Translations under genes and position numbers: made by a program
Shown: positions 1 to 64,000 of the stretch, in pieces
Layout: every line of letters starts with the position of its first letter
How positions within the stretch are numbered: position 1 is the stretch's first letter
Notes under the pieces: generated by a model
Told to the model about the DNA's origin: nothing
Databases searched by the model: none
What the model saw: the letters and a program-made list of their open reading frames with translations, nothing else
NCBI GenBank assembly: GCA_009886625.1
Contig: QXZA01000024.1
Coordinates: 1 to 64,000 of the forward strand
Reading direction: 5' to 3'
Length of the DNA: 64,000 nt
Origin: Flavobacteriaceae bacterium
GTDB lineage: Bacteria > Bacteroidota > Bacteroidia > Flavobacteriales > Flavobacteriaceae

Positions 1-246
1 CAATTATTTGTTCCAAGAGGATTTGCCCATGGATTTATTACTTTGAGTGAGACGTCTACCTTTATGTATAAGGTAGATCAATATTATAATTTTAAGAGCG
101 AAGGGAGTATTGCTCCAGATGATCCTGCTTTAGGAATAGATTGGCAAATACCCAAACCAGAATGGATTCAATCTGAGAAAGATAAAAAGCATCCTACCCT
201 TAATGAGGCTAACCTTTTTGATTTTTACATTGACCTTTATGAATAG
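1..246 (+). CDS. rfbC: dTDP-4-dehydrorhamnose 3,5-epimerase, C-terminal part
   Basis: The reading frame is open from base 1 and ends at the stop at 244-246, so only the C-terminal 81 residues are present. The opening residues (VPRGFAHGF) are the conserved cupin-strand motif of RmlC, which epimerises C3 and C5 of dTDP-4-keto-6-deoxyglucose on the way to dTDP-L-rhamnose. The DDPALGIDWQIP segment near the end is also typical of the family. The next gene, rfbD, starts inside the stop codon region, so the genes are co-transcribed. The missing N-terminus, and probably rfbA, lie upstream of the window. Confidence 0.93.
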   Translation, partial: QLFVPRGFAHGFITLSETSTFMYKVDQYYNFKSEGSIAPDDPALGIDWQIPKPEWIQSEKDKKHPTLNEANLFDFYIDLYE

Positions 247-1114
247 TTATCTTGTAACAGGAGCAGTGGGTCAACTGGGGCAATGTTTTCAGACGGTTGC
301 TAAAGAATTTCCTGAGATTAATTTATTTTTCACTTCAAGAAATGAACTAGACATTACGCGATCGGAAACCCTTGAAAATTTATTTAGTAAAAATCCTTTT
401 GATGGCATTATCAATTGCGCTGCATACACTGTTGTGGATCAGGCGGAGAAAGAGGAAGAAAGTGCCTTTAAAATCAACAGTGAGGCACTTCAAAATCTAA
501 TTGCCTTTGCAGAGGAGAAAAAACTTTCGATCATCCATTTTTCTACAGATTACGTTTTTGATGGAAATTCTTCTGAACCCTATCAAGAGGAGGCAGAAAC
601 CAATCCGCTTGGGGTTTATGGAGCGTCAAAATTACAAGGGGAAATTCGCCTTTTAAAAACTAGCTGTAAGAACGTGTCCATCATCAGAACCTCCTGGCTA
701 TTTAGTCCTTTTGGGAAGAACTTTGTGAAAACAATAGCCCATTTGGCAAAAGAAAAAAAAGAATTAAAGGTGGTTGAAGATCAACGTGGAAGACCTACCT
801 ATGGAATCGATTTGGTACGAGCCGTCCTTTCACTGATTTCTAATAAAACAATTTATAGGTTTCCAATTTTACATTATGCCAATAAGGGGATATGTAGTTG
901 GAAAGAGTTTGCGGAAGCTATTGTAAATACATCAGGAAGTGAAACAAAAGTGCTTGGTGTTTCTTCTTCCGATTATCCCACTTTAGCAAAACGTCCAAAA
1001 TACAGTATCTTGGATACAGAACGTATAGAAAGAGAATTAAAAATTGAAATTCCACTCTGGAACGAAAGTTTAAAAAAATGCTTACAAATTTTAAAAAGTA
1101 ATGAAAGCCTTTAA
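239..1114 (+). CDS. rfbD: dTDP-4-dehydrorhamnose reductase
   Basis: This cytoplasmic NAD(P)H-dependent reductase makes dTDP-L-rhamnose, the last step of the pathway. The protein starts MNSYLVTGAVGQLGQ, a Rossmann glycine motif (TGAVGQLG), and has the SDR active-site region STDYVFDG followed by YGASKLQGE (Tyr and Lys of YxxxK). I chose the ATG at 239 rather than one 36 bases upstream because the Rossmann strand then begins at residue 3. It overlaps the rfbC stop by 8 bases, and its own end overlaps rfbB by 14 bases, which suggests translational coupling. The length of 291 residues is normal for RmlD. Confidence 0.95.
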   Translation: MNSYLVTGAVGQLGQCFQTVAKEFPEINLFFTSRNELDITRSETLENLFSKNPFDGIINCAAYTVVDQAEKEEESAFKINSEALQNLIAFAEEKKLSIIHFSTDYVFDGNSSEPYQEEAETNPLGVYGASKLQGEIRLLKTSCKNVSIIRTSWLFSPFGKNFVKTIAHLAKEKKELKVVEDQRGRPTYGIDLVRAVLSLISNKTIYRFPILHYANKGICSWKEFAEAIVNTSGSETKVLGVSSSDYPTLAKRPKYSILDTERIERELKIEIPLWNESLKKCLQILKSNESL

Positions 1115-2087
1115 AACAATTTTAATTACAGGAGGTGCAGGATTTATTGGCTCTCATTTGACACGAAGAATGCTCACTAAGTACCCTAAAGTTGAGATAG
1201 TAAATTTGGATGAGCTTACTTATGCAGGAAACTTGGATAATATAGCAGATGTAGCAACTGCCCCCAACTATACTTTTGTAAAAGGAGACATAACAGATGT
1301 CGCCTTTATAAAGAGTTTATTTGACGACTATCAATTTGATGCGGTGGTACATTTAGCAGCCGAATCTCATGTTGACAATTCCATAAAAAACCCGTTAGGA
1401 TTTGCACAAACTAATGTAATGGGAACTTTGAATTTATTGGAAGCAGCAAGAAATCATTGGAAAGATGATTTTTCTGATAAATGCTTTTATCATATTTCCA
1501 CTGATGAAGTTTTTGGAAGTTTAGGAAAAGAGGGAGCTTTTACGGAAGAGACTGCTTATGATCCTCGATCCCCTTATTCCGCTTCCAAAGCAGCATCCGA
1601 TCATTTTGTTCGTGCCTACTTTCACACTTACGATTTGCCTGTTGTCCTTTCCAATTGTTCCAACAATTATGGACCTGCACAGTACCCAGAAAAACTCATA
1701 CCATTATTTATCAAAAATATTATGAAAAACAAACCTTTACCTGTTTATGGGAAAGGTGAAAACATCCGAGATTGGTTGTATGTTGAAGACCATGCGATAG
1801 CGATTGACCTTATTTTACATCAGGGAAAAATTGGAGAAACCTACGCCATTGGGGGAAACAATGAAATTAGGAATATCGACATGGTGTACACTTTAATTGA
1901 GGTAACAGATCGCTTATTAGGACGCCCTCAGGGTACGTCACTAAAATTAATTTCTCATGTAACCGACCGTTTAGGACATGATTTTCGTTACGCGATTGAT
2001 GCTTCCAAAATCAAACGAGAATTAGGTTGGACTCCTGTAACAGCATTTGAGCAAGCTATTGAAAAAACAGTAAAGTCTTTTTTGTAA
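1101..2087 (+). CDS. rfbB: dTDP-glucose 4,6-dehydratase
   Basis: The enzyme converts dTDP-glucose to dTDP-4-keto-6-deoxyglucose using tightly bound NAD. The N-terminus carries the glycine motif TGGAGFIGSHL at about residues 10-20. The catalytic STDEVFG stretch lies near residue 135, and YSASKAASDH supplies the Tyr and Lys of the SDR active site. NNYGPAQYPEKLIP is the usual RmlB substrate-loop signature. At 328 residues it is slightly shorter than the E. coli enzyme but complete. The order C-D-B differs from the common B-D-A-C order. The product probably feeds O-antigen or exopolysaccharide rhamnosylation. Confidence 0.95.
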   Translation: MKAFKTILITGGAGFIGSHLTRRMLTKYPKVEIVNLDELTYAGNLDNIADVATAPNYTFVKGDITDVAFIKSLFDDYQFDAVVHLAAESHVDNSIKNPLGFAQTNVMGTLNLLEAARNHWKDDFSDKCFYHISTDEVFGSLGKEGAFTEETAYDPRSPYSASKAASDHFVRAYFHTYDLPVVLSNCSNNYGPAQYPEKLIPLFIKNIMKNKPLPVYGKGENIRDWLYVEDHAIAIDLILHQGKIGETYAIGGNNEIRNIDMVYTLIEVTDRLLGRPQGTSLKLISHVTDRLGHDFRYAIDASKIKRELGWTPVTAFEQAIEKTVKSFL

Positions 2088-2123
2088 ATAATTTTTATCT
2101 TTAGATAAAATAAAACCCAAATT

Positions 2124-2498
2124 ATGAAAACAACCTCTATACATTTAGGAATACTATTGTTAAGACTTGGAATTGGTGTTGGGATGTTAACCCATGGCTA
2201 TGGAAAATTCATGAAAGTTTTAGCGGGAGATTTTAGTTTTGGAGACCCAATTGGTCTTGGCCCTACATTCTCTTTAATTCTCTGTACTCTTGCAGAATTT
2301 GTTGCTCCTTTGTTTTTGATTATTGGATGGAAAACCCGTTGGTTTGCCCTTTTAGCTGCCATCAATATGCTTGTTGCTTTTATCATTGCACATGATGGAG
2401 ATCCCTTTGCTAAAAAAGAAAAGGCATTTCTTTATCTAATCGCATTTATCTTCTTTTATTTTTCAGGTGCTGGAAAGTACTCATTAGATAAACACTAA
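2124..2498 (+). CDS. DoxX family integral membrane protein
   Basis: A 124-residue protein with four predicted membrane segments. The first carries LLLRLGIGVGMLTHGYGKF, the N-terminal signature of the DoxX/DUF417-like family (Arg in helix 1, then HGYGK). The middle contains ILCTLAEFVAPLFLIIGWKTR, the conserved second helix of the family. DoxX relatives sit in the inner membrane and are associated with quinone or thiosulfate oxidation and redox stress, but no specific reaction can be assigned here. It stands alone between the rhamnose operon (36 bases upstream) and rplU. Confidence 0.8.
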   Translation: MKTTSIHLGILLLRLGIGVGMLTHGYGKFMKVLAGDFSFGDPIGLGPTFSLILCTLAEFVAPLFLIIGWKTRWFALLAAINMLVAFIIAHDGDPFAKKEKAFLYLIAFIFFYFSGAGKYSLDKH

Positions 2499-2512
2499 GC
2501 GATCTAAGAGCA

Positions 2513-2543
2513 TTGTTTTTTATTAAAATTAATCCTATATTTG
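2513..2543 (+). promoter_or_regulatory. Bacteroidota promoter for rplU-rpmA
   Basis: TATATTTG at 2536-2543 matches the phylum's -7 consensus TAnnTTTG, and TTG at 2513-2515 lies 20 bases upstream at the -33 position. The rplU start codon is 22 bases downstream. This is a sequence match only. Confidence 0.7.
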
Positions 2544-2565
2544 CCGTCCATTAAAATAAACAAAA

Positions 2566-3114
2566 ATGTACGCAATTGTAGAAATAGCAGGGCAGCAATT
2601 TAAAGTTGCAAAAGACCAGAAGCTTTTCGTACACCGTTTAGCAGATAAAGAAGGAGTGAAAGTTTCTTTTGACAAAGTATACTTGCTAGATGATGGAAAA
2701 AAAGTAACTCTTGGCGCCCCGGCTATCACTGGAGCTTCTGTAGAAGCAAAAGTGATCAGTCACCTGAAGGGTGACAAAGTGATCGTTTTTAAGAAAAAAC
2801 GACGTAAAGGATACCGTGTTAAAAACGGTCACCGTCAAGCTCTTACAGAATTGGTGATTGAAAACATTCAAGCTTCTGGAGCTAAAGCGAAGAAAGAAAC
2901 AGCAGCAAAACCTGCAGCAGCTAAAGCAAAACCCGCTGAAGCAAAAGCAAAAACAGCCGCTAAACCCGCTGCAAAGAAAGCAGCACCAAAAGTAGAAGCA
3001 ACAGATTACAGCAAAATGACTGTAGCCCAATTAAAAGCAGAAGCTAAGAAAAAAGGTGTTGAAGGTATTTCTGCGATGAAAAAAGCAGATTTAATCGCAG
3101 CTTTATCTAAATAA
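2566..3114 (+). CDS. rplU: Large-subunit ribosomal protein L21 with C-terminal extension
   Basis: Residues 1 to about 103 are a complete L21: the start [14 protein letters not shown] and the RNA-binding [16 protein letters not shown] segment at about 77-91 are diagnostic. L21 binds 23S rRNA in the large subunit. The protein is 182 residues, about 80 longer than a standard L21. The extra part is a linker rich in Lys, Ala and Pro (about 106-143), then a compact segment (about 147-182) with [17 protein letters not shown] and KKADLIAAL, resembling the SAP/HeH or Rho N-terminal helix-extended-loop-helix fold. Such tails occur in flavobacterial L21. It is followed 22 bases later by rpmA. Confidence 0.95.
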
Positions 3115-3136
3115 ATAAATCCAAAACCATTGTATC

Positions 3137-3397
3137 ATGGCACATAAAAAAGGAGTAGGTAGTTCGAAAAACGGTAGAGAGTCACACTCGAAACGTTTAG
3201 GAGTTAAAATTTTTGGTGGTCAAGCAGCACGTGCAGGTAATATCATTATCCGTCAACGTGGGACTGCTCACAACCCAGGTGAAAATGTTTACCTTGGAAA
3301 AGACCACACCCTTCACGCTCAAGTGGACGGATTGGTTAAGTTCACCAAAAAGAAAGACAATAAATCATACGTTTCTATTGAGCCTTTCCAGGCATAG
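3137..3397 (+). CDS. rpmA: Large-subunit ribosomal protein L27
   Basis: An 86-residue protein beginning [19 protein letters not shown], the characteristic L27 N-terminus that reaches toward the peptidyl-transferase centre. [17 protein letters not shown] and [13 protein letters not shown] complete the family signature. There is no cleavable N-terminal extension of the kind found in Firmicutes. It forms a two-gene operon with rplU, as in most bacteria, and a strong terminator follows 25 bases after its stop codon. Confidence 0.97.
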
Positions 3398-3421
3398 TTA
3401 GCACCGATTTTATAATTTATT

Positions 3422-3453
3422 AAAGCCTACAGTGGAAACTGTAGGCTTTTTTT
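3422..3453 (+). terminator. Intrinsic terminator of rplU-rpmA
   Basis: A perfect 12-base stem (AAAGCCTACAGT at 3422-3433 with its complement at 3438-3449) has a GGAA tetraloop and continues into a run of T residues. It ends the ribosomal protein operon. Confidence 0.92.
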
Positions 3454-3515
3454 ATGGAAAAGTCTGAGAGTATTTATGGTTCTGATAAAGTAAAACCAAC
3501 AAAACTTAATGGAAT

Positions 3516-3540
3516 AAAAAAAGCCGGATAAAATCCGGCT
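3516..3540 (-). terminator. Intrinsic terminator of ahcY
   Basis: AGCCGGAT at 3522-3529 pairs with ATCCGGCT at 3533-3540 around a 3-base loop. On the minus strand a run of T residues (3521-3516) follows, so this is the end of the ahcY transcript. Confidence 0.9.
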
Positions 3541-3563
3541 CAGAGTTTTTAAAGAAATGAGTT

Positions 3564-4883
3564 CTAGTATCTGTAGTATTCTGGCTTGAATGGACCTTTC
3601 ACAGTAACACCAATGTACTCAGCTTGCTCTTCAGAGAGAGATTCTAATTCAACCCCTAAATGATCTAAATGTAGTGCAGCAACTTTCTCATCTAAATGTT
3701 TTGGGAGCATATATACATTATTTTCATATTTATCTGAGTGTAACCATAATTCAAGTTGTGCTAGCGTTTGATTGGTAAAAGAATTACTCATTACAAAACT
3801 TGGATGTCCCGTGGCACAACCTAAGTTAACCAATCTTCCCTCGGCTAAAACAATAATCTGTTTGTTATCCTCTAATGTGTATAAATCTACTTGAGGTTTA
3901 ATTTCAGATTTTGATCCACCATAGTTATCATTTAACCAGGCCATATCAATTTCATTATCAAAGTGACCGATATTACAAACGATGGCTTTGTCTTTCAACG
4001 CAAGGAAAGATTCTTTTTTGAGGATATCTTTATTTCCTGTAGCAGTACAAACAATATCAGCAGTACTAATTACATTAGATAATTTTTTTACTTCAAACCC
4101 ATCCATAGCCGCTTGTAATGCACAAATAGGATCAATTTCAGTTACGGTTACAATGGCGCCTGCTCCTTTGAATGAGGCAGCCGTTCCTTTTCCAACATCA
4201 CCATAGCCACATACCACAACACGTTTTCCAGCAAGCATCACATCCGTAGCGCGACGTATAGCATCAACAGCACTTTCTTTACATCCGTATTTGTTGTCAA
4301 ATTTAGACTTGGTTACAGAATCGTTTACATTAATGGCAGGCATTGGTAGCGTTCCATTTTTGACGCGCTCATACAAACGATGAACCCCTGTAGTGGTTTC
4401 TTCAGAAAGTCCTTTAATACCTTCAACCATTTCTGGGAAACGGTCTAATACCATATTGGTTAAATCACCTCCATCGTCTAAAATCATATTTAGAGGTTCT
4501 TTATTTTCTCCGAAATAGAGTGTTTGTTCGATACACCAATCAAACTCTTCTTCGTTCATTCCTTTCCACGCATAGACTGGAATTCCAGCGGCAGCAATCG
4601 CTGCTGCTGCATGATCTTGTGTTGAAAAAATATTACAAGAGCTCCATGTAACGTCTGCACCTAAGGCAACAAGAGTTTCAATCAGGACAGCAGTCTGAAT
4701 AGTCATGTGCAAACAGCCTGCAATACGAGCCCCTTTGAGGGGTTGTGAAGGACCGTACTCTTCTCTTAAAGACATTAGACCTGGCATTTCTTTTTCGGCT
4801 AATAAAATTTCTTTTCGCCCCCATTCTGCTAGGGTTATGTCTTTTACTTTATAAGACAATGTAGATGTTGTATTCGATTCCAT
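3564..4883 (-). CDS. ahcY: S-adenosylhomocysteine hydrolase
   Basis: This NAD-dependent cytoplasmic enzyme splits S-adenosylhomocysteine into adenosine and homocysteine, recycling the by-product of methylations. The NAD-binding motif [14 protein letters not shown], the upstream [13 protein letters not shown] active-site segment and the C-terminal [10 protein letters not shown] ending are all typical. I chose the ATG at 4883 (439 residues, MESNTTS start). The ATG 36 bases further upstream lies inside the predicted promoter. The gene stands alone, divergent from the phosphopantetheinyl transferase gene, between its own promoter and terminator. Confidence 0.96.
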
Positions 4884-4908
4884 AATTGTACCTTTGTTAT
4901 TTTGAACG

Positions 4909-4939
4909 CAAAAGTACAACCTTTCTAAGCAAAATCAAA
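4909..4939 (-). promoter_or_regulatory. Promoter of ahcY
   Basis: Read on the minus strand, TTTG (4939-4936), 19 bases, then TACTTTTG (4916-4909) matches the Bacteroidota TTTG-N19-TAnnTTTG consensus. The -33 element overlaps the ATG of the divergent gene at 4939. The resulting leader would be only about 20 bases, too short for a SAH or SAM riboswitch. Confidence 0.75.
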
Positions 4940-5568
4940 TGCCTATAAGCCATAGAGAGACTATTGGGAACCTTTTAGATTTAAGGGTTTGGGAAATCAC
5001 GGAGACAGAAGCTGAGTTAAGAAAGGGCTTAGATCTCTCCTCGGCAGCACTTGAACGACTTTCTCATCGAAAAAGTAAGGTCCATCGGAAGGGATATTTA
5101 GCAATACGTCAACTTTTGAAAATTCTTGAAATTGAACCTCAAACCCACCAATATGACCCCCAAGGTGCTCCCTTTTTAACGGATGGAAGATATCTCTCAA
5201 TATCTCACACTAAAAATATCGCAGCAGTTGTTTTATCTTCAAAACCAGTTGGAATTGATTTAGAGCATTATCAAGAAAAGATTAAGAATATAGCGCCAAG
5301 GTTTTTACATAAAGAGGAAGCAAAAGATAGTATACAGCAAACGGACATTCAATACCTCACACAAATTTGGACAGCAAAGGAGGCTCTTTATAAAGCCTAT
5401 AAAAAAGCGGGGGTACATTTTAACACGCAGTTATTAATCGCACCTTTAGATTCTTTAGCTAATAAGGGATCAGGTTCTATTTTTCACGATGAGAAAAAGT
5501 GGGAATATGAACTAGATTTCCGTTATTATAACAATTATTGTTTAACCATAGCAACACCAAAAAACTAG
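4939..5568 (+). CDS. 4'-phosphopantetheinyl transferase, Sfp type
   Basis: The enzyme transfers phosphopantetheine from CoA to a serine of acyl or peptidyl carrier proteins. The 209-residue protein has the magnesium site GIDLEHY (Asp107, Glu109) and the WTAKEALYKAY motif (Lys147, Glu148) that define the Sfp/HetI-type superfamily; SISHTKN at about 87-93 is also conserved. Which carrier protein it serves cannot be told from the window; in Flavobacteriia these enzymes often modify the fatty-acid carrier protein. The gene begins the same-strand run that continues into the thiamine-related genes, 4 bases before the next start. Confidence 0.88.
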   Translation: MPISHRETIGNLLDLRVWEITETEAELRKGLDLSSAALERLSHRKSKVHRKGYLAIRQLLKILEIEPQTHQYDPQGAPFLTDGRYLSISHTKNIAAVVLSSKPVGIDLEHYQEKIKNIAPRFLHKEEAKDSIQQTDIQYLTQIWTAKEALYKAYKKAGVHFNTQLLIAPLDSLANKGSGSIFHDEKKWEYELDFRYYNNYCLTIATPKN

Positions 5569-5572
5569 AAGC

Positions 5573-5833
5573 ATGAAACTCTCAGCAGAACTTACTTTAA
5601 CTCCATTGAAAGATGATTTTATTCCTACAATTAAAAGCTTTATAAAATCTATTCGTGAATCTAAATTTACGGTTTTAGAAAACCCATTAAGCACCCAGAT
5701 ATATGGCGACTTTGATGATTTAATGACTTTTTTAATTCCTGAGATTAAAGCGATTTTTGAAAAAGAAGATGCCGTTATTTTACAAATTAAACTAGTTAAA
5801 GGAGACCGTAGCCAGTATGAACCCGATTTTTGA
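5573..5833 (+). CDS. Thiamine-binding protein, MTH1187/YkoF-like
   Basis: An 86-residue cytoplasmic protein with no signal peptide. The start MKLSAELTLTPL, the central LSTQIYGDFDDLM and the C-terminal VILQIKLVKGDR match the small ferredoxin-like fold of the MTH1187/YqgV (Thiamine_BP) family, whose members bind thiamine. Placement is informative: its 3' end overlaps the PnuC-family gene by 17 bases, and a TPP-riboswitch-controlled receptor lies further along on the same strand. It could be a cytoplasmic thiamine carrier or a sensor; the sequence does not distinguish these. Confidence 0.75.
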   Translation: MKLSAELTLTPLKDDFIPTIKSFIKSIRESKFTVLENPLSTQIYGDFDDLMTFLIPEIKAIFEKEDAVILQIKLVKGDRSQYEPDF

Positions 5834-6449
5834 ATTTTTAGTTGCTCCTTATGAGAGCTATTCTATTACACATATCATTCTGGAGAGTGTTGGTGTTATT
5901 TTGGGACTAGCAAGTGTTTGGTTTGCAAAACAAGAGAATATTTTGGTGTATCCAACAGGCTTGATTTCTACTGGAATCTTTGTTTATTTATTACTACAAG
6001 CTGGTTTGATTGGAGATTTCATGATAAATGCTTACTACTTTATCATGAGTATATATGGATGGTATTTTTGGACTCGAAAGAAGGAAGGGAAAATAGAACA
6101 TCCTATAGCAAGAATGAATAAAAAAGAACAACGAGGGTGGTTTATTCTCTTTATGATCATACTACTGTTGGTTGGAGGAATTTATGTTCTATTTGACAAA
6201 TGGAAAGATTGGACAGCACCGATTGATACTTTTACCACTGCACTCTTTTTTGTAGGAATGTGGCTTATGGCTAGAAAAAAAGTAGAGCATTGGCTTTTTT
6301 GGATAGTTGGTGACCTTATTTCTGTTCCCCTTTATTTATACAAAGAATTTGGCCTAACAAGTATTCAGTATCTTATCTTTACAATTATTGCAATTTTTGG
6401 TTATGTCCAATGGAGAAAAATCTTAAACAGCAGCAATCAGATTGCTTAA
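5817..6449 (+). CDS. pnuT: PnuC-family vitamin transporter, probably thiamine (PnuT)
   Basis: A 210-residue inner-membrane protein with about seven hydrophobic segments. The family signature is clear: VWFAKQENILVYPTG near residue 38, the GDFMINAYYFIMSIYGWYFW segment (split here by description, residues about 63-82) and a late helix with DLISVPLYLYKEFG. PnuC proteins are energy-independent carriers for nicotinamide riboside, thiamine (PnuT) or riboflavin, made one-way by phosphorylation of the substrate. Overlap with the thiamine-binding protein gene, overlap with a kinase gene (40 bases) and the nearby thiamine-regulated receptor favour thiamine. Nicotinamide riboside remains the alternative. 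Confidence 0.8.
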   Translation: MNPIFEFLVAPYESYSITHIILESVGVILGLASVWFAKQENILVYPTGLISTGIFVYLLLQAGLIGDFMINAYYFIMSIYGWYFWTRKKEGKIEHPIARMNKKEQRGWFILFMIILLLVGGIYVLFDKWKDWTAPIDTFTTALFFVGMWLMARKKVEHWLFWIVGDLISVPLYLYKEFGLTSIQYLIFTIIAIFGYVQWRKILNSSNQIA

Positions 6450-6982
6450 GGATAGTTTTGTTTGGCCCTGAATCAACAGGAAAAACAACACTTGCAAAGG
6501 CTTTGGCTACGTATTATGATAGCAGTTATGTGCCTGAATTTGCTAGAGATTATTTGCAAAAAAAAAGGGATACAACTCAAGAAGTATGTACTCTAGAAGA
6601 TCTATTAGTCATCGCTAAAGGACAGGTGGACAGTGAAAATAAAGCGCTGTCAGAAGCACAACGGTTTCTTTTTTGTGATACAAATGTTTTAGTGACTCAA
6701 GTTTGGTCAGAAACACATTTTGATGGATATTGTGATCCACAACTGAAAACTTGGGGGAGTGAATTGAAATATGATTATTATTTTTTAACACATATTGATG
6801 TTCCTTGGGAAGCAGATGACCTTAGAGATCGACCAGAACAACGAACTTCTATGCTTACTCATTTCGAAAATATTTTAAAAGAAAAGCAAGTGCCTTACAC
6901 TCACCTAAAAGGAACACATGAACAAAGAATGGAAGATGCCATTGGAATACTTGAATCTATGAATACCCAGAGAATAAAATGA
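6410..6982 (+). CDS. NadR-like P-loop kinase (vitamin kinase candidate)
   Basis: The 190-residue protein has a Walker A motif GPESTGKTT at residues 19-27, followed by FARDYLQ and DTNVLVTQVW, the pattern of the ribosylnicotinamide kinase domain of NadR (AAA_28-like). It lacks the adenylyltransferase domain of full NadR. Its start codon lies 40 bases inside the upstream pnuC-family gene, so translation is probably coupled. With PnuC it would trap the imported vitamin by phosphorylation. The substrate is nicotinamide riboside if family precedent holds, or thiamine if the genomic context does; this is unresolved. Confidence 0.8.
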   Translation: MEKNLKQQQSDCLRIVLFGPESTGKTTLAKALATYYDSSYVPEFARDYLQKKRDTTQEVCTLEDLLVIAKGQVDSENKALSEAQRFLFCDTNVLVTQVWSETHFDGYCDPQLKTWGSELKYDYYFLTHIDVPWEADDLRDRPEQRTSMLTHFENILKEKQVPYTHLKGTHEQRMEDAIGILESMNTQRIK

Positions 6983-8499
6983 TAACTACAGAAGATCAAA
7001 AAAAACTACAAGTTGAAGGCCGATCGGTTGAGTTAATTCAACGCCAATGGAATTATTTACAAAGAGGAACTCCATTACTTTCAGGAATTTTTCCGGCAAC
7101 ACTAGAGAATGAAGGCATTACTAAACTCAGCACTAAAGAGGAAGAAGAATCGCTTACTTTTTTTAATAATCAAAACGGAACCAAAAATTGGATAAAGTTT
7201 ATCCCAGCTTCTGGAGCTGCTAGTCGTATGTTTGATCCTTTTTATCAGTACTGGAATGCAAAAAAGGACCCAGATTTTAATTTTGAATCGTATTTGGAGT
7301 CTACAAAAGGAATGGCTTTAGAAAAGTTGTATAATCAATTAAAAAAACTACCTTTTTTTGCTAAGGTTCAAGCTCAAATCTCATTGGAGGAATTTAAAGA
7401 TGTAAGTACTCCCGAAGGTTTTTTTAATGCTTTTGTGGAGGTACTATTATTTGATGAACAGCTTCAACTCCCTCAGCTTCCTAAAGCGTTAATTCCTTTC
7501 TTTAATGACGAAACTGAACAAGAGTTAACTTCATTTCATGCGCAATTGGAGGAGGCTATAGCCGTAATTGATTCTAAAGGTCCTGTTCATTTACATTTTA
7601 CTATTTCAAAAGAACACAGAGATCTATTTAAAATCGCTGAAGAGCAATTTAGAACTTCGTTGCCTAAAGAAGTGAATGAATTTTTGACGGTTGAATATTC
7701 GTTTCAAAATCGATTAACAAACACTCCATATATTGATGAGAATAATGATTGGGGCAGAAATATTGAAGGCGCTATCGATTTTAGAAAAGGAGGGCATGGA
7801 GCACTTTTAGAAAACTTAAATTTACTAGAGGCAGATTGTGTTTGGGTAAAAAACATAGACAACGTTTTAGTAGGTGAGAACAATGATTCTAGTAAGCGAT
7901 GGCAAAAGATTTTAGCTGGGAAACTACTAACAATTCAGGAAGAGGCTTTTAAGCATCTACATGCTTTAGTTTCACTAAAAGAGGAGTCAAAATTAGACGA
8001 AGTTGTGAATTTTATTCGGGAGCATTTTGATTCAGAATATACCATTAAAGCAGAAACTAAGCTTAAGTATCAAGCGCTTTATGATTATCTGAATCGCCCA
8101 TTAAGAATCTGTGGGATGATTCCAAATAAAGGAGCTAAGGGGGGAGGACCATTTTGGAAAACAGAACCAAGAGGGAAAAGTTTACAAATTATTGAAGGAG
8201 TAGAATTAGATATCACAACTCCTGAACATGTTAATGCAATAGAAGGAAGTACACATTTTAATCCTGTGATTATGGTTTGTGGTATTACTGATTTTAAGGG
8301 AGAGAAATTTTCACTTTATGATTTTAGAGACGAACTACGCTTTATGGTGAGTAGTAAAACATTAGAGAATAACAAAATCAAAATCCTTGAATGGCCTGGA
8401 CTCTGGAATGGAGGAATGGCGCAGTGGAATACCATGTTTGTAGAACTCCCTTCAGACACTTTTCATCCTGTAAAAACAGTAGCAGATTTAATTCGATAA
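6979..8499 (+). CDS. DUF4301 family protein, function unknown
   Basis: A 506-residue cytoplasmic protein without signal peptide or membrane segment, which I recognise as DUF4301, a family of unknown function. Near residue 75 it has IPASGAASRMF, a glycine-poor version of the nucleotide-binding loop seen in sugar-phosphate nucleotidyltransferases (inference). Other striking blocks are GMIPNKGAKGGGPFW (about 376-390), FNPVIMVCG and a final Trp- and Gly-rich stretch, EWPGLWNGGMAQW. It overlaps the kinase gene by 4 bases and directly precedes the TPP riboswitch, so it is part of the vitamin locus. No reaction can be assigned. Confidence 0.75.
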   Translation: MITTEDQKKLQVEGRSVELIQRQWNYLQRGTPLLSGIFPATLENEGITKLSTKEEEESLTFFNNQNGTKNWIKFIPASGAASRMFDPFYQYWNAKKDPDFNFESYLESTKGMALEKLYNQLKKLPFFAKVQAQISLEEFKDVSTPEGFFNAFVEVLLFDEQLQLPQLPKALIPFFNDETEQELTSFHAQLEEAIAVIDSKGPVHLHFTISKEHRDLFKIAEEQFRTSLPKEVNEFLTVEYSFQNRLTNTPYIDENNDWGRNIEGAIDFRKGGHGALLENLNLLEADCVWVKNIDNVLVGENNDSSKRWQKILAGKLLTIQEEAFKHLHALVSLKEESKLDEVVNFIREHFDSEYTIKAETKLKYQALYDYLNRPLRICGMIPNKGAKGGGPFWKTEPRGKSLQIIEGVELDITTPEHVNAIEGSTHFNPVIMVCGITDFKGEKFSLYDFRDELRFMVSSKTLENNKIKILEWPGLWNGGMAQWNTMFVELPSDTFHPVKTVADLIR

Positions 8500-8515
8500 T
8501 CAAGAACTTTTTATA

Positions 8516-8523
8516 TATATTTG
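8516..8523 (+). promoter_or_regulatory. -7 promoter element upstream of the TPP riboswitch
   Basis: TATATTTG matches the TAnnTTTG consensus exactly and sits 8 bases before the riboswitch begins, so a transcript starting here would carry the whole aptamer. The -33 element is weak. Confidence 0.65.
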
Positions 8524-8530
8524 CCACCAA

Positions 8531-8600
8531 TCTCAAAGGGGTGCCGTAAGGCTGAGATCACACCCATTGAACCTGGGCAGGTAATGCTGCCAAGGGAAGA
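8531..8600 (+). promoter_or_regulatory. TPP riboswitch (thi-box)
   Basis: The aptamer core is plain by eye: GGGGTGCC at 8538-8545, GGCTGAGATC at 8550-8559, ACCC at 8562-8565, GAACCTGGGCAGGTAATGCTG at 8569-8589 (given as positions; key parts are GAACCTG and CAGGTAATGCTG) and AAGGGA at 8592-8597. The helix P1 can form between 8531-8534 and 8594-8597. It senses thiamine diphosphate and should switch off the TonB-dependent receptor 65 bases downstream when the cofactor is plentiful. The region 8601-8664 would hold the expression platform; I see no strong terminator, so control may be at translation start. Confidence 0.97.
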
Positions 8601-8664
8601 TAATTTTTATTAATTTTTTTAACCAAGAATAATCACCCCTTTTATTTGAATAAATATTATTCGA

Positions 8665-10896
8665 ATGAAAACACTACGATTAAGCTTTTTACTTTTGGCA
8701 AGTTCTATTGGACTTCAAGCCCAGAATCTATCACAAGTCAATTTTAAAGATCAAGATTCACTTTCTACTATTACACTGGAAGAAGTGAAATTGACAGGAA
8801 TTAAAGCAAAAGATAATACTCCAGTCACCTTTACAAATGTTTCAAAAAAGGATATTGCCTCTAGAAATTTAGGACAAGACATTCCGATTTTATTAAATTA
8901 TTTACCTGCAGTAGTAACCACAAGTGATGCGGGGGCGGGAATTGGATATACAGGGATTCGTGTTCGTGGAAGTGATGCAACACGTGTAAATGTGACTTTA
9001 AACGGAATTCCTTACAATGATGCTGAATCCCAAGGGACCTTTTGGGTGAACTTACCCGATTTTGCCTCTTCTGTCGAACAAATTCAGTTACAACGAGGTG
9101 TAGGAACTTCAACCAATGGATCTGCTGCTTTTGGAGCCAGTTTAAATGTAGAAACATCGGGCATACAACAAAATGCATTCTCTTCCCTTTCAAGTAGCTT
9201 AGGAAGTTTCAATACGTTCAAAAACACGTTTCAGTTTTCTACGGGAATGTTAAATGATCATTTTTCTTTTTCGGGTAGATTATCAAAAATCAATTCTGAT
9301 GGATATATAGATCGGGCTGCATCCAATCTAGATGCTTATTTTTTTCAAGCCGCTTTTCAAGATGAAAACACCTTGATCAAAGCACTTATTTTTGGAGGGC
9401 ATGAGATTACTTATCAATCTTGGTATGGAGTTGATGCAGAAACTTTAGTTTCCAATCGCACCTATAATCCAGCAGGTGAAATTTATGACAACAATGGGAA
9501 TTTAACGAGTTATTATGACAATCAGGTAGACGATTATACCCAAGATCACTATCAATTTCATTGGGATGAAAAAATAAATGCTTTTTGGAGTTCTTCGGTG
9601 GGATTAAATTATACTTACGGTCGTGGATTTTATGAAGAGTATAATGATGTCTGGTATAACGAAAACATAAGTTTTGGTGGAGACACTTCATTCGATTATC
9701 TCCAAATTCAGCCATTTACTGTAGGGGAAACCACGGTAGAAAGCACCGAAAACATTAGCCAAAAATGGTTGGACAATGATTACTATGTACTAACCCTAGG
9801 ATTAAACTATCAAACGGCTCAGACTACAATTAATTTTGGGGGGCTTTATAGCCGTTATATAGGAGATCATTTTGGAAACTTACTTTGGGGACAGGCGATT
9901 GGTGCAAGTACTCCAAATCACCGTTTTTATGAAAATCAAGGAGTAAAAACAGAAGGAAGCTTTTTTGCTAAAGCGACACATCAATTAAGTTCAAAGCTTA
10001 CTGGATTTTTAGATCTACAAATTCGTGGAATTGATTACAAAGTAGAAGGAACTATTTCTGGTCCAGACAACTTTGATGTTGATGATCAGTTTACCTTTTT
10101 TAATCCAAAAGCGGGACTTACTTATACCTTGTCTAAAAAGCAGAATATTTATTTCTCCTATGCCAAAGCGCAGCGTGAACCTAACCGTACCGACTATGAA
10201 AATGGAAGTCCTAAACCTGAAAAATTAAATGATTTCGAATTGGGTTGGAGAATAAACAATGAGAAAGTACGGGTTCAATCCAATTTATACTGGATGGAAT
10301 ACCAGGATCAATTGGTGTTGACAGGAGCTATAGATGAGGTAGGCGCACCCACACGTCAAAATGTCGGAAAAAGCCGTCGTGTGGGACTTGAAGTAGATGC
10401 CACAATTCAATTGGCAGATCAATGGCTCTTGAAACCCAACCTAGCATTGAGTAGTAATCAAAACCTAGACTTTTATTTCAAAAGAGATGGAGTTTTACAA
10501 AGCCTTGGAAAAACACAGTTGGCATATTCCCCCGGAGTTGTTGCTGGAAACGCACTGGTATTTGCACCCTCCACACGTTTTCAAGTTGGACTATTATCTA
10601 AATACGTCGGAAAACAATACATGGGTAATATTGATTCAGAAAACTCCACTTTGCCATCCTATTTTGTTTCAGATATCAATTTTGTTTTTACATGGCAACC
10701 AAATAAATGGATTAAAGAAATTCAATGGTTAACTACAGTAAACAACATCTTTAATTTCAAGTATGAATCCAATGGATATTTTTACACCTATGATGATGAT
10801 TGGTCCACATCGGGACAAATTACTACTATTGAAGGGGCTGGATACTATCCACAAGCTGGAATACATTTCTTAAGCGGTGTGACACTGACTTTTTAG
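8665..10896 (+). CDS. TonB-dependent receptor, predicted thiamine importer
   Basis: A 743-residue outer-membrane protein. Residues 1-19 (ending LQAQ) form a signal peptide. The plug domain spans about 45-165, with IRVRGSDATRVNVTLNGIP and VEQIQLQRGVGTSTNG segments typical of TonB receptors. The rest is a 22-strand barrel rich in Tyr and Asn, and the protein ends in aromatic TLTF. It lacks the N-terminal carboxypeptidase-like domain of SusC proteins, and no SusD gene follows, so it is a classical vitamin or siderophore receptor. The TPP riboswitch in its leader indicates thiamine or a thiamine precursor as substrate. Confidence 0.93.
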   Translation: MKTLRLSFLLLASSIGLQAQNLSQVNFKDQDSLSTITLEEVKLTGIKAKDNTPVTFTNVSKKDIASRNLGQDIPILLNYLPAVVTTSDAGAGIGYTGIRVRGSDATRVNVTLNGIPYNDAESQGTFWVNLPDFASSVEQIQLQRGVGTSTNGSAAFGASLNVETSGIQQNAFSSLSSSLGSFNTFKNTFQFSTGMLNDHFSFSGRLSKINSDGYIDRAASNLDAYFFQAAFQDENTLIKALIFGGHEITYQSWYGVDAETLVSNRTYNPAGEIYDNNGNLTSYYDNQVDDYTQDHYQFHWDEKINAFWSSSVGLNYTYGRGFYEEYNDVWYNENISFGGDTSFDYLQIQPFTVGETTVESTENISQKWLDNDYYVLTLGLNYQTAQTTINFGGLYSRYIGDHFGNLLWGQAIGASTPNHRFYENQGVKTEGSFFAKATHQLSSKLTGFLDLQIRGIDYKVEGTISGPDNFDVDDQFTFFNPKAGLTYTLSKKQNIYFSYAKAQREPNRTDYENGSPKPEKLNDFELGWRINNEKVRVQSNLYWMEYQDQLVLTGAIDEVGAPTRQNVGKSRRVGLEVDATIQLADQWLLKPNLALSSNQNLDFYFKRDGVLQSLGKTQLAYSPGVVAGNALVFAPSTRFQVGLLSKYVGKQYMGNIDSENSTLPSYFVSDINFVFTWQPNKWIKEIQWLTTVNNIFNFKYESNGYFYTYDDDWSTSGQITTIEGAGYYPQAGIHFLSGVTLTF

Positions 10897-11672
10897 AAAC
10901 GATAGGTTAAAGAAAGACGTAAAACAAATTTTCCAAATTCACTCTCCGGAGTGGCATTGACCAATTGTTGTCCAATTAAAATTAGTTTTAATTGACTATT
11001 GTATTCTAAGCCAAGTTCCAATCCATACCCATAGGCAAGGGAAGGAAGCTCATCATTAAAAAAAAGAGCTCTATTTTCTTGACTTGAACGATGAACCACT
11101 AGGTTGGGATAGCTCCAAAAATAAAGACTAGTGTTTTGGAGAGCATCCTCAGCAAGTAAGCGTTGGTGTATCCATCCTAGACGGCTAAATGTATCAAAAA
11201 AAGTACTGCTTCTAAAGCCAGGTAAAGGCTGTCCTTCTATCCATTTTGTGCCAAGAGAGAGTCCAACTTTTGATTTTGAAATCTCGGCTTTTGAAATAGG
11301 ATAACTTGCAAAAAAGGTTCCATTTACGGTTCCTCCTATGGGGTTCATTAGAAAGGAAAAAGTATTCAAGGCATCTGTTTTATTTCCTTTCCAAATAGTT
11401 TGTGTACTAAAAACAGTAAAAGAAAGATGAGCATCTTTCTTTCCATCATACCGGACTTTAAAAATCTCTGCACTTAAATCAAGATGTTGTAAACTAGACA
11501 CTCCTATGATTCCTTGTCGAATAAAATGAACCCTTACACTACTTTCTTCTCTTTTATCTTTACTATAATCAATTTCTAAAAGTTGAGCTGAAGTCAAATT
11601 AGTAAGTAGTAAAAATCCTACAAACAAAATCCCGAAATTTTTGAACTTCTTCTTCTTTTTTTTGGCCTTCAT
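10893..11672 (-). CDS. Putative outer-membrane protein, function unknown
   Basis: I do not recognise this 259-residue protein. It starts with a very basic stretch of Lys residues followed by a hydrophobic segment (FGILFVGFLLLTNLTSAQ) that reads as a signal peptide cut after Ala-Gln. The mature part alternates polar and hydrophobic residues and ends LRLSLTYRF, a terminal Phe typical of beta-barrel outer-membrane proteins. Its 3' end overlaps that of the thiamine receptor by 4 bases on the opposite strand. It lies 12 bases after the degenerate-Rieske lipoprotein gene and is probably co-transcribed with it. Confidence 0.6.
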   Translation of the reverse strand: MKAKKKKKKFKNFGILFVGFLLLTNLTSAQLLEIDYSKDKREESSVRVHFIRQGIIGVSSLQHLDLSAEIFKVRYDGKKDAHLSFTVFSTQTIWKGNKTDALNTFSFLMNPIGGTVNGTFFASYPISKAEISKSKVGLSLGTKWIEGQPLPGFRSSTFFDTFSRLGWIHQRLLAEDALQNTSLYFWSYPNLVVHRSSQENRALFFNDELPSLAYGYGLELGLEYNSQLKLILIGQQLVNATPESEFGKFVLRLSLTYRF

Positions 11673-11684
11673 TTTATTAAAATA

Positions 11685-12143
11685 TTAATTACTGACCCTT
11701 AAAATACCATTATAATTTTGGACTTGATAAAAAAGTAATCCTTGTGGAGGATTTAAATTTTCTGTGGGATTGAGAAGCTGGCCTGTGGCCAAGCTATATT
11801 GAAAGGCTTCACAACTACAATTTACTAAAACGCCCTCTATTGTGAGTTTAGAACAGGCTTCAGGCAAATGATTGGGACAGGTGGCTTCCCAAGCCAAGTA
11901 AGAGCTACCGTTTAAGTTAAAAACAAGCACGCCATTTATCCCTATATTTTCTATTAAATAACTTCCTCCTACAAAATTCAACTGATTATATAAAGGAAGA
12001 CTCAAATTAATCTCTCGTTGAAAACGGACATCAGTCAAATAAGGATTTCGTTCTAGCTCTGATTTTCCACAACTAAAAAAGAGGAATAAACCTAATATGA
12101 TTCCAAATCTCGAATACCAAAATGTTATTAGGACTTGTCGCAA
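11685..12143 (-). CDS. Lipoprotein with degenerate Rieske-like domain
   Basis: The C-terminal half has the spacing of a Rieske [2Fe-2S] fold: TCPNH (first Cys-x-x-His pair), then about 20 residues later NCSCEAFQYSLATGQ, where the usual C-x-x-H is C-S-C-x-x-F. The second histidine ligand is therefore missing. The N-terminus ends in a lipobox, LFFSC, so the protein is lipid-anchored. I prefer a TTG start at 12143, because an in-frame ATG at 12212 overlaps the greA start and adds 23 residues unlike a signal peptide. It may be a cluster-less Rieske relative or bind metal differently. The downstream neighbour is an envelope protein. Confidence 0.65.
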   Translation of the reverse strand: MRQVLITFWYSRFGIILGLFLFFSCGKSELERNPYLTDVRFQREINLSLPLYNQLNFVGGSYLIENIGINGVLVFNLNGSSYLAWEATCPNHLPEACSKLTIEGVLVNCSCEAFQYSLATGQLLNPTENLNPPQGLLFYQVQNYNGILRVSN

Positions 12144-12148
12144 TTGTT

Positions 12149-12156
12149 TATATTTG
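12149..12156 (+). promoter_or_regulatory. -7 promoter element of greA
   Basis: TATATTTG is an exact TAnnTTTG match, 55 bases upstream of the greA ATG. No convincing -33 element is visible. Confidence 0.55.
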
Positions 12157-12161
12157 TTATA

Positions 12162-12186
12162 AATCCACCTGTAGGAGGATTTTTTG
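12162..12186 (+). promoter_or_regulatory. Terminator-like hairpin in the greA leader
   Basis: AATCCACC at 12162-12169 pairs with GGAGGATT at 12174-12181 apart from one A-A mismatch, and six T residues follow. The hairpin lies between the putative greA promoter and its start codon, so it could act as an attenuator. The loop is small and the hairpin starts close to the likely transcription start. Confidence 0.45.
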
Positions 12187-12210
12187 TTTATAATAGAAAA
12201 CGTAGAAAAC

Positions 12211-12687
12211 ATGAGTAAAGTATCTTATTATACAGAAGAAGGCTTAAAAAAACTACGCGCGGAGTTAAATCACCTAAAAGACATTGAACGGCCAAAAGCT
12301 TCTCAAGCAATTGCAGAGGCAAGAGATAAAGGAGATTTGAGTGAAAATGCAGAATATGATGCTGCAAAAGAAGCACAAGGAATGTTGGAGATGCAGATTG
12401 CTAAAACAGAAAACATTTTAGCAAATGCACGTATTATAAATGAATCCGAACTGGACACTTCTAAAGTTCTAGTGCTTTCAACGGTTGAGGTAAAGAACAA
12501 TGCAAACGGAGCAAAAATGAAATATACCTTAGTTGCTCAAAGTGAAGCCGATTTAAAAACAGGTAAAATTTCAGTAGATTCCCCAATTGGGAAAGGTTTA
12601 TTAGGGAAAAAAGTTGGAGAAATTGCTGTGATTTCTGTTCCCAATGGTAATATTGAATTGGAAGTTATTTCCATTACACGCTCCTAA
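12211..12687 (+). CDS. greA: Transcription elongation factor GreA
   Basis: GreA enters the RNA polymerase secondary channel and stimulates cleavage of backtracked transcripts. The 158-residue protein starts MSKVSYYTEEGLKKLRAEL. The coiled-coil carries ARDKGDLSENAEYDAAKEAQ, in which the DLSENAEYDAAK tip with its acidic residues is the catalytic signature, and it ends with the FKBP-like SPIGKGLLGKKVGEI domain. I chose the ATG at 12211 over a TTG 27 bases upstream. The stop codon overlaps the ATG of the HIT gene (TAATG), so the two are coupled. Confidence 0.96.
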   Translation: MSKVSYYTEEGLKKLRAELNHLKDIERPKASQAIAEARDKGDLSENAEYDAAKEAQGMLEMQIAKTENILANARIINESELDTSKVLVLSTVEVKNNANGAKMKYTLVAQSEADLKTGKISVDSPIGKGLLGKKVGEIAVISVPNGNIELEVISITRS

Positions 12688-13094
12688 TGGAGACTCTTTT
12701 TTCTAAAATTATTTCAGGAGAAATTCCAAGCTACAAAGTTGCGGAAGACAAATACTGTTTTGCTTTTTTAGACATTCAACCTACGACAAAAGGCCATGTG
12801 TTGTGTGTTCCAAAAGTGGCCATTGATAAATTTTTTGATCTTCCTGAGGCAACTTATATTCAGTTGATGTCTTTTTCTAGAAAAGTTGCGTTAGCAATTA
12901 GAAAAGCGATACCATGCAAGCGTGTTGCCCTTTCTGTTATTGGACTTGAAGTTCCCCATGCTCATGTTCACCTTATTCCATTGCAAAGCATGGAAGATGC
13001 TACTTTTCAAAAACGAATTAAACTAGACCCTGAAACAATGGAAGAGACAGCTAAAGCCATTGCTGCACATTTTCAAGCGGATGAAGTACTTTAA
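12687..13094 (+). CDS. HIT family nucleotide hydrolase
   Basis: A 135-residue histidine-triad protein. The N-terminus (FSKIISGEIPSYKV) and FLDIQPTTKGHVLCVPK are standard, and the triad VPHAHVHLIPL sits near residue 91. HIT hydrolases cleave nucleoside phosphoramidates or dinucleotides; the physiological substrate in bacteria is rarely known. The start codon overlaps the greA stop codon. The gene ends one base before the end of the convergent histidine kinase gene. Confidence 0.9.
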   Translation: METLFSKIISGEIPSYKVAEDKYCFAFLDIQPTTKGHVLCVPKVAIDKFFDLPEATYIQLMSFSRKVALAIRKAIPCKRVALSVIGLEVPHAHVHLIPLQSMEDATFQKRIKLDPETMEETAKAIAAHFQADEVL

Positions 13095-14255
13095 TCATTT
13101 GAGTAACACTATCTTAAATTGAGTTCCCTTACCAATAGTTGATTTTACAACGCTAATTTTTCCTTGATGAAAATCAACAATAATTCGTCTTGCTAGGGAA
13201 AGACCTAATCCCCATCCGCGTGATTTTGTTGTAAAGCCAGGATTAAAAATTTTAGAAGTGACTTCCTTTGTCATTCCTGTACCTGTATCCGAAATTAGAA
13301 TCTCAACTTGTTGTTCAAGTTCTTTAACGCTAATACTTAGTGTTCCCTTTCCTTTCATGGCATCAATGCCATTTTTGATTAGATTCTCTAAAGTCCAACT
13401 TATTAATTGTGTGTTAAAAGGAATTGTAATTTTGTTATTGGGAAGTTCTAGTTTAAACTGAACGTATTCAGAACTCCTTTTTTGAAGGTAATTGACTGTT
13501 TGAGAAATCGTTTCGTTCAAATCAGAGAGCGTCAGCTCGGGATTTGAACCTACTTTAGAAAAGCGATCAGTTATCACATTGAGACGTTCGATGTCTTTCT
13601 CAATTTCTAGGAGTGGCTCAGAATTTTTTTGTTTTTCTTTCAACAGGGTAATCCAACCAATCATTGAGGTTAATGGGGTTCCAATTTGATGAGCCGTTTC
13701 TTTTGCCATCGCTGCCCATAAACGATTTTGCTCTGCAATTTTTGCAGTTTTGAATACAAAGTACAAAACGGTGGCAAATAAAAAGATGATTAACAAAAGT
13801 GCAAGAGGGTAATATTGAAGTTTTTTTAAAACTTCAGAGTTTCCATAATATAGTTTTTGATTAATCATTAAGGCCCCCGAATCATTTTTATATTGGATCA
13901 ATATGGGATCATTTTCTTTTTTTATTTGGTCTAGAATTTTATACAGGGCAGTAGAGTCCTGTTTTGCTTGATCCCAGTTAACATTTCGAATCTCCAGAAT
14001 TTTGTCATTTTCATCAACTTGTATCATTGGATTGATACCCGAGCGTTGAAGGACTTCAAAAGTTAAATTACTAAAGCTTTGATTTTGGATGTATTCCTCT
14101 TGTGCCATTGCCCAAAGCTCCATCTTGGTTCGTTGTTCTTTACTCAAGTTTTGAAACAACAGATTGGTATTCCATAAAATCAAGGCTACAATAATAAAAG
14201 CAAAAAGGAATCCGCTATTTTTTCGTTGATTTTTTAAGATGCGAAACAACTTCAT
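13095..14255 (-). CDS. Orphan membrane sensor histidine kinase
   Basis: A 386-residue kinase with two membrane segments (about 14-34 and 151-173) around a periplasmic domain of about 115 residues that I cannot assign. The cytoplasmic half has the H box KETAHQIGTPLTS, the N box ENLIKNGIDAM, the G1 box SDTGTGM and the G2 box GWGLGLSLA, all intact. No response regulator gene is adjacent, so its partner lies elsewhere. A start two codons upstream (14261) is equally possible. It is convergent with the HIT gene, and the next gene, encoding a DUF3127 protein, is divergent. Confidence 0.9.
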   Translation of the reverse strand: MKLFRILKNQRKNSGFLFAFIIVALILWNTNLLFQNLSKEQRTKMELWAMAQEEYIQNQSFSNLTFEVLQRSGINPMIQVDENDKILEIRNVNWDQAKQDSTALYKILDQIKKENDPILIQYKNDSGALMINQKLYYGNSEVLKKLQYYPLALLLIIFLFATVLYFVFKTAKIAEQNRLWAAMAKETAHQIGTPLTSMIGWITLLKEKQKNSEPLLEIEKDIERLNVITDRFSKVGSNPELTLSDLNETISQTVNYLQKRSSEYVQFKLELPNNKITIPFNTQLISWTLENLIKNGIDAMKGKGTLSISVKELEQQVEILISDTGTGMTKEVTSKIFNPGFTTKSRGWGLGLSLARRIIVDFHQGKISVVKSTIGKGTQFKIVLLK

Positions 14256-14332
14256 ATGCATGGATTACACACGAATATACATGAATTTGATAAATTGATT
14301 GAACTTGAAGCGACGACCGAAAAAAGATTTGT

Positions 14333-14340
14333 TATTTTTG
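14333..14340 (+). promoter_or_regulatory. -7 promoter element of the DUF3127 gene
   Basis: TATTTTTG matches TAnnTTTG, 19 bases before the ATG at 14360. A TTG lies at 14305-14307, slightly further away than the usual spacing. Confidence 0.5.
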
Positions 14341-14359
14341 TTTTAATACAAAACAAACT

Positions 14360-14734
14360 ATGGAAGTAGCAGGAAAAATAAAATGGATTGATGAAACGAA
14401 AACCTATGGTACAAATGGGTTTCGTAAAAGAGAGGTAGTTGTTACTACTGAAGAACAATATCCTCAACATATTTTAGTGGAATTTGTCCAAGATAAATGT
14501 GACCTAATGAATGCTTTTCAAGTAGGTCAAAACGTGAAAATTGGAATCAATTTAAGAGGACGTGAGTGGGTGAACCCTCAAGGTGAAACCAAATACTTTA
14601 ATTCCGTTCAGGGATGGCGAATTGAAGCTAGCGAAGGCGCTGCTCCAACTGAAATGCCTCCTATGCCACCCCCCACTGCTTTTGAGCCGGCAAAAGGAGA
14701 TGCTAATGAAGTAGAAGACGATTTACCGTTTTAA
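14360..14734 (+). CDS. DUF3127 domain protein
   Basis: A 124-residue soluble protein recognised as DUF3127, a family common in Bacteroidota and without a known role. The first 90 residues (MEVAGKIKWIDETKTYGTNG through YFNSVQGWRIE) have the alternation expected of an OB-fold. The last 30 are Pro- and Ala-rich and end in the acidic EVEDDLPF. An acidic, hydrophobic tail after a flexible linker is the architecture of single-stranded DNA-binding proteins, whose tail recruits partners. That parallel is my inference. The 3' end overlaps tag on the other strand by 12 bases. Confidence 0.75.
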   Translation: MEVAGKIKWIDETKTYGTNGFRKREVVVTTEEQYPQHILVEFVQDKCDLMNAFQVGQNVKIGINLRGREWVNPQGETKYFNSVQGWRIEASEGAAPTEMPPMPPPTAFEPAKGDANEVEDDLPF

Positions 14735-15298
14735 ATTAACTTCTTTATATCGAAAACAATTTGTCAGGTGGTCATTTACCATACCTGTAGCTTGCATGTG
14801 GGCGTAAATCACAGTGGGTCCAACAAATTTAAATCCATTTTGTTTAAGATCTTTGCTAATGGTTTCTGCTAATGGTGTTTTTGCAGGTACTTCCGCTGGA
14901 GTTTTAAACGAATTGGTAATGGGTGTTCCATCAACAAACCCCCAGGTATAGTCTGAAAAACTCCCATACTGTTTTTGAATTTTCATGAACGCTTCCGCAT
15001 TATTAATGGTTGCACTTATCTTTAACCGATTCCGTATGATTTTACTATTTTGAAGTAATTCCTGTTCTTTTGAGGAATCATAGGCAGCAATTTTTTTATA
15101 ATCAAACTGATCAAAAGCTTTTCTAAAATCTTCTCTTTTTCGTAAAACCGTAATCCAACTTAATCCAGCTTGAAAAGTTTCCAGTGTTAAGAATTCAAAT
15201 AAGGCTTGTTCATCAAAAAGAGGAACTCCCCACTCTGTATCATGATATTTTTCATAAAGTGGACTTCCTTTACACCAGTTACATTTAGGTTTTTCCAT
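14723..15298 (-). CDS. tag: DNA-3-methyladenine glycosylase I
   Basis: Tag removes 3-methyladenine from alkylated DNA to begin base-excision repair. The protein starts MEKPKCNWCKGSPLYEKYHD and continues TEWGVP, with the N-terminal zinc-site cysteine and the conserved YHDTEWG motif. LSWITVLRKRE is the helix-hairpin-helix region, and the C-terminal HMQATGMVNDHLTNCF supplies the remaining zinc ligands. I use the ATG at 15298 because the protein then begins at the family N-terminus (191 residues). A terminator hairpin lies only 14 bases upstream of this start. Confidence 0.94.
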   Translation of the reverse strand: MEKPKCNWCKGSPLYEKYHDTEWGVPLFDEQALFEFLTLETFQAGLSWITVLRKREDFRKAFDQFDYKKIAAYDSSKEQELLQNSKIIRNRLKISATINNAEAFMKIQKQYGSFSDYTWGFVDGTPITNSFKTPAEVPAKTPLAETISKDLKQNGFKFVGPTVIYAHMQATGMVNDHLTNCFRYKEVNLKR

Positions 15299-15311
15299 AA
15301 AGGAAAGGTAT

Positions 15312-15341
15312 AAAAAAAGCATCCAATTGGATGCTTTTTTT
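15312..15341. terminator. Bidirectional intrinsic terminator after tsf
   Basis: A nearly perfect palindrome: seven A residues, GCATCCAATTGGATGC, seven T residues. It can work on either strand, but the gene that needs it is tsf on the minus strand, whose stop codon lies 20 bases away. It leaves almost no room for a tag promoter downstream. Confidence 0.88.
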
Positions 15342-15360
15342 ATTTAAGGGCTTGTTAAAG

Positions 15361-16179
15361 TTACACCAAAGCTACACGAGCAAAAGCAGTAACTTCAGCA
15401 TCTCCTGCAGATTTTACATAAGCCGCAACAGAAACCTTATTGTCCTTTATAAAATCTTGGTTTACTAAAGTGTTGTCTTTAAAGAAACGCTTTATCTTTC
15501 CTTTAGCAATATTGTCTAACATCGCTTCTGGTTTTCCTTCTTGGCGCAATTGATCTTTTGCAATTTCAATCTCTTTTTCAATTACTGAAGCGTCTACTCC
15601 ATCTTCATTTAAAGCGATGGGATTCATTGCAGCAGCTTGCATTGCAACATTTTTAGAAACTTCTGCAGCATTGTCAATGGAAGAAGAAAGACCTACTAGG
15701 GTTGCAATTTTGTTTCCAGCGTGGATGTATGATCCAACAAATGGAGCAGTTAAAACCTCAAAACCACCAATTTCAATTTTTTCACCTATAACCCCTGTTT
15801 GCTCAGTCAGTTTTTCAGCAACAGTCATTCCTTGAAATTCAGAAGCCAAAAAGCTTTCTAATGAGTCACAGCCCATTGCTAAATCAGTAAGTGCTTTGGC
15901 TAATACTAAATAAGAATCGTTTTTAGCAACAAAATCAGTCTCACAGTTTAATGAAACAATAACCCCTTTAGTATTGTCATTATTCACTTTCGCTAAAACC
16001 GCTCCTTCAGAAGAATCTCTGTCGGCACGATTTGCAGCTACTTTTTGTCCTTTTTTACGTAAACCTTCTACAGCTTTGTCAAAATCTCCTTCGGCTTCAA
16101 CAAGTGCTTTTTTACAGTCCATCATCCCCGCTCCAGTGGCTTGGCGGAGTTTGTTTACTTCAGATGCGGTAATTTTCAC
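15361..16179 (-). CDS. tsf: Translation elongation factor Ts
   Basis: EF-Ts recycles EF-Tu from the GDP to the GTP state. The 272-residue protein begins MKITASEVNKLRQATGAGMM with DCKKALVEA, the UBA-like N-terminal domain and its signature. VSLNCETDFVAKND is the conserved TDFV exchange motif. It is slightly shorter than the E. coli protein but in the range for Bacteroidota. It follows rpsB by 23 bases on the same strand, the usual rpsB-tsf pair, and a strong terminator closes the unit. Confidence 0.97.
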   Translation of the reverse strand: MKITASEVNKLRQATGAGMMDCKKALVEAEGDFDKAVEGLRKKGQKVAANRADRDSSEGAVLAKVNNDNTKGVIVSLNCETDFVAKNDSYLVLAKALTDLAMGCDSLESFLASEFQGMTVAEKLTEQTGVIGEKIEIGGFEVLTAPFVGSYIHAGNKIATLVGLSSSIDNAAEVSKNVAMQAAAMNPIALNEDGVDASVIEKEIEIAKDQLRQEGKPEAMLDNIAKGKIKRFFKDNTLVNQDFIKDNKVSVAAYVKSAGDAEVTAFARVALV

Positions 16180-16202
16180 AGTTCTATTAATTTATAAGTG
16201 AG

Positions 16203-17048
16203 TTAATCTTTTTTTTCTTCCTTGTCTTTGGCTTCTACAGGTGCTTCATGAACAGCTTCAGCTTTAGGAACACTTTCTACAGCAGCATCGGAAGCTTCAG
16301 TTTTTTTGGCAGCAGCTTCCATATCTTTTGCATCACTTGCAGCAGTTCCTTCTTTTTCGCTTTTACGCTCTTGAAGACCCTCAGCAAGAGCTCCAGTTAC
16401 AAGACCTAAAATTTTGTCAATTGATTTGGAAGCATCATCGTTTGATGGTATAACAAAATCAACATCACGTGGATCAGAATTGGTATCTACCATTGCAAAA
16501 ATTGGAATTTTCAATTTTTGAGCTTCTTTAACAGCAATGTGCTCACGTGTAGTATCGACAATAAATAATGCACCTGGAAGACGTGTCATATCCGTGATTG
16601 ACCCTAGGTTTTTTTCTAATTTAGCACGAAGACGACTTACTTGTAATCGTTCTTTTTTAGAAAGGGTTTCAAAGGTTCCATCTTTCTTCATACGATCGAT
16701 AGCTCCCATTTTCTTTACAGCTTTACGAATAGTTACAAAGTTTGTAAGCATTCCTCCGGGCCAACGCTCTGTGATGTATGGCATGTTCACTGCTTTTGCT
16801 TTTTCAGCAACGATATCTTTCGCTTGTTTTTTAGTTGCAACGAAAAGAATTTTTCTTCCTGAGGCTGCAATCTTTTTTAAGGCTTCATTAGTTTCTTCAA
16901 TCTTTGCAGCAGTTTTGTAAAGATTAATGATATGAATACCATTTCGCTCCATATAGATATAAGGAGCCATGTTTGGATTCCATTTACGAGTTAAGTGACC
17001 GAAATGGACACCTGCGTTTAACAGGTCATTTACTTCTGGTTTTGCCAT
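16203..17048 (-). CDS. rpsB: Small-subunit ribosomal protein S2
   Basis: The protein begins MAKPEVNDLLNAGVHFGHLT, followed by the RKWNPNMAPYIY motif, which identify S2. The core ends near residue 230. A charged, Ala- and Glu-rich tail of about 50 residues (KKTEASDAAVESVPKAEAVH onward) follows, giving 281 residues against 241 in E. coli. The tail looks disordered and has no domain I recognise. The gene lies upstream of tsf. The 149-base gap before it (17049-17197) holds a CCGCC-TT-GGCGG hairpin but no recognisable leader motif. Confidence 0.97.
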   Translation of the reverse strand: MAKPEVNDLLNAGVHFGHLTRKWNPNMAPYIYMERNGIHIINLYKTAAKIEETNEALKKIAASGRKILFVATKKQAKDIVAEKAKAVNMPYITERWPGGMLTNFVTIRKAVKKMGAIDRMKKDGTFETLSKKERLQVSRLRAKLEKNLGSITDMTRLPGALFIVDTTREHIAVKEAQKLKIPIFAMVDTNSDPRDVDFVIPSNDDASKSIDKILGLVTGALAEGLQERKSEKEGTAASDAKDMEAAAKKTEASDAAVESVPKAEAVHEAPVEAKDKEEKKD

Positions 17049-17197
17049 TGTGTTTTAGTTTACGTTCCTTTTGTATAGCAACAAGATCTTATTCTTGTTT
17101 AGATGCTAAACTAACATCCGCCTTGGCGGTTTAAGCAACTGGTTTATTATTAATAAATGAATGAACTTTGTTTTGCACGAGGCAAAACGAATACCAA

Positions 17198-17584
17198 TTA
17201 ACGTTTTGAGAATTGGAATTTTTTTCTTGCTTTCTTTTGACCAAACTTTTTACGTTCAACCATACGTGGATCACGCGTCAATAAACCTTCAGGTTTTAAT
17301 TCTGTACGGTGCTCTTCGTTGATTTGACAAAGCGCTCTTGAAATTGCAAGACGTACCGCTTCTGCCTGACCATTAGATCCTCCACCTTTAACCGTTACTT
17401 TTAAATCGTAGTTCCCTTCTGTATTGGTTAATAAAAAAGGCTGCTGGATTTTGTATTGTAAGGTGGGAGTGGGAAAATACGTTGTATAATCTTTTTGGTT
17501 AACCGTGATTGAACCTTTTCCTTTACTCACAAAAATACGAGCAATTGAGGTTTTACGACGGCCAATAGTATGAACAGTATCCAT
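17198..17584 (-). CDS. rpsI: Small-subunit ribosomal protein S9
   Basis: A 128-residue protein beginning MDTVHTIGRRKTSIARIFV and ending KKARKKFQFSKR, the tail that reaches the P-site tRNA. GGGSNGQAEAVRLAISRAL is the conserved core motif. Its ATG overlaps the rplM stop codon by one base (TAATG), so rplM-rpsI are translationally coupled, as in most bacteria. No clear intrinsic terminator follows, so transcription may run on into rpsB-tsf. Confidence 0.97.
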   Translation of the reverse strand: MDTVHTIGRRKTSIARIFVSKGKGSITVNQKDYTTYFPTPTLQYKIQQPFLLTNTEGNYDLKVTVKGGGSNGQAEAVRLAISRALCQINEEHRTELKPEGLLTRDPRMVERKKFGQKKARKKFQFSKR

Positions 17585-18039
17585 TATAAAAAGTCGTTTA
17601 TGTTAATGGTTTTTGGATTTTGTGCTTCTTGTTGGTGCTCTGCACCATTGTAAACACGTAAGTTTCTGAATAGATCAGCACCTAATTTGTTTTTAGGAAG
17701 CATTCCACGTACTGCATTTTCTACAAGACGAGTATCTTTTTTGTTATGCAATTGTGTTGCAGTGAGAATACGCTGTCCACCAGGAAATCCTGTATGACGA
17801 ATGTATTCCTTTTGTTCCCATTTGTTTCCACTCAAGGTTACATGAGCTGCATTAATGACAACAACGTTATCGCCACAGTCCACATGAGGAGTATAATTGG
17901 TTTTGTATTTACCACGTAAAAAATTAGCGATAATTGCCGAAACTCTTCCTAAAGGAAGATCTTTTACATCTACTACAACCCATTCTTTGTTGACAGTGTT
18001 GGCGTTGGCAGAAATTGTTTTATAACTTAATGTATTCAC
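17584..18039 (-). CDS. rplM: Large-subunit ribosomal protein L13
   Basis: The 151-residue protein contains WVVVDVKDLPLGRVSAIIA, LRGKYKTNYTPHVDCGDNVV, and GMLPKNKLGADLFRNLRVY with a nearby HQ-rich ending, all L13 signatures. It assembles early on 23S rRNA. It is the first gene of the rplM-rpsI unit and probably of the whole unit through tsf. The 119 bases upstream carry its promoter element and otherwise nothing I recognise. Confidence 0.97.
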   Translation of the reverse strand: MNTLSYKTISANANTVNKEWVVVDVKDLPLGRVSAIIANFLRGKYKTNYTPHVDCGDNVVVINAAHVTLSGNKWEQKEYIRHTGFPGGQRILTATQLHNKKDTRLVENAVRGMLPKNKLGADLFRNLRVYNGAEHQQEAQNPKTININDFL

Positions 18040-18080
18040 AATAAATAATTTTATCCGTCGAAAATTGTTTCAACGGGCTG

Positions 18081-18088
18081 CAAATGTA
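18081..18088 (-). promoter_or_regulatory. -7 promoter element of rplM
   Basis: On the minus strand this reads TACATTTG, an exact TAnnTTTG match, 42 bases upstream of the rplM start. No good -33 element is visible. Confidence 0.6.
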
Positions 18089-18158
18089 CAATTATAAATT
18101 ACTTTGGAAAAATTTTTTATTCTAATTTTTGATAGTATATGAAGCAACGATTATTTTC

Positions 18159-20981
18159 CTAGTGTGCTTCTAACCAATTGTTTCCAATTCCGATATCGAC
18201 AATCAAAGGAACATTTATCTCAAATGCATTTTCCATTTCGTTTTTCACCATCTCTTTGAGAGGTTCTATTTCATCCTTGGGGACGTCAAAAACCAGTTCA
18301 TCATGGACTTGAAGCAGCATTTTGGATTTCCAGCTTTCAGTGTGTAAACGTTTTTGAATAGCGATCATAGCCAATTTAATAATATCTGCTGCGCTTCCCT
18401 GAATAGGTGCGTTAACGGCATTACGTTCAGCAGCTCCTCGAACAATCGCATTTTGAGAATTTATATCTTTTAAATACCGCCTTCTTCCAAGAACTGTAGA
18501 AACATAACCATTTTCCCTGGCAAAATCAACTTGATCTTGCATATAAGCTCTCAATTTAGGATAGGTTATATAATACGTTTCAATTAGCTCTTTTGCTTCA
18601 GAACGGTTCAGATTGGTTTGCTGACTCAAACCAAAAGCTGAAACACCATAAACAATTCCAAAATTCACAGTTTTAGCATTACTCCGTTGTTCTCTTGTAA
18701 CTTCTTCTAAAGCGACGTTAAACACTTTTGCAGCAGTAGCTTGGTGAATGTCTTCATTATTTTGAAATGCAGAAAGCATCCCTTCGTCTTTACTTAGTGC
18801 GGCGATGATTCGTAATTCTATTTGGGAATAATCCGCTGCCATCAAGACATGATTTTCATCTCTAGGAATAAAGGCTTTTCGCACTTGTTGCCCACGTTCT
18901 GTTCTGATAGGGATATTTTGCAAATTAGGATTATTACTACTCAAGCGCCCAGTAGCTGCTACGGCTTGATTATATACGGTGTGTACCCTAGCAGTTTTAG
19001 GATTAATCTCGTTTGGGAGGGCCTCCACATAGGTGTTCTGTAGTTTTTGAAGCGAGCGCCAATCCATAATTTCTGCTATGATTGGATGGTCTTTGGCTAA
19101 ATACGATAACACATCTTCTGCGGTTGAGTACTGTCCTGTTTTTGTTTTCTTGGGTTTCTCTACCAATTTCAGTTTCTCAAATAAGATGAGACCTAATTGT
19201 TTTGGAGAGGCCAAATTGAAGGTTTCACCAGCAATTTCAAAAATAGTTGTTTCAAGTTTTTTAATATCCTCTGCTAAACTAACCGATAGGGTTTTTAAAA
19301 AAGGAACATCCAAATTGATTCCCTCACATTCCATACTAGTCAAAACAGAAACAAGAGGCAGTTCAACTTTTTGATATAATTCTAATGTTTTAGCAGTGGT
19401 CATCTCTTCTTGAAAATGTTCTTTCAGTTGAAGGGTAATGTCTGCATCTTCCACAGCATATTCAGTCTGTTGTTCGATAGGAACCTCTCTCATTGTCCCT
19501 TGATTCTTCCCTTTTTTTCCAATGAGTTCAGTGATGGATTGTGGCGAATAATTCAAATAGGTTTCGGCCAAAATATCCATATTATGACGCATATCGGGAT
19601 TGATCAAATAATGCGCAATCATCGTATCAAATATAGGAGCATTGACCTGGATATCATAATTACGAAGAACTTTGAGGTCATATTTCAAATTATGACCTAT
19701 TTTTTCAATCTCAGGGTGTTCAAAAAAGGCTTTAAAAGGAGTTAAAATCTCAAGTACATTATCTTTATTTTCAGGGAGTACTAAATAATAGCCCTTTCCT
19801 TTGATCCAAGAAAATGCAATTCCTACTAATTCGGCTTCTAAAGCATTTAATGAAGTGGTTTCTGTATCAAAGCAGACGCTTTTTTGCTGTAATAATTCTT
19901 TTAAAAGTTGTGTGGCTGCCAATTTAGAATTGACATGTTGATAAAAGTGATCTTTTGTTTTTAAACTTTTTCGTTTGTCAACACTACTTTCTGTCACGGT
20001 TCCACTCCCTGGAGCGGAAAACAGATCAAATTGTTGTCCTTCTGCTGAAGGTTTGGCGGGTAGTTTTCCTTTAGGGGTTTCTTCAACAGCTCCTGGAGGA
20101 CTAAAAATCTTTTTGAAATTTTCAGCCATTCTACGGAATTCCAATTCATCAAAAAGATTACTTACCGTTTCCTCATCGGGACTTGTTAACGCATAGGCTT
20201 CTGCTTCAAATGTGACAGGAACGTCTAGTAATATGGTAGCTAATTCTTTTGATAAAAGACCTAATTCTTTGTTAGCCTCAATTTTTTCTTTGAGTTTTCC
20301 TTTGATTTCATGGGTATTTTCTAAAAGCGCCTCCATACTGCCGTATTCTTTCAAAAACTTTTTTGCAGTTTTATCTCCTACTCCTGGTAAGCCTGGAATA
20401 TTGTCTACGGCATCTCCCATCATTCCTAAATAATCAATGACTTGTTCTGGACGTTCAATTTCAAACTTTTCTTGAACCTCTGGTATTCCCCAAATTTCGA
20501 TTCCATTTCCCATTCTTGCAGGGCGATACATAAAGATATTTTCTGAAACCAATTGTGCAAAATCCTTATCAGGAGTAACCATAAAAACTTGAAAATCTTC
20601 TTTTTCAGCTTGTTTGGCTAGTGTTCCAATAATATCATCAGCTTCAAATCCTGCTTTCTCAATTACGGGAATATGCATGGCCTTTAAAATCTGTTGGATA
20701 TAGGGTACCGCTATACGAATGGCTTCTGGAGTTTCGTCTCTGTTGGCCTTATAATCCGTAAAGAGCTCTGTTCGACTTACAGACCCTCCTTTATCAAAAC
20801 ATACGGCAAGATGGTCGGGTTTTTCTCTTTTGATTACATCCAATAAGGAATTGGTAAATCCCATAATGGCAGAGGTATCCATTCCTTTGGAGTTGATCCT
20901 TGGGTTTTTGATGAATGCATAATAACCTCTAAAGATAAGGGCGAAGGCATCTAACAAGAAAAGGCGTTTTTGATTACTCAT
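18159..20981 (-). CDS. polA: DNA polymerase I
   Basis: A 940-residue enzyme for Okazaki-fragment processing and repair, with all three domains. The 5' nuclease (about 1-300) has LLDAFALIFRGYYAF and DAVDNIPGLPGVGDKTA. The 3'-5' exonuclease (about 345-530) keeps its acidic residues: FDTETTSL, NLKYDLKVL and YAVEDADIT. The polymerase has motif A ADYSQIELRIIAALS, the O helix RSNAKTVNFGIVYG and motif C LLQVHDELVFDVP. Proofreading is therefore probably active, unlike in some Gram-positive Pol I. It reads on the minus strand downstream of dxs, separated by a weak hairpin. Confidence 0.97.
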   Translation of the reverse strand: MSNQKRLFLLDAFALIFRGYYAFIKNPRINSKGMDTSAIMGFTNSLLDVIKREKPDHLAVCFDKGGSVSRTELFTDYKANRDETPEAIRIAVPYIQQILKAMHIPVIEKAGFEADDIIGTLAKQAEKEDFQVFMVTPDKDFAQLVSENIFMYRPARMGNGIEIWGIPEVQEKFEIERPEQVIDYLGMMGDAVDNIPGLPGVGDKTAKKFLKEYGSMEALLENTHEIKGKLKEKIEANKELGLLSKELATILLDVPVTFEAEAYALTSPDEETVSNLFDELEFRRMAENFKKIFSPPGAVEETPKGKLPAKPSAEGQQFDLFSAPGSGTVTESSVDKRKSLKTKDHFYQHVNSKLAATQLLKELLQQKSVCFDTETTSLNALEAELVGIAFSWIKGKGYYLVLPENKDNVLEILTPFKAFFEHPEIEKIGHNLKYDLKVLRNYDIQVNAPIFDTMIAHYLINPDMRHNMDILAETYLNYSPQSITELIGKKGKNQGTMREVPIEQQTEYAVEDADITLQLKEHFQEEMTTAKTLELYQKVELPLVSVLTSMECEGINLDVPFLKTLSVSLAEDIKKLETTIFEIAGETFNLASPKQLGLILFEKLKLVEKPKKTKTGQYSTAEDVLSYLAKDHPIIAEIMDWRSLQKLQNTYVEALPNEINPKTARVHTVYNQAVAATGRLSSNNPNLQNIPIRTERGQQVRKAFIPRDENHVLMAADYSQIELRIIAALSKDEGMLSAFQNNEDIHQATAAKVFNVALEEVTREQRSNAKTVNFGIVYGVSAFGLSQQTNLNRSEAKELIETYYITYPKLRAYMQDQVDFARENGYVSTVLGRRRYLKDINSQNAIVRGAAERNAVNAPIQGSAADIIKLAMIAIQKRLHTESWKSKMLLQVHDELVFDVPKDEIEPLKEMVKNEMENAFEINVPLIVDIGIGNNWLEAH

Positions 20982-20989
20982 AGGTTAAA

Positions 20990-21014
20990 TATATAAAACC
21001 CTTCGACAGGGTTT
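20990..21014 (-). terminator. Weak terminator-like hairpin after dxs
   Basis: AAACCCT at 20996-21002 pairs with AGGGTTT at 21008-21014. On the minus strand TATATATTT follows rather than a clean T run. It lies between the dxs stop and the polA start, and may be leaky. Confidence 0.45.
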
Positions 21015-21018
21015 GATA

Positions 21019-22794
21019 TCATTGTATTTTATTTAATAACAGACTAATTTTCTTTGAGATTCCCTCAGGGTTCCACCCTAATTTTTTATGTAAAAACAGT
21101 GTGTTTCCGTGTGAAATAAATTGGTCTGGGATTCCTTGTAACTGAATGGGAAGGTGATATCCTTGTTGAGCTGTAAATTCAAGAATTGCACTTCCTGCAC
21201 CTCCACTACTACTTCCTTCTTCAAAAACCATAATTGCTTTAAAGGTTTTGCAAATAGTGTGAAGTAATTCTTCGTCAAGGGGTTTTACAAAGCACATGTC
21301 ATAATGGGCAATAGCATTTGAATCCTCTATATTTTTTAAGGTTTCACTTACTACCTTGGCTAAGGTGCCAAAGGATAGTACTGCAAGTTTAGTCCCTTCT
21401 TTCAGCAATTGCCCTTTTCCCCAATTAATTTTTTCAAATTGGGTAGTAAGTTTGGTTTGTTCACTAAACCCTCTAGGATATCGAATGGCAAGGGGGTGTT
21501 TTATTCCAAGTTGTGCTGTATATAAAAGATTTTGAAGCGTTTGTGCATCTCTGGGAGTGGCAATTTCTAAATTAGGAATACAGCGTAAAAAGGCAATGTC
21601 AAAAACACCATGGTGAGTAGGACCGTCATGTCCAACAATTCCAGCACGATCTATACAAAAAACAACGCCTAAATTTTGTAAAGCCACATCATGAATAACT
21701 TGATCGTAGGCGCGTTGTAAAAAGGTAGAATAGATCACACAAAAGGGGAGCATTCCCTCGGCAGCCATTCCTGCAGCAAGGGTTACTGCATGTTGCTCAG
21801 CAATCCCCACATCAATACATCTTGAGGGGAGGGCATCCATCATTTTTACTAGACCACTCCCTGTTGGCATCGCAGGGGTAAGGGCTATGATTTTTTCATT
21901 TGTTTTTGCTAAGTGGAGTAGTGTTTGACCAAAGACATCTTGAAATTTTAATTTTTGATGTGCTTGCGGAATGCTTAGTTTTCCTGTAAGTGGTTCAAAT
22001 TTTCCAGGCGCATGGTAGGTTACTTGCTCATTTTCAGCAATAGGAAGGCCTTTTCCTTTTGTGGTCACTAAATGAATAATTCTTGGACCTTGTATTTTCT
22101 TTTGTTGGTCAAAAAGTTGCAGTAATTCTTTCATATTATGCCCGTCTATTGGCCCAGAATACTCCAGATTAAGAGATTTAAAAAAGTTTGGGGTATCAGG
22201 CTGTTCTTTTTTTACGGTTTCAAAATAGTGTTTTAATGCACCCACACTCGGGTCTATTCCCATAGTATTGTCATTCAAAATAACCAATACATTGGCTTGA
22301 GTAGTTCCTAAATGATTAAGGGCCTCAAAAGCCATCCCGTTTGCAATGGAAGCATCTCCAACTACTGCAATATGTTGTTTGTTTTTGCCTTTTAGGGTTG
22401 AACTCAACGCCATCCCTAAAGCAGCAGAAATAGCCGTTCCTGCATGACCTGTACCGAAAGCGTCATAGAGGCTTTCTTCTCTTTTTGGAAACCCGCTGAT
22501 TCCTCCCTCTTGGCGAAGGTGATCAAAGGCAACTTTTCTTCCAGTCAACATTTTGTGGCCATAGGCTTGATGCCCCACATCCCAAATCAAAACATCATTA
22601 GGAGTATCAAAACAATAGTGTAGTGCTACGGTCAATTCAACTGTCCCAAGACTAGAGCCTAAGTGTCCTTCTCCTTTTGCCAAGGCATGGATAATTTCTT
22701 TTCGTAAAGCAGTTGCAAAATTGGGGAGTTCTTTTTTGGAAAGTCTCCTCAATTCTTCGGGGTTTTGTATAGAAGTAAAACTATTTTCTGACAT
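21019..22794 (-). CDS. dxs: 1-deoxy-D-xylulose-5-phosphate synthase
   Basis: This thiamine-diphosphate enzyme condenses pyruvate with glyceraldehyde 3-phosphate, starting the MEP isoprenoid pathway; its product also feeds pyridoxal and thiazole synthesis. Visible motifs are GHLGSSLGTVELTVALHYCF, GDASIANGMAFEALNHLG with a later NDN (the GDG-like cofactor site), and DRAGIVGHDGPTHHG in the transketolase-type pyrimidine domain. I chose the ATG at 22794 (MSENSFTS; 591 residues), somewhat shorter than the 620-residue E. coli enzyme. Isoprenoid output links it to the polyprenyl synthase and lycopene cyclase at 32-34 kb. Confidence 0.95.
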   Translation of the reverse strand: MSENSFTSIQNPEELRRLSKKELPNFATALRKEIIHALAKGEGHLGSSLGTVELTVALHYCFDTPNDVLIWDVGHQAYGHKMLTGRKVAFDHLRQEGGISGFPKREESLYDAFGTGHAGTAISAALGMALSSTLKGKNKQHIAVVGDASIANGMAFEALNHLGTTQANVLVILNDNTMGIDPSVGALKHYFETVKKEQPDTPNFFKSLNLEYSGPIDGHNMKELLQLFDQQKKIQGPRIIHLVTTKGKGLPIAENEQVTYHAPGKFEPLTGKLSIPQAHQKLKFQDVFGQTLLHLAKTNEKIIALTPAMPTGSGLVKMMDALPSRCIDVGIAEQHAVTLAAGMAAEGMLPFCVIYSTFLQRAYDQVIHDVALQNLGVVFCIDRAGIVGHDGPTHHGVFDIAFLRCIPNLEIATPRDAQTLQNLLYTAQLGIKHPLAIRYPRGFSEQTKLTTQFEKINWGKGQLLKEGTKLAVLSFGTLAKVVSETLKNIEDSNAIAHYDMCFVKPLDEELLHTICKTFKAIMVFEEGSSSGGAGSAILEFTAQQGYHLPIQLQGIPDQFISHGNTLFLHKKLGWNPEGISKKISLLLNKIQ

Positions 22795-22815
22795 CTTGTA
22801 AAGGTAAGGCAAAAG

Positions 22816-22823
22816 CAAATTTA
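22816..22823 (-). promoter_or_regulatory. -7 promoter element of dxs
   Basis: On the minus strand the bases read TAAATTTG, matching TAnnTTTG, 22 bases before the dxs ATG. The -33 region is not obvious. Confidence 0.45.
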
Positions 22824-22854
22824 TCACATGCCTTCGGAATTTGTATTTTTGAAC

Positions 22855-23292
22855 ATGGAATTAGACGATCAGTTTTTTATGAAACAAGCCTTGATAGAGG
22901 CTGAAAAAGCCGCATTAGCGGAAGAAGTCCCTGTGGGTGCTGTTGTGGTTGTGGGGCAAAGAATAATAGCGCGTGCACATAATTTAACCGAGCGCCTTCA
23001 CGATGTTACAGCACATGCTGAAATGCAAGCCATTACCGCAGCCGCTAATCATTTAAATGGAAAATACTTGATAGATTGTACACTTTATGTGACTTTGGAG
23101 CCCTGTGTAATGTGTGCAGGTGCCTTAACATGGAGCCAATTAGACCGTGTGGTTTATGGAGCGACCGATTCCAAAAGAGGCTTTCAGCAAGCTGCCTTAA
23201 CTCTTCATCCCAAAACTAAGGTAAATGGGGGACTCATGGCCGAGGAAGCTAAAGCATTATTGGATACTTTTTTTGCTAAAAAGAGGAAATAA
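22855..23292 (+). CDS. tadA: tRNA-specific adenosine deaminase
   Basis: TadA converts A34 to inosine in the anticodon of tRNA-Arg(ACG). The 145-residue protein has the zinc site THAEMQAI-like VTAHAEMQAI and PCVMCAGAL (His, then two Cys) with the proton-shuttling Glu in HAE. EVPVGAVVVV at the N-terminus is the usual start of the deaminase fold. I use the ATG at 22855, which gives the family-like MELDDQFFMKQAL. An upstream in-frame ATG at 22828 adds nine residues. The gene is divergent from dxs with a 60-base gap. Confidence 0.93.
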   Translation: MELDDQFFMKQALIEAEKAALAEEVPVGAVVVVGQRIIARAHNLTERLHDVTAHAEMQAITAAANHLNGKYLIDCTLYVTLEPCVMCAGALTWSQLDRVVYGATDSKRGFQQAALTLHPKTKVNGGLMAEEAKALLDTFFAKKRK

Positions 23293-23319
23293 AAAAAGCG
23301 TTTCATCTCTGAAACGCTT
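23291..23319 (-). terminator. Intrinsic terminator of the cold-shock gene
   Basis: AAGCGTTTCA at 23296-23305 pairs with TGAAACGCTT at 23310-23319 around a 4-base loop. On the minus strand a T run follows (23297-23291), ending the csp transcript; tadA ends at the same place on the other strand. Confidence 0.9.
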
Positions 23320-23342
23320 AAGTCTTAGTAATAATATATAAA

Positions 23343-23534
23343 TTATAATACGGTGATGCTGGAAGCTTGCTTCCCTTTTTTACCATCTTCTTCTACATAC
23401 TCTACTTTTGCTCCTTCTCTAAGGGTCACGCCGTTTAGGGCTGAAATGTGAACGAATACGTCTTCTCCAGACTCATCGTTTGTGATGAAACCAAATCCTT
23501 TAGCTTCATTGAAAAATTTAACTGTACCAGTCAT
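23343..23534 (-). CDS. Cold-shock domain protein
   Basis: A 63-residue single cold-shock domain. MTGTVKFFNEAKGFGFI contains the RNP1 motif KGFGFI, and EDVFVHISAL contains RNP2. Such proteins bind single-stranded RNA or DNA and act as RNA chaperones. It has its own promoter 24 bases upstream and its own terminator. The leader appears short, so the long cold-responsive leader of E. coli cspA is absent. Confidence 0.95.
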   Translation of the reverse strand: MTGTVKFFNEAKGFGFITNDESGEDVFVHISALNGVTLREGAKVEYVEEDGKKGKQASSITVL

Positions 23535-23557
23535 TGTTTATTTTATTAATTATGCTG

Positions 23558-23585
23558 CAAAGGTACGCTTAAAATCTATTCCAAA
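23558..23585 (-). promoter_or_regulatory. Promoter of the cold-shock gene
   Basis: On the minus strand TACCTTTG (23565-23558) matches TAnnTTTG, with TTTG (23585-23582) 16 bases further upstream, a slightly short spacing. Confidence 0.65.
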
Positions 23586-23694
23586 TTACTTTTTAACATT
23601 TTTTATTTACCAAAGGGTTTGATTATCAATATTTTTCGTTTTTTGTATTGAAATTATTTATTGATTTTTGTAATGATGAAGAATAAGATAAACT

Positions 23695-23925
23695 CTATTT
23701 TTCTCTCATTTTTTTTATATTTTCCTCACTCATGGTGTAATCTTGAAGACGTTTTCCTTTCCAATGGTGGTATAAAAAAAGCGGTAAATAAATAAAAGCT
23801 CCTGCCAAAACAGTTAATCCGATAATGCGTTCTCCTTGGCTGTAGTCAATTTTATTTTTGAAATACATTCCAGTGGCTAAAGCTCCTAATAGTATAAAAA
23901 ACAAAATCCGTAAGAGAAGTTTCAT
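23695..23925 (-). CDS. Small two-helix membrane protein, function unknown
   Basis: A 76-residue protein that I cannot name. It has two hydrophobic segments (about residues 4-22 and 36-53) with a short loop (KNKIDYSQGER) between them and a charged C-terminal tail ending KKMREK. It begins 15 bases after aspS on the same strand and is probably co-transcribed. Its role is unknown. Confidence 0.65.
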   Translation of the reverse strand: MKLLLRILFFILLGALATGMYFKNKIDYSQGERIIGLTVLAGAFIYLPLFLYHHWKGKRLQDYTMSEENIKKMREK

Positions 23926-23940
23926 GATTTCTATGCGTCC

Positions 23941-25695
23941 TTAATGAGTAACAGTAGATTTTAAGGATAATTCTTCCAATTGAGTTGGATCTATTGCTGC
24001 AGGGGCATCAATCATAATATCGCGGCCGCTATTGTTTTTGGGGAATGCAATAAAATCTCTAATGGTTTCTTCCCCTCCCAAAATGGCAACTAAGCGATCA
24101 AGACCAAAGGCTATTCCACCATGTGGGGGTGCTCCAAATTGGAAAGCATCCATCAAAAAGCCAAATTGAGCTTGAGCTTCTTCTTTAGAAAAACCTAATA
24201 AATCAAACATTTGAGATTGAAGGGCTTGGTCGTGAATTCGAATTGATCCTCCTCCAATTTCATTTCCATTTAAAACCAAATCATAGGCATTAGCTTTTAC
24301 GGCTCCTGGATTAGTTTTCAATAATTCTAACTGCTCAGGTTTTGGAGAAGTAAAGAGGTGGTGCATGGCATGGTAGTGCTTGCTTTCTTCGTCCCATTCC
24401 AATAAAGGAAAATCGGTTACCCAAAGTGGGGCAAATTCTTCTGGTTTTCTCAACCCGAGGCGTTCTCCTAATTCCATTCGGAGCGCACTCAATTGTGTTC
24501 TTGTGGTACGGGTATCTCCCGAAAGGACTAAAATTAAGTCCCCTGACTTGGCATTACAACGCTCTGCCCACTGTGCTAAATCATCACCGTTAAAAAACTT
24601 ATCTACGGAAGATTTATAGCTTCCATCGGCATTACATTTTACCCAAATTAATCCTTTAGCTCCAATCTGAGGACGTTTTACCCAATCAATCAAGCCATCA
24701 ATTTCTTTTCTTGTCATTTCAGCCGCTTGCGGAACCGAGATTCCCACTACTAATTCTTGGCTGTCAAAAACACCGAAACCTTTGCCCTGTGCAAGGTCAT
24801 TAAGTTCACAAAAGGTCATTCCAAAACGGATATCGGGTTTATCATTTCCATAGGTTTTCATCGCTTCTTCATAAGATAGCCTTGGAAAGGGTTTGGGTTC
24901 AATTCCCTTAATACTTTTTAATAAATGTTGTGTTAAGCCTTCAAATTGAGTTAAGATATCTTCTTGCTCAACAAAGGTCATTTCACAATCAATTTGAGTG
25001 AATTCGGGTTGTCTATCCGCTCTTAAATCTTCATCTCGAAAACATTTAACAATCTGGAAATACTTATCCATTCCTCCAACCATCAATAATTGTTTGAAGG
25101 TTTGGGGGGATTGAGGTAAGGCATAAAACTGGCCTTCATTCATACGAGAAGGAACAACAAAATCACGTGCTCCTTCTGGAGTAGATTTTATTAAACAAGG
25201 AGTTTCAACGTCAATAAAGCCTGCTTCTGTCAAGTAATTTCGAACGGCCATAGACACTTGAGAACGAAACATTAATTTTTCTTTTACAGCGCTTCTTCGA
25301 ATGTCTAAATAGCGATATTGCATCCGCAATTCTTCTCCACCATCTGTTTTGTCCTCAATGGTAAAAGGGGGTGTTTTTGAAGCGTTCAATACCCTTAGGT
25401 TATCTACTAGAACTTCAATATCACCTGTACTCATATTGCCGTTTTTGGATTCTCTTTCGATGACAGTTCCTTGAATTTGAATCACGAATTCTCTCCCCAA
25501 GCCTTGTGCTTTTTCAAAAACTACTTTGGGTGTTCGTTCTTCGTCAAAAATTAATTGTGTAATTCCATAACGATCCCTTAGATCTGTCCAAATAATAAAT
25601 CCTTTGTTTCTGTTTTTTTGAACCCAGCCCGATAGTGTTACGGATTGATTTAAATGTTCCAGGGAGAGCTCTCCACAATGATGCGTTCTATACAT
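23941..25695 (-). CDS. aspS: Aspartyl-tRNA synthetase
   Basis: A 584-residue class II synthetase. The N-terminal OB-fold has [23 protein letters not shown], which binds the anticodon. Motif 2 ([20 protein letters not shown]) and motif 3 ([13 protein letters not shown]) of the catalytic core are present, with the bacterial GAD insert between them. FPLLEWDEE is also typical. Whether it is discriminating or also charges tRNA-Asn cannot be told; no gatCAB gene is in the window. The RND operon terminator lies just upstream. Confidence 0.97.
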
Positions 25696-25713
25696 GGTTT
25701 CTTAATGTGCTGT

Positions 25714-25750
25714 AAAAATAAAAATTCCTGAGGTTCAAGCCTCAGGAATT
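25714..25750 (-). terminator. Intrinsic terminator of the efflux operon
   Basis: AATTCCTGAGG at 25723-25733 pairs with CCTCAGGAATT at 25740-25750. On the minus strand TTTTTATTTTT follows, so this terminates the TetR-TolC-MFP-RND transcript before aspS. Confidence 0.9.
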
Positions 25751-25758
25751 TGATTTCT

Positions 25759-28700
25759 TTATAAAACTCTTTTAAACCAAAGTTTTATAGAGTAAACAAT
25801 AGAGAAGGTAGAAGGTACAATTACCAAGGTCAAAAAGGTGGCAAATGTTAATCCAAAAATCACTGTCCAAGCCAAGGGTCCCCAGAAGACTACATTATCT
25901 CCTCCAATATAAATCTTAGGATCCCATTCAGAGAATAAAGAGAAAAAGTCAATATTTAAACCAATTCCTAATGGGATTAATCCCAATACTGTTGTGATAG
26001 CCGTAAGAATTACAGGTCTTAGACGAGCAGTTCCTCCCTCAACAATAGCTTCAGTAACTAATTTTTTACTTAACATTTCTCCTTCTGCTAATTTTACAGC
26101 CTCACTTTTTCGATCAATGAGTAATTGGGTATAATCTAATAAAACGACCCCATTATTTACGACAATACCTGCCAAGGCTATGATTCCCATCATGGTCATT
26201 AAAATCACAAAAGGCATTTGGAAGGCAATTAAACCTAAAAATACTCCAGTAAAACTCAAGAAAATAGAAAGTAAAATGATCAGTGGTTTTGAGATAGAGT
26301 TAAATTGGAAAACGAGGAGCAACAAAATTAATCCTAATGCACTTGCCAAAGCTTTTGACAAGAAGGACATGTTTTTTTCCTGTTCTTCAATTTCACCTGA
26401 AAATTTAAAGTTTACTCCTTCGGGGAGTTTATATTGGCTGAGCGCCTCTTTTACATTATCTACAACGGCGTTTGCATTATATCCTGCAAGTACAGACGAA
26501 TATAGTGTGACTACTCTGTTGAGCTGTCTGTGTTTTATGGCACTAAAACTGTTCTTTTTTTCTTGTTGAATTAACGAGGAAATTGGGATTTCCTTGATAC
26601 GGCCATTTGCGGGATCTCTAAAAATGATGTTTTGATTGAACAAAGCATTATTATCATATCGATTGGCTTGATTAAAACGAACATTAATATCATAATCATC
26701 TCCATCCTTTTTGAAAATTCCTGCTTTAGACCCAAACAATGAGGTTCTTAAAAGTTGCCCTACTTGAGCTGCAGACACACCAAGTTCTCCCGCTTTCTGT
26801 CTGTCTACAGTCAATTCCAAACCAGGCTTATTTTTATTTACATTAATCTTAAGTTCTTCCACTCCAGAGATATTTACACGATTCAAATACTCTTTCATCG
26901 TTTCTGCGGTTTGGATTAACCCTAAATAGTCTTTTCCTGTAATTTCAATAGTAACAGGATATCCAGCCGGTGGTCCTTTGGCATCTTTTTCAACCGAAAT
27001 AGCAACACCAGGAAATTTTCCTAATAATTTTTGTTGCACTTCTTCTCTGAAGGACTCACTAGAAACACCCTCTCGGAATTTAAACTCTTGCATGGTTAGG
27101 GTAATTTTTCCTTTATTGGGAAGCTCGTTAGTATTTCCATTATCAATTTGTGGATTACCTGCACCTTCTCCAACTTGAGCTACCATTGATTCTATTAGAA
27201 TATTAGCTCCATTTTTATTGTATGTAGCTCCAGCCATCGCATCTAAAATTTCTTTTTCGATGCGTTTAGTCGTTGCATTGGTTTTAGAAATTGCAGTTCC
27301 CTCTGGATATTCAATAAAAACAAATATTTGCTGAGGTTGATTATCAGGAAAAAATTCCACTTTAGGAGGAAAAATACCCATCAAAGCAAATGAGGTAAAT
27401 AAAAGAAAGAATGTACCTCCAAGAAATGCAATAGGCTTATATCCACTTAGAGCAAATGACAAGAATCGGCGGTACCCATTCTCTAGACTTACAAGAAAAT
27501 TATCTTGGAAAGATTGTGACATTTTTTTGATAAAATACTTGTAGAGCCAGAATAGTATTGGAATCAATACCATTATGTTCCCAAAAATGCGTACCGTAGG
27601 AGATCCAAATAAAAGGAGGATTCCTAGTGTACCCATAAAAAAGGTGATTCTCCATAAACTTTTTGTACTTATTTCACGTTCGGTGATCTCCATAAACTGA
27701 GAGACAAGCATCGAATTGAAGAATATGGCAACAACCAAAGAAGAACCTAAAACAACTGACAATGTGATGGGGAAATAGATCATAAATTCTCCCATAAGTC
27801 CTGGCCAGGCTCCAAGAGGCAGGAAGGCAGCAATAGTTGTTGCTGTAGAAACAATAATGGGGAAAGCAATTTCACCTATACCCGCTTTAGCAGCAGCAAT
27901 TCTGGACATCCCTTCTTTTTCCATTAGACGATAGACATTTTCTACCACCACGATCCCATTATCAACTAGCATTCCTAATCCCATAACAAGACCGAAAAGC
28001 ACCATGGTGTTTAGCGTATATCCCAATGCAGATAATATCATAAAGGACATAAACATGGACATAGGAATCGCAAATCCTACAAATAAAGCATTTCGGAAAC
28101 CAAGGAAGAACATGAGAACTGTCACTACTAGGATTACTCCAAAAATAATGCTGTTCACCAATTCACTTACCTGGTTTAGGGTTAAATTGGATTGATCATT
28201 GGAAACCTTTATGTCTAAATTGGAGGGTAAACCAATCTTTTGGGGCTCTGCGACTAATGCTTTAATTTCTTGCGAGGCTATTACTAAGTTTTTACCCCCT
28301 CTTTTAACCACATCTAGGAGGACAGCTTTTTTTCCAAACGAACGGGCAAAGGAAGTTTTTTCCTTTTCTTTAAATTTTATTTCAGCAAGGTCACCAAGAT
28401 ATACGGGACCGTTATCTGTTTTTACTACAAAAGATTTTAAGGCTTCAGGATCTTTAATTTCTCCCGTAAGACGAAGTGTTCTTCTTTGACCACCACTCAC
28501 AATATTTCCACTTGATATGGTAGTGTTTTCTCTAGAAATAGCGTTTAAGATATCATTGAAAGAAACTTTAGCCGCTGTCATTTTGTAAATATCCACAGCA
28601 ACTTCAACTTCAAAAACTTGAATTCCTCGAATATTGACCTCTTTGATTTGAGGCAATTGTTCAATTTGACCTTCTAAAAGTTCAGCATATATCTTTAATT

Positions 28701-29205
28701 GCTCAATGGGATAGTCTCCATGCAAACTAATATTCAAAATAGGTTGTAATTCAGAAAAGTCTAATTCAAAAATATTAGGCTCAACTTTTGCGTTGTTAAA
28801 CACAGGCCAGTCAGCACCAGAGGTGACACCATCTACTAAATCTTTTACTTTTTGTTTGGCATCATCAATAGAGATATTTTCATCAAATTCAACATCAATT
28901 ACTGAAAAGTCTTCAGATGAGGTAGATCGGATTTCGACTAAATTGGGAACTCCTTTTAGTGCTTCTTCTAATGGGTCTGTAACGGTTCTTTCAATATCTT
29001 CAGCAGTATTTCCAGGATAAATTGTACTAACAAAAACTTTGGTATCATTGATTTCAGGAAAAGTTTCTCGTGGCATATTAAAATAGGAACTTACTCCTAA
29101 AATGAAAAATATTGCCATGATCACATAAACCACGGTTTTGTGATCAATCGCCCATGAGGCAAAAAGAAACTCTTTAGTGTTTGGTGTTTTCATTGATTTT
29201 GCCAT
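25759..29205 (-). CDS. RND efflux transporter, inner-membrane permease
   Basis: A 1148-residue, 12-helix proton-driven exporter of the HAE/AcrB type. The N-terminal FNMPRETFPEINDTKVFVST, the periplasmic DPLEEALKGVPN, the helix-4 motif GLVMGLGMLVDNGIVVVENV with the proton-relay acid (Asp), and the second-half GIIALAGIVVNNGVVLLDY are all present. It is longer than AcrB (1049) because of insertions before the C-terminal half, as is common in Bacteroidota. Start ATG overlaps the stop codon of the adaptor gene (TAATG). Substrates are unknown; solvents, bile-like detergents or antibiotics are likely. Confidence 0.93.
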   Translation of the reverse strand: MAKSMKTPNTKEFLFASWAIDHKTVVYVIMAIFFILGVSSYFNMPRETFPEINDTKVFVSTIYPGNTAEDIERTVTDPLEEALKGVPNLVEIRSTSSEDFSVIDVEFDENISIDDAKQKVKDLVDGVTSGADWPVFNNAKVEPNIFELDFSELQPILNISLHGDYPIEQLKIYAELLEGQIEQLPQIKEVNIRGIQVFEVEVAVDIYKMTAAKVSFNDILNAISRENTTISSGNIVSGGQRRTLRLTGEIKDPEALKSFVVKTDNGPVYLGDLAEIKFKEKEKTSFARSFGKKAVLLDVVKRGGKNLVIASQEIKALVAEPQKIGLPSNLDIKVSNDQSNLTLNQVSELVNSIIFGVILVVTVLMFFLGFRNALFVGFAIPMSMFMSFMILSALGYTLNTMVLFGLVMGLGMLVDNGIVVVENVYRLMEKEGMSRIAAAKAGIGEIAFPIIVSTATTIAAFLPLGAWPGLMGEFMIYFPITLSVVLGSSLVVAIFFNSMLVSQFMEITEREISTKSLWRITFFMGTLGILLLFGSPTVRIFGNIMVLIPILFWLYKYFIKKMSQSFQDNFLVSLENGYRRFLSFALSGYKPIAFLGGTFFLLFTSFALMGIFPPKVEFFPDNQPQQIFVFIEYPEGTAISKTNATTKRIEKEILDAMAGATYNKNGANILIESMVAQVGEGAGNPQIDNGNTNELPNKGKITLTMQEFKFREGVSSESFREEVQQKLLGKFPGVAISVEKDAKGPPAGYPVTIEITGKDYLGLIQTAETMKEYLNRVNISGVEELKINVNKNKPGLELTVDRQKAGELGVSAAQVGQLLRTSLFGSKAGIFKKDGDDYDINVRFNQANRYDNNALFNQNIIFRDPANGRIKEIPISSLIQQEKKNSFSAIKHRQLNRVVTLYSSVLAGYNANAVVDNVKEALSQYKLPEGVNFKFSGEIEEQEKNMSFLSKALASALGLILLLLVFQFNSISKPLIILLSIFLSFTGVFLGLIAFQMPFVILMTMMGIIALAGIVVNNGVVLLDYTQLLIDRKSEAVKLAEGEMLSKKLVTEAIVEGGTARLRPVILTAITTVLGLIPLGIGLNIDFFSLFSEWDPKIYIGGDNVVFWGPLAWTVIFGLTFATFLTLVIVPSTFSIVYSIKLWFKRVL

Positions 29206-30374
29206 TATTGTTCAATTCGAGTTACTTTTTGTCCATCAACCAAAAGACTAACACCTTCATCTACTACAAGGTCATTAGCGTTGATTCCTTCAATTATTTC
29301 AACCATTTCATTTTGAGATTTTCCCAAACGAACAAAGTGTTGAGCTGTAGTGTACCCACCATTCTCTTCAGGAGTATTTAAAACAAAAACAAAAGTTTCT
29401 TCTCTAGCATTTTCTCTAATTACTCTAAGAGGTACCATGATGGCTTCTGGATTGGAATAGTCAATCACACTGAGACGTGCATTGAGATTTGGTTTGATTA
29501 GCCCTGTTGGGTTGTCCAATGGGGCCTCAATTCTAAAAGTTCTGTTGCTGGGTTGTATGAAATTTCCCGTTTGACGAATCACAGTGTTTTGTGTTTCATT
29601 AAGCACGGGTATCGTAACCGTTGCTTTACTTCCTTTCTTAATATTTTTTAAATAGTTTTCAGGAACATCAGATTCAATATACATTTTGTTCAGATTTACT
29701 ATTCTTAAAATCAGTGACATTCCAGGAGCAACAGTTTCTCCTTTTCTCGCAGTAATTTCATCGATAACGCCATTAAAAGGGGCGTATATTTTTGTTTTAG
29801 AAAGTTGTTCTCTCATTTGAGCAACTTGTTTTTGCTGTGTTTTGTAGCGTGTTTTCGCTTCTAAATACATCATTTCTGAACCAATTTTTTGATCCCACAA
29901 ACGTTGAGTTCGCTCAAAAGTAGTTTTAGACAGTTCCAATTGAAGTTTCATTTGGTCCAGTTGATCTTGAAGCCCTGCATCATCAATTACTGCAAGAAGA
30001 GTTCCTTTTTTGACCTCTTGACCTTCTTGAACTAAAATTTGTTCCAAACGTCCTCCAAATTCAGGAGCAAGTAAAAGATTTTGTCTTGTCTTGATATTGG
30101 CTTGAACATCTACGGTGTGATTAAACACTTTTGCAGCTGCTTGAAAAGCAGTCACCAAGGTTCTTTTTTCAGTTCCCGTAAGTGATTTAATGGCTTCATC
30201 AACTTCTTTCAATTCTTGATTTAATGAATTGATCTGAGCTGTGTAATTACTTTTCTGAAGCATTAGTTCCTCAAGATTTGAAGGCGTTTGATTTATCGTT
30301 TTTATTTCCTCCTTGTTTTGTCCACAAGCAAGTAACAAAAGTGAGAGACTAAAGGTTATAATTGAATTTTTCAT
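29205..30374 (-). CDS. RND efflux periplasmic adaptor (MFP) lipoprotein
   Basis: A 389-residue periplasmic adaptor linking the RND pump to the outer-membrane channel. The signal ends in a lipobox (LLLLACG), so it is anchored to the inner membrane. RLEQILVQEGQEVKKGTLLAVID is the first half of the lipoyl domain, followed by a coiled-coil hairpin (about 140-200) and KIYAPFNGVIDEITARKGE, the second lipoyl half. The beta-barrel region is VPENYLKNIKKGSKATV. It lies 5 bases after the TolC-like gene. Confidence 0.93.
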   Translation of the reverse strand: MKNSIITFSLSLLLLACGQNKEEIKTINQTPSNLEELMLQKSNYTAQINSLNQELKEVDEAIKSLTGTEKRTLVTAFQAAAKVFNHTVDVQANIKTRQNLLLAPEFGGRLEQILVQEGQEVKKGTLLAVIDDAGLQDQLDQMKLQLELSKTTFERTQRLWDQKIGSEMMYLEAKTRYKTQQKQVAQMREQLSKTKIYAPFNGVIDEITARKGETVAPGMSLILRIVNLNKMYIESDVPENYLKNIKKGSKATVTIPVLNETQNTVIRQTGNFIQPSNRTFRIEAPLDNPTGLIKPNLNARLSVIDYSNPEAIMVPLRVIRENAREETFVFVLNTPEENGGYTTAQHFVRLGKSQNEMVEIIEGINANDLVVDEGVSLLVDGQKVTRIEQ

Positions 30375-30379
30375 AATTT

Positions 30380-31720
30380 TTATTTTTGGGAAGTGTTAAG
30401 AAGGGTCTCTAAATTTAATTTTTTATCCACTACATTTTGAATTGATTTAATGTAGTTGTTTTGAGCACTGAATAGTTGTAGCTGAGCTTCGCGAAACTCA
30501 AATGAACTCGCAAGACCCTCAAAGTATTTCATTTGATTTTTCTCTTTAATTCTAGTGGCTAAAGCCAAATTTTCTTTACTAGTAAAGTAATTTTCAACAG
30601 CCAATCGGTATTCGTTGTTGGCGGCTTGTATTTCGATAAAAATACGTTCCTGTGTTTCTTTGAGGCTTGTTTCAGCCTGTTCGACGGCAATTTTAGCTTT
30701 TTGTGAGCTAGCACGACGCATAAAGGAACTGAAAATAGGTACTTGGAGTTTCACACCCAGCAAAGAAGCGCCAAACCATTTCTGATCTGCTTCTGTAAAA
30801 CTAAAGGTTTCACTGTTTCCTGTGTAATTTCCATTTATAAATGCCGAAAGGCGAGGCATGCTTTTAGAGCGTTCATATTTATACAATAAACCTTCAGATA
30901 ATAGATTGTTTTCAGCGATTTTGATGTCAATATTGTTTTCTATTGAAGGTTTGTCTTCTATTGGTAACTCAAAAAGGTTTGTAGTAGTTAGACTATCCAA
31001 TTTATCTTTTAAAAAGAGTGGAGAATCGGTGGGGAAACCCATCAAGAGTTTTAGCATGTCTAAAGTAATGCGTTCAATATTTTGAGCATAACGCAATTGA
31101 GTTTCAACACTAGATAAAGTCAAACGCAGTTGCTCCACACTTTCCTCTTCTTCAAAACCGTTTCGAAATAATTCGGTTAGTTCTTCTAAATTGGATTTTA
31201 AGTTATCTCTATTCTTCTCTACAAAAGAAATATTGGCTCGAACCAATAAGACAGAATAATAGGTATTGATAATATTTTTCCGAATTTCAAGAACGGTTTT
31301 TTCTAAAATATTCTCTGAAATATTGGTGTACACTTGAATTGATTCAAGCCCTACTAGATAGGAGCCGTCAAAAATTAATTGACTTAGAGTGACCCCAGCC
31401 ATCATGCTTTGAGGAGTTCCAAACTGTACTTCAGCAAACTCTCCTTCAACGCCACCAAAAAATTGTGCAGGAATTAAGGAAGTTGGTAATTCGATGAAGT
31501 TTTGATAGTCTGCTTCCGCATTTATCTGAGGAAGTCCAATGGCAATAGTTTTCCATTTCTCTTTATAGGCTTTTTGTACTTCTAAGCTTGCGTTTATAAT
31601 GGTTCGATTGTTTTCCAAACCAAATGCAACAGCTTCCTCTAATGAAACGGATTCTGGAAGATTTTGGGCGCTTAAAAAGCCAAAACCAAAACATAGAATG
31701 AGGCTTACTTTTTTTATCAT
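30380..31720 (-). CDS. TolC-family outer-membrane efflux protein
   Basis: The 446-residue protein has a signal peptide (to about residue 18, LSAQ) and two repeats of the TolC-type helical barrel: VSLEEAVAFGLENNRTIINA at the N-terminus and the long helix pair ending KIAVEQAETSLKETQERI. It forms the outer-membrane channel of the tripartite pump encoded by its neighbours. The start ATG overlaps the tetR stop by 4 bases (ATGA), so its translation is coupled to the regulator. Confidence 0.9.
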   Translation of the reverse strand: MIKKVSLILCFGFGFLSAQNLPESVSLEEAVAFGLENNRTIINASLEVQKAYKEKWKTIAIGLPQINAEADYQNFIELPTSLIPAQFFGGVEGEFAEVQFGTPQSMMAGVTLSQLIFDGSYLVGLESIQVYTNISENILEKTVLEIRKNIINTYYSVLLVRANISFVEKNRDNLKSNLEELTELFRNGFEEEESVEQLRLTLSSVETQLRYAQNIERITLDMLKLLMGFPTDSPLFLKDKLDSLTTTNLFELPIEDKPSIENNIDIKIAENNLLSEGLLYKYERSKSMPRLSAFINGNYTGNSETFSFTEADQKWFGASLLGVKLQVPIFSSFMRRASSQKAKIAVEQAETSLKETQERIFIEIQAANNEYRLAVENYFTSKENLALATRIKEKNQMKYFEGLASSFEFREAQLQLFSAQNNYIKSIQNVVDKKLNLETLLNTSQK

Positions 31721-32322
31721 AGGTTCATTTCTTTTTTATATTTCTCTAATTTCATTGTTCCTTCAAGTGAACAAATAGCACGAAGGTGATATTCAGAAAA
31801 GCGGATTAAAAGTTCGTCAATATTGTATTGATCAATAGGAAATAATTTAATGTCTGTGATTCCTCTAATTCCATTGAAAAATATCCTCATTACAAAATCT
31901 TCATCTAAGTCTTCACGAAATAATCCTGTCTCTTTTCCTTTTTTTATGCTTGATATAAATAATTTCCCCAGTGTTTTAAACTCTTTTTCTTTTAGTTTAG
32001 TGTAAATATTAGGATAGTATTTCTGAAGTTGATATTGGGGTGAGTTTTTTTCATTGCTTAAGTGCTTCATCGCTTCTTTTTTAAGTTGGTAAAGCTCTAT
32101 AATTGGGTCTTTAGAATGTTTTGAAATACTGATGATTTGGTTTAGGATCATGTCAATATGAATCATCGCTGTTTCCAAAACAAGTTGTTCTTTTTTTGGA
32201 AAATGAATATATATGGTTTTTTTTGACACACCCATATGTTGGGCGATGTCATCCATAGTTACACTTTTGAACCCGTATTGTATAAAAAGGGAAATTGCTT
32301 CTTTAACAATTTCTTTTTTCAT
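31717..32322 (-). CDS. TetR family transcriptional regulator of the efflux operon
   Basis: A 201-residue regulator. The N-terminal helix-turn-helix (residues about 4-50) has KSVTMDDIAQHMGVSKKTIYIHFPKKEQLV, the TetR signature (split by positions: TMDDIAQHMGVSK and TIYIHFPKKEQL). The C-terminal ligand-binding domain is divergent. It is the first gene of the pump operon and shares a short control region with the divergent prenyl synthase gene. The inverted repeat at 32351-32376 is the obvious operator, so autoregulation is likely. The inducing ligand is unknown. Confidence 0.93.
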   Translation of the reverse strand: MKKEIVKEAISLFIQYGFKSVTMDDIAQHMGVSKKTIYIHFPKKEQLVLETAMIHIDMILNQIISISKHSKDPIIELYQLKKEAMKHLSNEKNSPQYQLQKYYPNIYTKLKEKEFKTLGKLFISSIKKGKETGLFREDLDEDFVMRIFFNGIRGITDIKLFPIDQYNIDELLIRFSEYHLRAICSLEGTMKLEKYKKEMNL

Positions 32323-32336
32323 TCTGAATTTTTTTG

Positions 32337-32367
32337 CAAATATACATTAGGAAACTTTATAAACAAA
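32337..32367 (-). promoter_or_regulatory. Promoter of the TetR-RND operon
   Basis: On the minus strand TTTG (32367-32364), 19 bases, then TATATTTG (32344-32337) gives an exact match to the Bacteroidota promoter consensus. The tetR start codon lies 15 bases downstream. Confidence 0.85.
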
Positions 32368-32376
32368 AAAAGTTTC
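32351..32376. promoter_or_regulatory. Putative TetR operator (inverted repeat)
   Basis: GAAACTTT at 32351-32358 and AAAGTTTC at 32369-32376 form a perfect 8-base inverted repeat with a 10-base spacer. The repeat is centred on the -33 element of the tetR promoter, the position expected for a repressor site that blocks RNA polymerase. Confidence 0.7.
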
Positions 32377-32399
32377 TAAAGTTTTTTAGAGCTAACATT

Positions 32400-33401
32400 A
32401 TGTTTAAAAACCTTATTTTTACAAAAAAAGCAGTGACGCTATCTAAATATCATACTCTTTTTACCCAGTATCTTAAGAGAAACCAACAAAAAGAAATACC
32501 CAACGGCTTATATGCTCCCATAACCTATATTTTGAATTTGGGTGGGAAACGTTTACGTCCAATCTTAACGCTCATGGCTACAGAAGCTTTTGGAGCTGAA
32601 GCCGAGGAGGCCTTGGCTGCTGCTTTATCGGTTGAGGTTTTTCACAATTTCACCTTAGTACATGATGATATCATGGATGCTGCTCCCTTAAGAAGAGGAC
32701 AGCCCACGGTACATTATAAATGGGATGTTAATACAGGAATTCTTTCTGGTGATGCTATGTTGATTCAAGCTTACCAATGCCTTGAGGTTTATGATGCCCC
32801 TTTGTTTGGTAAACTAAATAGACAATTTAACAAAACCGCTTTAGAAGTTTGTGAGGGTCAACAGTACGATGTTGATTTTGAAATACAGAAAGAGGTTTCT
32901 ATTGCAGCATATTTGGAAATGATTAAACTCAAAACAGCAGTTTTAGTAGGACATGCGCTCAAAATAGGTGCTTTGATAGGAAAGGCAACTGATGAAGAAG
33001 CACAAAAACTGTATGATTTTGGGGTATTGTTGGGCCTTGCATTTCAAATTCAAGACGATTATTTGGATGCTTTTGGGGATCCTAAAGATTTTGGGAAACA
33101 AGTTGGCGGAGATATTATAGAAAATAAGAAAACCATCTTATATCATAAAGCGATGGAACTGGGGACTTCAAAAGAAAAGGAATCACTCAGTGAATGGCTA
33201 GATTTTGAAGGTGATACCATTAAGAAAACATCGGCTGTTAAATCCATTTTTCAATCAACGGGTGCCTCACACGCCAGCCAACAATTAGTTTCCGATTACA
33301 CAACACAGGCTTTTCAAAAACTTGATGAGATTCAGATATCAGTTGAAGGAAAAAACACCTTAAAAGCTTTTGGGAAGAATTTGATGGAAAGAAAGTATTA
33401 A
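32400..33401 (+). CDS. Polyprenyl diphosphate synthase
   Basis: An all-helical prenyltransferase that condenses isopentenyl diphosphate with allylic diphosphates. It has the first Asp-rich motif DDIMDAAPLRRG, the preceding LGGKRLRPIL, and the second motif FQIQDDYLDAFGD. These are intact. Small residues or aromatic residues before the first motif (VFHNFTLVH) suggest a short to medium chain (farnesyl, geranylgeranyl or longer cannot be fixed by eye). I chose the ATG at 32400 (333 residues); the upstream ATG at 32334 lies in the tetR control region. The 3' end overlaps the lycopene cyclase gene by 4 bases, convergent. Confidence 0.9.
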   Translation: MFKNLIFTKKAVTLSKYHTLFTQYLKRNQQKEIPNGLYAPITYILNLGGKRLRPILTLMATEAFGAEAEEALAAALSVEVFHNFTLVHDDIMDAAPLRRGQPTVHYKWDVNTGILSGDAMLIQAYQCLEVYDAPLFGKLNRQFNKTALEVCEGQQYDVDFEIQKEVSIAAYLEMIKLKTAVLVGHALKIGALIGKATDEEAQKLYDFGVLLGLAFQIQDDYLDAFGDPKDFGKQVGGDIIENKKTILYHKAMELGTSKEKESLSEWLDFEGDTIKKTSAVKSIFQSTGASHASQQLVSDYTTQAFQKLDEIQISVEGKNTLKAFGKNLMERKY

Positions 33402-34552
33402 ATCAGGCGCTTGATAAGCGCATTTAAAAACCATTTGATTTGCTTTAATGAAAAGGAGGAAAGAATTTTCAATTCTTCAAGGAAAGTAGTCTTTTCGTCC
33501 AAAAAGCGAAAAATAGTTAAGGGATGATTTTTTACAAACATTCTTTCAAATAACTTGCTTCCTTGAGCGTTGTATTTCAATAAAACATCAAGAAAAAGCA
33601 AATCGTAAAATCGAAATCTATTTTTTGTTTGAAATTGATTTAACTTTTTACCTGTCTTTAGAAATCTCACTAGTTGATTGATGTTGCGTTGGGTGTTTTT
33701 AAATGTAAAACCTGTACTAGCTTTTGTCCACCCCCCTGCAGTACCAATATGTAACAAGCTAGGCGTGTTGAACTGTTCAAACGGAAAGCAGCTCATCGGA
33801 ATATTTCCTTCTTCTTTTTCTTCGATCTCGAAGTCATGAATTCCTTGAGCTTTTAAGTAATCAATAATCCCTGCTTCATATTCTTCTCTTGCCAAAAGTG
33901 CTTCAGAAAAAAGGGTGTATTCCACTAGTGCATGATTTTCACTTAGAGGTAGAACATATATAAAACGTGTTTGTTCTTTTTGGGGGATATCAAAATCCAT
34001 AAAAAACACTTTTCCAGGATCGAATTGAGCTGTTTTTGTTTTTATAAACCAACCTATGAAGTGTTGTTTTAGAACAGGATATTTTTTTTGGTTATAGAGT
34101 GCCTTTGGATTAAAAATACTATTGAATACTTTTTCAGATTCAAAAACTCCAAGGGTAGTATGTACTGCAGTGGATGCTCCTTTTTCTTTTACCTCAGTTA
34201 CTTTTGCTTTAAGATAGGTAACTTGAGTATTTGATTTAATCTTATGTTGAATTTCTTGGTAAAAACTTTTGGAACGTAGCATTTTATAACGATAGGGCTC
34301 AAGGTTAAAATCAAGTTTAAGTTCCTTTGACTTAAAAGAAGCAGAGGGCCATGTTTTTCTTAGTAAAGGATCAAAATGCCCTGGACTTGCCTCCCAAAAA
34401 CACCAAGTTCTGTCATTTGAATTTTTGACTTCCTGTTCAATTAATAAAATGCTAGGTGTATTGAAATAGGAATCACCAGAAAGCGCATCTAAAAGTAGCA
34501 AGCCGGAAGCACCCCCTCCACAAATGATGTAATCAAAAATTTGCTTTTCCAT
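33398..34552 (-). CDS. crtY: Lycopene beta-cyclase
   Basis: A 384-residue FAD enzyme that closes the ends of lycopene to give beta-carotene. The N-terminus has the dinucleotide motif DYIICGGGASGLLLL, and the NDRTWCFWE motif near residue 50 is the CrtY hallmark. HIGTAGGWTKASTGFTF is the conserved C-terminal flavin region. No other crt genes (crtB, crtI, crtZ) are in the window. Beta-carotene could be hydroxylated to zeaxanthin or cleaved to retinal. It is convergent with the polyprenyl synthase gene. Confidence 0.9.
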   Translation of the reverse strand: MEKQIFDYIICGGGASGLLLLDALSGDSYFNTPSILLIEQEVKNSNDRTWCFWEASPGHFDPLLRKTWPSASFKSKELKLDFNLEPYRYKMLRSKSFYQEIQHKIKSNTQVTYLKAKVTEVKEKGASTAVHTTLGVFESEKVFNSIFNPKALYNQKKYPVLKQHFIGWFIKTKTAQFDPGKVFFMDFDIPQKEQTRFIYVLPLSENHALVEYTLFSEALLAREEYEAGIIDYLKAQGIHDFEIEEKEEGNIPMSCFPFEQFNTPSLLHIGTAGGWTKASTGFTFKNTQRNINQLVRFLKTGKKLNQFQTKNRFRFYDLLFLDVLLKYNAQGSKLFERMFVKNHPLTIFRFLDEKTTFLEELKILSSFSLKQIKWFLNALIKRLI

Positions 34553-34632
34553 AGTAAGTAGTAAAAGTAATTAAAAGAGCTTTATTTAGCGCGATTTATA
34601 TTAAACTGTTTACTTTTATAAAAAATTGTCAA

Positions 34633-35448
34633 ATGGAAAACATTATAGACTTTTTTCAGAATACAGATCCCGTTCTAGGTGCGTTATTTGCCACTTTATT
34701 TACATGGGGTTTAACGGCATTGGGAGCCTCATTAGTGTTTTTTGTTAAAGGAATGAATCGTGCAGTATTGGATGGTTTGTTGGGCTTTACGGGAGGCGTT
34801 ATGGTTGCTGCAAGTTTTTGGAGTCTATTGGCACCAGGAATTGAAATGAGTCCAGGAGAAGGATTTACTAAAGTCATGCCAGCTGCTATTGGTTTTGGAC
34901 TGGGTGCTCTTTTCATTTTTGGTTTAGACAAGGTATTACCTCATATTCATATCAACTTTAAAGAAAGTGAAGGGATTAAAACCCCATGGCACAAAACTAC
35001 TTTATTGGTTTTAGCAATTACTCTACATAACATTCCAGAAGGATTAGCAGTTGGTGTTTTGTTTGGTGGCGTAGCTGCTGGGATTCCAGAGGCTTCAATT
35101 GCAGGAGCAGTTGCTCTAGCAATTGGTATTGGGATTCAGAATTTTCCTGAGGGAATTGCGGTTTCAATGCCTTTGAGAAGACAGGGGGTTAGTCGCTTTA
35201 AAAGCTTTTGGTATGGTCAGCTTTCTGCTGTAGTTGAGCCAGTTGCCGCAGTTATTGGTGCAGTAGCGGTCTCTTTTTTCACTCCTTTACTTCCTTATGC
35301 ACTTTCTTTCGCAGCAGGAGCGATGATTTTTGTTGTTGTAGAAGAGGTGATCCCAGAAACCCAACAAGATAAATATACTGATATTGCAACGCTTGGATTT
35401 ATCTTAGGTTTTATAGTAATGATGATGTTGGATGTAGCCTTAGGCTAA
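34633..35448 (+). CDS. ZIP family metal transporter
   Basis: A 271-residue membrane protein with eight predicted helices, which imports zinc or another divalent metal across the inner membrane. TLHNIPEGLAVGVLFG and QNFPEGIAVSMPLR are the two metal-binding helices (HNxPEG and QNxPEG), and EEVIPE is a third conserved motif. The His-containing loop DKVLPHIHINF between helices 3 and 4 is typical. It stands alone between the lycopene cyclase and thiL genes. The metal cannot be determined from sequence. Confidence 0.9.
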   Translation: MENIIDFFQNTDPVLGALFATLFTWGLTALGASLVFFVKGMNRAVLDGLLGFTGGVMVAASFWSLLAPGIEMSPGEGFTKVMPAAIGFGLGALFIFGLDKVLPHIHINFKESEGIKTPWHKTTLLVLAITLHNIPEGLAVGVLFGGVAAGIPEASIAGAVALAIGIGIQNFPEGIAVSMPLRRQGVSRFKSFWYGQLSAVVEPVAAVIGAVAVSFFTPLLPYALSFAAGAMIFVVVEEVIPETQQDKYTDIATLGFILGFIVMMMLDVALG

Positions 35449-35450
35449 AT

Positions 35451-36500
35451 TCATTCCTCTGAAAAAGATTGCCATCCTTGAGCAGTCAATTCGATTTGCT
35501 GACCCAATCCATTAACTAATTGACATCCTGTTGCCAAGTCGCATGCATGACCGATTATACTCAACAATGGATGTGATTTAATTTTATCAAACTCTTTTTG
35601 TGGAACGGTAAAAAGTAACTCATAGTCTTCTCCTCCATTTAATACAGCAGTAGTTGAGTTTAATTTAAACTCTTCACATATACTGATTACCTCATGATCT
35701 AGGGGTAATTTTTCTTCAAAAATTTTGAACCCAACATTGGACGCTTTTGAGAGATGAAGGATTTCTGAAGAAAGACCATCACTCACATCAATCATCGATG
35801 TAGGTGTGATTGTTAATTCTTCAAGTAATGCAATCACATCATTTCGGGCTTCGGGTTTAAGCTGACGTTCAATACTGTAAGCATAGTTGCTAAGGTCTGG
35901 CTGGTTATTAGGATTTACTTTAAAAACGGCTTTTTCACGTTCTAAAATTTGTAAACCGGCATAAGCTCCACCCAAATCTCCACTTACAACGAGTAGATCA
36001 TTTTCTTGAGCCCCCGAACGACGAGTGATTTGTTTTTCATCTGCAGAACCAATGGCTGTAATTGAGAGTGTCAATCCTGAAGTGCTGCTAGTTGTGTCTC
36101 CTCCTACTAAATCAATATTATGATTTTTACATGCCAATTGAATCCCTGCATATAATTCTTCTAAAGCTTCCAAAGTAAAACGATTGGAAACAGCAATAGA
36201 GACAGTAATCTGAGTGGGCTTTGCATTCATTGCGTAAATATCGGAGAGGTTTACGATTACGGCTTTATACCCTAAATGTTTTAACGGCATATAACTTAAG
36301 TCGAAATGAACTCCTTCAATTAATAAATCAGTACTCACCAAAGTTTTACCCACAATTAAGTCTAAAATTGCCGCATCGTCTCCAATTCCTAAAACAGTAG
36401 ATTTTTGAGTAAGTTCGACTGTATTTGTCAAATGATCTATTAAAGCAAACTCTCCTAGTGAAGAAAGAGAAGTTTTGTAAGGGTTTTTGTTTTCTAGCAT
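35451..36500 (-). CDS. thiL: Thiamine-monophosphate kinase
   Basis: ThiL phosphorylates thiamine monophosphate to the active diphosphate. The 349-residue PurM-like protein has GIGDDAAIL and LVSTDLLIEGVHFDL near the N-terminus, YAMNAKPTQI, NIDLVGGDTTSS, and IDVSDGLSSEILHLSK. The ATG at 36500 gives the family-like start MLENKNPYKT; an ATG 15 bases upstream is less likely. It has no riboswitch and lies apart from the thiamine uptake locus, though it would complete a route from thiamine monophosphate to the cofactor. Confidence 0.94.
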   Translation of the reverse strand: MLENKNPYKTSLSSLGEFALIDHLTNTVELTQKSTVLGIGDDAAILDLIVGKTLVSTDLLIEGVHFDLSYMPLKHLGYKAVIVNLSDIYAMNAKPTQITVSIAVSNRFTLEALEELYAGIQLACKNHNIDLVGGDTTSSTSGLTLSITAIGSADEKQITRRSGAQENDLLVVSGDLGGAYAGLQILEREKAVFKVNPNNQPDLSNYAYSIERQLKPEARNDVIALLEELTITPTSMIDVSDGLSSEILHLSKASNVGFKIFEEKLPLDHEVISICEEFKLNSTTAVLNGGEDYELLFTVPQKEFDKIKSHPLLSIIGHACDLATGCQLVNGLGQQIELTAQGWQSFSEE

Positions 36501-36504
36501 GTCA

Positions 36505-36512
36505 CAAAAGTA
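36505..36512 (-). promoter_or_regulatory. -7 promoter element of thiL
   Basis: On the minus strand TACTTTTG matches TAnnTTTG. It lies 4 bases upstream of the chosen start codon, so the leader would be very short or absent. The -33 region is weak. Confidence 0.4.
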
Positions 36513-36574
36513 CATATCCTTTGGAAAAAGTGTTCCATAATAATTACTTTATGTAATTTTAAAAAAAAATAATA

Positions 36575-37840
36575 ATGAAACGCCTTGCCCTATTTTTAAC
36601 ATTGATCTTATTTGTTTTTTGTACCAAATCTGAAGTAGCTGACAGTACCAATTTAGTGAACGACAATCTCAACCAAGTTGATGAGCCTCTCGTTCCTTCA
36701 GATGACGTAATCAATTCTGTTTTTCCTTGTGAAAACGGAATGGCAGGAATTTATCCTTGTTCAGGATATGATTTATTAGCGCGTATTTCTCTTGAGGATT
36801 TTGAAAGCGCTTCAGGAAATGATAATTGGGGATGGACGGATCCAGAAACAGGAAAAGAATATGTGCTTTCTGGTTTGGATGACGGCACCGCTTTTGTCGA
36901 TATCAGTAATCCAGAGGCTCCTGTTTTTTTAGGGAAATTACTTACAGCCACAGAACCAAGTTCATGGAGAGATATTAAAGTGTATGAAAATCACGCGTTT
37001 ATTGTAAGTGAAGCACCGCAACATGGACTTCAGGTTTTTAACTTAACAAAATTAAGAAATTTAACTGCGGATGAAACGTTTACTGCTGACACTCGCCTCA
37101 CTGGTTTTGGTAGTGCACATAATATTGCTATAAATGAAGAGAGTGGTTTTGCCTATGTGATAGGATCCGATCTTTATGAAGGAGGTCCCGTTTTTATTGA
37201 TATCAATAGTCCAAAAAATCCTGAGATTGTAGGAGGTTATTCAGGCGATTCATACACACATGATGCACAAATTGTTATTTATAATGGTCCTGACACTAAT
37301 TTTCAAGGAAGAGAATTGTTTTTCGGAAGTAATAGCGATGGAGGCGCAAATAATCAAGTTGTGATTGTGGATGTTACCGACAAAGAAAACCCTCAGCGAG
37401 TGAATACAATAACTTATGAAAATGGGGGCTATACCCATCAAGGGTATCTCTCTGAAGATCATACATACTTTTTTTTAGGAGATGAGTTGGATGAATTGAG
37501 ATTTGGATCCCCTTCTCAGACACGTATTTTTGATCTAACCGATCTAATGAATCCCCTATTGCATTTAAATTATTTTGCTGGGGTAAATGCCATCGATCAC
37601 AATGGATATTCTAAGAATGATCTTTTTTATATTGCGAACTATACAGCAGGGTTAAGGGTTTTAGATATTAGTGAAATTGGGAACAGAAGGGTTTCTGAAA
37701 TAGGATTTTTTGACACTTACCCTCAAGACAATAACGCAAAATTTGAAGGACTTTGGAATGTCTATCCCTATTTTGAAAGTGGGGTAATTGCTATAAACGA
37801 CATCAATTCAGGCCTGTTTTTGGTAAAAGCTTCAGAATAA
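36575..37840 (+). CDS. Choice-of-anchor B family lipoprotein (LVIVD-type repeats)
   Basis: A 421-residue secreted protein with a lipobox-like signal end (LFVFCTK). After about residue 45 it has PCENGMAGIYPCSGYDLLA, then repeated blade-like units of the form GxxYxxxGxxDGTAFVDISNPEAP, FINISxPKNPEIVG and LRVLDISEI, the LVIVD-type pattern of beta-propeller proteins. The choice-of-anchor B family is found in marine Bacteroidota and other heterotrophs and has no known activity. It is 2 bases from the next gene, which also encodes a propeller-like lipoprotein, so the two may be partners at the cell surface. Confidence 0.8.
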   Translation: MKRLALFLTLILFVFCTKSEVADSTNLVNDNLNQVDEPLVPSDDVINSVFPCENGMAGIYPCSGYDLLARISLEDFESASGNDNWGWTDPETGKEYVLSGLDDGTAFVDISNPEAPVFLGKLLTATEPSSWRDIKVYENHAFIVSEAPQHGLQVFNLTKLRNLTADETFTADTRLTGFGSAHNIAINEESGFAYVIGSDLYEGGPVFIDINSPKNPEIVGGYSGDSYTHDAQIVIYNGPDTNFQGRELFFGSNSDGGANNQVVIVDVTDKENPQRVNTITYENGGYTHQGYLSEDHTYFFLGDELDELRFGSPSQTRIFDLTDLMNPLLHLNYFAGVNAIDHNGYSKNDLFYIANYTAGLRVLDISEIGNRRVSEIGFFDTYPQDNNAKFEGLWNVYPYFESGVIAINDINSGLFLVKASE

Positions 37841-37842
37841 AA

Positions 37843-39180
37843 ATGAAGTACACTATTTTATTACTTTATTTTTTGATTGTTGCCTGTTCTACTACCACAG
37901 AGAGTGATTGGCCAAATATTCCACCAGTAGTGGGTAAATGGGATGCGGTGGTTACATTTGGAGGGAGTGAGGAAGATATAGCCCACAGTATCATATCAAC
38001 CACTGATGGCGGATTTGCCATTATTGGAAATACACAAAGTATAGACGGAGATTTTAGTGAAAAGAAAAGAACGGGAAGTGACATTTTTGTGATGAAATTT
38101 AACTCAAATGCTTCACTTGAATGGACACATACCTATGGGGGATCTGAAGATGACAGAGGGTTTGATATTGTCGAATTGAGTACAGGAGGTTTTGCATTAA
38201 TTGGCTACAGTAAAAGCGAAGATGGTGATGCTTCTTTAAATCAAGGGCAGCACGATAACTGGGTGTTACGCATAGATGCTATGGGGACTCTTTTATGGGA
38301 AAAAAGTTTTGGTTTTTTAGGACATGATCATGCTTACAATATAATTGCCACGGAAGATGGAGGACTTTTTTTTAATGGTTTTTTGGATGTCACTGCTTCA
38401 AAGGGTGCGGGTCAAGACGGTAAACAATTCCATTATAATCAGCGTCATGGTGTAGGGGAGTTCTGGTGTCATAAAATAGATCAAAATGGAAATTTAGTTT
38501 GGCGAAGGTATTTTGGTGGTACAAGTAATGATCGCTCTTATGATGCTATAGAAACCACAGAAGGTGATTTTGTTTTAGTGGGAGCCTCTGAAAGTCAAGA
38601 TGTTGATATTAGTGATCCACGAGGGAGTTATGACGCTTGGATTGTAAAATTGAATGCAGGTGGAGATTTGATTTGGGAGCGTTCTTTTGGTGGCTCAGAA
38701 TATGATGGTGCTCAATCAATTTTAGAAAATCGCTATGGGGACTACGTTTTAATGGGGCAAACTTATAGCAAAGATGAGGACATTAAAAATGCCAAGGGTT
38801 CTTCCGATATTTTTTTGGCATTTTATTCTAAAGAAGGTGTCTTGAAGTCTACGACAAACATAGGAAATGAAGGTTTCGAAACAGCAAGTGCACTCTTTGA
38901 GAGAGCTGATGGAACCCTTGTTTTGCTGGGACATCAAGCGCCTTTAGGGACGAGTTCTCAAGAGTCTTTTTTGACCAACAACCTTTTTTTGGCACACACC
39001 CTGAGTAACGGTAGCGTTATCAACACTTACACTATGAAAGGAAACGGACTGGATATACCTTACGGAATACGCGAAGATAAAACAGGAAAAATTCATGTTG
39101 TGGGAAGTACAGAAAGTAGCGCTGGGAATTTCCCAAATTCACGAGGTGGAAAAGATATTTTCGTAACTAAATGGTATTAA
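37843..39180 (+). CDS. Repeat-containing surface lipoprotein, function unknown
   Basis: I do not recognise the family by name. The signal ends in a lipobox (LIVACST). The 445-residue protein is built of about seven repeats of some 55 residues: a Trp or Phe strand, GGSEDDRGFDI, a DGGFxxxGxTxS stretch and a DGD or DxD turn. This resembles delta-60-type and other beta-propeller repeats in extracellular proteins. Trp spacing (WTHTYGG, WEKSFG, WRRYFGG, WERSFGG) marks each blade. The gene follows the choice-of-anchor B gene by 2 bases. A carbohydrate- or protein-binding role at the surface is a guess. Confidence 0.65.
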   Translation: MKYTILLLYFLIVACSTTTESDWPNIPPVVGKWDAVVTFGGSEEDIAHSIISTTDGGFAIIGNTQSIDGDFSEKKRTGSDIFVMKFNSNASLEWTHTYGGSEDDRGFDIVELSTGGFALIGYSKSEDGDASLNQGQHDNWVLRIDAMGTLLWEKSFGFLGHDHAYNIIATEDGGLFFNGFLDVTASKGAGQDGKQFHYNQRHGVGEFWCHKIDQNGNLVWRRYFGGTSNDRSYDAIETTEGDFVLVGASESQDVDISDPRGSYDAWIVKLNAGGDLIWERSFGGSEYDGAQSILENRYGDYVLMGQTYSKDEDIKNAKGSSDIFLAFYSKEGVLKSTTNIGNEGFETASALFERADGTLVLLGHQAPLGTSSQESFLTNNLFLAHTLSNGSVINTYTMKGNGLDIPYGIREDKTGKIHVVGSTESSAGNFPNSRGGKDIFVTKWY

Positions 39181-39242
39181 AAGACTTGATTTTAACATAG
39201 GTTAAATCAATTGCTTAAAGCTTTAAATCGATAGAAATAGGT

Positions 39243-39250
39243 TATATTTG
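39243..39250 (+). promoter_or_regulatory. -7 promoter element of the suf operon
   Basis: TATATTTG is an exact TAnnTTTG match, 29 bases before the first suf gene. No TTTG stands at the expected -33 spacing, and I see no obvious IscR-type or Fur-type operator. Confidence 0.6.
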
Positions 39251-39279
39251 CACTTTATTTAGATTAATTCTTTATTAGA

Positions 39280-39609
39280 ATGATTAAGGTTTCAGAAACA
39301 GCAAAAGAAAAAGTTGCCACTTTAATGAAAGAGGAGGGTTTTGACCCAATTCAAGACTTCGTTCGTGTGGGAGTAAAAAGTGGAGGTTGTTCAGGTTTGT
39401 CTTATGATCTCAAATTTGACAATAAACTTCATCAAGAAGATAAATTATTTGAAGATAATCAAGTAAAAATATTGGTGGACAAGAAAAGCCTTTTATACCT
39501 AGTTGGCACTGTATTAGAATACTCAGGAGGGCTCAATGGTAAAGGTTTTGTGTTCAATAACCCAAACGCTCAACGTACTTGTGGTTGTGGGGAAAGTTTT
39601 TCACTTTAA
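39280..39609 (+). CDS. sufA: Iron-sulfur cluster assembly protein, SufA/IscA type
   Basis: A 109-residue A-type carrier. KSGGCSGLSYDLKF holds the first conserved Cys, and RTCGCGESF at the C-terminus holds the CxC pair. These three Cys residues bind the transient [2Fe-2S] or [4Fe-4S] cluster during delivery from SufBCD. It is the first gene of the suf operon, 9 bases before sufB, with a promoter element just upstream. Confidence 0.92.
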   Translation: MIKVSETAKEKVATLMKEEGFDPIQDFVRVGVKSGGCSGLSYDLKFDNKLHQEDKLFEDNQVKILVDKKSLLYLVGTVLEYSGGLNGKGFVFNNPNAQRTCGCGESFSL

Positions 39610-39618
39610 AAAAAGAGA

Positions 39619-41064
39619 ATGGCATATACTGAAGAAGAATTAAAGAAAGAATTAGAGACCAAGGAGTATGAGTATGGTTTCTATACTGATATAGAATCAG
39701 ATACTTTTCCTGTTGGATTGAACAAGGACATTGTTCGCAAAATTTCAGAAAAAAAAGGGGAGCCAGAATGGATGACCCAGTGGCGTCTAGACGCCTATGC
39801 TTCTTGGCTTGAAATGACTGAGCCAGATTGGGCAAATGTGATTTATAAAAAACCTGATTTACAAAATATATCATTCTATTCTGCACCTAAAAAGCAAGCC
39901 AAATACGAGAGTTTGGATGAAGTAGATCCTGAATTATTAGAGACATTCAATAAATTAGGAATTTCTGTAGATGAACAAAAGAAACTTTCTGGTGTTGCAG
40001 TAGACATTGTAATGGATTCCGTCTCAGTTGCCACCACGTTTAAAAAAACGCTAGCAGAAAAAGGAATTATATTTTGCTCTATTTCTGAAGCAATAAAAGA
40101 ACATCCTGAGCTTGTAAAAAAATATATAGGAAGCGTTATTCCTCCAAAAGATAATTATTATGCAGGGTTAAATTCTGCTGTATTTACAGACGGTTCCTTT
40201 TGCTATATTCCAAAAGGAGTTCGCTGCCCGATGGAATTATCCACTTATTTTAGAATTAATCAAGCCGGTACAGGGCAGTTTGAGCGTACTTTAGTGATTG
40301 CAGATGAAGGAAGTTATGTAAGTTATCTTGAGGGTTGCACAGCACCATCTAGAGATGAAAATCAGCTTCATGCTGCAGTAGTAGAGTTAATTGCATTGGA
40401 TGAAGCAGAGATCAAATATTCAACTGTTCAGAATTGGTATCCTGGAGATAAAGAAGGGAAAGGTGGAGTATTTAATTTCGTAACCAAACGTGGAATATGT
40501 CATAACCGTTCTAAAATTTCTTGGACACAAGTAGAGACAGGATCGGCAGTGACTTGGAAATATCCATCTTGCGTATTGAAAGGAGATTACTCTATTGGTG
40601 AATTTTATTCTATCGCAGTGACAAATAACTTTCAGCAAGCAGATACTGGAACTAAGATGGTGCATCTTGGAAATAATACTAGAAGCACCATTATTTCTAA
40701 AGGAATATCTGCAGGAAAATCACAGAACAGTTACCGTGGATTAGTTCAAGTGGGAGCGAGAGCGCAAAATGCCAGAAACTTTTCTCAATGTGATTCACTT
40801 CTTATGGGGAATGAATGTGGAGCTCACACCTTTCCTTATATTGAGGCTAAAAGTAATTCTGCTCAAATTGAACATGAAGCAACCACCAGTAAAATAGGTG
40901 AGGATCAAATATTTTATTGCAACCAAAGAGGAATCGATACAGAAAAAGCCATCGCATTAATTGTAAATGGATTTAGTAAAGAAGTATTGAATAAGCTCCC
41001 AATGGAATTTGCTGTAGAAGCACAAAAATTGTTAGAAATTTCCCTTGAAGGATCAGTGGGATAA
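39619..41064 (+). CDS. sufB: Fe-S cluster scaffold subunit SufB
   Basis: A 481-residue SufB with the long beta-helix core. [40 protein letters not shown] and [24 protein letters not shown] are signature blocks, and the invariant Cys of FSQCDSLL is the assembly site in the family. It forms the SufBC2D complex with the following two genes, scaffold for nascent clusters. It is 11 bases from sufC. Confidence 0.97.
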
Positions 41065-41075
41065 AAAAACCAATT

Positions 41076-41822
41076 ATGTTAACGATTGAAAATTTACACG
41101 CCCAAATAGAGGGTAAAGATATTTTAAAAGGAATAGACCTTGATGTAAAAGCAGGGGAAGTTCATGCGATTATGGGACCAAATGGTTCTGGTAAGAGTAC
41201 ACTTTCTTCTGTAATTGCTGGAAATGAAGATTACGAAATGACTCAGGGTAAGATATTGTTAAAAGGAAAAGACCTTGCCGAGCTTGATGCAGAAGAGCGT
41301 GCTCACGAGGGAATCTTTCTTTCTTTTCAATATCCAGTTGAAATTCCAGGAGTATCCGTGACAAACTTTATTAAAACGGCAATTAATGCAAACAGAAAAG
41401 CCCAAGGCTTAGAAGATATGCCCGCAAGTGAACTCCTTAAAAAGATCAGAGAGAAAGCACAACTTTTAGAAATTGATTCTAAGTTTTTGTCTCGTTCTTT
41501 GAACGAAGGCTTCTCGGGTGGAGAGAAAAAAAGAAATGAAATTTTTCAAATGGCGATGTTGGAACCGGCATTAGCTATTCTGGATGAAACAGATTCTGGT
41601 CTAGACATTGATGCATTGAAAATTGTTGCTAACGGAGTTAACAAACTGAGAAGTAAAGACAATGCTGTGATTGTAATCACACACTATCAAAGACTCTTAG
41701 ACTATATCGTTCCCGATTTTGTCCATGTCCTTTTTGATGGAAAAATTGTAAAATCAGGGACCAAAGACTTGGCTCACGAATTAGAAGCAAAAGGATATGA
41801 TTGGATCAAAGAATTAGCTTAA
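41076..41822 (+). CDS. sufC: Fe-S assembly ATPase SufC
   Basis: A 248-residue ABC-type ATPase. Walker A is GPNGSGKST, the signature motif is FSGGEKKRNEIFQM, and Walker B is LAILDETDSGLDIDAL, the last being typical for SufC. It hydrolyses ATP to drive conformational change of SufBD. It has no membrane segments. It lies between sufB and sufD with 11-base and 1-base gaps. Confidence 0.97.
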   Translation: MLTIENLHAQIEGKDILKGIDLDVKAGEVHAIMGPNGSGKSTLSSVIAGNEDYEMTQGKILLKGKDLAELDAEERAHEGIFLSFQYPVEIPGVSVTNFIKTAINANRKAQGLEDMPASELLKKIREKAQLLEIDSKFLSRSLNEGFSGGEKKRNEIFQMAMLEPALAILDETDSGLDIDALKIVANGVNKLRSKDNAVIVITHYQRLLDYIVPDFVHVLFDGKIVKSGTKDLAHELEAKGYDWIKELA

Positions 41823-41823
41823 T

Positions 41824-43140
41824 ATGGAGTTCAAAGAAAAATTAGTATCCTCTCACTTGGCTTTTGAAGACGGTATGGAGTTTCCTGAAACAGTACAACA
41901 AGTTAGAGCAAATGCACTTAAAGTTTTTGAAGCTAAGGGGTTCCCTTCGAAAAAGGATGAGGCATGGAAATATACTTCCTTAGCAAGTCTGATTAATCAA
42001 GACTATTCTATTTTTCCTAAAGATGAAACTAATGTTGATTTAAAAGAGGTTAAAAAGTATTTTCTTTTTGATACCGACACCTACAAAGTAATTTTTATTG
42101 ATGGTGTGTACAGTCCTTTTTTATCAAATACAACGCATGATGGCATCGATGTATGCTTGCTTTCTGCTGCACTAAGTAAGCCAAAGTATAAAAAATTAAT
42201 TGATTCCTATTTTAACAAAATTGCAAATCAAGAGGATAGCATGACGGCATTAAACACCTCTTATGCTAGAGAGGGTACTTACATCTATATTCCAAAGAGT
42301 GTTGTTGCTGAGAAGCCAATTGAAATCATTCATTTTTCCACAGGAAAAGAGAAGGCTGTTTGGCTACAACCTCGAAACTTGATTGTAGTGGATCAAAATG
42401 CTCAAGTTCAAATTATTGAACGTCACCAAAGTTTGAAAGAACACCCTGTAGTGACTAATTGTGTTACGGAAATCTACGTTCATCAAGATGCTTTCATGGA
42501 TTACTATAAACTTCAGAATGATTTAGAAACAGCCTCCTTAATAGACAACACATATATTGTACAAGAAAAAAACAGTCATGCCAGTGTGCATACCTTTTCT
42601 TTAGGAGGGAAATTGATTCGAAATAATCTGAATTATTATCACAAAGGAGAGCATATTCTTTCCACACTCAAGGGAGTAACTATTCTAAAAGGAAAACAGC
42701 ATGTTGATCATGCAACTTTAGTACATCATGCACAGCCCAATTGTGAAAGTCATCAGGACTACAAGGGGATTTTTTCTGAGCGATCTGAAGGTGTTTTTAA
42801 TGGTCAAATATTAGTAGATAAAATCGCTCAAAAGACTAATGCATTTCAACAGAATAACAATATTCTATTGGACGACAAAGCAACGTGTAATACCAAGCCT
42901 CAGTTGGAAATCTTTGCAGATGATGTAAAGTGTTCTCATGGATGTACCATTGGTCAGTTGGATGAGGAAGCGTTGTTTTATTTACGTTCTAGAGGAATTC
43001 CAAAAAAAGAAGCAAAAGCACTCTTGACCTATGCCTTTGCAAATAATGTGCTGGAGAGTGTCCAACTCCCCTCACTTAAAAAGCGAATTAACAATCAGAT
43101 CGCCAATAAACTTGGCGTTAGTTTAGGATTTGAATTATAG
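41824..43140 (+). CDS. sufD: Fe-S cluster assembly protein SufD
   Basis: The 438-residue SufD resembles SufB in the C-terminal half: KGEHILSTLKGVTILKGKQH, VDHATLVHHAQPNCESHQDYKG (read by positions about 285-325), and the ending GCTIGQLDEEALFYLRSRGIP. The His and Cys of this region are the conserved cluster-site residues. It is followed directly by sufS, whose ATG is the base after its stop codon, so the two are coupled. Confidence 0.95.
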   Translation: MEFKEKLVSSHLAFEDGMEFPETVQQVRANALKVFEAKGFPSKKDEAWKYTSLASLINQDYSIFPKDETNVDLKEVKKYFLFDTDTYKVIFIDGVYSPFLSNTTHDGIDVCLLSAALSKPKYKKLIDSYFNKIANQEDSMTALNTSYAREGTYIYIPKSVVAEKPIEIIHFSTGKEKAVWLQPRNLIVVDQNAQVQIIERHQSLKEHPVVTNCVTEIYVHQDAFMDYYKLQNDLETASLIDNTYIVQEKNSHASVHTFSLGGKLIRNNLNYYHKGEHILSTLKGVTILKGKQHVDHATLVHHAQPNCESHQDYKGIFSERSEGVFNGQILVDKIAQKTNAFQQNNNILLDDKATCNTKPQLEIFADDVKCSHGCTIGQLDEEALFYLRSRGIPKKEAKALLTYAFANNVLESVQLPSLKKRINNQIANKLGVSLGFEL

Positions 43141-44355
43141 ATGTTTGATGTAAACCTACTTCGCAAAGACTTTCCCATTTTATCTAGAGAGGTAAACGGA
43201 CAACCTCTTGTTTATTTGGACAATGCAGCAACATCGCAAACCCCAAAACAGGTGGTAGAGGTCATCTCTGATTACTACTATCGATATAATGCCAACATTC
43301 ACAGAGGGGTTCACAAACTAAGTCAAGAGGCCACTGATGCTTATGAAAAAGCACGTGCAACCATTCAAAAACATTTCAATGCGGAACACCCTTATGAAAT
43401 AATTTTAACTGCAGGAACTACCGAAAGTATTAATTGTGTCGCCTCTGGTTATGCATCCCTTCTCAAAAAAGGAGATGAGCTTTTAATTTCTGCTTTAGAA
43501 CACCACTCCAATATAGTCCCATGGCAAATGTTATGTGAAAAAACGGGAGCACAATTGAAAGTAATTCCTATGACACTTCAAGGAACCTTGGATATGGAAG
43601 CTTTTGATACGTTATTGAATTACAAAACCCAACTGGTATTTGTAAATCATGTTTCTAATGCTTTAGGAACAATCAATCATATTCAAGAGATTATTGAAAA
43701 GTCTCATGCTAAAGGAGCTAAAGTTTTGATTGATGGTGCGCAAGCATCCCCTCATATAAAAGCGGATGTTCAAGCATTGGATGTGGATTATTATGTAACC
43801 TCTGCTCACAAATTATGTGGTCCTACTGGTGTTGGAATGCTATATGGTAAATCTGAATTACTCAATCTACTTCCTGCTTATCAAGGAGGTGGAGAAATGA
43901 TTGCAACGGTTAGCTTTGAAAAAACCACCTATGCAGGGTTGCCACATAAATTTGAAGCAGGAACACCCAATATTGCTGGAGGAATTGCATTTGGTGCAGC
44001 TCTAGATTATATGAATGAGATTGGCTTTGAGGTTATCGCAAAATATGAAGCAGAGTTATTGGCATATGCTACAACTGCTTTAGAAAAAATAGAAGGGTTA
44101 AAAATTTATGGTGAAGCTTTGGAGAAAACAGCCGTTATTTCATTTAATGTTGGTTCAATACACCCCTATGATATTGGAAGTATTTTAGATCAAATGGGTA
44201 TCGCCGTTAGAACAGGACATCACTGTGCACAACCCATTATGGATTTTTATAAAATCCCAGGAACAGTTCGGGCATCTTTTTCTTTTTATAACACTTTTGA
44301 AGAAATTGATCTTTTGGAAAAGGGAATTAGAAGAGCAGTAGCAATGTTGCAATAA
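43141..44355 (+). CDS. sufS: Cysteine desulfurase SufS
   Basis: A pyridoxal-phosphate enzyme that takes sulfur from cysteine for cluster building. The 404-residue protein has YLDNAATSQTPKQVVEVISD, SALEHHSNIVPWQ, VTSAHKLCGPTGVG with the PLP-binding Lys, and RTGHHCAQPIMDFYKIPG with the catalytic Cys on the short SufS-type loop. Sulfur passes to SufE, the next gene. The start codon abuts the sufD stop. Confidence 0.97.
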   Translation: MFDVNLLRKDFPILSREVNGQPLVYLDNAATSQTPKQVVEVISDYYYRYNANIHRGVHKLSQEATDAYEKARATIQKHFNAEHPYEIILTAGTTESINCVASGYASLLKKGDELLISALEHHSNIVPWQMLCEKTGAQLKVIPMTLQGTLDMEAFDTLLNYKTQLVFVNHVSNALGTINHIQEIIEKSHAKGAKVLIDGAQASPHIKADVQALDVDYYVTSAHKLCGPTGVGMLYGKSELLNLLPAYQGGGEMIATVSFEKTTYAGLPHKFEAGTPNIAGGIAFGAALDYMNEIGFEVIAKYEAELLAYATTALEKIEGLKIYGEALEKTAVISFNVGSIHPYDIGSILDQMGIAVRTGHHCAQPIMDFYKIPGTVRASFSFYNTFEEIDLLEKGIRRAVAMLQ

Positions 44356-44371
44356 TTTTATAATTTTAAGT

Positions 44372-44797
44372 GTGAAAACAATAGAAGCTATTCAAGAAGA
44401 GATTGTGGAAGAATTTTCGTTATTCGAAGATTGGATGCAACGCTATGAACACATGATCGATCTAGGAAAATCACTTCCTTTGATTAAAGAAGAATTTAAA
44501 ACAGACAACTATATTATTAAAGGTTGTCAAAGTAAAGTTTGGGTTCATGCTGCTTTAGAAGACAATAAATTGAATTTTACTGCAGACAGTGACGCCATTA
44601 TAACTAAAGGGATTATAGCTATTTTAATCCGTGTTTTTTCAGCACAACACCCTAAAGATATCTTATCCGCCAATACAGATTTCATTGATCAAATTGGGCT
44701 AAAAGAACATTTATCACCTACCCGCGCTAACGGCTTGGTCTCTATGATTAAGCAAATCAAAATGTATGCAGTAGCTTTTCAAACTCAACTGAATTAA
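44372..44797 (+). CDS. sufE: Sulfur acceptor protein SufE
   Basis: A 141-residue protein starting at GTG. YIIKGCQSKVWVHAAL carries the catalytic Cys that accepts persulfide from SufS. ISALANTDFIDQIGLKEHLSPTRANGL is the C-terminal family pattern (positions about 98-125). It lies 16 bases after sufS. Confidence 0.93.
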   Translation: MKTIEAIQEEIVEEFSLFEDWMQRYEHMIDLGKSLPLIKEEFKTDNYIIKGCQSKVWVHAALEDNKLNFTADSDAIITKGIIAILIRVFSAQHPKDILSANTDFIDQIGLKEHLSPTRANGLVSMIKQIKMYAVAFQTQLN

Positions 44798-44803
44798 ATA
44801 ATT

Positions 44804-45127
44804 ATGTCAGAAACGATCGATACAAATGCTCTTGGAGAGAAAATAGTTACTGTTTTAAAAACTATTTATGACCCTGAAATTCCAGTAGATATTTACGAAT
44901 TGGGATTGATCTATGACGTTTTTGTCAATGAAGATTTAGATGTCAAAATATTAATGACCCTAACCACACCCAATTGTCCTGTAGCTGAATCACTTCCAAT
45001 GGAAGTAGAAGAAAAAGTAAAGTCACTGGATGAAGTTAAAACAGCCGAGGTTGAAATCACCTTTGATCCTCCATGGACTCAAGATTTGATGAGTGAAGAA
45101 GCTAAATTGGAATTGGGAATGTTATAA
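44804..45127 (+). CDS. sufT: SufT-like MIP18/DUF59 Fe-S maturation protein
   Basis: A 107-residue DUF59 (MIP18) domain: VLKTIYDPEIPVDIYELGLIYDV is the N-terminal signature (given in part), and TTPNCPVAESLPMEVEEKV has the conserved Cys. Relatives act in late maturation of Fe-S proteins under iron limitation. Its place directly after sufE fits. The next gene, DUF2480, begins 2 bases after its stop codon. Confidence 0.9.
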   Translation: MSETIDTNALGEKIVTVLKTIYDPEIPVDIYELGLIYDVFVNEDLDVKILMTLTTPNCPVAESLPMEVEEKVKSLDEVKTAEVEITFDPPWTQDLMSEEAKLELGML

Positions 45128-45129
45128 AA

Positions 45130-45639
45130 ATGGCAGAAACGATAGTCAATAAAGTATCGAATAGTGTCCTTGTCAATTTTGATTTAGAGGAATTTATCCC
45201 TAAGGGTACTCGAACTTTTATTGACCTTTCTCAGTGGTTGGAAGAGGGATTTTTATTACGAGAAAAGCCCTTTAGAGCGGCTTTGAAGGGGCACGACTGG
45301 AATAAGTATTCAGAACATTTTGTAGCTATTGGATGCAGCACTGAGGCCATACTACCCGCATGGGCTACCCTATTAGTATCCTCATATTTGCAACCCATCA
45401 CAAAAATGATAGTTTTGGGTTCCTTACAAGACCTGGAACGACAGCTTTATCGTGAAACACTTTCTACTTTAGACCTGAGTCCTTTTGAAGGCAAATCCAT
45501 CATGATCAAAGGATGTTCAGATAAAACCATTCCTCAAGACGCCTATGTTCTTTTAGTGCAACTCTTACAGACAGTTGCTAAAAGTTTATTTTACGGAGAA
45601 GCATGTTCTTCCGTACCTTTATGGAAGGCAAAAAAGTAA
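45130..45639 (+). CDS. DUF2480 family protein in the suf operon
   Basis: A 169-residue soluble protein recognised as DUF2480, which is found in Bacteroidota suf operons and has no assigned function. It has three Cys-Ser pairs at residues 69, 129 and 159 (GCSTEA, KGCSDK, EACSSV), plus histidines at 55 and 63, which could bind metal or a cluster. It starts 2 bases after sufT-like, so it is part of the operon. A role in iron-sulfur assembly or repair is an inference from context alone. The GTG start of the next gene lies 1 base past its stop codon. Confidence 0.8.
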   Translation: MAETIVNKVSNSVLVNFDLEEFIPKGTRTFIDLSQWLEEGFLLREKPFRAALKGHDWNKYSEHFVAIGCSTEAILPAWATLLVSSYLQPITKMIVLGSLQDLERQLYRETLSTLDLSPFEGKSIMIKGCSDKTIPQDAYVLLVQLLQTVAKSLFYGEACSSVPLWKAKK

Positions 45640-45640
45640 G

Positions 45641-46918
45641 GTGAAAACACCCAAACAAAAAATTTTGATTCTCTCGTACTATTGGCCTCCCGCCGGAGGT
45701 TCAGGAGTGCAGCGTTGGATGTATTTTGCAAAGTACCTCAAAAAGATGGGCTGGGAACCTATAGTGGTTACCGTAGATGAACAAGAAGCCTCCTATGCTG
45801 TTTGGGATAAAAGTTTGTTGGAAGAGGTAAGTGAAATTCGAGTAATTAAAACAAATACTCGAGAGCCGCTACGGTGGTACTCTCTTATGACAACTGGTAG
45901 CTTGCGCAATGGAATCCCACAAGGAGAGGTCAAACGCAAAAATATTTTAGGGAAACTTTCTGCCTATATACGAGGTAACTTTTTTATTCCTGACGCCAGA
46001 AAGGGTTGGGTTCCTTTTGCCGTAAAAGCAGCTCAGAAAGTATTAAATGAAGAGTCTATTTCTCATTTAGTTACCACAGGGCCTCCCCATTCTACTCATT
46101 TAGCAGGCCTCCAATTGAAAACACAATTTGAGATAAATTGGTGGGTAGATTTTAGAGATCCATGGGTAGATATATTTTACAATAAAAATTTATATCGTTC
46201 TTTAAATGCAATTCAAAAGGATGCTGCCCTAGAGAAAAAAGTAATTCAAAAGGCTGATGGTGTATTGACAACGGTAGGGGGAATATTACACGAAACATTA
46301 AAAGCAAAAGCGCCTAATCAACGCTTTCATTCTATCCCCAATGGCTATGATGCCCAATTGATGGAAAAGGTTCAAAGTGAAAAACCCAAGGACATATTCC
46401 ATGTAGTTTACACAGGGCTATTGACAACAAATCAAGCTTATGATAACGTACTAAATGTTCTAGATGGTTTGGATAGTCAAATTCCTGTTCGTATATCTTT
46501 GGCAGGAAATATCGATCCAGAGATTATTCAGGGGATACGTTTAAAACACTCTAAACTTGAACTTATTTTTTTTGGGTATGTTTCTCACCTAGAGGCTGTT
46601 CAACTTATGAAAAGTGCACATCTTCTTCTTAATTTTATTTTTGAAGGTGCGCAAATGCAAATGATATCAGGGAAAATTTTGGAATATATGGCGACGGGAG
46701 TTCCTGTACTTTCTATTGGCGATTCCAATTCTGAAGCGGGAAAGTTTATCAATCAAGGTACGGCGGCAAAAATGTTGAATACTCACGATCTTGAAGGAAT
46801 CACGGATTTTATTCAGCAAGTTGCTTCACAAAAAGGACGTCTTCAAAATGAGTTTCCTGATTTAGAAAATTGGAGTCGAGAAGGCTTGACAAAACGATTG
46901 GTAGAGGAAGTATTTTAA
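45641..46918 (+). CDS. Glycosyltransferase, family 4-like
   Basis: The protein reads KILILSYYWPPAGGSGVQRW at its N-terminus, a GT-B fold start, and KILEYMATGVPVLSIGDSNSEAG near the end, the Glu-containing (EX7E-type) donor-site motif of GT4 enzymes. It would transfer a sugar from a nucleotide donor to an unknown acceptor, probably for surface polysaccharide. I prefer a GTG start at 45641, 1 base after the DUF2480 stop codon (425 residues). An in-frame ATG at 45575 lies inside that gene. It probably only shares the suf transcript by position. Confidence 0.85.
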   Translation: MKTPKQKILILSYYWPPAGGSGVQRWMYFAKYLKKMGWEPIVVTVDEQEASYAVWDKSLLEEVSEIRVIKTNTREPLRWYSLMTTGSLRNGIPQGEVKRKNILGKLSAYIRGNFFIPDARKGWVPFAVKAAQKVLNEESISHLVTTGPPHSTHLAGLQLKTQFEINWWVDFRDPWVDIFYNKNLYRSLNAIQKDAALEKKVIQKADGVLTTVGGILHETLKAKAPNQRFHSIPNGYDAQLMEKVQSEKPKDIFHVVYTGLLTTNQAYDNVLNVLDGLDSQIPVRISLAGNIDPEIIQGIRLKHSKLELIFFGYVSHLEAVQLMKSAHLLLNFIFEGAQMQMISGKILEYMATGVPVLSIGDSNSEAGKFINQGTAAKMLNTHDLEGITDFIQQVASQKGRLQNEFPDLENWSREGLTKRLVEEVF

Positions 46919-46928
46919 AAACAAAAAT

Positions 46929-47507
46929 TTATTTATATAATCCTTTCTCCTTTAGATAGAGCCAGCTAGCGTAGGGCATTAATTCCTCTACACTTTTTCC
47001 TTGTTTTAAAATTTTTCTAATAGCTGTAGATGCATAATCCAATTGGGGTGCATCCATCATTTTAATCTTTTTATGCTGTAGTTTTTGCTTTGTGACTATT
47101 TTTTCATTTCGTGGATAGACATAAATAGTAAGAAGTGCTAAAATTTTCTCATATTGCTTCCATTGATTAAAATGATTAAGATTATCCTGACCCATTAATA
47201 AGATAAATTGCTTTTCGGGATGTATTTGAAATAAATGCTCAAGAGTGTGAATCGTGTAACTGGGTTTTGGAATAGAAAACTCTACATCGCTTACCTTTAA
47301 ATGAGGTTGGTCAATTACCGCAAGATGAGCCATTTCCAATCGATGTCGATCTTCTAATAAGAGATCATTCACTTTAAAAGGATTTTGTGGGCTAACTACA
47401 AACCAAACTTGATCAAGATCTGTGTTCTCAGCAAAATAATTTCCTAAAGCCAAATGTCCTTTATGAATAGGATTGAAGGTTCCAAAGTATAAGCCAATTT
47501 TTTTCAC
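46929..47507 (-). CDS. nadD: Nicotinate-nucleotide adenylyltransferase
   Basis: NadD joins nicotinate mononucleotide (or NMN) with ATP to make the NAD precursor dinucleotide. The 192-residue protein begins with LYFGTFNPIHKGHLALGNYF, with the nucleotidyltransferase HxGH-type motif HKGH, and has LLMGQDNLNHFNQWKQYE. The C-terminal ISSTxxR-type motif reads YASTAIRKILKQG. It follows gmk on the same strand by 20 bases. The convergent glycosyltransferase gene ends 10 bases away. Confidence 0.94.
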   Translation of the reverse strand: MKKIGLYFGTFNPIHKGHLALGNYFAENTDLDQVWFVVSPQNPFKVNDLLLEDRHRLEMAHLAVIDQPHLKVSDVEFSIPKPSYTIHTLEHLFQIHPEKQFILLMGQDNLNHFNQWKQYEKILALLTIYVYPRNEKIVTKQKLQHKKIKMMDAPQLDYASTAIRKILKQGKSVEELMPYASWLYLKEKGLYK

Positions 47508-47527
47508 AGACTAAAGGTAGGCATCCC

Positions 47528-48097
47528 TCAGGAATTTAAGAAGTCTAAAACCACTTGAACGACTTCTTTCTTAGCTTGATCTAAGTCTTTGTTAATTAGA
47601 CAAAAATCAAACTGAGGTGCATACTCAAGTTCTGTTCTTGCTTTTGCAATACGTTCTTTGATTTTTTCTTCATTATCTGTCCCCCTTTTTCTTAGCCTAC
47701 TTTCGAGTTCAGAAATTGAAGGAGGTTGAACAAAAATGGCGAGGGTTTCTTTGGGATATTTTTTTTTGATAGTTACTCCGCCGACAACATCGATATCAAA
47801 TAAAACTTGTTTTCCAGACGACCATAGTCGATCTAATTCAGAATTGAGTGTCCCGTAGAACGTGTCTTGATATACTTCTTCATATTCCAAAAAAGCTTTT
47901 CCCTGAATTTTTTCTTGAAATTGAGTAGTACTTAAAAAGTAATAATCAATCCCATCTTGTTCCTTACCCCTAGGTTCCCTTGAGGTGGCAGAAATTGAAA
48001 ATCCTAATGGAAGATCTTGTTCAAGTAAATGACGCACCAATGTAGTTTTTCCACTACCAGATGGAGCAGAAAAGACAATAAGTTTTCCAGAATTCAA
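47528..48097 (-). CDS. gmk: Guanylate kinase
   Basis: The 189-residue enzyme phosphorylates GMP to GDP. The P-loop is SAPSGSGKTTLVRHL. SATSREPRGKEQDGIDYYF and the YEEVYQDTFYGT GMP-binding segment are conserved. VLFDIDVVGGVTIKKKYP is the family Walker B region. It lies one base after yicC on the same strand, the common yicC-gmk arrangement. Confidence 0.96.
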   Translation of the reverse strand: MNSGKLIVFSAPSGSGKTTLVRHLLEQDLPLGFSISATSREPRGKEQDGIDYYFLSTTQFQEKIQGKAFLEYEEVYQDTFYGTLNSELDRLWSSGKQVLFDIDVVGGVTIKKKYPKETLAIFVQPPSISELESRLRKRGTDNEEKIKERIAKARTELEYAPQFDFCLINKDLDQAKKEVVQVVLDFLNS

Positions 48098-48098
48098 A

Positions 48099-48956
48099 CT
48101 AGAGTACGTTAAGGAGTTGTTCTTTAATTTTTTCCAATTCGTCTTTCATCTGAACTACTATCTTTTGTAATTCAGCGTGATTGGCTTTGGATCCTATGGT
48201 ATTGATTTCTCTACCAAGTTCTTGAGCGATAAAGCCCAATTTTTTCCCATTAGGAAAATCATTATTCATGACTTCTTTAAAATATTCTAAATGATTTTTG
48301 AGACGCACTTTCTCTTCCGTGATATCAAATTTCTCAAGATAAAAGATCAATTCTTGTTCAAAGCGATTTGCATCTATTTCAATTTTAAGATCCTCTAATG
48401 CAGAACGTAATTTTTGTTCGATTTTTTCATTGCGTTCTGGATCAATTTTGATTACAGACTGGAGATGATTTTCAATGAGTTCAAGGCGTTTTTTGAAATC
48501 TTTTTCCAATGCATTTCCCTCATCTGTTCTGTAATTTTCAATATCTTTTAGGACTTGACCTATCAGGGTATAGATAGCCTCTTTTTCAGTTTCTTGCAAA
48601 GTTTCTCTTTCTGAGGACAAGGTGTCTGGTAATCGCATAGCGATTGCCATCATCTCACTTTCGGATCCATCACTTATTGTTTTGAGTTGATCCATATATG
48701 ATTTTACAACAGCAGTATTGATGGTTGAAGGCGCGTTTTGACCATTAAATTCAATGAAAATATTTAAATCTATCTTCCCACGATATAATTGTTTTGCAAT
48801 ACGTTTTCTAATTTCCGTATCCATTTCTCGCAGATAGGAGGGAGTTCTTAAGTTAATATCAGCATTTTTACTATTCAAGGAACGAATCTCAATACTGAGG
48901 TTTTTGTCTTCCCATTGGGTTTCGGTTTTCCCAAATCCCGTCATGGACATGATCAT
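48099..48956 (-). CDS. yicC: YicC/YloC family endoribonuclease
   Basis: A 285-residue protein that opens MSMTGFGKTE and ends with the conserved C-terminal GSKANHAELQKIVVQMKDELEKIKEQ block (about 256-280). YicC proteins are endoribonucleases implicated in small-RNA turnover. LGFIAQELGREINTIGSKA is the most diagnostic part. It begins the yicC-gmk-nadD unit, 10 bases after the DUF1080 gene, so the unit may share a transcript with the sugar cassette upstream. Confidence 0.92.
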   Translation of the reverse strand: MIMSMTGFGKTETQWEDKNLSIEIRSLNSKNADINLRTPSYLREMDTEIRKRIAKQLYRGKIDLNIFIEFNGQNAPSTINTAVVKSYMDQLKTISDGSESEMMAIAMRLPDTLSSERETLQETEKEAIYTLIGQVLKDIENYRTDEGNALEKDFKKRLELIENHLQSVIKIDPERNEKIEQKLRSALEDLKIEIDANRFEQELIFYLEKFDITEEKVRLKNHLEYFKEVMNNDFPNGKKLGFIAQELGREINTIGSKANHAELQKIVVQMKDELEKIKEQLLNVL

Positions 48957-48966
48957 ATGTTATAAA

Positions 48967-49695
48967 TTAAAGTTTACGAATTTTAATATTTCTGAAGGAA
49001 ACTTTGTCGCCGTGATCTTGGAGTCCAATTTTTCCTGATTTCATTTTTCCAAAACGTTTAAAGCCACAATCGTCATTAAATTTAGAATTAGCCACTAAAG
49101 AATCCCATTCTTCACCGCTCAATGGGAACTCAACAATTTTAGTTCCGTTCAATTCAACACTTCCTTCATTTTTGTTATGATCAATAGTGAGCAATACATG
49201 ATTCCATTCTCCAGCAGGTTTACATACATTCTTGGAAGGCTGCACCATATCGTAGAGTGCTCCTGCTTGGTGAAAATTTGGATTGGCTTTGGCATCAGGA
49301 TGTCTTTCGTTATCCAATACTTGTATTTCGGGTCCTGTAGAATAGGGTTTGTTGTGATTTTCACCTTCTTGAACTCCCCAAAAAATACCACTATTCCCGC
49401 CTTCTGAAATATTCCATTCTATGGATAACTGAAAGCTTCTGTAGGTTTTGTCAGTAACTATATCATGGATATAATCTCCTTTAGGACGTAAATTTGGATC
49501 AAAAGTAAGAACACCATCATTTGCTGTCCAAATAGGAGCAACTCCCATTCGATTAAAACGATGCCATCCCTGAAGAGTTTCACCATCAAATAACGACTCC
49601 CATTTCTCTGTATCAGTTGGGTTGTTTTTTTCTTTTGTAAGGGTGTTACTGCTCATTAATCCTAAAGACAATAACACAAGGAATAGTTTTTTCAT
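48967..49695 (-). CDS. DUF1080 protein (3-keto-disaccharide hydrolase family)
   Basis: A 242-residue exported protein: the signal is MKKLFLVLLSLGLMSS. The mature part is one concanavalin-like sandwich of the DUF1080 family, with WESLFDGETLQGW, EWNISEGGNSGIFWGV and TGPEIQVLDN. The end GKIGLQDHGDKVSFRNIKI is the usual family finish. DUF1080 proteins have been linked to hydrolysis or lyase cleavage of 3-keto-glycosides. It lies in a same-strand operon with epimerase-like, oxidoreductase and permease genes. A function in sugar breakdown in the periplasm is likely; the substrate is unknown. Confidence 0.85.
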   Translation of the reverse strand: MKKLFLVLLSLGLMSSNTLTKEKNNPTDTEKWESLFDGETLQGWHRFNRMGVAPIWTANDGVLTFDPNLRPKGDYIHDIVTDKTYRSFQLSIEWNISEGGNSGIFWGVQEGENHNKPYSTGPEIQVLDNERHPDAKANPNFHQAGALYDMVQPSKNVCKPAGEWNHVLLTIDHNKNEGSVELNGTKIVEFPLSGEEWDSLVANSKFNDDCGFKRFGKMKSGKIGLQDHGDKVSFRNIKIRKL

Positions 49696-49705
49696 AAAAT
49701 CGGTT

Positions 49706-50779
49706 TTAAAGGTTTAATATATTACGTAAATGTTGTTGGTCTACATCGCCTCCAGCAAAATCATCAAAGGTTTTTTGTGTGGCTTCGATGATGTGATTCT
49801 GAATAAAAGGTGCACCTTCTCTTGCTCCTTGCTCGGGACTTTTTATACAGCACTCCCATTCCATTACTGCCCAAACATCACAGCCATATTCTGTTAGTTT
49901 TGAGAAAATTGTTTTGAAATCTATTTGTCCATCCCCTGGAGAGCGATAACGACCTGCTCGGTCTTTCCAATCTCCATATCCACCAAAAGCCCCTTTTTTA
50001 CCATTAGGTTTGAACTCTGAATCTTTAACATGAAATGATTTAATAAATTGGTGGTAATGATCAATGTATTCGATATAATCTAATTGTTGTAAAACAAAAT
50101 GACTAGGATCGTATAGGATATTAACCCTTTTATGATTTCCAGTAGCTTCTAGGAAACGTTCAAAAGTTACACCATCGTGTAGATCTTCTCCCGGATGAAT
50201 CTCATAACATACATCAACGCCATTTTCATCAAACACATCTAATATGGGTTTCCATCGTTTGGCTAATTCAGCAAAGCCAAGTTCTACAAGTCCCTGGGGG
50301 CGTTGAGGCCAAGGGTGCCATGTATGCCACAATAAAGCTCCCGAAAAGGTAGCATGTGTTTTTAATCCAAAACGTTTACTTGCAATAGCTGCTTTTTTCA
50401 TGGTTTCAATTGCCCACTCAGTTCTTGCCTTAGGATTATTTCTTAGGGCTTCTGGGGCAAAATTGTCAAACATGAGATCATAAGCAGAATGTACGGCTAC
50501 TAATTGGCCTTGAAGGTGAGTAGAGAGCTCGGTAATTTCTAATCCGTATGAATTTATTTTTCCTTTCAATTCATCACAATACGTTTGGCTTTCTGCTGCT
50601 TTATCAAGATCAATGAGAAAAGTTTCCCAAGTGGGTATTTGAATGCCTTTATATCCCAAATCTGCAGCCCATTTACACATCCCATCTAAGCTGTTATAAG
50701 GGGCTTGTCTATCTACAAATTGAGCTAGAAAAATTCCAGGTCCTTTTACTGTTTTCATTAATTCTCCAGGCTTTGCCAT
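49706..50779 (-). CDS. Sugar phosphate isomerase/epimerase-like TIM barrel, cytoplasmic
   Basis: A 357-residue xylose-isomerase-type TIM barrel without a signal peptide. GIQIPTWETFLIDLDKA, CYEIHPGEDLHDGVTFERFL and KSFHVKDSEFKPNGKKGAFGGYGDW carry the usual Glu, His and Asp metal ligands. AVMEWECCIKSPEQGAREG contains the final Glu. Such barrels include epimerases and 3-keto-sugar lyases. The start overlaps the oxidoreductase gene by 22 bases. The pairing with a Gfo/Idh/MocA enzyme fits a role in processing keto sugars, but the reaction is unproven. Confidence 0.85.
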   Translation of the reverse strand: MAKPGELMKTVKGPGIFLAQFVDRQAPYNSLDGMCKWAADLGYKGIQIPTWETFLIDLDKAAESQTYCDELKGKINSYGLEITELSTHLQGQLVAVHSAYDLMFDNFAPEALRNNPKARTEWAIETMKKAAIASKRFGLKTHATFSGALLWHTWHPWPQRPQGLVELGFAELAKRWKPILDVFDENGVDVCYEIHPGEDLHDGVTFERFLEATGNHKRVNILYDPSHFVLQQLDYIEYIDHYHQFIKSFHVKDSEFKPNGKKGAFGGYGDWKDRAGRYRSPGDGQIDFKTIFSKLTEYGCDVWAVMEWECCIKSPEQGAREGAPFIQNHIIEATQKTFDDFAGGDVDQQHLRNILNL

Positions 50780-51894
50780 ACATTTCCTTTTTTATGTGAT
50801 TCAACAACTTTTTCAATAAAGAGCATCCCTCTGACGCCTTCGTGCATGGTAGGGAATTCTCCTTTGAAGAAGGTTTCACTTCTCAATGCTTTCGCTACAC
50901 CTTTGTAAATATTTCCCATCGCATCAAAAATTCCTTCGGGATGACCTCCTGGTAATTTCGTTCCATCTGCTGCAACATCTGACACATAAGCATTCCCCGG
51001 TTTGATTACTCGTCTAGGTTCATCGTCTTTTAGGTGGTATAAAAAATTGGGGTTTTCTTGTTCCCATTTATAGGCCCCTTTGGTTCCGTATAAGGCTACA
51101 CTTAAATTATTTTCTTCTCCTGTTGCTATTTGACTTGCTCTCAGTACACCCTTGAAAGTGTCTGAAAAACGAACTAAAATAGTTCCATCGATATCAAGAG
51201 TATTGTCTTCATATAAATTGTTTAGATCGGCTAGGACAGATTTCACTTCTTGTCCAGTAAGGTATTCCACCATTTGAAAAGCATGAGTTCCGATATCACC
51301 AATACAAGAGCTTATACCTGCTTTTTTTGGGTCCAATCGCCATACTGTTTTACGCACTTCCGGATCATGGATTACTGGATTTATCCAACCCTGATAATAT
51401 TGAATATCTACTTTTTGAATTTTCCCTAATTCACCTTCTGCAATCATGTGTTTCATGTGACGGACCATAGGATATCCTGTGTAAGTATAAGTCACTGCAA
51501 AAATCGCGTTGTGTTTTTTTTGTAAGTCTTGTAATTCTCTTGCCTCAGCATAGGTGGTAGTCATGGGTTTTTCACAAATTACATTAAACCCATTTTCAAG
51601 GAGCTTTTTGGCCATTGGGAAGTGTAGAAAGTTTGGTGTTAATACCGAAACAACTTCAATGCGTTCTCCTTCTGGCTTTTTTAATTCTTCCTCAATAAAA
51701 GTATCAAAATCAAGATATACTCGATCCGTATTTACACCTATATGCTTGGCAAATTTTATATTTTCTTCATAATCAGGATTAAACACCCCTCCAGTAATTT
51801 CATAGCGGTCATACATGTTTGATGCAACTCGGTGTAAAACTCCAATAAGAGAATCTCCACCACCGCCTAAAACGCCTAGTCTTATTTTACTCAT
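50758..51894 (-). CDS. Gfo/Idh/MocA family oxidoreductase
   Basis: A 378-residue NAD(P)-dependent dehydrogenase. The N-terminal Rossmann motif is RLGVLGGGGDSLIGVLHR, VICEKPMTTTYAEARELQDL carries the EKP Lys, and the catalytic-type IGDIGTHAFQMVEYLTG block has the conserved Asp-x-x-x-His. The family oxidises or reduces sugar hydroxyls; 3-keto formation is frequent. Its ends overlap both neighbours (22 and 4 bases), so it is part of a tightly coupled operon. No signal peptide is visible, so it acts in the cytoplasm. Confidence 0.93.
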   Translation of the reverse strand: MSKIRLGVLGGGGDSLIGVLHRVASNMYDRYEITGGVFNPDYEENIKFAKHIGVNTDRVYLDFDTFIEEELKKPEGERIEVVSVLTPNFLHFPMAKKLLENGFNVICEKPMTTTYAEARELQDLQKKHNAIFAVTYTYTGYPMVRHMKHMIAEGELGKIQKVDIQYYQGWINPVIHDPEVRKTVWRLDPKKAGISSCIGDIGTHAFQMVEYLTGQEVKSVLADLNNLYEDNTLDIDGTILVRFSDTFKGVLRASQIATGEENNLSVALYGTKGAYKWEQENPNFLYHLKDDEPRRVIKPGNAYVSDVAADGTKLPGGHPEGIFDAMGNIYKGVAKALRSETFFKGEFPTMHEGVRGMLFIEKVVESHKKGNVWQSLEN

Positions 51895-53102
51895 AATGAT
51901 TTTATTTTAATGGTTTCGTTTTTAAAGAAAATTAAAAAAAGAACAAGTACAATAAAAGAAAAAATAGCGGGTTGTACCCATATTTCTTTCCATAAATGTC
52001 CTCCTTCAATTGTATATTGGTCGGTTAGCCATCCGGCAAATCGAAAGCCAATTAGCATTCCAACACCATATGTGGCTAAAGTTATTAATCCTTGGGCAGC
52101 ACTTTTGAATTTTTCCCCTGCCTTGAAATCGGTATAGATTTGTCCCGATACAAAAAAGAAATCATAGCAAATACCATGAAGAATAATTCCAAAAATTAAC
52201 ATCCAAGTTTGCTCACCTGTATTTCCGAAAGCAAACAATAAATATCGTAAACCCCAAGCTAAAATCCCAACAATTAAAGCATTTTTTACGCCATATCGTT
52301 TCAAAAAAATTGGGAGGAGCAGTAGAAAAATAACCTCAGAAATTTGACCCATAATCATTTTGGATGCAGCTGCTTTCATTCCCAACTCGTTTAAAAACTG
52401 ATTGGCATGTTGATAATAAAAAGCGAGTGGAATACAGATTAAAATTGATGCAATAAAGAAAAAGAGAAAGCCACGATCTTTTAACATCGCCAATGCATCC
52501 AGACCCAAGATTTCACGGAGTGTAATTTTTTCTTTTCGATTTGCTTTTGGAGGAGTTTTAGGTAAAGTGAAACTGAAAATTCCCAATAAAAAAGAAGCGC
52601 CAGCAGCCATGTAAAAAGTGTACTGTAAAACTGCTTTTCCTTCCCAAGCAAAATATCCAATAGTAAGACCAGCAATAATCCATCCCAAACTCCCTAAGAC
52701 ACGTATCGGTGCAAATTCTTTGGCTGGATTTTTCATTTGACGAAAAGCAACTGAATTTGCTAGTGCCAGCGAAGGCATATACAAAAGCATATAGATAAAA
52801 ATGTAAGGGTAGAAAAAACTAAAACTGTCTGCATTTGCGGCGATGAATAAAAGTCCAGCTCCAATTAAATGCAATATTCCAAGAATTTTTTGTGCCTCAA
52901 AATAGCGATCAGCAATTAGACCAATAATGAAAGGAGCGATTATGGCACCAATGGATTGTGTTTCATATGCCATGGCAAGTTGTCCGCCGCTTGCACTAAA
53001 AGTCTGGGAAAGAAAAGTCCCCATGGTTACAAACCAAGCTCCCCAAATAAAAAATTCTAAAAAGAATAAAAAGGAGAGTTGAATTCTAGTTTTAGATAGC
53101 AT
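51891..53102 (-). CDS. MFS transporter, nucleoside/sugar symporter type
   Basis: A 403-residue permease with 12 predicted helices. LSFLFFLEFFIWGAWFVTMG at the start and the loop GLIADRYFEAQKILGILHL between helices 2 and 3 (GxxADRxF motif) resemble the NupG/XapB nucleoside-proton symporters. In Bacteroidota related permeases lie beside oxidoreductase and epimerase genes and probably carry sugars or derivatives. The start is 2 bases from the previous gene end, and its own end overlaps the oxidoreductase gene by 4 bases. Confidence 0.88.
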   Translation of the reverse strand: MLSKTRIQLSFLFFLEFFIWGAWFVTMGTFLSQTFSASGGQLAMAYETQSIGAIIAPFIIGLIADRYFEAQKILGILHLIGAGLLFIAANADSFSFFYPYIFIYMLLYMPSLALANSVAFRQMKNPAKEFAPIRVLGSLGWIIAGLTIGYFAWEGKAVLQYTFYMAAGASFLLGIFSFTLPKTPPKANRKEKITLREILGLDALAMLKDRGFLFFFIASILICIPLAFYYQHANQFLNELGMKAAASKMIMGQISEVIFLLLLPIFLKRYGVKNALIVGILAWGLRYLLFAFGNTGEQTWMLIFGIILHGICYDFFFVSGQIYTDFKAGEKFKSAAQGLITLATYGVGMLIGFRFAGWLTDQYTIEGGHLWKEIWVQPAIFSFIVLVLFLIFFKNETIKIKSL

Positions 53103-53104
53103 GC

Positions 53105-54082
53105 TTATAGTTTAGCACCAACTGTTTCTAATAAAGCTTTAGTTGCCTTGATTCCTTCTTTTTCTGAGAGACGACTTCCTTCATACTCTACTCCTACATA
53201 GCCTGTGTAGCCAGCATCTTTAACAATTTGCAAAAGCGAAGTGAAGTTGAGTGTGGTTTCGTTTCCTTCTTCGTCAAAATCATTAGATTTAGCACTTACG
53301 CCAAAGGCTTTAGTCATCATTTCAGCTACTCCTTTATAAGGGTCATAGACGTTGTCACAACTTCCGTCAAAAACAGAACCATATCCTTCCTCAGAAATAC
53401 AGAAATTTCCAAAATCAGGAAGAGTCCCGCAATTTGTTTTTTCTGCACCATTGATTGCTTGCATCAATAAGGGGACGTTGGAGGTAATACGACCATGATT
53501 TTCTACAATAACATTGATTTTAAGTCCGGCAGCATAGTCGGATAATTCTGAAAGACTTTTAATTGAATTTGCAATCCATTTTTGAGGATCTTTTTCACCA
53601 TAAAGATTTAAACGTACTGAAGTACAATTCATCTGATGTGCAGCCTCAATCCATAATTTATGACTTTCAACAGCTGTCATACGCGCATCTTCATCTGAGC
53701 TAGACAAATCTCCTTCACCGTCAATCATGATTAAAACATTTTGCATTTTATGCGCTGCGGCAAGGGCATTATTTTTTTCAACAAAACTTTTTATTGCAGC
53801 GGGTTTGTATTCGCTTTTCATCACATCAGGATAAAGTTGATTTACATATTCTAATCCTTCAAAGCCTAGTTCGTGTGCCATTTTTGCAAAGTCATAAGGA
53901 GAGGCTTCACCAGAGCGAAACGTTCTGTGAAAGGACCATTGGGCTAAAGAAAGTTTAAAGAAAAGAGGCTTGGAGGTTTCTGAAGTGTTCTTAGGGCTAT
54001 TTTTACAAGAAATAATGCTAGTAAAGCTGCAAATTACAAGAGTGAGAATAGCAATTTTTTTGAGAAAAATGTTTTGTTTCAT
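53105..54082 (-). CDS. Exported sugar epimerase/lyase-like TIM-barrel lipoprotein
   Basis: A 325-residue protein with a signal peptide ending in a lipobox (SIISCKN), so it is exported and lipid-anchored. The mature part is a xylose-isomerase-type TIM barrel: FKLSLAQWSFHRTFRSGE, GFEGLEYVNQLYP, KINVIVENHGRITSN, TLPDFGNFCISEE and GYVGVEYEGSRL. The Glu of VENHG and Glu of VEYEG are metal-ligand positions in the family. It is the first gene of the minus-strand sugar operon. Export suggests an action on a periplasmic (possibly keto) sugar; the activity is unproven. Confidence 0.85.
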   Translation of the reverse strand: MKQNIFLKKIAILTLVICSFTSIISCKNSPKNTSETSKPLFFKLSLAQWSFHRTFRSGEASPYDFAKMAHELGFEGLEYVNQLYPDVMKSEYKPAAIKSFVEKNNALAAAHKMQNVLIMIDGEGDLSSSDEDARMTAVESHKLWIEAAHQMNCTSVRLNLYGEKDPQKWIANSIKSLSELSDYAAGLKINVIVENHGRITSNVPLLMQAINGAEKTNCGTLPDFGNFCISEEGYGSVFDGSCDNVYDPYKGVAEMMTKAFGVSAKSNDFDEEGNETTLNFTSLLQIVKDAGYTGYVGVEYEGSRLSEKEGIKATKALLETVGAKL

Positions 54083-54205
54083 GAAGTTTGTTTTGACTTT
54101 GATAAAATTTAAGTCTAAATTTAATTAATTATTTAAGATCTCAATATAAAATATATATATTTGAGGAACTCAGATCTGATAACAAATTAACAAATTGATA
54201 CCTTA
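54083..54205. promoter_or_regulatory. Divergent control region of the sugar-oxidation cassette
   Basis: This AT-rich gap separates the minus-strand operon from the GMC oxidoreductase genes. TATATTTG at 54156-54163 is an exact -7 element for the plus strand. AGATCT at 54136-54141 recurs within the 8-base palindrome CAGATCTG at 54171-54178, flanking the promoter, which could be a regulator's operator. No regulator gene is adjacent. Confidence 0.5.
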
Positions 54206-55897
54206 ATGGAAACAAACTACGATGCAATAGTTGTTGGAACCGGAATTAGTGGAGGTTGGGCAGCAAAGGAACTCTGTGAAAAGGGTTTGAAAACCTTGGT
54301 CTTAGAACGAGGGCGAATGGTAAAACATGTTGAGGACTATCCCACTATGAACAATGACCCTTGGGACTATAAAAGCGGGGATGTAATCACTCAAGAGACC
54401 AGAAAAAATCAAGCGAAACAAAGTAGAACGAATTATACTACTATCGAGTCAAACAAACACTTTTTTGTTGATGACTTAAAACATCCTTATAACGAAACCA
54501 ATCGTTTTGATTGGATGCGAGGGTATCATGTAGGAGGACGTTCTTTAATGTGGGGAAGACAGAGTTATCGTTTGACAGACTTTGATTTTACTGCAAACCT
54601 TCAGGATGGAATCGCTGTCGATTGGCCTATCCGCTACAAAGATTTGGCTCCTTGGTATAATCATGTAGAAGAGTTTATTGGTGTCAGTGGAGAAAATGTT
54701 GGCTTACCTCAATTTCCTGACGGAAATTATTTAAAAGCCATGGAGATGAACTGTGTAGAAGATGTTTTAAAAACATCAATGAGCGAGAATTACCAAGATC
54801 GTATCTTAACGATGGGTAGAACAGCTCATATCACAGAAGGAACAAAACCAGGCTTGGGGAGAAGTAATTGTCAGTACAGAAATCGCTGTATGCGTGGATG
54901 TCCTTTTGGAGCTTACTTTAGTAGTAATTCTTCTACGCTTCCAACAGCAGAAGCTACTGGGAATATGACTTTGAGACCTAATTCTGTAGTTCATGAGGTA
55001 ATTTATGATGCTGACGCAAAACGCGCTACTGGAGTTCGAGTGATTGATTCAGAAACAAAAGAAGTCCATGAATTTAATGCAAAAGTGATCTTTTTGTGCG
55101 CTTCTGCAATTCCAACTACGTCTATATTGATGCAATCCAAATCGGATCGTTTTCCAAATGGTATGGGGAACGACTCTGGAGAGTTAGGGCATAACATCAT
55201 GGATCACCATTTAGGTGTAGGTGCATCAGGACGCTTTGATGGATTTGACGATAAATATTATACAGGAAGACGTCCTAACGGGGTTTATATTCCTCGTTTC
55301 AGAAATATTGGAGGAGATACTAATCGAAAAGATTTTACACGTGGATATGGTTACCAAGGCGGAGCTAGTAGAGGCAATTGGTCGGATTCTATCGCAGAGA
55401 TGGCCTATGGAGCTGCTTTTAAAGAAGCTGTAACAACTCCTGGTGATTGGAGATTAGGATTGGGTGGTTTTGGAGAGATTCTTCCTTATCATGATAATAA
55501 AATGACTTTGGATTACGAAAAGTTAGACCAGTGGGGACTCCCTACTGTAACTTTTGATGCAACAATCAAAGAGAATGAATTAAATATGCGTAAGGACATG
55601 CAACAACAAGCTGTTGAAATGTTAGAAAACGCAGGCTTTAAAGATGTAAAAGGATATGATGGTGATTATGCTATCGGATTAGGAATTCACGAAATGGGTT
55701 CTGCACGAATGGGAAGAGATCGTAAAACATCCGTCCTGAATGCAAACAATCAATTACATGATGTTCCAAATGTCTATGTAACTGATGGAGCAGCAATGAC
55801 CTCTGCTGGGAATGTAAATCCGTCCCTTACTTATATGGCATTGACGGCAAGAGCTGCAGATCATGCCGTTGAAGAATTAAAAAAAATGAATATTTAA
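54206..55897 (+). CDS. GMC oxidoreductase, sugar dehydrogenase catalytic subunit
   Basis: A 563-residue FAD enzyme. DAIVVGTGISGGWAAKELCE is the FAD-binding motif, and the active-site His (about 495, GIHEMGSARMG) and Asn (about 538, NVNPS) are in place. Between them NCQYRNRCMRGCPFG has a C-x5-C-x3-C triplet (Cys222, 228, 232) like the Fe-S-binding Cys cluster of FAD-glucose dehydrogenase and glucoside 3-dehydrogenase. No signal peptide is present; it is likely exported bound to the small subunit encoded 10 bases downstream. Oxidation of a sugar C3 hydroxyl is plausible but not proved. Confidence 0.92.
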   Translation: METNYDAIVVGTGISGGWAAKELCEKGLKTLVLERGRMVKHVEDYPTMNNDPWDYKSGDVITQETRKNQAKQSRTNYTTIESNKHFFVDDLKHPYNETNRFDWMRGYHVGGRSLMWGRQSYRLTDFDFTANLQDGIAVDWPIRYKDLAPWYNHVEEFIGVSGENVGLPQFPDGNYLKAMEMNCVEDVLKTSMSENYQDRILTMGRTAHITEGTKPGLGRSNCQYRNRCMRGCPFGAYFSSNSSTLPTAEATGNMTLRPNSVVHEVIYDADAKRATGVRVIDSETKEVHEFNAKVIFLCASAIPTTSILMQSKSDRFPNGMGNDSGELGHNIMDHHLGVGASGRFDGFDDKYYTGRRPNGVYIPRFRNIGGDTNRKDFTRGYGYQGGASRGNWSDSIAEMAYGAAFKEAVTTPGDWRLGLGGFGEILPYHDNKMTLDYEKLDQWGLPTVTFDATIKENELNMRKDMQQQAVEMLENAGFKDVKGYDGDYAIGLGIHEMGSARMGRDRKTSVLNANNQLHDVPNVYVTDGAAMTSAGNVNPSLTYMALTARAADHAVEELKKMNI

Positions 55898-55907
55898 AAG
55901 CATAGAA

Positions 55908-56483
55908 ATGGATAGAAGAAAAGCCTTAAGAAATATTGGTACTGGAATTGGTGCTATAGCAGTTACTCCCACAGTAATTAGTTTGTTTCAAAGTTGCCAA
56001 ACGGCAGCAAACTATTCCCCTGTATTTATTCCCATGGAGGATTTTAATATTATTTCCAATTTAATGGAATTGATTATTCCAAAGACAGAAATTCCTGGAG
56101 CAATAGAATTAAAATTGCCTGAATTTGCAGATGCCTATATTGATGCTGTTTGGAGTAAAAAACAAAAAGGAAGTTTTGCAGAAGCTTGGGGAGAATTTTT
56201 AGGTGCTAGTACTAAGGCAGCCGCTAAAGAAACGCCAAGTCAACTGAGTATTGCTGAATGGGATGCTCAACTAGCAAAGTATTTAAAGCCTGGCAATGAA
56301 ATTCCTTCTGGTGAAGAGGGTGCGGCCAAGTTTGCGCAAGAATTAAGAAGCTTGACGGTTAATGCGTTTAAAACTAATGAATTTATTGGAGAGAACGTGA
56401 TGGCTTACGCCCCAATTCCAGGTCAACAAAAGGGATGTGTTGATCTTATGGAAACCACTGGTGGTAAAGCTTGGTCTCTGTAG
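55908..56483 (+). CDS. Gluconate 2-dehydrogenase subunit 3-like small subunit
   Basis: A 191-residue subunit beginning MDRRKALRNIGTGIGAIAV, a twin-arginine signal, followed by a lipobox-like LFQSC. The mature region has PVFIPMEDFNIISNLMELI and IPKTEIPGAIE, the family signature of the small (gamma) subunit that stabilises and exports the FAD subunit. The Tat signal can carry the signal-less GMC subunit across the membrane as a pair. The two genes together form a membrane-anchored, cytochrome-linked dehydrogenase. Confidence 0.9.
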   Translation: MDRRKALRNIGTGIGAIAVTPTVISLFQSCQTAANYSPVFIPMEDFNIISNLMELIIPKTEIPGAIELKLPEFADAYIDAVWSKKQKGSFAEAWGEFLGASTKAAAKETPSQLSIAEWDAQLAKYLKPGNEIPSGEEGAAKFAQELRSLTVNAFKTNEFIGENVMAYAPIPGQQKGCVDLMETTGGKAWSL

Positions 56484-56972
56484 TATTCTTTTACCCTTGA
56501 CCAAAATAATCTCGTATCAGGAATAAATTAAATTTCACACCAATGGACAAAATCCAAATCCCTTCTAATCCATTGATATTAATGCCTTAACCAGAGACTA
56601 CTTTATAGTGGTTTCAGGGGGTTTTGTTTGGGGTTTGTGTGGATACGTGATGAGGATTAGTTTTTATCCAAAAACGTCTAAAATCACTCAAAAATGGTAA
56701 AAAACTCCAAAAATGAGTGAAAATTGATTAAAATGGACAAAAAAGAGTCAAAAAAATCTGTTTAGACTACAATTCCATATATTCTACAAGTATTTGTCCT
56801 CTTCTTTGTTAAGCCAATAATGATAGGGTTTAAGGAAAAATATGCATTTTCAAAATGACACAGGACTGACAAAAATTAAGACAATTGATTATCTTAATGC
56901 AGAGATAGGGGGTAAAAGGGGCGTACTTTTAAGATATATGCAAATAAACATGCAAATGAATAGGTAAAATCA
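56484..56972. other. Long intergenic region with short repeats, no gene seen
   Basis: 489 bases between two convergent genes hold no ORF I can support. CAAAAATG occurs twice (56689-56696 and 56708-56715), framed by CACTCA at 56685-56690 and TGAGTG at 56714-56719 as an inverted repeat. ATGCAAAT occurs twice near the end (56938-56945 and 56950-56957). A small hairpin sits at 56597-56612. The region is A-rich after 56665. It may include a decayed sequence or an uncharacterised RNA, but nothing is recognisable. Confidence 0.4.
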
Positions 56973-57452
56973 TTATAAAGTTCTCAAATACTCAGCAATA
57001 GAGCGGGCTTCGTCCTGACTAAGGTTCTGATTGAGCATCATCACATTGTTATATTCTTTAAGCAAGGCATTAGCGATTGGGTCATCCTTTAACATTTCTG
57101 TTGGGTTTAAAAGCATATTCATAACCCATTCTGGACTTCTTCTATCATAGATTCCTTGCATTGCTGGACCAATCAATTTCCTATTCGCCATATGGCAAGC
57201 GGTACATTTTTGTGTGAAGACAGCTTTTCCTTGATCCGCTAAGTCATTATCAATAGAACCACTAAAATCAACACTTTTAATGGGACCTATTCCTTTGTTG
57301 TCTAGATCAATAGGTACAGAGGATTCCCCAGCTGAATAGGCTTTTTTGTCTTCTTTTTGAGTTCGGTTGTATTCAAAACCTTTTTTCTTCTCCTCTGAAG
57401 AGCCACAACTCATTAAAAAGACGAGTCCAAAAAACAGTATAATTTTTTTCAT
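56973..57452 (-). CDS. Monohaem cytochrome c lipoprotein
   Basis: A 159-residue exported protein. The signal ends in the lipobox FLMSCGS, so it is lipid-anchored. After a charged linker (about 22-75) the haem c motif CTACH sits near residue 91, preceded by QGKAVFTQKC. A methionine of the NMMLNQNL or NMLLNP region is the probable sixth ligand. The ATG at 57452 is chosen because longer forms overlap the thioesterase gene and would lack a clear signal. It faces the GMC dehydrogenase genes and could accept their electrons. Confidence 0.85.
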   Translation of the reverse strand: MKKIILFFGLVFLMSCGSSEEKKKGFEYNRTQKEDKKAYSAGESSVPIDLDNKGIGPIKSVDFSGSIDNDLADQGKAVFTQKCTACHMANRKLIGPAMQGIYDRRSPEWVMNMLLNPTEMLKDDPIANALLKEYNNVMMLNQNLSQDEARSIAEYLRTL

Positions 57453-57508
57453 GTGATTAAATTTTGTTAAAAATAGAAAAAGAATAGATTTACAGGAAAA
57501 TTGAAGGC

Positions 57509-57988
57509 ATGTTTTTAAAAGAATTTGAAATCCGATGGAATGATTTGGATGCAAATAGACATTTAGCTAACGTTTCTTATTTAGCATATGCAGGAGAAAC
57601 GAGGATGACTTTTTTACAATCAATGGGAATTTCATATCAAACGTTGATTGAACTGGGAATAGGCCCCATTGTATTTTATGAGCATCTTTATTATTTTAAA
57701 GAAGCTTTGCCTGGCCAGAAAATTAGAGTATCGGTGTCTCTTGCTGGGATGAGTAAAGGGGGAACATTCTTTGAATTCGAGCACAATTATTATGACGAAA
57801 AAGGGACTAATCTCGCACGTTGTGAAATGATGGGCGCTTGGATGAATCTGAAAACTAGAAAATTAGCAGAACTTCCCTCTACTTTACTTTCTCAATTCGA
57901 AGAAGCAAATAAATCAGTAAATTACAAGAAACTCACAACCAAAGACACTCGAAAATGGAATAAAATTCCAAAAGATTTAAACTTATAA
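57509..57988 (+). CDS. Acyl-CoA thioesterase, hotdog fold (4HBT)
   Basis: A 159-residue protein of the 4-hydroxybenzoyl-CoA thioesterase-like family. EFEIRWNDLDANRHLANVSYLAYAG is the first half of the hotdog fold, with the Asp-based active-site motif WNDLDANRHLAN. It then continues HLYYFKEALPGQKIRVSV and KGTNLARCEMMGAW. It probably hydrolyses an acyl-CoA, but the substrate is unknown. It is divergent from the cytochrome c gene and lies 7 bases before the peptidase gene. Confidence 0.85.
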   Translation: MFLKEFEIRWNDLDANRHLANVSYLAYAGETRMTFLQSMGISYQTLIELGIGPIVFYEHLYYFKEALPGQKIRVSVSLAGMSKGGTFFEFEHNYYDEKGTNLARCEMMGAWMNLKTRKLAELPSTLLSQFEEANKSVNYKKLTTKDTRKWNKIPKDLNL

Positions 57989-57995
57989 CGCTACT

Positions 57996-59285
57996 ATGAT
58001 TTACAAATTCCCACTTTTTCTTATCCTTTTGAGTTTTACTCAACTGACCTTAGGTCAAGAAACCCCGACCATAGAAAAGCAATACATTAAAGCCATTGAA
58101 AAACTAGCAAAAAACAAGAAGGTGCAAAAGGCATTTGAGTATATTAAAGAGATGGACTCCACAACAATGAAGCGTCACATTGAATTGACTGAAATTGAAG
58201 CGCCTCCTTTTAAAGAAGAAAAACGGGCTCTTGTGTATGCAGATTATTTTAGAACCTTGGGATTAGATTCTGTTTGGATTGATGAAGTTGGAAATGTATT
58301 AGGATTATATAAGGGATCTGAAGGGCAACGAACTGTTGCATTGGATGCACATTTGGACACTGTATTTCCAGAAGGAACAGATGTAAAGGTTCGGGTTAAA
58401 AATGACACTCTTTTTGCACCGGGTATTGGAGACGATACAAGGGCATTAAGTATGCTATTAACCATTATTGAGTCAATGAAAACCACAAACATTCAGCCTA
58501 AAGACAATATCTTATTTGTGGGAACTGTAGGGGAAGAAGGCTTGGGGGATTTGAGAGGTGTAAAACACCTTTTTAGAGACAACGGTCCTCAAATTGATAG
58601 TTGGATTGCTATAGATGGAGGTGAAATTGGACGAGTAAACAATAAAGGCTTGGGATCGTACCGATATCGAGTCACATTTAAAGGCCCAGGAGGACATTCT
58701 TGGGGCGCTTTTGGATTAGCTAATCCTCATCATGCACTTGGAAAAGCCATAAGTCATTTTGTAGCGGCAGCAGATGTCTATACAGCCGAGGGACCTAAAA
58801 CCAGTTATAATGTAGGTGTTATCTCCGGAGGAACATCCATCAACTCTATTCCTTTTGAATCAATTATGGAAATTGACATTCGATCTATAGACCCCTCTCG
58901 CCTCGATACAATGGAGACCTTGTTGGAGGAAGCTTTAAATAAAGCTTTAACCCACCAAAATGGTATAAAACGTCAAGGACCTAACTTGACTGTTTCAATA
59001 GATAAAATTGGAAACCGTCCTTCTGGTGAACTATCAGATTCACTTCCCTTGATTCAAAGGGTACTTGCAGCTACCTCTCATTTTGGAGCGAAACCCTATC
59101 TTACAAGGGGTTCTACAGATTCTAACATCCCAATTGCCAAAGGAATTCCTGCAGTTACCATTGGACGTGGAGGAAAAGGAGGGAAAGCTCATTCGTTAGA
59201 TGAGTGGTGGTTGAATGATGAGGGATATAAAGCTATTCAACTGGCAATGCTTATTGTTTTATCTGAATCACAGCTAGTTAAATAA
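57996..59285 (+). CDS. M20 family metallopeptidase, exported
   Basis: A 429-residue secreted di-zinc peptidase. The first 20 residues (ending LTLGQE) form a signal peptide. ALDAHLDTVFPEG supplies the first His and Asp ligands, GIGDDTRALSMLLT the bridging Asp, VGEEGLGDLRG the catalytic Glu pair, and GGKAHSLDEW the last His. The dimerisation (lid) domain lies at about 205-330. It resembles peptidase T and other M20/M25/M40 aminopeptidases. Its substrate is probably a short peptide in the periplasm. Confidence 0.9.
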   Translation: MIYKFPLFLILLSFTQLTLGQETPTIEKQYIKAIEKLAKNKKVQKAFEYIKEMDSTTMKRHIELTEIEAPPFKEEKRALVYADYFRTLGLDSVWIDEVGNVLGLYKGSEGQRTVALDAHLDTVFPEGTDVKVRVKNDTLFAPGIGDDTRALSMLLTIIESMKTTNIQPKDNILFVGTVGEEGLGDLRGVKHLFRDNGPQIDSWIAIDGGEIGRVNNKGLGSYRYRVTFKGPGGHSWGAFGLANPHHALGKAISHFVAAADVYTAEGPKTSYNVGVISGGTSINSIPFESIMEIDIRSIDPSRLDTMETLLEEALNKALTHQNGIKRQGPNLTVSIDKIGNRPSGELSDSLPLIQRVLAATSHFGAKPYLTRGSTDSNIPIAKGIPAVTIGRGGKGGKAHSLDEWWLNDEGYKAIQLAMLIVLSESQLVK

Positions 59286-59379
59286 TAAAGTATCCCAAAC
59301 TTTTAATTCGGAAAGTAGGCGTACTGAGTTATTTTATTTAGATTTAAATACCTAAACCTTTTAATATGCAAAACAAAAT

Positions 59380-59511
59380 GTAGATGCAATTCTCAATCGT
59401 ATCCAACGTGAGAAAGGTTCTTCAGGTTTTATGCCAAGAAACGAAAACAAATTGTCTGATGAGGATATTGCATTGATACAGCAATGGAAAGACGATGGAT
59501 TATTTAATTAA
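59380..59511 (+). pseudogene. Remnant of a cytochrome c gene (C-terminal piece)
   Basis: An open frame without a start codon encodes 43 residues, VDAILNRIQREKGSSGFMPR followed by a stretch ending IALIQQWKDDGLFN and a stop at 59509-59511. This closely resembles the last helix region of flavobacterial c-type cytochromes: RI...GSSGFMP with the axial Met, then KLSDEDIALIQQW. Upstream the frame has stop codons within about 10 codons and no CxxCH haem motif. The rest of the gene has therefore been lost. I treat it as a degraded gene. Confidence 0.7.
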
Positions 59512-59547
59512 CTAGTTTTTGGTGTATGTAAATTAATACAAGTGGTA

Positions 59548-60447
59548 TTAACCTTTTTTAATAGTAATTTTTTTAGACACCAAATACACTCCAAGAAAAA
59601 CCAATAAACAGGCAGAAATTTTCACAGCATCTAAAGTATCATTTCCAGTAAAAACAGCATAAACTATGGTAATTAAAGGTTGGAGATAGGTAAAAGCTCC
59701 AATAGTGGTTGCAGCTAAAGTTTTAAGTGCATATACGTTCAGCATATAGGTCAAAAAAGTTGTCCCTATGATGACAAATCCCATACGCCAAATTGCATCA
59801 AGAGGCAGCATACTCCAAGAAACAGCACTAGCCTCTGGATAGGTAATGGGAAAAGTTAAAAAGAAACCCAACAAAAACATCCATTTCATTAAAGTTACTG
59901 TGTTATATTTTTTTGTTAGCGGCTTTACAACAACCAAATAAGCTCCAAAACTAATTGAATTAATTAACATCATGGAGTTACCTAAAGGAACATTAGGGGC
60001 ATTACTTACTTGAGATGCATTACCATATAAAATTAAAAGTAGGGCTCCAGAAAACCCTAATGTGATTCCCAAAAATTTGAGGTTAGTAAGCTTCTCTTTA
60101 AGAAAAAAAGCAGAAAGAATTAAAATAATAATAGGTGTCAGGGTCACAATCACGCCGCTATTAATGGGTGTAGAAAGCTGTAGGCCTTTAAAAAACATGA
60201 GCATATTGATACACATTCCCAAAAGGGCACCCAAGAAAATTCGCAGATAATCTTTGCGTTCTATTTTTTCTTTAGGAGTAAAGAGGCTAACCGTCCAAAA
60301 GAGGATGGCAGCACCTAGAACACGCAACATGATAAATCCAAAAGCACCAATATAATGTGGCATAACAACCTTAGCAATGGTGTGATTCATTCCGTAAATG
60401 GTAGTTGCACCCAGTGCTGCAAAAAGTGCGAGGACTCTACTATTCAT
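59548..60447 (-). CDS. EamA/DMT family transporter
   Basis: A 299-residue membrane protein with ten predicted helices in two EamA repeats. FAALGATTIYGMNHTIAKVV at the N-terminus and LGITLGFSGALLLILYG plus LACLLVFLGVYLVS (as SACLLVFLGVYLVS) are family features. These exporters carry amino acids, metabolites or drugs; the substrate is unknown. The ATG at 60447 is chosen because it overlaps the arsC-like gene by 8 bases, a common operon joint. Confidence 0.85.
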   Translation of the reverse strand: MNSRVLALFAALGATTIYGMNHTIAKVVMPHYIGAFGFIMLRVLGAAILFWTVSLFTPKEKIERKDYLRIFLGALLGMCINMLMFFKGLQLSTPINSGVIVTLTPIIILILSAFFLKEKLTNLKFLGITLGFSGALLLILYGNASQVSNAPNVPLGNSMMLINSISFGAYLVVVKPLTKKYNTVTLMKWMFLLGFFLTFPITYPEASAVSWSMLPLDAIWRMGFVIIGTTFLTYMLNVYALKTLAATTIGAFTYLQPLITIVYAVFTGNDTLDAVKISACLLVFLGVYLVSKKITIKKG

Positions 60448-60793
60448 CAATAAAGGCTTTGGCCTCAGCAATTACTTTAGCGGTGTTTCCAACAAACAAT
60501 TTAGAATCGTAAAGCAATACCGGGCGTTTCAAAAAAGTATAATGCTCAAGCAATAGGGCTTTAAAATCTCCCTCAGATAACACTTGTTCTTTTAGGTTTC
60601 TCTGTTTATAAAGTTGTGCTCGTTTACTAAAAAGTGCTTCGTAACTCCCCGCTAGAGAATGTAGTTGTTCCAATTGAGATGCTGTTAATGGACTTTTTTT
60701 AATATCAATTTGTGTTACACTTGAATCAAGTTTAAGTTCAGCTTGAATTCGTTTACAGCTGTCACAGCTACTCAAAAAATAAAAAACACGCAT
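60440..60793 (-). CDS. ArsC/Spx-like thioredoxin-fold protein
   Basis: A 117-residue protein of the arsenate reductase family. YFLSSCDSCKRIQAEL gives the CxxC motif at the N-terminal end of the first helix, and FLKRPVLLYDSKLFVG is the conserved cis-Pro region. Arsenate reductases of the ArsC (grx) class keep one Cys here and bind with Arg residues; Spx and YfgD relatives use a CxxC. The CxxC here leans toward the Spx or YffB side. No ars operon is nearby. The next gene on the strand is an EamA transporter. Confidence 0.78.
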   Translation of the reverse strand: MRVFYFLSSCDSCKRIQAELKLDSSVTQIDIKKSPLTASQLEQLHSLAGSYEALFSKRAQLYKQRNLKEQVLSEGDFKALLLEHYTFLKRPVLLYDSKLFVGNTAKVIAEAKAFIDE

Positions 60794-60904
60794 TTTAGAT
60801 TATTTAGGTTACAAAGAAAAATGATTTTTATTGAAAAACAGGCGTTTTGCATAAAATCAAATATCTTTACAGCGATTTCGCATGCCCCAAGAAAACAAGT
60901 AAAA

Positions 60905-62056
60905 ATGAAAGAAAAGTTACATTTCAATAGCGCAACCATTCACGGAGGACAAGAGCCTGACAAAGCATATGGGGCAGTAATGCCGCCTATTTACCAAACC
61001 TCAACTTATGCGCAAACCACCCCAGGAGGGCACAAAGGGTTTGAGTACAGTAGAACTCATAATCCTACACGCCAAGCGCTTGAAAAATCTTTGGCAAGTA
61101 TAGAAGCTGGAAAATATGGTTTTGCTTTTGGTTCAGGTTTAGCCGCTATGGATGCGGTATTAAAACTATTGAAACCTGGAGATGAAATTATATCAACCGA
61201 TGATTTATATGGCGGTTCTTACAGACTTTTTACTAAAATTTTTGAAGACTTTGGATTAAAATTCCACTTTGTTGGAATGGATGATCCAAAAAACATAGCT
61301 TCTTTGATCAATAAGAACACTAAATTAATTTGGGTGGAAACACCAACCAATCCCATGATGAATGTTATTGATATTCAAGCGATCTCTTCTTTGGCAAAAG
61401 AGCACGAAGTTTTAGTTGCCGTTGATAATACATTTGCTTCACCTTATCTCCAACAGCCACTTGCATTGGGAGCTGATATTGTAATGCATTCTGCTACTAA
61501 ATATTTAGCGGGACATTCCGATGTTGTTTTAGGGTCTTTGGTGGTTGAAGATAAAGAGCTTGCAGAGCGCATTGGATTTATTCAAAATGCAAGCGGTGCA
61601 GTGTGCGGCCCCATGGATAGTTTTTTAACACTCAGAGGAATAAAAACACTACACGTTAGGATGCAACGACATTGTGAAAATGCTACAGCAATTGCAATGT
61701 ATTTAAAAAAACATCCAAAAATAGAAAAAGTGTATTGGCCTGGATTTGAGGACCATCCCAATCATGCTGTTGCAAAAGCCCAGATGACAGATTTTGGTGG
61801 CATGCTATCCTTTGTAACAAAGGGAGCTGATTATAATGCCGCAATAAAAATTGTGGAGCAATTAAAATTATTTACCCTAGCTGAATCTCTGGGAGGTGTT
61901 GAAAGTTTGGCAGGACATCCAGCCAGTATGACCCATGCCTCTATCCCAAAAGAAATAAGAGAAAAAAGTGGTGTAGTAGATGCATTGATTCGTTTGAGTA
62001 TTGGTATTGAGGATGTACGAGATTTAATTGCAGATTTAGAACAAGCCATAGGATAA
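60905..62056 (+). CDS. metB: Trans-sulfuration PLP enzyme (cystathionine gamma-synthase/lyase)
   Basis: A 384-residue Cys/Met-metabolism PLP enzyme. PPIYQTSTYAQTTPGGHKGFEYSRTHNPTRQ (N-terminal signature; positions about 26-56), DDLYGGSYRLF, AVDNTFASPYLQQPLALGAD with the Asp, and HSATKYLAGHSD with the PLP-binding Lys are all intact. Gamma-synthase and gamma-lyase cannot be separated by eye. Synthase would serve methionine synthesis, lyase cysteine formation. I chose the ATG at 60905 over one 162 bases upstream that lies across the opposite gene. It is 2 bases before lpxH. Confidence 0.85.
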   Translation: MKEKLHFNSATIHGGQEPDKAYGAVMPPIYQTSTYAQTTPGGHKGFEYSRTHNPTRQALEKSLASIEAGKYGFAFGSGLAAMDAVLKLLKPGDEIISTDDLYGGSYRLFTKIFEDFGLKFHFVGMDDPKNIASLINKNTKLIWVETPTNPMMNVIDIQAISSLAKEHEVLVAVDNTFASPYLQQPLALGADIVMHSATKYLAGHSDVVLGSLVVEDKELAERIGFIQNASGAVCGPMDSFLTLRGIKTLHVRMQRHCENATAIAMYLKKHPKIEKVYWPGFEDHPNHAVAKAQMTDFGGMLSFVTKGADYNAAIKIVEQLKLFTLAESLGGVESLAGHPASMTHASIPKEIREKSGVVDALIRLSIGIEDVRDLIADLEQAIG

Positions 62057-62058
62057 GA

Positions 62059-62820
62059 ATGAAGCTGGCTAAAAACAAAAACATATATTTTGCTTCCGAC
62101 CAGCATTTTGGCGCCCCTACCCGAGAGGCCAGTAAAGTGCGTGAAACGGTTTTTTTGAAGTGGTTGAATCATATTCAAAACGATGCATCAGCTTTGTTTT
62201 TAGTAGGAGATTTATTTGATTTTTGGTTTGAATACAAAACAGTAGTTCCCAAAGGCTTTGTCCGAATATTAGGAAAGCTTGCCGAGTTTGTGGATCAAGG
62301 AATTCAAGTTCATTTTTTTGTAGGGAATCATGATTTGTGGATGAAAGATTATTTTGAAACAGAATTAGGAATTCCTGTTTATCATAAACCAAAAGAATTT
62401 ATTCTTGAAAACACTCATTTTTTTATTGGACATGGAGATGGACTAGGACCAAAGGATATCGGTTATAAGCGAATGAAAAAAATATTCACCAACCCCTTAG
62501 CAAAAAGACTTTTTCAAGCGCTTCATCCCGATTGGGGGGTCAAGTTAGGGCAGTATTTTTCTGTTAAAAATAAACTGCTTTCGGGCTCAGATGACATTTC
62601 TTTTTTAGGAGATAAAAATGAATGGTTAGCCTTGTATACTAAAAGGAAACTAGAACAAAAACATTTCGACTATTTTATTTTTGGGCATCGCCATCTTCCC
62701 ATGGAAATTAAATTAAATGAAAAGGCTACCTATGTGAATTTAGGAGATTGGATTACTCACTTTACCTATGGAATGTTTAATGGAAAAAAAGTTGTCTTAA
62801 AAAAATGGGAAACTTCCTGA
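62059..62820 (+). CDS. lpxH: UDP-2,3-diacylglucosamine pyrophosphatase
   Basis: LpxH removes UMP from UDP-2,3-diacylglucosamine in lipid A synthesis. The 253-residue calcineurin-like phosphoesterase has the di-metal motifs FASDQHFG, LVGDLFDFWFEY, VGNHDLWM, FIGHGDGLGP and FGHRHLP in order. The Bacteroidota type with GDLFDFWFEY is typical. It shares an operon with the trans-sulfuration gene (2-base gap) and hflX (1-base gap). Confidence 0.94.
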   Translation: MKLAKNKNIYFASDQHFGAPTREASKVRETVFLKWLNHIQNDASALFLVGDLFDFWFEYKTVVPKGFVRILGKLAEFVDQGIQVHFFVGNHDLWMKDYFETELGIPVYHKPKEFILENTHFFIGHGDGLGPKDIGYKRMKKIFTNPLAKRLFQALHPDWGVKLGQYFSVKNKLLSGSDDISFLGDKNEWLALYTKRKLEQKHFDYFIFGHRHLPMEIKLNEKATYVNLGDWITHFTYGMFNGKKVVLKKWETS

Positions 62821-62821
62821 T

Positions 62822-64000
62822 ATGATAGAAGAAAAATCACTTAATGTTGAAAAAGCTGTCTTAGTGGGGATTATTAATTCCCGTCAAGATGTTATACAGT
62901 CAAAAGAATATTTGGATGAATTAGCCTTTCTCGCCTTTACTGCAGGAGGAGAAGTAATGAATCGGTTTACTCAAAAAATAGATTTCCCAAATCCAAAGAC
63001 TTTTATTGGATCAGGAAAAATGCAAGAGGTTTTAGATTATGTAAAAGAGAATGATATTTCATCTGTAATTTTTGATGATGAATTAACTCCTGCTCAGCAA
63101 GGGAATATTGAAAAAACATTGAAGGTTAAAGTATTGGATCGGACTGGTTTGATACTTGATATTTTTGCCCAACGTGCACAGACTAGCTACGCTAGAACCC
63201 AAGTGGAACTGGCACAATATGAATATTTACTCCCCAGACTGAAAGGACTATGGACTCACTTGGAGAGACAGCGAGGGGGAATCGGAATGCGAGGACCAGG
63301 GGAAACTGAAATTGAGACAGACCGGAGGATCGTAAGAGATAAAATCTCTCTTTTAAAAAAGAAACTTATTACCATTGATAAGCAAATGGCAACCCAACGA
63401 GGAAATCGTGGAGCTTTGGTTCGTGTTGCTTTAGTTGGGTATACCAATGTGGGAAAATCTACCTTGATGAATGTGATTGCAAAAAGCAATGTTTTTGCAG
63501 AGAATAAACTTTTTGCAACCCTAGACACAACTGTTCGTAAAGTTGTCATAGGTAATCTCCCTTTTTTGATGAGCGACACTGTAGGGTTTATCAGAAAACT
63601 TCCTACACAATTAGTGGAGTCTTTTAAGAGTACTTTGGACGAGGTACAAGAAGCCGATCTGCTATTGCATGTAGTAGATATTTCTCATCCTAATTTTGAA
63701 GATCACATTGATTCTGTAAATCAAATTTTAAAAGAAATAAACAGTTTAGACAAACCTACGCTCATGGTGTTTAATAAAATTGATGCTTATGAAGCTGAGC
63801 CATGGGACAAAACAGAATTAATTGAACAAAGAGAAGCAAAACATTTTAGTTTATCTGAGTGGGAACAAACTTGGATGCACAGAATGAACGGTCAAGCACT
63901 ATTTATTTCAGCATTAAATAAAGATAATTTAGAGGGATTTAGAGAAAGGGTTTATAAAGAAATTAGAGAAATCCATGTTACCCGATTTCCATACAATCAT
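62822..64000 (+). CDS. hflX: GTPase HflX, 3' end outside the window
   Basis: The open frame begins ATG at 62822 and runs to the window edge, giving 393 codons without a stop. The HflX N-terminal domain (TFIGSGKMQEVLDYVKEND, LDRTGLILDIFAQRA and RGPGETEIETDRRIV) is followed by GTPase motifs G1 GYTNVGKST, G3 SDTVGFIRKLP and G4 NKID. HflX acts on stalled or inactive ribosomes. Only the last few residues of domain III are missing (the frame ends ..RFPYNH). It follows lpxH by 1 base. Confidence 0.95.
   Translation, partial: MIEEKSLNVEKAVLVGIINSRQDVIQSKEYLDELAFLAFTAGGEVMNRFTQKIDFPNPKTFIGSGKMQEVLDYVKENDISSVIFDDELTPAQQGNIEKTLKVKVLDRTGLILDIFAQRAQTSYARTQVELAQYEYLLPRLKGLWTHLERQRGGIGMRGPGETEIETDRRIVRDKISLLKKKLITIDKQMATQRGNRGALVRVALVGYTNVGKSTLMNVIAKSNVFAENKLFATLDTTVRKVVIGNLPFLMSDTVGFIRKLPTQLVESFKSTLDEVQEADLLLHVVDISHPNFEDHIDSVNQILKEINSLDKPTLMVFNKIDAYEAEPWDKTELIEQREAKHFSLSEWEQTWMHRMNGQALFISALNKDNLEGFRERVYKEIREIHVTRFPYNH

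Follow-up and report, generated by a model that had tools for sequence, protein, structure and literature searches.

The window, meaning the whole 64,000-nucleotide stretch of DNA that was analysed, comes from the genome of an uncultured member of a marine Flavobacteriaceae genus. Five open frames are packed together on its minus strand: a DUF1080 gene (48967-49695; PF06439), a gene for a TIM barrel termed HYD (49706-50779; PF01261), a Gfo/Idh/MocA gene (50758-51894; PF01408/PF22725/PF02894), an MFS permease gene (51891-53102; PF03825) and a gene for an exported TIM barrel termed TIMx (53105-54082; PF01261). The HYD and Gfo genes overlap by 22 bases and the Gfo and MFS genes by 4 bases, and the remaining spacings are one 2-base and one 10-base gap. 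On the plus strand lie the open frames of a GMC gene (54206-55897; PF00732 and PF05199) and a small-subunit gene (55908-56483; PF13618). Convergent with the latter and 489 bases from it is a minus-strand cytochrome c gene (56973-57452; PF00034), whose open frame is given here from its ATG; the longest frame in the open-frame list begins at a TTG upstream. All eight proteins scored above a curated Pfam cut-off, confirming the family assignments made earlier in the sequence-only reading, and the open frames bore out its positions, gaps and overlaps.

SusCD loci and glycoside hydrolases are the usual guide to the biology of marine flavobacteria. A family scan of 20 genes at 43-62 kb, which covered the 8 cluster genes and 12 neighbours and thereby all but 2 small frames of that interval, detected neither a SusD family nor any classical glycoside hydrolase. 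In the part of the neighbour scan run at 1e-8, 9/10 genes matched a family. SusD-like genes are present on other contigs of the same genome, so the earlier statement that no SusCD or glycoside hydrolase gene is present is valid for the neighbourhood and does not extend to the genome.

We compared HYD with proteins of solved structure and found that it matched 8ro4, named 2-hydroxy-3-keto-glucal hydratase, over its whole length (residues 8-356; phmmer E=1e-161, 541 bits). Across the best 80 of 592 HYD loci (hereafter the 80 best loci), which lean to close relatives, the motif E-x-H was present in 76/80 and the motifs YDPSH, FHVKD and EWEC in 80/80. No signal was seen in HYD. These features suggest that a cytosolic HYD most likely performs the hydration of 2-hydroxy-3-keto-glucal. 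The best solved relative of Gfo was 3v5n (4e-86), and Gfo shared the HYD locus in 76 of the 80 best loci and, among 40 lower-identity loci drawn from 78 genomes with a match of at least 60% identity, in 35. It lay within 300 bases of HYD in 32 of the 80 best loci, which is an undercount because the measure is based on alignment ends. This Gfo/Idh/MocA oxidoreductase is a predicted 3-keto-glucose reductase. The permease belongs to the nucleoside:H+ symporter (NupG-like) family (PF03825, 375 bits), stays under the TIGR00889 cut-off (373.5 vs 446.1) and is the predicted importer of the cleaved keto-sugar.

The GMC flavoprotein (PF00732/PF05199) had the large subunits of fructose and glucose dehydrogenases as its best solved relatives, and no curated family naming it a glycoside 3-dehydrogenase was among its family matches. 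It showed 57% identity to the GMC protein of a Ketogulonicigenium cluster that comprises HYD, Gfo, GMC, small subunit and TIM barrel, and we predict that it is the catalytic subunit of a glycoside 3-dehydrogenase. The small subunit belongs to the gluconate 2-dehydrogenase subunit 3 family (PF13618, 58.9 bits). The Tat and lipobox signals previously read in the GMC and small-subunit pair fared differently when the small subunit was inspected: the twin Arg of MDRRKALRNIG supports the former, and by eye a twin Arg stood near the start in 16/16 small-subunit sequences, while LFQSC is not a canonical lipobox. The twin-Arg small subunit is probably what takes its GMC partner through the membrane.

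The DUF1080 protein passed the PF06439 gathering score (159 bits vs a cut-off of 26.8), has a hydrophobic N-terminus by eye and resembles the solved proteins 8rr2, 8tda and 8v31. In the 80 best loci, a DUF1080 copy with at least 40% identity to a query was present in 70 and only a more diverged one in 7. The three loci lacking it were L089, L139 and L145, two of which contain TIMx. This exported member of the DUF1080 / 3-keto-disaccharide hydrolase family is a likely agent of 3-keto-glycoside cleavage in the periplasm.

The second exported protein, TIMx, has a lipoprotein-like N-terminus (SIISCKN), with Cys26 in at least 90% of 38 homologues, and its predicted model reached a pLDDT of 92.9. 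Its nearest solved folds by Foldseek were 4ovx and then C-glycoside deglycosidases, and by sequence 4ovx was again closest, followed by C-glycoside eliminases acting on 3-keto-glucosides. VIA-align Z scores were higher for Art22 and a tagatose-3-epimerase-like chain (27.3-29.7) than for C-glycoside eliminases (24.7-26.8), with which many epimerases tied. E194-x-H196, D223 and E299 were invariant in 38 sequences, and profile alignment to 7bvr/7xrf placed the His of the E-x-H motif on His143 of DgpC/PuCGE (143 counted by hand). TIMx thus has the fold and the E-x-H, Asp and Glu positions in common with the C-glycoside eliminases (DgpBC, DfgAB, CGD; 7bvr, 7bvs, 8qvc), but differs from them in being an exported lipoprotein of about 20% identity with no partner subunit in the cluster. 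It also has Ser263 (38/38 sequences) where eliminases have a metal His on strand 7; this position was His in the four DgpC chains aligned. Pfam matches at the locus included no DUF6379 partner subunit, and searching the 62 flanked loci with the partner from L151 yielded nothing at 1e-10. Based on these sequence and fold comparisons, TIMx is a predicted 3-keto-glycoside eliminase resembling C-glycoside eliminases. An enzyme of the AtOGE type was also considered. The strand-5 motif of AtOGE is H-x-H, with His132 as the metal residue and His134 as the catalytic one, in contrast to the E-x-H of the exported lipoprotein TIMx, and this assignment was rejected since all 38 sequences have E-x-H and none H-x-H. 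The AtOGE structure 8BVK was not among the best 50 matches of either fold search, an absence to which we attach no weight. By eye, the loci L150, L152, L063 and L066 do have exported TIM barrels with H-x-H.

We then assessed conservation of the gene set, scoring presence by tblastn at 1e-10 with queries mostly from close relatives. DUF1080 was present in 77, GMC in 76, Gfo in 76, the small subunit in 65, TIMx in 63 and MFS in 61 of the 80 best loci. Among the 62 well-flanked loci, those of the 80 not ending too near, all six enzyme genes occurred together in 47. Dispersal of the genes in related genomes, which the sequence-only reading had named as evidence against itself, was thus not seen within Flavobacteriaceae. 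The set loosens with distance: in the 40 lower-identity loci, TIMx was found in 0/40 and GMC was within reach in 21, indicating that the HYD-Gfo pair also exists without an adjoining GMC. The MFS tally for these 40 loci lumps two transporter types together. In the 62 loci the exported TIM barrel and MFS were both present in 50, both absent in 7 and present singly in 3 and 2 (Fisher P 8e-6, not a true P value because the loci are not independent). Six of the seven loci without them (L075, L080, L084, L085, L087, L088) retain GMC, small subunit, Gfo, HYD and DUF1080, whereas L145, the remaining one, contains only HYD. A Pseudoalteromonas plasmid carries Gfo, HYD, MFS, DUF1080, GMC, small subunit and a TIM barrel contiguously in a different order.

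The cytochrome c (PF00034, 41.6 bits) is lipoprotein-like, and a homologue was found in 14 of the 80 best loci. We examined the position beside the dehydrogenase in 41 flanked loci, again those of the 80 not ending too near, scoring carriers by a motif rule. The results showed cytochrome c in 10, a lipoprotein azurin in 11, neither in 20 and both in 0; the rule missed the L047 cytochrome, which tblastn shows, and omitted a 94-residue cytochrome fragment of L144, a locus that has azurin too. This alternation suggests interchangeable electron acceptors and provides a handle on where the dehydrogenase electrons go. The cytochrome is a possible electron acceptor of the dehydrogenase. Its inclusion in the pathway gained support because azurin occupies the same slot in related loci, though 20/41 have neither, and the view that it is an incidental neighbour, with a homologue in only 14/80 loci, was rejected since azurin fills its place elsewhere.

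Together, these results point to a locus for periplasm-to-cytosol glucoside breakdown by oxidation, elimination, hydration and reduction, a reading to which we assign a probability of roughly 0.77. The GMC/small-subunit dehydrogenase, exported via the Tat signal of the small subunit, would oxidise C3 of a glycoside and hand the electrons on to a small carrier lipoprotein, in this case the adjoining cytochrome c. Exported TIMx, DUF1080 or both would then carry out beta-elimination of the 3-keto-glycoside, giving an aglycone or second sugar and 2-hydroxy-3-keto-glucal. The MFS permease would bring the keto-sugar in, cytosolic HYD would add water to yield 3-keto-glucose, and Gfo would reduce this to glucose. 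If exported enzymes cleave and hydration takes place in the cytosol, an unsaturated keto-sugar would have to be imported, and this split amounts to a direct prediction of the permease cargo. The sequence data establish the gene families and their order, the conservation, the signal-like N-termini and the likeness of HYD to a solved hydratase along its whole length; we infer the substrate, the cleavage target of each exported protein, the cargo of the permease and the electron acceptor. Counting against the scheme are the fructose and glucose dehydrogenase relatives of GMC, the missing metal His of TIMx and its absence from the 40 lower-identity loci, the looser presence of GMC in those loci, and the Pedobacter and glucokinase results given below. 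With such a locus, a small-genome cell would be able to use glycosides in the absence of nearby SusCD or glycoside hydrolases, and counts of classical carbohydrate enzymes would overlook it.

The pathway is already known from other bacteria and is common among the host's relatives; cultivated relatives with the cluster are found in Maribacter, Zobellia and Cellulophaga. A 2024 Angewandte paper is said to describe the Agrobacterium pathway, and a 2024 Nature paper reportedly deals with a gut-bacterial glycan pathway. We take GlycDH of Agrobacterium to be a GMC-type dehydrogenase and LacB of Caulobacter to be a cytochrome c. In the Agrobacterium tumefaciens operon four enzymes act one after another: the flavoenzyme GlycDH, which has a Tat protein as partner, the eliminase AtOGE, the hydratase AtHYD and the reductase Gfo; the hydratase and reductase steps are termed preliminary (PMC10628242). 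The window resembles this operon in its Tat-partnered flavoenzyme, TIM-barrel hydratase, Gfo reductase and second TIM barrel, with 8ro4 as the one point of sequence comparison, and it has DUF1080 and the MFS permease in addition. The lac cluster of Caulobacter crescentus, according to PMC9007349, comprises lacABC, the exported DUF1080 protein CCNA_01705, a transporter, two epimerases and a reductase, and mutant fitness shows its genes to be important for lactose use. Compared by description, the window has a like set of dehydrogenase, exported DUF1080, transporter, two epimerases and reductase. All three lacABC components, LacB included, are required in Caulobacter in that text, whereas the window has the cytochrome adjoining and its relatives have azurin or neither. 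The same text reports no lactose phenotype for any of ten DUF1080 genes in Pedobacter, also a member of Bacteroidota (PMC9007349). The DUF1080 hydrolase and Gfo/Idh/MocA proteins also recall the 3-keto-disaccharide pathway BT2157-BT2159 of Bacteroides thetaiotaomicron (NCBIfam names; PMC9007349), but the dehydrogenases named there are of the Gfo type and that of the window is GMC. The window Gfo scored 33.2 of 750 and 19 of 650 against the family cut-offs of that pathway. The 8ro4 match and the Agrobacterium and Caulobacter systems support the core of the sequence-only reading, namely periplasmic oxidation, glycosidase-free cleavage, import and reduction; that reading stands overall but had missed the hydration step, most likely performed by the cytosolic TIM barrel.

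DUF1080 alone might instead both eliminate and hydrate in the periplasm. Gfo would then reduce 3-keto-glucose after its import, and TIMx and HYD would serve as isomerases or for other glycosides. The Pfam family name, 3-keto-disaccharide hydrolase, fits this, as do the seven of 62 loci without exported-type TIM barrel and MFS, six of which retain DUF1080, and the Caulobacter DUF1080 mutant, impaired on lactose (PMC9007349). However, HYD is retained in those loci, where it would not be needed if DUF1080 were a complete hydrolase; the E-x-H motif of the eliminases is preserved in TIMx, and two of the three DUF1080-less loci among the 80 best have TIMx. We consider this arrangement rather unlikely. 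The loci that keep DUF1080 without TIMx and MFS are natural deletions that could help to separate the roles of the two exported enzymes.

It is much less probable that the locus serves an inositol-like compound, another polyol or a free keto-sugar instead of a glycoside. GMC would in that case act on a free sugar or cyclitol, and the TIM barrels together with Gfo would be inosose dehydratase/dehydrogenase analogues. HYD and Gfo are indeed distant relatives of IolE and IolG (61.7 of 290 and 53.8 of 355 bits), and the permease comes from a nucleoside symporter family, but an inositol pathway was rejected on the 541-bit match of HYD to the hydratase 8ro4, set against these weak scores; moreover, DUF1080, whose family name refers to 3-keto-disaccharides, occurs in 77 of the 80 best loci. 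A chance neighbourhood of unrelated sugar genes deserves almost no credence: the minus strand does continue past the cluster, 10 bases on, with the unrelated genes yicC, gmk and nadD, yet each of Gfo, GMC and DUF1080 is found with HYD in 76-77 of the 80 best loci, and a like set in another order sits on the gammaproteobacterial Pseudoalteromonas plasmid. On this co-occurrence it was rejected.

Within the glucoside-breakdown reading, a bolder version is tentative and in our view doubtful: TIMx would cleave in the periplasm and represent a third 3-keto-glycoside eliminase class, a single-chain exported TIM barrel of C-glycoside-eliminase likeness with a metal-site Ser, combined with import of 2-hydroxy-3-keto-glucal and a swappable cytochrome c or azurin. 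If keto-glycal import and a new eliminase class were true, a reactive keto-glycal would be a transported currency in marine Flavobacteriaceae.

Searches of 38 genomes of the genus, many of them incomplete, turned up no Glk (glucokinase, PF02685) and no ROK (PF00480), which counts against a smooth picture and leaves glucose to a weakly matching kinase. PF00349 was missing too, but it also gave no match in any control, so this absence is uninformative. No meaningful similarity linked the BadF-like ATPase from the Pseudoalteromonas cluster with the stretch that holds the weakly matching frame. PF01869 matched weakly in 31/38 genomes of the genus and above the cut-off in 1. In the source genome the PF01869-matching frame, 287 aa long, is a candidate kinase only, and by eye it adjoins gapA- and pfkA-like genes.

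The sequence-only reading had proposed a 3-keto-sugar gene cluster at 48967-57452, and this finding proved to be real: all eight genes have the families and coordinates claimed, as checked by open frames and Pfam. Five minus-strand genes encode an exported TIM barrel (TIMx, 53105-54082), an MFS permease, a Gfo/Idh/MocA protein (Gfo), a cytosolic TIM barrel predicted to be a hydratase (HYD, 49706-50779) and a DUF1080 protein; adjacent genes overlap or are spaced by no more than 22 bases. The genes for a GMC flavoprotein dehydrogenase and its small subunit diverge from the TIMx side across 123 bases, and a minus-strand cytochrome c gene lies beyond the small subunit. TIMx and DUF1080 have hydrophobic N-termini, while none was seen in HYD, Gfo or GMC; the small subunit carries an N-terminal twin-arginine signal in all 16 sequences inspected. 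The host genome comprises 1.9 Mb in 30 contigs. After a 10-base gap following DUF1080, yicC, gmk and nadD continue the minus-strand run (46929-48956). The yicC gene is present in 66 of 80 related loci, so the cluster occupies an old and stable site.

Across residues 8-356, HYD gave a 1e-161 match to 8ro4, a structure deposited under the name 2-hydroxy-3-keto-glucal hydratase. Of the metal-site motifs of HYD, three are kept in 80/80 loci and E-x-H in 76/80. An Agrobacterium pathway is described in which a glucoside is split into aglycone and glucose: a flavoenzyme oxidises C3, an eliminase acts next, a hydratase then adds water and a Gfo reductase completes the conversion by reduction; the authors term the hydratase role preliminary (PMC10628242). 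The earlier reading of periplasmic oxidation, cleavage, import and reduction is right in outline, with a hydration step to be added; since the pathway is already known, its novelty is low. The sequence itself shows families, gene order, conservation and signals; in the most likely scheme, oxidation would take place outside the cytosol, followed by elimination outside by TIMx or DUF1080, import of the keto-sugar, and hydration and reduction inside. Because HYD is cytosolic and both candidate cleavers are exported, the arrangement suggests 2-hydroxy-3-keto-glucal as the compound taken up. Six loci (L075, L080, L084, L085, L087 and L088) are without TIMx and MFS and retain GMC, the small subunit, Gfo, HYD and DUF1080, so DUF1080 alone may be sufficient for cleavage there. 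In Caulobacter, mutant fitness data are reported to show the importance for lactose use of lacABC together with a transporter, a reductase, two epimerases and an exported DUF1080 protein; in the Pedobacter data of the same report, the dehydrogenase mattered and 0/10 DUF1080 genes had a lactose phenotype (PMC9007349). Three features deserve tests: an eliminase-like TIM barrel that is exported, the keto-glycal transport that the proposed scheme implies, and the alternation of cytochrome and azurin.

Gene-set conservation was assessed by tblastn. Counts for the best 80 of the 592 HYD loci found were 77 for DUF1080 (7 of these with a diverged copy only), 76 each for GMC and Gfo, 65 for the small subunit, 63 for TIMx, 61 for MFS and 14 for the cytochrome. 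The six enzyme genes occurred together in 47 of the 62 loci with sufficient flank. Among 20 loci of relatives, Gfo and HYD were present in all, and GMC and TIMx in 17 each. A lower-identity set of 40 loci, from 40 of the 78 genomes with a match of at least 60% identity, contained Gfo (35), an MFS of any type (27), DUF1080 (23), GMC (21), an OGE-like TIM barrel (17) and the small subunit (11); TIMx was found in 0/40. A strong full-length HYD match was present in 34/38 genomes of the genus; the other four are 54-75% complete, and one has a partial match. Outside this set, 11 of 23 genomes of the family had HYD; the figure for other families of the order was 0/39.

Genes for Gfo, HYD, MFS, DUF1080, GMC, the small subunit and a TIM barrel are contiguous on a Pseudoalteromonas plasmid. 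The plasmid GMC shares 31% identity with that of the window; for the plasmid's MFS, its small subunit and its exported TIM barrel, no similarity to the window counterparts was found at 1e-3. Conservation thus applies more to the slots than to the proteins that fill them. The transporter slot holds a second MFS type with no detectable similarity to the window MFS in two loci (L055 and L057), and ABC transporters in a Ketogulonicigenium plasmid and a Rhizobium stretch; the Rhizobium stretch has no GMC. A Croceicoccus plasmid (L151:2984-11384) carries a C-glycoside-eliminase-like pair (TIM barrel and DUF6379) with Gfo, HYD, the small subunit and GMC.

The predicted structure of TIMx, built from 38 homologues, reached a pLDDT of 92.9. 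Foldseek ranked the uncharacterised 4ovx first and C-glycoside deglycosidases at ranks 2-15, which are several chains from a few proteins. In a second fold comparison, Art22 and a tagatose-3-epimerase-like chain scored Z 27.3-29.7 versus 24.7-26.8 for these deglycosidases, with which many epimerases tied; fold alone is thus indecisive. In a sequence search with the TIMx family profile, deglycosidases were the next best matches after 4ovx. TIMx E194-x-H196 aligned with E141-x-H143 of the C-glycoside eliminase chain DgpC, in which His143 is described as catalytic (PMC10628242), and D223 and E299 also aligned. Since Ser263 replaces the strand-7 His ligand in 38/38 sequences and the H-x-H of the Agrobacterium O-glycoside eliminase (AtOGE) is missing, we assigned TIMx to neither the C-glycoside eliminase nor the AtOGE class. 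TIMx may still act in the manner of such an eliminase. Exported TIM barrels with H-x-H are present in other clusters and elsewhere in the same genome.

In some loci without a cytochrome match, an azurin-like lipoprotein occupies the cytochrome slot. Within 4 kb, the 41 flanked loci of the 80 had cytochrome c in 10, a cupredoxin in 11, both in 0 and neither in 20. For the 11 flanked loci of the 20 relatives, the counts were 5 with cytochrome c, 4 with a cupredoxin and 2 with neither, one of which (L047) has a cytochrome overlooked by the motif rule. All 10 cupredoxins compared with Pfam, out of 15 found (some being the same gene in both locus sets), matched PF00127 well over the cut-off; of four compared with the NCBIfam azurin model, two were over the cut-off and two slightly under. 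Six of the 11 cupredoxins (L080 and L084-L088) have a charged N-terminal stretch resembling that of the cytochrome (KKEKKKxxFEYKRT versus EEKKKGFEYNRT). Those sharing this N-terminus with the window cytochrome c include L080:5866-6375, L084:5857-6366, L085:5284-5793, L086:4317-4826 and L087:5591-6100. With the same slot and a shared N-terminus, the pattern resembles a swap of the carrier domain; judging by its position, the carrier would be an electron acceptor for the dehydrogenase, for which such an exchange is expected. At L144:3438-3938 and its neighbourhood, an azurin gene adjoins a 94-residue cytochrome frame, perhaps a leftover of carrier exchange.

Glucokinase (PF02685) and ROK kinase were found in 0/38 genomes of the genus, which counts against the pathway. 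The glucokinase role may fall to a BadF-like candidate kinase of 287 residues in the same genome as the window; its neighbours look like gapA and pfkA (L229:5038-7916). This 1.9-Mb genome also contains nine DUF1080 matches (L001-L008 and G000:C29:93770-94471), two of which share one 463-residue frame on contig C22 immediately before a Gfo-type gene (L064). In the same genome, two further pairs of GMC and small subunit and one more GMC (67% identical) lie at L068:6671-8884, L069:8031-10450 and G000:C10:26948-28621.
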